NCBI GenBank assembly: GCA_026770585.1
Contig: MU646339.1
Location: 632,651-660,499, forward strand
Direction of reading: 5' to 3'
Source of the DNA: Baffinella frigidus
Taxonomy: Eukaryota; Cryptophyceae; Cryptomonadales; Baffinellaceae
Length of the DNA stretch: 27,849 nucleotides
The position numbers and the translations under genes are program-made. Under the pieces are notes generated by a model. That model had not been told where the DNA came from. It worked only from the letters and a program-made list of their open reading frames with translations, and did not search any database. Positions 1 to 27,849 of the stretch are shown in pieces (positions within the stretch are counted from its first letter, which is position 1; every line of letters begins with the position of its first letter).

Positions 1-128
1 TTGTTGGGGTGTGTGGTGTGTGGTGTGTGGTGTGTGGTGTGTGGTGTGTGGTGTGTGGTGTGTGGTGTGTGGTGTGTGGTGTGTGGTGTGTGGTGTGTGG
101 TGTGTGGTATGTGGTGTGTGGTGTGTGG
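1..128. repeat. TGTGTGG heptanucleotide minisatellite
   Basis: About 17 tandem units of GTGTGGT, nearly perfect, with one GTATGTG variant near 108. Open frames across it are low-complexity artefacts. Confidence 0.95.
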
Positions 129-189
129 TCTCTCGGCTGTGTCCGCCCCCCCTAGGCTTGAACCTTGCCAGCGTCGCGTGCTGCGGTCT

Positions 190-487
190 GTCTGGCGAGA
201 GCGATCGAGATCGAGATCGAGATACAGAGAGAGCGAGAGAGCGATATAGAGAGCGACAGAGAGAGAGAGCGAGAGCGAGAGCGAGAGAGCGACTAAGGTT
301 CGCGGTCTGTCTGACGAGAGAGTGAGAGCGAGAGTGAGAGCGAGAGAGCGAGAGCGAGAGAGAGAGCGAGAGAGAGAGAGCGAGAGAGAGAGAGCGAGAG
401 AGCGCACGAGAAAGCGAGCGACAGAGCGACAGAGAGAGAGAGAGAGAGCGAGAGAGCGAGCAAGAGAGAGAGAGAGAGAGAGAGCGA
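190..487. repeat. GA-rich microsatellite (GAGAGC)
   Basis: Irregular GAGAGC/GAGAGA repeats, interrupted by copies of the e37 3' end near 289-311. Confidence 0.92.
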
Positions 488-541
488 CTAAGGTTCGCGG
501 TCTGTCAGGCGTGCGGAAGCCGGGTGCGGCGCTGCCTTCAA
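488..541 (-). CDS. Exon e37: candidate terminal exon with stop codon
   Basis: 54 nt after acceptor cctgtag. It reads LKAAPHPASARLTDREP and a TAG stop. It is in phase with e36. The intron before it is about 490 nt and holds a foldback element. Copies of its 3' end lie further left at about 289-311 and 183-203, as for other exons. Identity as the last exon rests on phase, acceptor and stop only. Confidence 0.58.
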   Translation of the reverse strand: MKAAPHPASARLTDREP

Positions 542-3500
542 CTACAGGGGTGACTCGAAATTAAGGACACGCACCGCCTTAGGGCTAGTCCTCGGAGCAT
601 ACAACCACCCTAGGGGCACAAGACCATTATGCTCCGAGGACTGGCCCTACGGCGGTGCATGTCCTTACTTTCGAGTAAGCACTGTACGCTCTGGATTCCA
701 GGAGGCAATCACGCCAGGCGATCTCATATGGAAACACTTATAATTTATAAACCGGATTTCAATCAAAATTACTACACGTTTTCTTCAATATTGCTAGTAA
801 AGATCGTTCTGTGTAGCAAATTTCATTGGATCCAGTTTATAAATATAAGTGTTTGCGTATGAGATCAGGGAGTGGGGTGCTCAGGGGTTCTCGCTAGTCC
901 CGGTCAGCTCCTTGCTTTACACAAAATTGCTTTACAGCAAATCGATGTAGAGTGAAGTTGCTTTACAATAAATTGCTTTACACTAAATTGCTTTACACTA
1001 AATTTCCAATGCAACGACTTTACAAACCTGGGCGGGGAAGTCGTGCGCCGTAGCCTGCTGCCATGCGTCCTCTCGCCGAATCTCCAGCTGTACGGGTTTC
1101 GGGGTTCAGGTTTCGGGTTTCGGGTTAGGGGTTCGATTTTCGGGTTTTCTTTTCTTTTTCTTTTTTTCTTTTTTCTTGATCCAATACCTGGACCCGAAAA
1201 CTGTTTCTTTAGTTTCAGGGTTCAGTTTTCGGTCCAGGTGTTAGATTTCAGGGTTCAGGGTCTGGGGTTTAGGGATTAGGGTTGAGGGCGGGCGACACAC
1301 CATGGCGCCATCCAGCGCTTTCCTCACCCCCGCATCCTCCCCCGTGCTCCTGCCCAGGGTTGCGGTTTAGGGTTTGGGGATGAGGGTTTAGGGTTTAGGG
1401 TTTGGGGTTTAGGGATCAGGGTTTAGGGTTTAGGGTTTCGGGTTTAGGGTTTAGGGTTTCGGGTTTCGGGTTTCGGGTTTAGGGTTTGTTGGGTTTAGGG
1501 TTTCGGGTTTAGGGTTTGTTGGGCTTGGGGTTTAGGGTTTAAGGTTCAGGGTTCATATGTTAGGGTTTGTTGGGTTAGGGTTTCGGGTTTCGGGTTTCGG
1601 GTTTCGGGTTTCGGGTGTAGTGTTTATGGTTTAGGGTTTATGTTTTACGGTTTCGGGTTTCGGGCTTAGGGTTTCGGGTTTCGGGTTCAGGGTGTAGGAG
1701 GGGTCCGAACTGCAAGCTCTCGGCGTGGGAGGGCGGGCGCGGAGGGCGGGGCGCGAGGGTTTAAGGTTTCGGTTTTCGGTTTTCGGTTTTAGGGGTTAGT
1801 GTTTATTGTTTATTGTTTAGGGTTTAGGGTTCATGATTTAGGGTTGGTTGAGTTTAGTGTTTAGTGTTTAGGGTGTAGTCATCAGTGTTTCGGGTTTCGT
1901 GTTTCGGGGTTAGGAGGGGGTCGCACTGCAAGCTCTCGGCGCGGAACGGCGGGCGCGGGGGCGGGGCGTGAGGGTTTCGGGTTTTGGGTATAGGGGTTCG
2001 GTTTTCGGTTTTAGGGTTTAGGGTTTAGGTTGTAGTGTTTGTTGTTCATTGTTCATGGATTTATGGGCTATGGGTTAGGGCGTGGGGCGTAGGGCGTAGG
2101 GTTCAGGGTTCAGGAGGGGGGTCGCACTGCAAGCTCTCGGCGCGGGAGGGCGGGCGCGGGGGGCGGGGCGCGAGGCGCGAGAGCGCGGCGAGCGTGTCGG
2201 GTGTTGTGTCGTGTAGCACCGCCCCCACCTGGACAGGAGAGGTTCAGGGTTCAGGGTTCAGGGTTCAGGGTTCAGGGTTGAGGGACTAGGCTAGAGTCGT
2301 GCGGGGCCGAAGAGCACTGCCCGCCGAGACAAACGTCGAGATTGGGACGGAGTTCCCCGACACAGAAGACACAGAGATGGGAAATCTGAGAGCACATTCA
2401 AGCAAAAACTTTCCAAGCCCTTTCAAATGGCGTTCCTAACTTTTTGAGCGGACTAAAATCGATAATATTTCAGGGGGAAACCTCGAAATCGCCTGGGGAT
2501 TATTTTTTAAAAAGAAAAATACTTATTCCCGGATGAAATTCCTCTATTCAAAACCGCCAATTTGTACATGTAACGCATTCGTGGTGGAATTTGGAGCCGT
2601 GCCTACCGCTTTTCGGTAGGAAACGTGATCAGCTCTCGTACACACCTGGACGTGCGTCTAGAACCGACATTTAAAAAGAGGCCTTGACCCGCCTCGAGTG
2701 GCTACATGAGTAAGGGTGGGGAGCCTGACCGGACAGGGTTAGTACCGGGTGGACACGATAAATCAGCTACAGTCGTACACATAAAGCTAATAATAGTAAA
2801 GCAATCATGCAGGGTGGGGAGTCTCGACCCTGCCCGGTCAGTGCCGGGGGAAAGCGATGCCTCAGCTACAGTCGTACACATCAAGCTAATACTAGCAAAG
2901 CAGTTATGGAGGGTGGGGAGTCTCGACCTCGAACCACCTGGACGTGCGTCTACAACCGACATTTAAAAAGAGGTCCTGAACCGCCTCGAGTGGCTACATG
3001 AGTACAGGGGTACCCAGCTAAAATTGGTACCCCTGTAAGGGTGGGAAGTGTCGACCTTGAGGCGCTTCCGGACGACCGGCCGCTGCGAGTTGAGCCACCT
3101 GCCCGGGGTGTGTCCAACACTCATCAGAGCGTGTCCAACACTCATCAAAGCGTGTTCAGCACACCGCAGGGTGTGTCGGACACTGATCAGAGTGTGTCCA
3201 ACATTCATCAAGGCGTATCCAGCACACCACATGGCGTGTTCCGGACGACTGGGCGCTGCGAGTTGAGCCACCTTCCCGGGGCGTGTCCAACACTCATCAG
3301 AGCGTGTCCAACACTCATCAAGGTGTGCTGGACACTCATAAAGGTGTGCCCGAAACTCATCAAGGCGTGTTCAACACTGATCAGGACGTGTCCGGAACGC
3401 TTCCGTGTGTGTCCATCACTCACCAAGCCGTGTCCACCGCACCTGAAAACAAATCCAACACTCGAAAGAGCGTATCCATCCTCAGAGCGTGTAGGGTTCA

Positions 3501-3764
3501 GGGATTCTAGTCATCAGTCGTACGGGGGACTGTGCTGTACCCGTGGGGGACGGTGGTTTCGGGTTTCGGGTTTCGGGTTTCAGATTTCGGGTTTATGGGT
3601 TAGGGTTTAGGGGCTAAGGTTTAGGGGCTAGGGTTTAGGGGCGAGGGGTTAGGGTTCAGGGTTGAGGGGAACCCGCGGGGGACGGTGGTGACGACAGGTT
3701 CGACGGTCTTGGTCTCGAGCATCGCTGTCGAGTACCGCAGCACCCGCGGCACCTTCGCCTGCAA

Positions 3765-3853
<89 letters not shown>

Positions 3854-6800
3854 TGATGGAGGAAGTACAGCTGAGCGGGACTGCAGAAAACCGTTTTCAC
3901 CTGTAGCCCGTACGGCACCTTCGCCTGCAATCAGTGTTCGTGTTGGTTAGTACCTCAACTAACCAACTGGTTTGATTGTTCTCTGGTTGTTCAGCCAACC
4001 GTCGTCGTCACCGCGCCTCTGAGGAGTGTCAGACACTAGCACGTACAACTCACAGTACAGCGAACTAGTACCACGTACAGCACCCGCGGGACCTTCACCT
4101 GCAATTATTGTTCGTGTTGGTTAGTAACCGTTGGTTAGTAACCATTACTAACCGTTGGTTAGTAACCAATCACGCCATTCAAGCTGAGTGCCCAAACCCC
4201 CAAACCCTGAAACCCCATACCCCAACCCCCCCACCAGAAACCCCACACCCCAATCTCAAGACCCTAAACCCCAATCTCACGAACAACATCAAGACTCACG
4301 GAAAGGGTACCATCGCCCGCTCGCCCTTTGGGCAAACGCTGAGCGATTTCATCTCACAACGTACCAGAATCTGTCCACATTAAAAGGCGTAAGATAGCAT
4401 CATTGTATGCCTAAAATAGCATATACACCCTTATCTTCGGCGTCGGAAGCCTAAGATAGCGGGACAGAATCTGTCTTGTTCCGAAATTAGATTGACCCGA
4501 CGGCAGAGAGAGCCCAAACCCCAAACTCCATACCAGAAACCCCACCCCCTACCCCCCAAACTGCAGAGGAAACGCACCTTGGCTCGCTCGCCCTGGTCGA
4601 AGCGCTGGGCGATCGACCCGACAGCAGAGTGCGCGAAGGCCTGCACCGACCGGTCGATGATCTTGTCCAGGAGCACGTCCACGATTCCTGCGGGATTGGG
4701 AGGTTCTCTTAATTGTTAATAGTTAATTGTTGGGCTTCAAAGATTGAAGAGCATGTCAACAACCCCTGCGGGTCGCACCACAGGTCAAAACCCAGATTTT
4801 TAATGTTGAGGCTCCCTACGTTTGAAAGCGTTTCCTGGCACACACGAAACATTCTTGCGCCCAGGAGTGGTTGCATTTGAGGAGTGCGCCAAGGCTAGCA
4901 CCGACCGGTCGATGATTTTGTCCAGGAGAACGTCCACAATCCCTGGCGGAGGGTTTGGGTTTATGGTTTATGGTTTAGGGTTTGGGGATTCTCGATTGAT
5001 TGTTGGGGGTTGGAGGTTAGGGTTGAGGGGTTTGGCGTTTGGGATTTGGGGTTTGGGGTTTGGGGTTTGGGGTGTGGGGTTTGCGGTTTGGGGTTTGGGG
5101 TTAGGGGTTAGGGGTTGATGGTTTGGGGATTAGGGGTTAGAAGTTCTAATTCATCTGTTCACAGGGTTTCTCGCTACCCAGTCAATAATTTGCCTTATTT
5201 GCCATAAACATTGACTTTTGGATAATCCCCGAAGGGCCCTCCGTGGTGCACAGTGAAGAGTGCGTACCGGGGTTGTCGCTCGTGCCCCACATGATCTCTC
5301 CGATCAACCCTTCGGCCATCTCTTCAAAGTCCTCCTGTTTGGGGTTTAGGATTTGGGGTTTAGGGTTTGGGGTTGGGTTTTTGGGTTTTGGGTTTTGGGT
5401 TTTGGGTTTTGGGTTTTGGGTTTTGGGTTTTGGGTTTTGGGTTTTGGGTTTTGAAGATCCGGGTTTCGGGTTTATGGTTTCGGGCAGGGCTGAGACCTGC
5501 ATGGAGTTGATCTTGTTGACGAGCGCCTCGCGCTTGTCCCCCGTGGGCTTGAGCACCTGCGATGCGGGAGTTATGGTTAGGATTGAATGATTCGGGGTTA
5601 GTGATTCGGGATTCGGGGTTGGGGAGTTGGGGTTAGGGGTTAAGGGTTAGGGGTTAAGGGTTAGGGGTTAGGGGTTAGGGGTTAGGGGTTAGGGGTTGGG
5701 GATTAAGGTTTAGGGATTAGGGGTGGGAGATTCGGGATTCGGGATTCGGGATTCGGAATTTGGGATTATGGTTCAGGGTTTAGAGATTGGGGATTAGGGG
5801 TTCGGGATTTGGGATGCGGGATTCGGGATTATGGTTAAGGGATTAGGGATTAGGGATTAGGGATGAGGCATTAGGGATGAGGGATTATGGTTGAGTGATT
5901 AGTTATCAGTTATTAAGGGATTAGGGTTTAGAGTTTAGGGATTAGGGTTGAGGCGCACCGTCTCTCCGGGGATCGCGACGGGCCGCAGCTCTAGGCTTTA
6001 GAGTTTAGGGATTAGGGATGCGGGATTAGGGATTGGGGTTTCGGGATTCGGAATTCGGGATTCGGGATTAGGTTTTAGGAATTAGGGATGAGGGAAGAGG
6101 GATTTTGGTTTAGGGATTACGGTTTAGTGATGAGTGATTAGTGATTAGTGATTAGTGATGAGGGTTTAGGGTTTCGGGTTTAGGGCTTAGGGTTTAGGGT
6201 TGAGGGTGGCGCACCGTCTCTCCGGGGATCGCTACGGGCCGCAGCTCCTTCCTTACGATGCCTTGCGCCTGTTCGGCATCAGGGTTTAGGGGTAAAGCTC
6301 CAGCCTCGATCTGAGCCACTTCATAATTTCTAGGGGTTAGGGGTTTCGTCACGGAAGCGTCGAGCTCTGTTCACACTTTTTTGGGACCTGAAGCGGATCA
6401 AATCCCCTCTACGCTCACCCCTTTTGTTGATCATCTTGGCGAGTTGGTCCGAATGGTCCTCTCTTCTGCCTCACTCGGGTTCACCGACTATCCTCAAGTC
6501 GACATGCTAGGTTCCCGGTACAAATCCGTCAACTTTGGCGCGGGAAAGAGCCCGGGCTCGCCAAATTGGAGAGCCCACACAGACTGAGACAGACCACGCC
6601 AGAGGGCTCGAGGAAACCGACTGTCTTATCCGAGCCAGATCTGGCTAAAGTGACTTTGGAATCCTTCGGGCTTCCGCTGAAAGATGTCAAAAGTGGATAT
6701 TTCGAGCCCTCTGGCGTGGGACCTGGACGATCTTGGCGAGCTCGGTGCGGTTGGCAGACTTTTCATAAGTTGACATGCTGGGTTCGTGGTACAAATCCGT

Positions 6801-9800
6801 CAACTTTGGCGGGGAAAAGAGCCCAGGCCACTTAGCAGCCACCGGGGGCTTCCCGGACACAGTCCATCTAAACGATTTGGACTAGAATCTTATCCATTTG
6901 CATTGGATTATAACCGCATTTCCCCCTAATATCCGGGGGGAAAGGAACTCGGCCGCTGCTAAGTGGCACGCCAAATTGGTGAGCCCAAATCAACCTGGAC
7001 GATTTTGGCGAGTTCTTTAACGTCGAAGTCCGAATGGTCCTCTCCGTCATCGAACCTGGGTTAGGGTTTTGGGTTTTGGGTTTTGGGTTTTGGGTTTTGG
7101 GTTTTGGGTTTTGGGTTTTGGGTTTTGGGTTCAGGGTTTAGGGTTTAGGGTTTAGGGTTTAGGGTTTAGGGTTTAGGGTTTAGGGTTTAGGGTTTGGAGT
7201 TTAGGGTTTAGTGTTTAGTGTTTAGTGTTTGGGGTTTGGGATTTGGGGTTTGGGGTTTGGGGTTTGGGATTTGGGGTTTGGGGTTTACGCGTGTTTCTTG
7301 GCGTCCACGGGGTTGGCTAGCTCGTTGTGCACCTGAGGTTATGGGCCCCGAGGGTCAGGTTATGGGCCCCGATAGGTTATGGTCCCCAATTATCCCGAGA
7401 GTCAAGTTATGAGCCCTGAGGGTCGGGGTTCGAGCCCTGCGTGCGACAGTTGGACAGACCAGCGCGTTTTCTTGCGCGAAACGCCGCAGCGTCCCGTGTT
7501 ACGTACACACCCAGCCCGGTCCGGTCCGGGTTCACGAGGGTGCAGGGTTTAGGGTGTAGGATTTGATCATGTGTTTTTGGACGCCCCTAAAATCACACAC
7601 TCCTGGGTGTTAGAGCGCGGAATCCAAAGGGTCTGGGCGCGGACCTGGCAGGCGAGGACCGTGGAGGGTTTGGAAGGGTTTCGGGTGTCGGGTTTGGGCG
7701 AAACCCTCGGCGAGGACCGGGTAGGGTTTGTGAGGGGTTTTCGGGTTCGGGCGAGATTTTCCAGGGGATTAGGGTTAGCGAGGGATGTTTGAGGGTTTGG
7801 TCGAGGGTTCTTCGGGTTTCAGGGTTTGCGAGGTGGTTTTAGAGTGCGGGCGATGACCTCGAGGGCGCGCCAGCGGTCGTTCTCCTTCCCTTCGCGCCCC
7901 TGCACCTCGTGCAATCCCAGCAGCCCCATGAACGACTGCAGCCCCGCCCCTGCAGAGTGGGGTTTGGGGGTTACGGTTTGGGGTTGCCCCGCCCCTGCGG
8001 TTTGCGGTTTGCGGTTTGGGGGTTACGGTTTGGGGGTTACGGTTTGGGGTTTGTGGACTCATGACCTGTTTGATTTGGGGGTTTGGGTGTGGGGTGTCGG
8101 GTTTGGGGTTTGGGGTTTGGGGTGTGGGGTTTGGGGGGTTTGGGGTTTGAGGTTTGGGTTATGGGGTTTGGGGATTCGTGTTTTGGGCTTTGGGGTTTTG
8201 GGTTTTGGGGTTTAGGTTTTGGGTTATGGGGTTTGGGGATTCGGGGTTTAGGGTTTCGGGTTTCGGGTTTTGGGTGGGTACCGCGGTTGACGAGATCGGC
8301 AGACGTAAGGGGCTTCTGCAGGCCGGGCATGAATATCACCATGCACCTGGTTTCAGGTTCCGGTTTTTGGGGTTCAGGTTTCGGGTTCCAGGTTTTGGGG
8401 TGCAGGTTTCGGGTTTCGGGTTCCGGGTTTCGGGCACCGGGGTTTCGGGTTTCAGGTTCTGGGCCCACGCCAGGTCATAAGTGGAATTTTCATGAACACT
8501 CGTTCGCGCTGAAAGTGATTAGATGGCTTATCGTGGCACAGATTCTTAAAATGCCGCATAGCAAGGGCTCCAATTCCCAACACTGTTGTGGCATGTTTCC
8601 CGGGTAGAATCAACTTTACTCGAAGATCTTGAGTAAAAGGAAATTTCGACTTCTGACCTGGCGTGGTTTCGGGCTTCGGGTTCTACGGTTTCGGGTTTTA
8701 CGGTTTAGGGTTAAGGGATTAGGGCTTAGAGATTAGGTTTTAGGTTTCAGGTTTTGTGGTCTGTGGTTTGTGGTTTGTGGTTTGTGGTTTGTGGTTTGTG
8801 GTTTTGGATTTCGGATTTTAGGGTTTGGGTTTTGGATTTTATGGTTTTAGGGTTTGGGGTTTACTTTGCTGCGTACTTGAACGACACCTCTCTCTTCTCC
8901 TTGATCTGGAAAGAGCGGTTTGGGGTTTTGGGTTTGGGTTTTGGGTTTTGGGTTTCGGGTTTCGGGTTTTGGAATTAGGGTTTGGGGTTTGAGGTTTTGG
9001 GTTTCGAGTTTCGATTTTCGGATTTCAGGTTTCGGGTTTCGGGTTTCGGGTTTCGGATTTCGAGTTTCGAAAGTGTTCGTCGCTGCAGTCTTTTGAGTGC
9101 CCCCCCTGGTTAAGGTAGCTCAAAATGCCTCGCTATAGGGGAGAAGTACGGACATCGGTTTTCTTGTAGACGTATTGGCGGATGGCGATGGCACGCGCGG
9201 AGTTTCCGAACGCCTTGAGGATGTTGTTTCTGTCGATCACACGCAGTCCCAGCCTTTCCACGTCGCCCTCCTGTTTGGGGTTTACTTGGGGTTAGGGGTT
9301 AGGGGTTAGGGGTTAGGGATTAGGGGTTAGGGGTTAGGGGTTAGGGGTTAGGGGTTAGGGGTTAGGTGTTAGGGGTAAGGGTTGGATGATGTTGTTTCTG
9401 TCGAACACACGCAACCCCAGCCGTTCCACATCGCCCTCCTGTTTAGGGTTTATTTGGGGTTAGGAGTTAGGGGTTAGGGGTGAGAGGATGTTGTTTCTGT
9501 CGATCACGCGTAGCCCCAGCCTTTCCACGTTGCCCTCCTGCGCGCCCGAGTGATGGCAACCACGTCAGCATTGCCACGTCAGCACTTCAGGGTAAGACCT
9601 AGTTGCCCAACGCCTTGAGGATGTTGGATCTGTCGATCACGCGTAACCCCAACCGTTCCACGTCGCCCTCCTGCGCCCGAGCGAAGTGCCACGTCAGCAT
9701 TGGTGTACTTCTTTAACGTTTTTGGGGGGGTTAAGGGTTCGAGGATGTTGTTTCTGTCGATCACGCGTAACCCCAGCCGCTCCATGTCGCCCTCCTGCTC

Positions 9801-12800
9801 GCTCGAATGGCCACGTCAGCAATTCAGCATATGTTTCCGGGGTTCGGGTTTCGGGGTTCGGGTTTCGGGATTCGGGTTTCGGTTTTAGGGGAGGGCTCGG
9901 ACGTCTTCGAGGATGGTGATCCGGGGTTTTGGGTTTCGGGTTTTCGGGTGTAGGGTGTAGGGGTCAGGGTGTACGGTTTCGGGTTTAAGTCTCGGATGAT
10001 GGTGAGGCCTGGGTCGGGCGGAAGAGGGGGTTGTTCAGGGTTTAGGTTTTCGTGTTTCGTGTTTTCGGGTTTCGGGTTTTCTTGTTTTCGGGGTTCGGGT
10101 GTAAGGGTTTCCGGTTTAGGATTTTCGGGTTTGGGGTGAGAGGTTTCGGGTTTGGGGTGTGAGGTTTCGGGTTTCGGGCCTCGGGTTTGGGGTTTGGGGG
10201 GTGAGGTTTGGGGTTTGGGAGTTACGTCCTCGGAGACGGTGAGGCCCTGGGTCGGGAAGAAGAGGGGGTTTGTCATGACCTGGTTCAGGGTTCAGGGTTC
10301 AGGATTTAGGGTCTAGGGTTTAGGATTTAGGGTTTGGGGTTTGGGGTTTGGGATTTAGGGTCCAGGGTCTAGGGTTCAGTTTTTGGAGTTTGGGGTTTGG
10401 GGTTTAGGGTTTGGGGCTTGGGGGTTAGGGTTTAGGGTGTACCCGCGCCCAGATGCTGCGGAAGCGGTTCATGTCCGCCGACACTCGGAACCCCACCTGC
10501 AGTGCGTTTTGGGGTTTAAAGCTTAGGGTTTAGGGATCAGAATTTAGGGTTTAGGGTTCAGGGTTTAGGGTTTAAGGTTTATCCTGGGGCTTGCGTCCGT
10601 TGCCAGATTCTGGAGAATATTAATTGGGACTTGCGGGACGTCATAGTGTAGAATTTGTGTAGTAATTTTCGTTCGAAGATTATGAAACAAAAACAGCTTT
10701 CCCCGGATTAGGTTAGGGTACATCGTAGCCGAGGGTACATCCGCGTGGTTCAGTCAACAGTCGTGGGAGTTTATTTCCTGAAACCTAACCAATAAACCAT
10801 AAACCATAAAGCCCAAACGCCATAACCTGAGCCCTCGGGACATCTGAGCTGTCGGCAAGCCGCTCCCCACACAGCGGGCTACGAAGGGATTTTCGGGTGC
10901 TGAGCACCCGAGTTTCCGTTTCCTTATTCGTAGGAACCCCTCTATGACCCTACGGGTTGCCTACCGTAGGGTCCTAGGTCTGATCGCTTAGGGCTTATCC
11001 GAAATCCCTTCGAAGTCCGCTGTGTGGAAGTCCATCTCGGAAGATAGCTGAATCAATTCATTTCCACTAGGAGGTTGCATAGGAGAAATTAGTTAGGGCA
11101 AAGTAAATTTAATTAGGCGTTCCAATTAAATGAAAACGCTACTAGGGAACCGATTCATTCATCTTTCAAGATGAAACTGGACGGAGGTTGTTAATGTTGT
11201 TGTACCCGGACCCTGAGTCTATTCGGTCTTACCAATCTCATCTCAGAACATACCAGAATATGTCCACATAAAAAGGCGTAAGACAGCATCACTGTATGCC
11301 TAAAATAGCATAGACACCCTCATGTTCGGCGTCGGAAGCCTAAGATAGCGGGACAGAATCTGTCTTGTTCCGTAATCGAATCTGCCTCACCCGGGGCCTT
11401 TCCCGTTCCAAAGTCGACGAATTGGTACCACAAAACCACAAAGTTCATAGGCCAACGTCCTGAAAACCGGGTAGTTAGGCATACGGTGGTCCAACCACAC
11501 GGTGGGCTTCGAGGGTTTCGTTGACTCCGGATTCCAGGGTGTTACGTGGCCAATTTGCATTAGAAAAATCCTTAAAGTTAATTGTCTTCAGATAAGTTGA
11601 CTTTTGATGAAAGGTTCGTAGTCCACCGTGTGGACTCGACGAATTTGCACCACACAACCAGAACGTCAACTTAAGAACAGTCAAGCCGGGTTGAGGTTTT
11701 TTTATCGACCACCTCAGGGCCTCAGGGCCTATGTCCGGACCTGTATCGAGAGTGACCACTCGGAACACTACAGAGAACATTCTAAAGTTAATTATTGCAT
11801 TGTTTCTTAAGGAAACATGCCAAAAGTCAGCAATTTTTGTCACGTTATCCCCGGATATCCGGGGGTAATGAGATCTGTAGTCTCCCGATTAGCCACTTAG
11901 CAGCCACCGAGGTCTTCACGGATGCAGTCCATCTAAACGATTCGTACTAGAATCTTATCCATTCGCATTGGATCCCAACCGCATTTCCCCCGAGAATCCG
12001 GGGGACAATATCTTCAGTCGCTGCTAAGTGGAAGACGGGGCAGAGAGGGGTTGGGGTATACGTCGGAGCCGTTATCCGCAAGACGTTCCATAAGTGGCCG
12101 GAGATTGTCGATATTCGTGTAACCCGAGCCTGAGTCGTCAAACTCGGACCTGTTTCCAGATTTTGGGTTTAGATTCCAGCAAAGAAAATTACTACACGAA
12201 TGCTACATTACTACACGAATGCGTAAATTACTACACGAATATTTTAGTATTACTAGTAAGACCCGCTTGCGTAGTAATTTTCGTTGCCATAAAAGCATAA
12301 ATTTAATCGATTCTCGAGGTTGTCGATATTCGTGTAACCCGAGCCTGAGTCGTCGAACTCGAACCTATTTTCAGGTTTCGGGTTTCGACTTGATCTACGA
12401 AAATTACTACACGAATGCTATACTATTACTAAATTTAACCCCGCCCGGCTTTCGGGGTTTAGGTTTCGGGTTTAGGGATTGGGGGTTAGGGTTGAGGGAT
12501 GATTTCGGGTTTAGGGATGATTTCGGGTTTAGGGATTGGGGTTTCGGGGTTCGGAAGGACGCAGCCACGGACTTGTTCTCCGGCCCAGGGTTTCGAATTT
12601 CGGGTTTCGGGTTTCGGGTCCAGGGTTGCGAGAGAGGGGCGTGACCAACTGAGAGAGTAGAGCTCGCACGCGTCCCGTTTCGGGTTTCGGGTTTCGGGTT
12701 TCGGGTTTTGGGTTTCGGATTTTAGGGGTTAGGGCATAGTGTTGCGATGGAGGGGTGTGACCAAGTGAGGGAGATAGTTCGGTTTTCGGGTGTATTGTTT

Positions 12801-15800
12801 AGGGGTTGGGGTATAGTGTTGCGAGAGAGGGGAGTGACCAAGTGAGGGAGTAGAGTTCTAGGGTTGCATAGTGTTGCGAGAGAGGGGTGTGCCCAAGTGA
12901 CAGTGTGACCAAGTGACAGAGAGAGGGATGTGACCAAGTGAGAGAGTAGAGTTCGGGTTTCGGGTGTAGGGATTCGGGTTTCGGGTTTCGGTTTTCGGTT
13001 TTCGGGTTTCGGGGTTAGGGTAAAGTGTCGCGAGACAGGGGCGTGACCAAGTGAGGGAGTAGAGTTCGGTTTTCGGGTTTCGGGTTTCGGGTGTAGGGAT
13101 TCGGGTGTAGTGTTTAGGGGCTAGGGTAAAGTGTTGCGAGAGAGGGGAGTGACCAAGTGAGGGAGTAGAGTTCGCACGCGTCCGCGTTGAACAGCGACTG
13201 CACGTCCACCTGGTGAATAGAGGGCCCCTTTTAGGTGTATAGATGGCCTCTTTTAGGTGTATATATGGCCCCTTTTAGGTGTATATATGTCCTCTTTTAA
13301 TTATGGAAGCAGCAATCCCGTTGCAGTCCGCGTTGAAGAGCGACTGCACGTCCACCTGGCGAATAGATGGTCGTTTATATGGGGGGAATGGTGTATAGAT
13401 GGCCGTTTATATGGGGGGAATGGTGAATAGATGGCTGTTTATATGAGGGAAATGGTGAATAGATGGCCGTTTATATGGGGGAAATGGTGAATATATGGCC
13501 GTTAGTATGGGGAGAATGGTGAATAAACGGCCGTTTATATGGGGGAAATGGCGAATAGACGGCCGTTTATCTTCGTGTGCGTTGTATACTTAGTGATATA
13601 TGACTCTGGGTAGGTTCCTCGAAAGGCCATCTTCATCTTCTCGAGTGACCACGCCCACCTGGTGAATAGACAGCCGTTGATGTGGGGGGAATGTTGAATA
13701 GATGGCCGTTTATATGGGAGAAATGGTGAATTTATAGCCGTTTATATGGGGAGAATGGTGAATAGATGGCCGTGTACGTTTTATACTTAGTGAAATATGA
13801 CTCTGGGTAGGTGACTGTCTAGAGCATCTTCTGCTCTCGCATCGCCTCCCTGAATCTATCATACGGGGGGCAGCAGCCGTTTATGGGAAGGAATGAGCCG
13901 TTTAGGTGAATACGGAGCCGTCTAAGCCGCTCAAAAGGCTCCGGGGTACCGTCCGCCCCGGATATCCTGGGTAACGTGACCATTCCCCGGTACAATTTGG
14001 ATCCTTTTCTTCGGTTGTCGCGACGAAGAGGGGCAGCATGCCTCACTCAGGAGGCAGAGCTAGGCGAACCTGAAAATGGGGGCGCTGGTGACTAGAGATT
14101 GCCCTTCTGTCGACTGGTTCTTGCTACAGCCACCTCCTAGCTCTGCCTCACTCGGGTTGACCGACTATTCTCAAGTTGACAGGTTGGGTTCGCGGTACAA
14201 ATCCGTCAACGCTGGAGCATAACCCCCCCCTGGCGCAACAAATTGAGAACCCCAAATATACTGGGACAGCTAATGGTTCGATTCGAACGCACCTGACTCT
14301 AGAAGAAGTAACAGTTATTTCGTGCTGGTCACGGTTTTTAATTCCCGGTTCAGGGTTTAGGGTGTCTGGATTCGGGAGTCTTCTATTCGTCAACTTTTGG
14401 ACCCGGAGTTGACTTTTGGACCTGGGATGCGAAGAAAGAGTCGATGAGGGTAGCGACGAAGAGGGGGAGATTTCCGTTACCTTATCCGTAGGAACCCCCC
14501 TATGTCCCTACAGAACTGCCTACCGTAGGGCCTAGGGACTATTCACTAAGGGGTTATTCAAAGCCCCTTCGAAGTCCGGTGTGTGGTTAGGGGGTCTGTA
14601 TTAGGACCTGGGATTCGAAGAAGTAGTCGATGAGGGTCGCGACGAAGAGGGGGAGCATGCCTCATTCGGGTTGACTGGCAGACTATTCTCAAGTTGACAC
14701 GCTGGGTTCGAGGTACAAATCTGTCAACTTTGGAGCGGGATCGAGCCCGCGCTCAACAAATTGGTGGGCCCCAAAAGACTTAAAGACTAAAAAAAACCCG
14801 GGCCCACCAAATTGAGAACCCCAATAGACTGGGACAGCTAGTGGTTCGATTCGTCAACCTTTGGACCTGGGATTCGAAGAAGTAGTCGATGAGCGTCGCG
14901 ACGAAGAGGGGGAGCATGCCTCGCTCGGGTTGACCGACTATTCTCAAGTTGACAAGTCAGTTCACACGGAATTTGTACCAACTTCCCGAAATTTGGATTT
15001 TTCTCTGGGGAGAATGTCACCTTATGACCTTTCAAAACCCTGGATTCCAGGGGTTTTCCTGTAAGCCATTCAGCCCTACACTCTTGGGTGATAGTGGTTC
15101 GATTCGAACGCACCTGGGATTCGAAGAAGTAGTCGATGAGGGTCGCGACGAAGAGGGGGAGCATGATGAAGTTGCACCCCGCGTAGTAGAGGATGAAAAA
15201 CACGTACGCTATCTGCCCCATCCCTGGTAGCGCGTTTGGGGTTTGGGGTTTGGGGTTTTGGGTTTGGGGTTTGNNNNNNNNNNNNNNNNNNNNNNNNNNN
15301 NNNNNNNNNNNNNNNNNNNNNNNNNNNNNGGGGTTTGGGGTTTGGGGTTTGGGATTTGGGGTTTGGGGTTTGGGGTTTGGGGTCTAGGGTCTAGGGTTTA
15401 GGGTTTAGGGTTTCGAGTTTAGGGTTTCGGATTTAGGATTTAGGATTTAGGATTTAGGATTTAGAGTTGATGGCCTGTCCCCCGCGCGATAGAGGGGTAA
15501 GTACCCGGTTTCGGGTTTCTGGTTTCGGGTTGAGAGTTTAGGTCTGAGGGTTCAGAGTTTAGTGTTTAAACGTTTTGGGTCTAGGGTTCATTGAAATCGT
15601 TTCGGGTTCCGGGTCCCGGGTCTCGGGTTCCGGGTTCCGGGTTCCGGGTTCCGGGTTCCGGGTTTTGGGTTTTGGGTTCCGGGTTTCGGGATCCGGACCG
15701 CAGTTGGTGGTGAGGTGCGCGTCCCCCTTCGGGAGGTACGGCGTGTCCGTGCAGTAGGGCTTATTCAGGGTTTATTCAGGGTTTACACAGGTTTTATCTA

Positions 15801-18800
15801 GGGTTTATCTAGGGTTGAGGTTTTTTTATCTAGGGGGTTTTCAGGGCTTAGGGTTTATTCAGGGTTTATTCAGGGTTTATTCAGGGTTTATTCAGGGTTT
15901 ATTCAGGGTTTAGGGTTTATTCAGGGTTTATTTAGGGTTTATTTAGAAGGTTTCGGGGTCCGGACCGCAGTCGGTGGTTATGTGCGGGTCCCCCTCCGGG
16001 AGGTACGGCGTGTCCGTGCAGTAGGGGTGCGAGACCGAGGCGTCGTAGAACAGGTCAAACCACCTGAAAAAAAATGGTCAAAATAACTGGGTAAACAAAG
16101 AAATGGACTGGCAAAAAAAGAACTGGAGAAAAGAACGCCCTTTACTGAATACATAATGTAGAAATGGTGTCCGTGCAGCAAGGGTGCGAGGCCGAGGCGT
16201 CGTAGAACAGGTCGAACCACCTGCAATTTGTTTTTTGGGATTAACGAAGAATGGCTCAGATTTGGCCATATCTAACGGGAAATGACTTAGGTTTGGCCAT
16301 ATTTAACGGGAAATGACTTAGATTTGGCCATTGTTTCCCTGTGTGGAGGGGTGCGAGACCGAAGCGTCGTAGAAGAGGGTGAACCACCTGGGGAAAAAAA
16401 AGAAATGGTCAAAAAAATTGGCAAAAAACTGGAGAAAAGAACACCCTTTACTGAATAAATAATGTAGAATATTGATATGTCCGTGCAGTAGGAGTGCGAG
16501 ACCGAGGCGTGGTAGAACAGGTCGAACCACCTGCAAAAAAAGAAATGGTGAAACCACCTGCGACGGGAGAAAGGACGCCCTTTACTGAATGCAGAATGTA
16601 GAAATATTGAATGTTGATATCCTGACTGAATGCAGTATGGGTGCGAGACCGAGGCGTAGTAGAAGAGGTCAAACCACCTGGGGGGAAAAGAAGCGGTCAA
16701 TCCACCTGCGGTGTTGAGGGATGAAGGTTAACGAGAAATGGCTTAGATTTGGCCATATTTAAGGGGAAATGGCTTGAATTTGGCCATATTTTCCATTGGT
16801 AGCTGTGTGGATGGGTGCGAGACTGATGCGTCGTAGAAGAGGTCGAACCACCGGCGGGGTTTGGGGGTTGGAGTTTGGGGGTTGGGGTTTGGGGTTTGGG
16901 GTTTGGGGTTTGGGGTTTAGGGTTTAGGGTTTCGGGTTTAGGGTTTAGGGTTTAGGGTGGAGGATTTATGGTTTATGGTTTAGAGTTCAGGGAGAAAAGG
17001 ACGCCATGTGCTGAAGAATGTAGAATATCTATATCTTGACTGAATCTTTGGGGTTCGGGTTCGAGTTCAGGGTTTAGGATTTAGGGTTTAGGGTTTAGAG
17101 TTGAGGTTTTAGGGTTTGGGGTATAGGGTTCAGGGTTGAGGTTTGAGGGTTTGATTTTATGGTTTATGGTTTAGGGTTTAGAGTCTAGGGTTTAGGGTTT
17201 AGGGTTTAGAGTCTAGGGTTGAGGGTTTAGGGTTTATGGTTTACCCGTCTCCAGTCGCCACGCGGAACAGGAGGAGAATCGAACCGGACATTGTCTCGAA
17301 GTTCCAGCGGTCGGTGATCACCTGTTGAGGGTTTCGGGTTTCGGGTTCGGGGTTTAGGGTTTGGGGTCTGGGGTTTGGGGTTTGGGGTTTGGGGTTTGAG
17401 GTTTGGGGTTCAGGATTCAGGGTTTAAGTTTTAGGGTTCAGGGTGTGGGGCTAAAGTTTTGGGTTGTAGGGTTTGGGGTTTGGGGCTTAGGGTTTAAGGT
17501 TTAGGGTTTAGGGTTTATGGATTAGGGTTTAGGGTTTATGGTTTATGGTTTATGGGTTATGGTTTATGGTTTATGGTTTATGGTTTATGGTTTAGGGATT
17601 AGGGATTAGCGTACCTTGCCATGCTTGATGTGCTCAAACATTTGCTTGTCCGTCCTGTTTCAGCGTGCAGGGTTTAGGGTTTAGAGTTTAGGGTTTAGGG
17701 TTTAGGGTTTAGGGTTTAGGGTGCAAGGATTTAGGGTGTTGGTGTTGGAACAATCGTTTTCGGGCCTAAATAATCGTTTTCGGGCTCAAACAATCGTTTT
17801 CAGGCTTGAGAGGTGTAATGAGGGGCAGACGGTGTCGCTCAACTCAACTCTGAAGGGCCGATCTAGGACCTGTATCGAGAGTAATAAAGAAGAAGACGGT
17901 ACCCGATAGAAGCGAAGATGAAAATCCAGAAGGCACCACTAGGTTCCCGCGCGAAAAGGATGATGCGATGTCAAACGTTGATGCAAAACACGATGCCAGA
18001 AGTTGATGATGCTGGTGCCAAACCGTCAAACATTTGCATTGTACCCGATTGAAGCGAAGATGAAGATCGAGATGGCAAGGAAGAAGAGCGCCGAGATGAT
18101 CGACGGGATCGCGCCAAGCAGCGTCCGAAGCCCCCCCCCCAAGATTTCCGGGGAAATTTCCGGGTGGAATCCATAGCAACGGATAGGATTCTAGTACTAA
18201 TCGTTGAGATGGAATGTATCCGTGAAGTCTCCGGTGGCTGCTACGTGGTCCCTAGACGGGCCTACCAGGACTTTCCACGGAAGGATCAGGTGGCCGTGAA
18301 CGCCCGCGTGACCGGTCACGCGGACGCCGAAGCCAACTGTCCGAGGTGACTGCCTTGGCGTGTTCCTTCCTATGGAACAGGCTATGGCGGGATTTGCATC
18401 AAACCTAACGGTCCTAAAAGAGGAAATTTAGCACACAAGTGGCATGAGGGAGGAGGCGGTACCCGATAGAAGCGAAGATGAAGATCCAGATGGCAAGGAA
18501 GAAGAGCGCCTGGTGTAGGGTTAAGAGTTTAGGGTTTGTGGTTTAGGGGTTGGGGTTTAGGGTTTAGGGTTAGGGTTTAGGGTTTGAGGTTTAGGGTTCA
18601 GGGTTTAGGGTTTGGGGTTTAGAGTTTAGGGTTTAGGGTTTGAGGTTTAGGTTTTCGGGTTTGGGGTGTAGGGATCATGACCGAGATGATGGACGGGATT
18701 GCGCCGAGCAGCGTCCCGATCATTACCTACGGTCAGGGGTCAGGGTTTAGGGTTCAGGGTGCAGCCCCCCCCCCCCCCCGATTATACCTAACATCGGCAA

Positions 18801-21800
18801 AATTCAGGTTGGGGCTGTGGTCAATTTTAGTTCATTTTGAACAAAATTGCACCGGTGAAAGAGGTGTAAAGAAAGCCTCGGCGCCGAGCAGCGTGCCGAT
18901 CATTACCTACGGTTCGGGGTTAGGGTTTTGGGAATAGCCACACAGCGGACTTCGAAGGGATTTTGAATAACCCTTAAGCGATAAGACCTAGGATCCTACG
19001 GTAGGCAACCCGTAGGGGTCGTAGGGGGGTTCCTACGGATAAGGTTACGGAAACTCGGCCCATTTTGGGCCGAAAGTCCTGTCGTAGCCCGCTGTGTTGG
19101 GTGAAGGGTTTTCCACCCCAATCATACCTAACACCGCCAAAATTTAGAATGGTGTTGTGGTCATTTTATCATTATTTCAATATTGCACCGCTGAAAGAGG
19201 TGTAATCTTCGGCGCCGATCAATCATCACCCGAGTTTAGGGTTTAGGGTTTAGGGTTTAGGGTTTAGGGTTTAGGGTTTAGGGTTCATGGTTCAGGGTTT
19301 CCGATCGCTGCACTGAAGGGAAATATTTCATGCCAGGAAGGGACACACAGCACATGAGCAAAATTGTGCAACTTCCAACTTCGTTCCATCTGCGCCAGAA
19401 GCTTCTGGAATCCGCTCCCCACCTTTCAAACCGGCTCCCGACTTTTGAAATGGCTAACCACATTTGAAACCGACTCACCACTTTCGAAATCGTCTCACGC
19501 CTTTTTAAACAAATTTGGTACAGGCCTTTTTGTGTGAGACGGGAAAAAATTATGTGCAGGCCTTTTTGTGTGAGATGGACCTGCAGGGTCTTGATCTTCT
19601 TCACAAGACGGAAAATGCGGAGTACGCGCAGCAGCTTGAAGAATGAAAGGTCAGGCCCGTCTTTCGGCAGCAGCCATCTGAAAAACGAAATTTCAGGGCC
19701 GTGTTTTGGTAGAATCCACATGAAGAATAAAAGGTCAGGGCCGTCTTTCGGTAGAAGCCACCTGCGACGAGAACGGAACGTCAGTTTTCGCTAACCACAC
19801 AGTGGACTACGGACCTTTCATCAAAAGTCAACTTACCCTGTAGATTGTTAACTTGAAGGATTTTTCAATGCAAATTCTGGGGTTCCACTTCAGGTTCATC
19901 CTAAAATCCAGCCCCAACGAAACCTTCGTAGCCCACCGTGTGGTTACACCACGCCAGATTCTCGGAAGAGGTCGCCAAAAGTCAATTCCCCGGACGGAAT
20001 GTGAGGAGATCGTGTACTTTTGGCATAGTTGAACGCCACAGTTGGCGTTCCCAAAGGGAGCTACCCCCTCCAGCAGTCTGGCGTGGTGTGTTTCGGGGGT
20101 GCGCCTCAACATGCCTGCTGAATCTGGGGTCCAGCAGTCTGGCGTGGCACACGCTTGCACGTCGAAAGGTCAAAGCCGTCTTTCGTTCGCACACCACGCT
20201 AGACTGCAGTCTAGCGTGGTGGGACACGGTCCCGTTCTCCCCCAGTCAGATTGCCTGACTATTCTCACGTTGACGGTTCTGAGTGTGTGGTGCAAGGCCT
20301 TCTCGGGTGGGAATGCATCCCCTTGCACGCATACAGGTCAGAGCCGTCTTTCTTCACTGGTTGTAGGTACCTGACTCCGTAGACTAGCATATAATTTGGG
20401 GTTTGGGGTTTATGGGGTCTGACCCGTCGACGACGGACATGAGGACGACCAGAAAATCGAACGAGTTCCACGCGTCTCCGAAGTACGGGCTCCAGTACCG
20501 GATTTTCCCCTGGGTGAGGGTTTGGGGTTTGGGGTTTGGGGTTTGGGGTTTGGGGTTTGGGGTTTGGGGTTTAGGGTTTAGGGTTTAGGGTTCAGGGTGT
20601 GGGGTGTGGGGTTTAGGGTTTAGGGTTTAGAGGTCAAGGTTTAGGGTTTAGGGTTTTGGGTTTAGGGTTTAGGGTTTATCTTCCCCTGGGATACAGGAGT
20701 GCAGGATTTGGGGTTTAGGGTTTAGGGTTTAGGGTTTAGGGTTTAGGTTTCAGGGTGTAGGGTGTAGGGTGTAGGGTTTAGGGTTTAGGGTTTAGGGTTT
20801 AGGTGGACCTGGGGGGTGTCTGGAAAGCGCTCCCAGTCGACCACCCCGAACGAATACAGCTTCGCAACCTGAAAGTTGACGGTTTAGCACCAAACTATGC
20901 CAAAAATTCACGGTTTAGTACCAGCACTTTCCACCAAACCCGCCCGCCGAGCCCCCGAACGAATAGAGCTTCGCAACATGAAAGTTGACGGTTTTCGTAC
21001 CAATTTAGCACCAAATCATGCCATGGTTCATTCAGGGTTTATTCAGGGTATGTTCAGGGTTTTTTCAGGGTTTTTTCAGGGTTTATTCAGGGTTTATTTA
21101 GGGTTTATTTAGGGCTAGAAGGGTCTGGAGGGTGTCTGGGAAGCGCTCCCAGTCGAGCACCTCGAACGAATAGAGCTTCGCAACCTGAAAGTTGACGGGT
21201 TCGTACCAGTTTTGTACCAAATAACGCCAAAAGTTCTGAAAGTTGACGGTTTAGTGAAAGTTGACGGTTTAGTACCAGCAACCTGAAAGTTGACGGTTTC
21301 GTACCAGTTTAGCACTAAACCATGCCACAAGTTCTGAACGTTGACGGTTTGGTGAAAGTTGACGGTTTCGCACCAGTTTAGCACCAAATGGTGAAAAAGT
21401 TTTGAAAGTTGACGGTTTAGTACCAGCACGTTACCTGAAAGTTGACGGTTTAGTACCAGCAACCTGAAAGTTGACGGTTTAGTACCAGCCCTTTCCACAA
21501 ATCCCGCCCACCGAGCCCCCGAAGGAATAGAGCCTCGAAACCTGTTTGTCGGGGGGACGCGGTTGACTGAACCGGGCGGCGTTTGTACCAGGGATTTGCT
21601 CGGTTAGGATCTGGGTGTGGGAATTGGGGGCTAGGGGTTTAGGATTTAGGGCTCATCATTGATGGTTTAGGGTTGACGGACTACACCGTTTCGACCGTGT
21701 AGTAGAGTGGAGGGTGGAGGATGGAGGGGGTCGGGAGTAGGGTTTAGGGTGTCCGGCGCAGATGCCATGAAAGTGGTGACGGGGCTGTACCGTTTCGACC

Positions 21801-21852
21801 GTAGTCGATAGATAGATAGATAGATAGATAGATAGACAGATGTATCGATAAA

Positions 21853-21897
<45 letters not shown>

Positions 21898-21904
21898 GGA
21901 TCTA

Positions 21905-21947
<43 letters not shown>

Positions 21948-24900
21948 ATCTATATCTATCTATCTATCTATCTATCTATCGATCGATCGATCTATAAATA
22001 GATGGATGGTCAGGTGGATGGATAGATAGATGGAAAGATGGAGAGAGCACCGTTTCGACCGTGCAGACTGTGATCGCGGGTTGACAGACTATTCTGAAGT
22101 TGACACTCTCGGTTTCCGGTACAAACCCGTCAACTTTCGAGTTGAGTTGACGGGTTTGCACCGGAAACCGAGAGGGCTGCGCACCGTTTCGCAAATTCGT
22201 CAACTTTGGTCGACAAATCCGTCTACTTACAAATTCGTCAACTTTGGAGGGCTGCGCACCGTTTCGACCGTGTAGACGACGATGAAGAAATTATCGATGT
22301 ACACTTTGACCTCCACGTATATGTTCGGCGCTGGTGTTTGGGGTTTAGGGTTTAGGGTTTAGGGTTTGGGGTTTAGGGTTTGGGGTCTGGGGTTTGGGGT
22401 TTGGGGTTTAGGATTTAGTTTTTAGTTTTTAGTTTTTAGGGTTTAGGGTTTAGGGTTTAGGGTTTAGGGGTTAGGGTTACCCGTCAAGTCCTCGGTCGCC
22501 ATCCAAACGGTGTTGATGATGATCAAACCGTCAACTTCTGAGTATGCTGACACTAAACTGGTACTGAACCGTCAACTTTGGAGTATTCTGGCACTAAAAT
22601 GGTACCAAACCGTCAACTTTTGAGTATGCTGGCACCAACCTGGTCCTACACCGTCAACTTTTGAGTATGCTAGCACTCAACTGGCACCAAACCGTCAACT
22701 TTTGAGCGTGCTAACACTCACCTGGTACCAAATCGTCAACTTTTGAGTACCTGGAAAGTGCTCGGTCGCCATCCACACGGTGTTGATCACGATTACGGCC
22801 TGGTTTGGGGTTCAGGGTTTAGGGTTTGGGGTTTAGGGTTTGGGGTTTAGGGTTTAGGGGTCAGGGTTTAGGGTTTAGGGTTTAGGGTTTAACCTTAGGG
22901 TTTAGGGTTTAGGGTTTAGGGTTTACCATCATGATCGAGTCGTAGGTCGAGTCGGTGAGGACGTTGTACAGGAACTGCCGAGCGAGGAAGTGATTCAGTT
23001 TTCAAGGATTAAAAAAAAAATCGCCTGCATTCTCAGGGAAATGGACTTTTAAAATGAAAAAGCCGGGACCGGATTTCCGGTCCTGGCTTTTGAATGAAGC
23101 CTGTGTTGCCTGGAAAGCGGAACTGCGCAAGCACCAAACGCAAACGGGTTAGGCTGAGCGCTCAACACACGCCAAAAGTCGATTGTGCAAAGAAGTTCTG
23201 GGTTATTCGCCAAAAGTGGCCGACTCGTGGTACAGATCTTAGAAAGACGTCTGACCGAATCGTAGTTCGGATCGCCACTCGAGAATTCTAGAGGGACCTG
23301 TCTACATGTGGGGTTGTAAAACTTTGTACCAGGATAAAGTGTTCCAACCTCGTAACCGGCCTAACCAGGGCTTCAGCGGCTCCAAGGGCAATGAAAGTTT
23401 CTACACAAATGCTACACATAAAATTTTCTTGGTTTTAAATAGGCCCCTCTTGCATTCTCGTGTGGCGGGACCGCCCGCCCGTGCTGGCAGGATATTTTCA
23501 ATTTCATCTCGAAAGATAACTGAATCAGTTCCCTGATTAGAGCCATTAATTTAATTAGGGGAGGGGGCCTTATTAAATTTACTACGCCCTTACTAATTTC
23601 TCCTATTCAACCTCCTATTGAAAACGAGCTGATTCAGTTATCTTCCGAAATTCGGGGACGAATCCAAAAATCCTACCAGTCGTGTCCAATTTATGGATGC
23701 CAAAGTGCCCATCGCCCAATCCATTTGCCCCCTCAGACATGACCACGGCCAATACGCATTTCAGCGTCTGCATCCGGGGTCACATTTGCGGGTCTGAAAA
23801 CGGGGTGACGCCACCAACAAAAGTCAACTTGATAACCAAAAGTGAACTTGGTGACTTTCGCACCTTGCGGACAATCTGCACGGGGATCTTGGGCTTGGCT
23901 TTGAGCGAAAGTCTCTGCATCGTCGCGCCTGTCGCCCACCTGCAATTTTTAGGGGTTGGGGTTTAGGGTCAACGAAATTTACTACACAATTTGTCAACGA
24001 AATTTACTACACAATTTGATCATACAAGTAATAGTAAAGCGCTCGTGTAGTACATGTCGTTAGCGAAAACCCTTTTTTTATCTTTATTTAAAAATGATTG
24101 TCTGAGAAGGACGGACATGTCCCAGCTCTGTCTCAGGCAAATTGGGCCCCTCGTGGGCTGGCTTTGAGTGAAAGTCAGCTCTGTCGTGTTGCCTCGGGGG
24201 AGGCGACACGAGACAAGAAGATACCGAAAGGTCACCTACCCAGAGTCGTATATCACCGAGTATACAACGTGTACTAAGAAAATTGGGCCCCTCGTGGGCT
24301 GGCTTTGAGAGACAGTCTAATTTGCATCGTTGCGCCTGTCGCCCACCTGCATTACCAACCCCGGTTTAGAGGGGGAACGTTTTGGGTTTGGGGACCGATT
24401 TGTAGTACGATTGGCCACCCGAGTGTGAGCATCAATCCCGCATTCCGGTGTGCCTTACGGTAGGGGGGGGTACCCGATACAGTCTCTCTCAGGGCAGGGA
24501 CGCACCAGATGCGCTGGTTCTCGGTGTAGAGCGCGGTCCCGGACTGGCGCCGGATGTTGTCGATCAGGACCTGTACAGGTTACGAGCATGGGGTGTAAGA
24601 AAGCGCCAACGTGACCTCTCTCTACAGGGGCACCTTGCTGATAAGAAACCGCCCCCCCCCCCCTAGGACCACCGTAGGACCCTAGGCATAGGCCTACTGT
24701 AGGGTTCTATGGGGGGGGCGTTTTGGTATGAGCGAGGTACCCCTGTACCGCGGTGGGCCCATCTTAAGGCTCATAGACTTTTTGGATCACGCATCTCCAG
24801 GCGTGTCACTTAGCAGCCACCGGGGCCTTTTGGAAATCGGCCCATCTAAAAGATATGTCATCTGAAAAGCTAACGCCAGCGAGGTACTTAGAGCCTACCT

Positions 24901-27484: not shown

Positions 27485-27489
27485 CTAAG

Positions 27490-27735
27490 GTTTGGGGTGT
27501 ATGGTTTAGGGTTCAGGGCTTAGGGTTTGGTAGGGTTTAGGGTTGGGGTTTCGAGATGAACACCCCCAGCCCCTTCTGAATCCGGGTTTTGGGTTGACGG
27601 TTTTGGGGTTTGGGGCTTGGGGTTTGGGGTTTGGGGTTTAGGATTTGGGGTTGAGGGTTTGGGGTTTAGGAGTTTGGGTTTGGGGTTTAGGGTTTAGGGT
27701 TTAGGGTTTAGGGTTTGGGGTTTAGGGTTCAGGGA
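27490..27735. repeat. TTTGGGG/TTTAGGG array
   Basis: Upstream intron of e1, interrupted by the e1 5'-end copy. The last 110 nt (27736-27849) show only two GCATGATCGC motifs. Confidence 0.9.
27555..27575 (-). repeat. 5'-end copy of exon e1
   Basis: Encodes KGLGVFI with acceptor attcag, upstream of e1; a telomere-like block separates it from e1. Confidence 0.7.
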
Positions 27736-27849
27736 TGAGAATTCCGAGCACGAATCTGGCGAGAGACGTTGCGATCTTGCATGATCGCTCCATTGCATGA
27801 TCGCAACAGACGACTGATTTGTTTTTAGATTACTGGTCACGTGACGCTC

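Follow-up and report, generated by a model that had tools for sequence, protein, structure and literature searches.

The window, a stretch of 27,849 nucleotides on contig C37 (C37:632651-660499) of the 382-Mb, 1364-contig assembly of Baffinella frigidus (Cryptophyceae), carries a voltage-gated cation-channel gene on its minus strand. The gene model comprises 33 exons of 29-123 bases each, with GT-AG at all junctions and a single open frame of ~780 residues; its exons run from 27484 down to 3673, where the initial annotation had counted about 37. Pfam Ion_trans matches the S1-S6 part of the joined minus-strand channel-domain protein (E 3.6e-47), and the best of 118 PDB sequences is an N-type calcium channel (1e-46) with its best stretch at 1476-1711, which we take to be the fourth repeat. 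The model begins mid-protein; a search of the adjoining 40 kb (partly N) did not reveal the 5' part of the gene, and tblastn with the 5' half gave 0 matches. At the other end, no exon was confirmed between 488 and 3660 during gene-model building, though a public protein, P0007 ('hypothetical protein T484DRAFT_1770346 [Baffinella frigidus]'; 100% identity to the query over 12%), extends beyond e33. Aligned to the second half of the model, P0007 is identical in 381 of 439 columns, the other 58 being gaps, and it holds four stretches (19, 10, 12 and 17 residues) that duplicate adjacent sequence and have no counterpart in the 33-exon model. These residue repeats at copy sites are probably gene-model errors. 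It is noted that 14 of the 33 exons start with GT, as in proto-splice sites, compared with a GT share of 5.5% among coding dinucleotides. The window also holds simple arrays of GGTGTGT (1-129), GA-rich sequence (207-487) and TATC/GATA (21807-21995).

Copies of exon ends in the introns of this gene are a confirmed observation. When every exon was locally aligned with the remainder of the window, 35 copies reached a strict score cut of >=37, above every null score (best 36.5 on the reversed window, 29 on the antisense strand). Of these, 34 lie in an adjacent intron, on the sense strand and head to tail; one copy of e13, joined to a copy of e14, lies beyond the next exon and was counted apart. 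Among the 19 upstream-intron copies, 17 begin within 3 bases of the exon 5' end, one is a whole exon and one is interior, and among the 15 downstream-intron copies, 11 end within 3 bases of the exon 3' end, one is a whole exon and three are interior. The initial annotation had proposed that, almost everywhere, 5' copies lie only upstream and 3' copies only downstream, to be judged by how often copies fall on the wrong side. No upstream copy with only a 3' end and no downstream copy with only a 5' end was seen among the strict 35 (0/35), and the side rule stands. It follows from geometry and needs no special mechanism, because a junction-spanning duplication that leaves the exon intact obeys it.

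At the strict cut, anchored copies lie on the side predicted by the rule for 14 of 33 exons, with 5' copies of e4, e6, e10, e12, e13, e17, e19, e20, e23 and e32 and 3' copies of e14, e17, e18, e19, e22 and e29; e8 is added by a copy spanning bases 7-44 of its 49. A looser test per intron compared 45-base exon ends with 61 reversed or shuffled introns (p<0.02) and found 15/33 five-prime ends upstream and 13/33 three-prime ends downstream, for 22/33 exons overall. The claim that at least 20 exons have copies holds at this looser level and falls short at the strict one. Wrong-side calls in the looser test numbered 7 and 6, ten of these 13 in exons of <=61 bases, where both 45-base ends overlap, and the rest in e20, e6 and e23. 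Of the copies tested, 19 of 22 five-prime ones retain the acceptor AG, and 14 of 15 three-prime ones the donor GT; the decoy splice sites described earlier do exist as sequence.

All exons and copies are on the minus strand. Exon e17 (15966..16063) is preceded by an array of five 5' copies in 16167..16851 (at 16851, 16677, 16530, 16387 and 16220, with identities of 35/39, 44/47, 50/53, 36/41 and 50/54 in that order), in which part of the intron is repeated too, and is followed by a 3' copy with donor at 15699..15759 (56/61). Four 5' copies with acceptor precede e23 (9154..9270) in 9385..9794 (at 9794, 9670, 9537 and 9438; 47/54, 60/70, 50/54 and 48/54). Downstream of e18 (S6, 15114..15223) lie three 3' copies with donor in 14422..14918 (at 14918, 14659 and 14469; 51/52, 52/52 and 44/48), plus a partial copy at 14017-14040 (23/24). 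The initial annotation had given the same numbers for these three exons, with three to four copies for e18. Exon e19 (13154..13209) has a 5' copy at 13326-13355 (29/30) and, in 12646..13068, five matches to its 3' end with donor (19/20 to 31/34, one below the strict cut), spaced 77-113 bases apart, with a TRF period of 106 over 12919-13174. At e12 (S4 voltage sensor, 19581..19677, inside the Ion_trans match), two 5' copies form a 42-base tandem at 19679..19760 (36/40 and 30/40, the second scoring 35; TRF period 42).

Both kinds of copy occur at e4 and e32, as annotated, with weak 3' copies (scores 35 and 32). For e4 (S6 helix, 25315..25437) these are a 5' copy with acceptor at 25834..25893 (48/57 over exon bases 1-57, with 22 intron bases aligned too) and a 3' copy with donor at 25173..25194 (20/22, below the strict cut); for e32 (4578..4687), a 5' copy at 4882-4940 (53/59) and a 3' copy at 4315-4347 (27/31). 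Both kinds had also been claimed for e33 (3673..3758). Its 5' copy at 4078-4096 (18/19) scores 34, below the strict cut, and the 3' kind appears only in the looser test (29.5); the three copies claimed for e9 come down to two at score 32, again below the cut. Exon e10 (20809..20868) has a whole-exon upstream copy at 21125..21184 (55/60), which has lost the donor and kept 24 intron bases, and a 5' copy at 20943..20977 (31/35). Further 5' copies belong to e6 (23864..23939; copy 24292..24346, 47/52), e13 (18682..18726; copy 18881-18906, 25/26) and e20 (12062..12149, with the same residues in P0007; copy 12316..12364, 46/49), and further 3' copies to e14 (S5, 18463..18509; copy 17903-17935, 31/33), e22 (10226..10279; copy 9991-10037, 41/46) and e29 (6215..6268; copy 5959-5991, 32/33). 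The downstream copy of bases 7-44 of e8 (S1, 22751..22799) lies at 22486..22523 (34/38). For e1 (pore-loop start, 27403..27484), a copy of exon bases 2-21 at 27555-27574 (19/20) scores 36, below the strict cut, and passes the looser test (p<0.02).

Homology of several copies continues past the splice site into the intron, for 65 bases at e20, 50 at e23, 24 at e10, 22 at e4, 19 at e14 and at least 54 at e19, with rows that overlap themselves left out; the copies are therefore DNA-level duplications. In others the homology ends 5 or fewer bases from the splice site, namely in the e6 copy (5) and two e18 copies (2). Tandem arrays span a junction at e17 (spacing 143-174 bases), at the e19 3' copies and at e12, and in a masked self-comparison the e17, e19 and e23 arrays include intron sequence. 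Spaced pairs with other sequence between them are also present, such as a 114-base duplicate of e20 at 215-base spacing and one of 64 bases at 255 for e32. The intron homology and the junction-spanning arrays support the earlier suggestion of serial tandem duplications across splice junctions. Tandem duplication of a full exon with both splice sites is not the pattern, only 2 of the 35 strict copies being whole exons and one of these (e10) lacking the donor.

Two dispersed elements also occur in these introns. One, of ~160 bases with inverted-repeat ends, lies at 25923-26081, 18938-19100 and 10866-11027, with a part at 14471-14587, and looks like a MITE. The second, in introns I4, I9, I18 and I28 (25047-25163, 22075-22141, 14144-14780 and 6465-6828), adjoins exon copies in I18 and I28.

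In exons with at least two copies, changes private to a copy fall on codon positions 1/2/3 as 24/21/30 (129/128/129 columns; chi2 1.68), and changes private to the exon as 2/2/10. The e19 multi-copy alignment is partly misplaced, and the copy-private counts without it are 18/15/27. From this evenness it follows that the copies drift without clear coding constraint and that the exon stays constrained; the stranded copies mostly decay as non-coding DNA. Raw mismatches between exon and copy are third-position heavy (39/26/96 of ~585 each), an excess that would come in part from silent changes of the exon counted against several copies and that is larger than a rough neutral estimate. Retention of the splice dinucleotides is close to the neutral-drift prediction by a rough estimate. 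Two cases point toward coding use. Starting at the acceptor at 19761, both e12 copies run open into e12 itself in the phase of that exon, and copies of this kind may be translated. In the relative P0004, three in-frame repeats of a 16-residue unit occupy the position matching the 5' part of e11 (score 148, shuffles <=34), and partial copies in frame can apparently become part of predicted proteins in this family. Internal repeats above shuffles were found in none of P0001, P0002, P0003, P0005 and P0006 (5 of 6 related proteins).

The copy of e13 beyond the next exon has a different structure. At 18126-18041 in intron I14, e13 (from base 11; 32/35) and e14 (45/47) are joined at their splice sites and followed by GTAC, with I13 absent, whereas in the gene the two exons are split by I13 (18510..18681). 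Telomere-like heptamers make up most of the 172 bases of this intron (the tract fraction is 0.59 to 0.65 with two patterns). Either I13 was gained after downstream duplication of an unsplit exon, or partly spliced RNA was copied back. Gain of I13 would be the more economical route and agrees with the side rule, both routes being conjectural.

Telomere-like tracts, which are simple repeats, recur across the introns and show a strong orientation. On the sense strand of the window introns (3759-27402), 358 C-strand heptamers (counted as CCCTAAA, CCCCAAA, CCCGAAA and CCCTAAC) stand against 10 G-strand heptamers. In other loci whose strand is set by matched exons, the sense C:G counts are 159:5 and 134:4 (C23), 113:8 (L037), 87:0 (C13) and 172:2 (C65). 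The bias is weaker in L036 and L038 (22:13 each), and L039 holds both orientations; heptamer orientation, rather than matched exons, was the basis for assigning the strands of L028-L030 and L035 and for splitting L039. These counts cover gene loci, the random intergenic control loci being all or mostly N. Because of how the pattern is defined, the matched tract lacks AG and GT, and its other strand would have 52 AG and 122 GT per kb; a natural reading of the one-way filling is selection against decoy splice sites. Three consecutive units of the telomere-type repeat TTTAGGG occur 53120 times in the assembly, with contig positions pooled, versus 27 for the reversed pattern, and runs of a telomere-type unit stand at internal sites as in interstitial telomeric sequences. 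A link between the copies and abutting tracts was rejected, with tracts at 5/16 strict copy-bearing junctions versus 25/64 of all junctions. A genome-wide donor signature of GT at the tract start also finds no support: the genome has 511 GT-form matches, and in the window and the fetched loci, respectively, the G form (7 and 16) is not commoner than the A form (24 and 33) or the T form (8 and 20).

Other genes of the assembly were examined through 18 exon matches in fetched loci, from chaperonin PF00118 (9 of 10 matches, the one on C1202 lying outside the fetched 10-kb stretches) and dynein PF12774 (9 of 9). Exon ends are not known there, and sides were judged on the matched stretch. Local copies accompany 4 of the 18 matches, and all four fit the side rule. 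Downstream of one dynein match of 156 bases lie copies of its bases 23-155 and 95-144; two chaperonin matches have downstream copies of 104-129 of 132 and of 69-123 of 123, the latter match ending in a stop; and a third chaperonin match has copies of 2-38 and 17-52 of 117 upstream. Two further matches yielded alignments scoring 34 and 38, internal to the matched stretch and >2 kb away. Another (C23:1299730), still counted in the 18, has only telomere-like, low-complexity matches, and the remaining 11 have no local copies. By a separate observation, two HSP70 matches at C709:130108-134621, each unbroken over 1824 bases, with equal scores and in opposite orientation, contain no intron across the domain, in contrast to the channel gene. 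When duplicates were classified without annotation in 12 other loci (13 regions), 69 families emerged, of which 33 are not coding-like; 30 lie on the expected side, 5 on the wrong side and 1 is unclear (p 2e-5). The coding-like classifier is weak, calling 13 of 24 window families where the annotation has 16 of 19 in-gene families touching an exon (under different limits), and it places 2 of the 24 on the wrong side (e8 versus its copy, and e14 versus the joined e13+e14 copy).

We consider it probable that serial short DNA duplications across exon-intron junctions, in this gene and in others, explain the copies. The duplicates would be ~30-200 bases long, either purely tandem or with other sequence between the copies, and may arise from breaks repaired by fill-in and end-joining. 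When a duplicate spans an acceptor, the inner copy would continue into the complete exon and the outer 5' end with its AG would be pushed into the upstream intron; when it spans a donor, the downstream intron would be left with the exon 3' end and its GT. Since the exon itself stays whole, such duplicates would survive, from which the side rule would follow. The spliceosome would presumably use the intact exon, and the stranded copies then mostly drift as non-coding DNA.

Another process may suffice, namely uniform random local duplication throughout the genome, in which exon copies are the recognisable ones and selection purges duplicates inside exons. Under it the side rule is automatic, the copies drift neutrally, and no targeting of junctions is involved. 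It is also consistent with the similar density of duplicates in the gene (19 families in 18.0 kb) and in the other loci (69 in 70.7 kb), and with the 4/18 matches bearing copies elsewhere, close to the 2-3 that a hand estimate predicts from random duplicates at the local density and not clearly lower than the 14/33 here (Fisher p 0.23, computed with 4/17). However, the channel gene has 16 exon-linked and 3 intron-only families, one of the latter (6828/6557) resembling the dispersed elements, whereas placing length-matched segments at random gives a ratio of 0.106 exon-linked families to one intron-only family. With detection power for exon-linked and intron-only families of 0.93 and 0.78 at 10% divergence (0.87 and 0.40 at 15%), the expected exon-linked share is ~0.11 at 10%, and 16/19 has a binomial p of 4e-13, into which ascertainment enters since the window was chosen for the pattern. 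In the unselected loci 36/69 families look coding compared with 1358/4054 random segments (p 0.001), a weak contrast from a blunt test; the coding-like background is 0.33 there and 0.10 in the window introns, and the other loci therefore hold more coding-like sequence. Some targeting, retention or ascertainment lies behind the 16:3 excess over random placement, and we take junction targeting to be likely in this gene and no more than possible across the genome. Purely random duplication is possible but somewhat doubtful.

The other explanations have less in their favour. The copies could be kept for function or translated, as longer or alternative exon ends or as spare splice sites. The splice dinucleotides kept in 33/37 copies, the open phase of the e12 array, the in-frame triple repeat of P0004 at e11 and the four repeat-like stretches inside P0007 would agree with this. 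Against it, copy-private changes are even over codon positions, 8 of 44 copies have gaps relative to the exon, P0007 is a prediction and P0004 is known from a 1637-base contig. That the copies are generally kept as coding sequence is weakened by this evenness, with the e12 array and P0004 as possible single exceptions, and a functional origin is unlikely. For RNA-mediated copying, in which partly spliced pre-mRNA is reverse transcribed and pasted beside the exon, the joined e13+e14 copy without I13 is the natural evidence, and under duplication across junctions that copy needs an extra step. Yet other copies extend past the splice site into intron sequence, and no second two-exon copy joined across a tract was found in the window and the 12 loci, where the other matches passing the filter are low-complexity heptamers; we regard this origin as quite improbable. 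An assembly artefact might be suspected from the 56 N bases in the window and its N flanks. It was set aside by the divergence of the copies from their exons, up to ~25% and in some cases with indels, and by the presence of copies on other contigs, and is extremely unlikely.

Short duplications across junctions remain the preferred reading. A further step, which we put forward tentatively and hold to be rather doubtful, is that break-and-fill events aimed at junctions, together with sense-C-rich telomere-type inserts, could give rise to new introns in this genome, with I13 as a birth beside its empty site. The inserted tracts, free of AG and GT and rich in CTAAA, would be spliceable introns; young introns would be pure heptamer tracts, and older ones would lengthen by junction duplications.

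Models of intron birth and lengthening rest on few clear cases. If junction-crossing duplications are frequent, they leave datable fossils beside the intact exon, and the process becomes countable. The copies may also mislead gene prediction, as the example of P0007 suggests, and the single orientation of the telomere-like tracts that fill the introns is a regularity of its own, so far without explanation.

Among the open-access papers listed, judged by titles and the starts of abstracts, none describes a gene with so many junction copies. Introner elements, which are dispersed introns of near-identical sequence, tie duplicated target sequence to introns. The Rogers AGGT model, as outlined in PMC4974935, does so as well. 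In contrast to both, the copies here carry existing splice sites and generally lie away from the opposite intron end. The strict 5' copies mostly have a preceding AG and stand away from the previous exon, and the 3' copies are followed by GT; the arrangement of AGGT gain, with the start of the next exon at the intron start and the end of the previous exon at the intron end, is not seen among the strict copies. In potato, one tandem duplication spanning an intron-exon boundary of the RdRp gene is reported to have created a new intron, whose splicing was demonstrated by RNA-seq (PMC4974935). One event is described there, whereas a single gene here holds dozens of copies on acceptor and donor sides; the potato intron is spliced, and the present copies are known from genomic sequence. 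Small tandem duplications are reported to arise from breaks with 3' overhangs through CST-guided Pol alpha fill-in and end-joining (PMC8355091), which gives short direct duplications like those seen here and is a plausible source of them, though the abstract of that study deals with break repair rather than splice junctions. Interstitial telomeric sequences are described as inserted at double-strand breaks, with duplication of the flank in few horse loci (3/66 as simple duplication) (PMC7215372). The present telomere-type repeats are likewise at internal sites. The human share in introns is given in that report as compatible with random insertion, whereas in the channel gene the tracts fill introns and keep one orientation relative to the gene.
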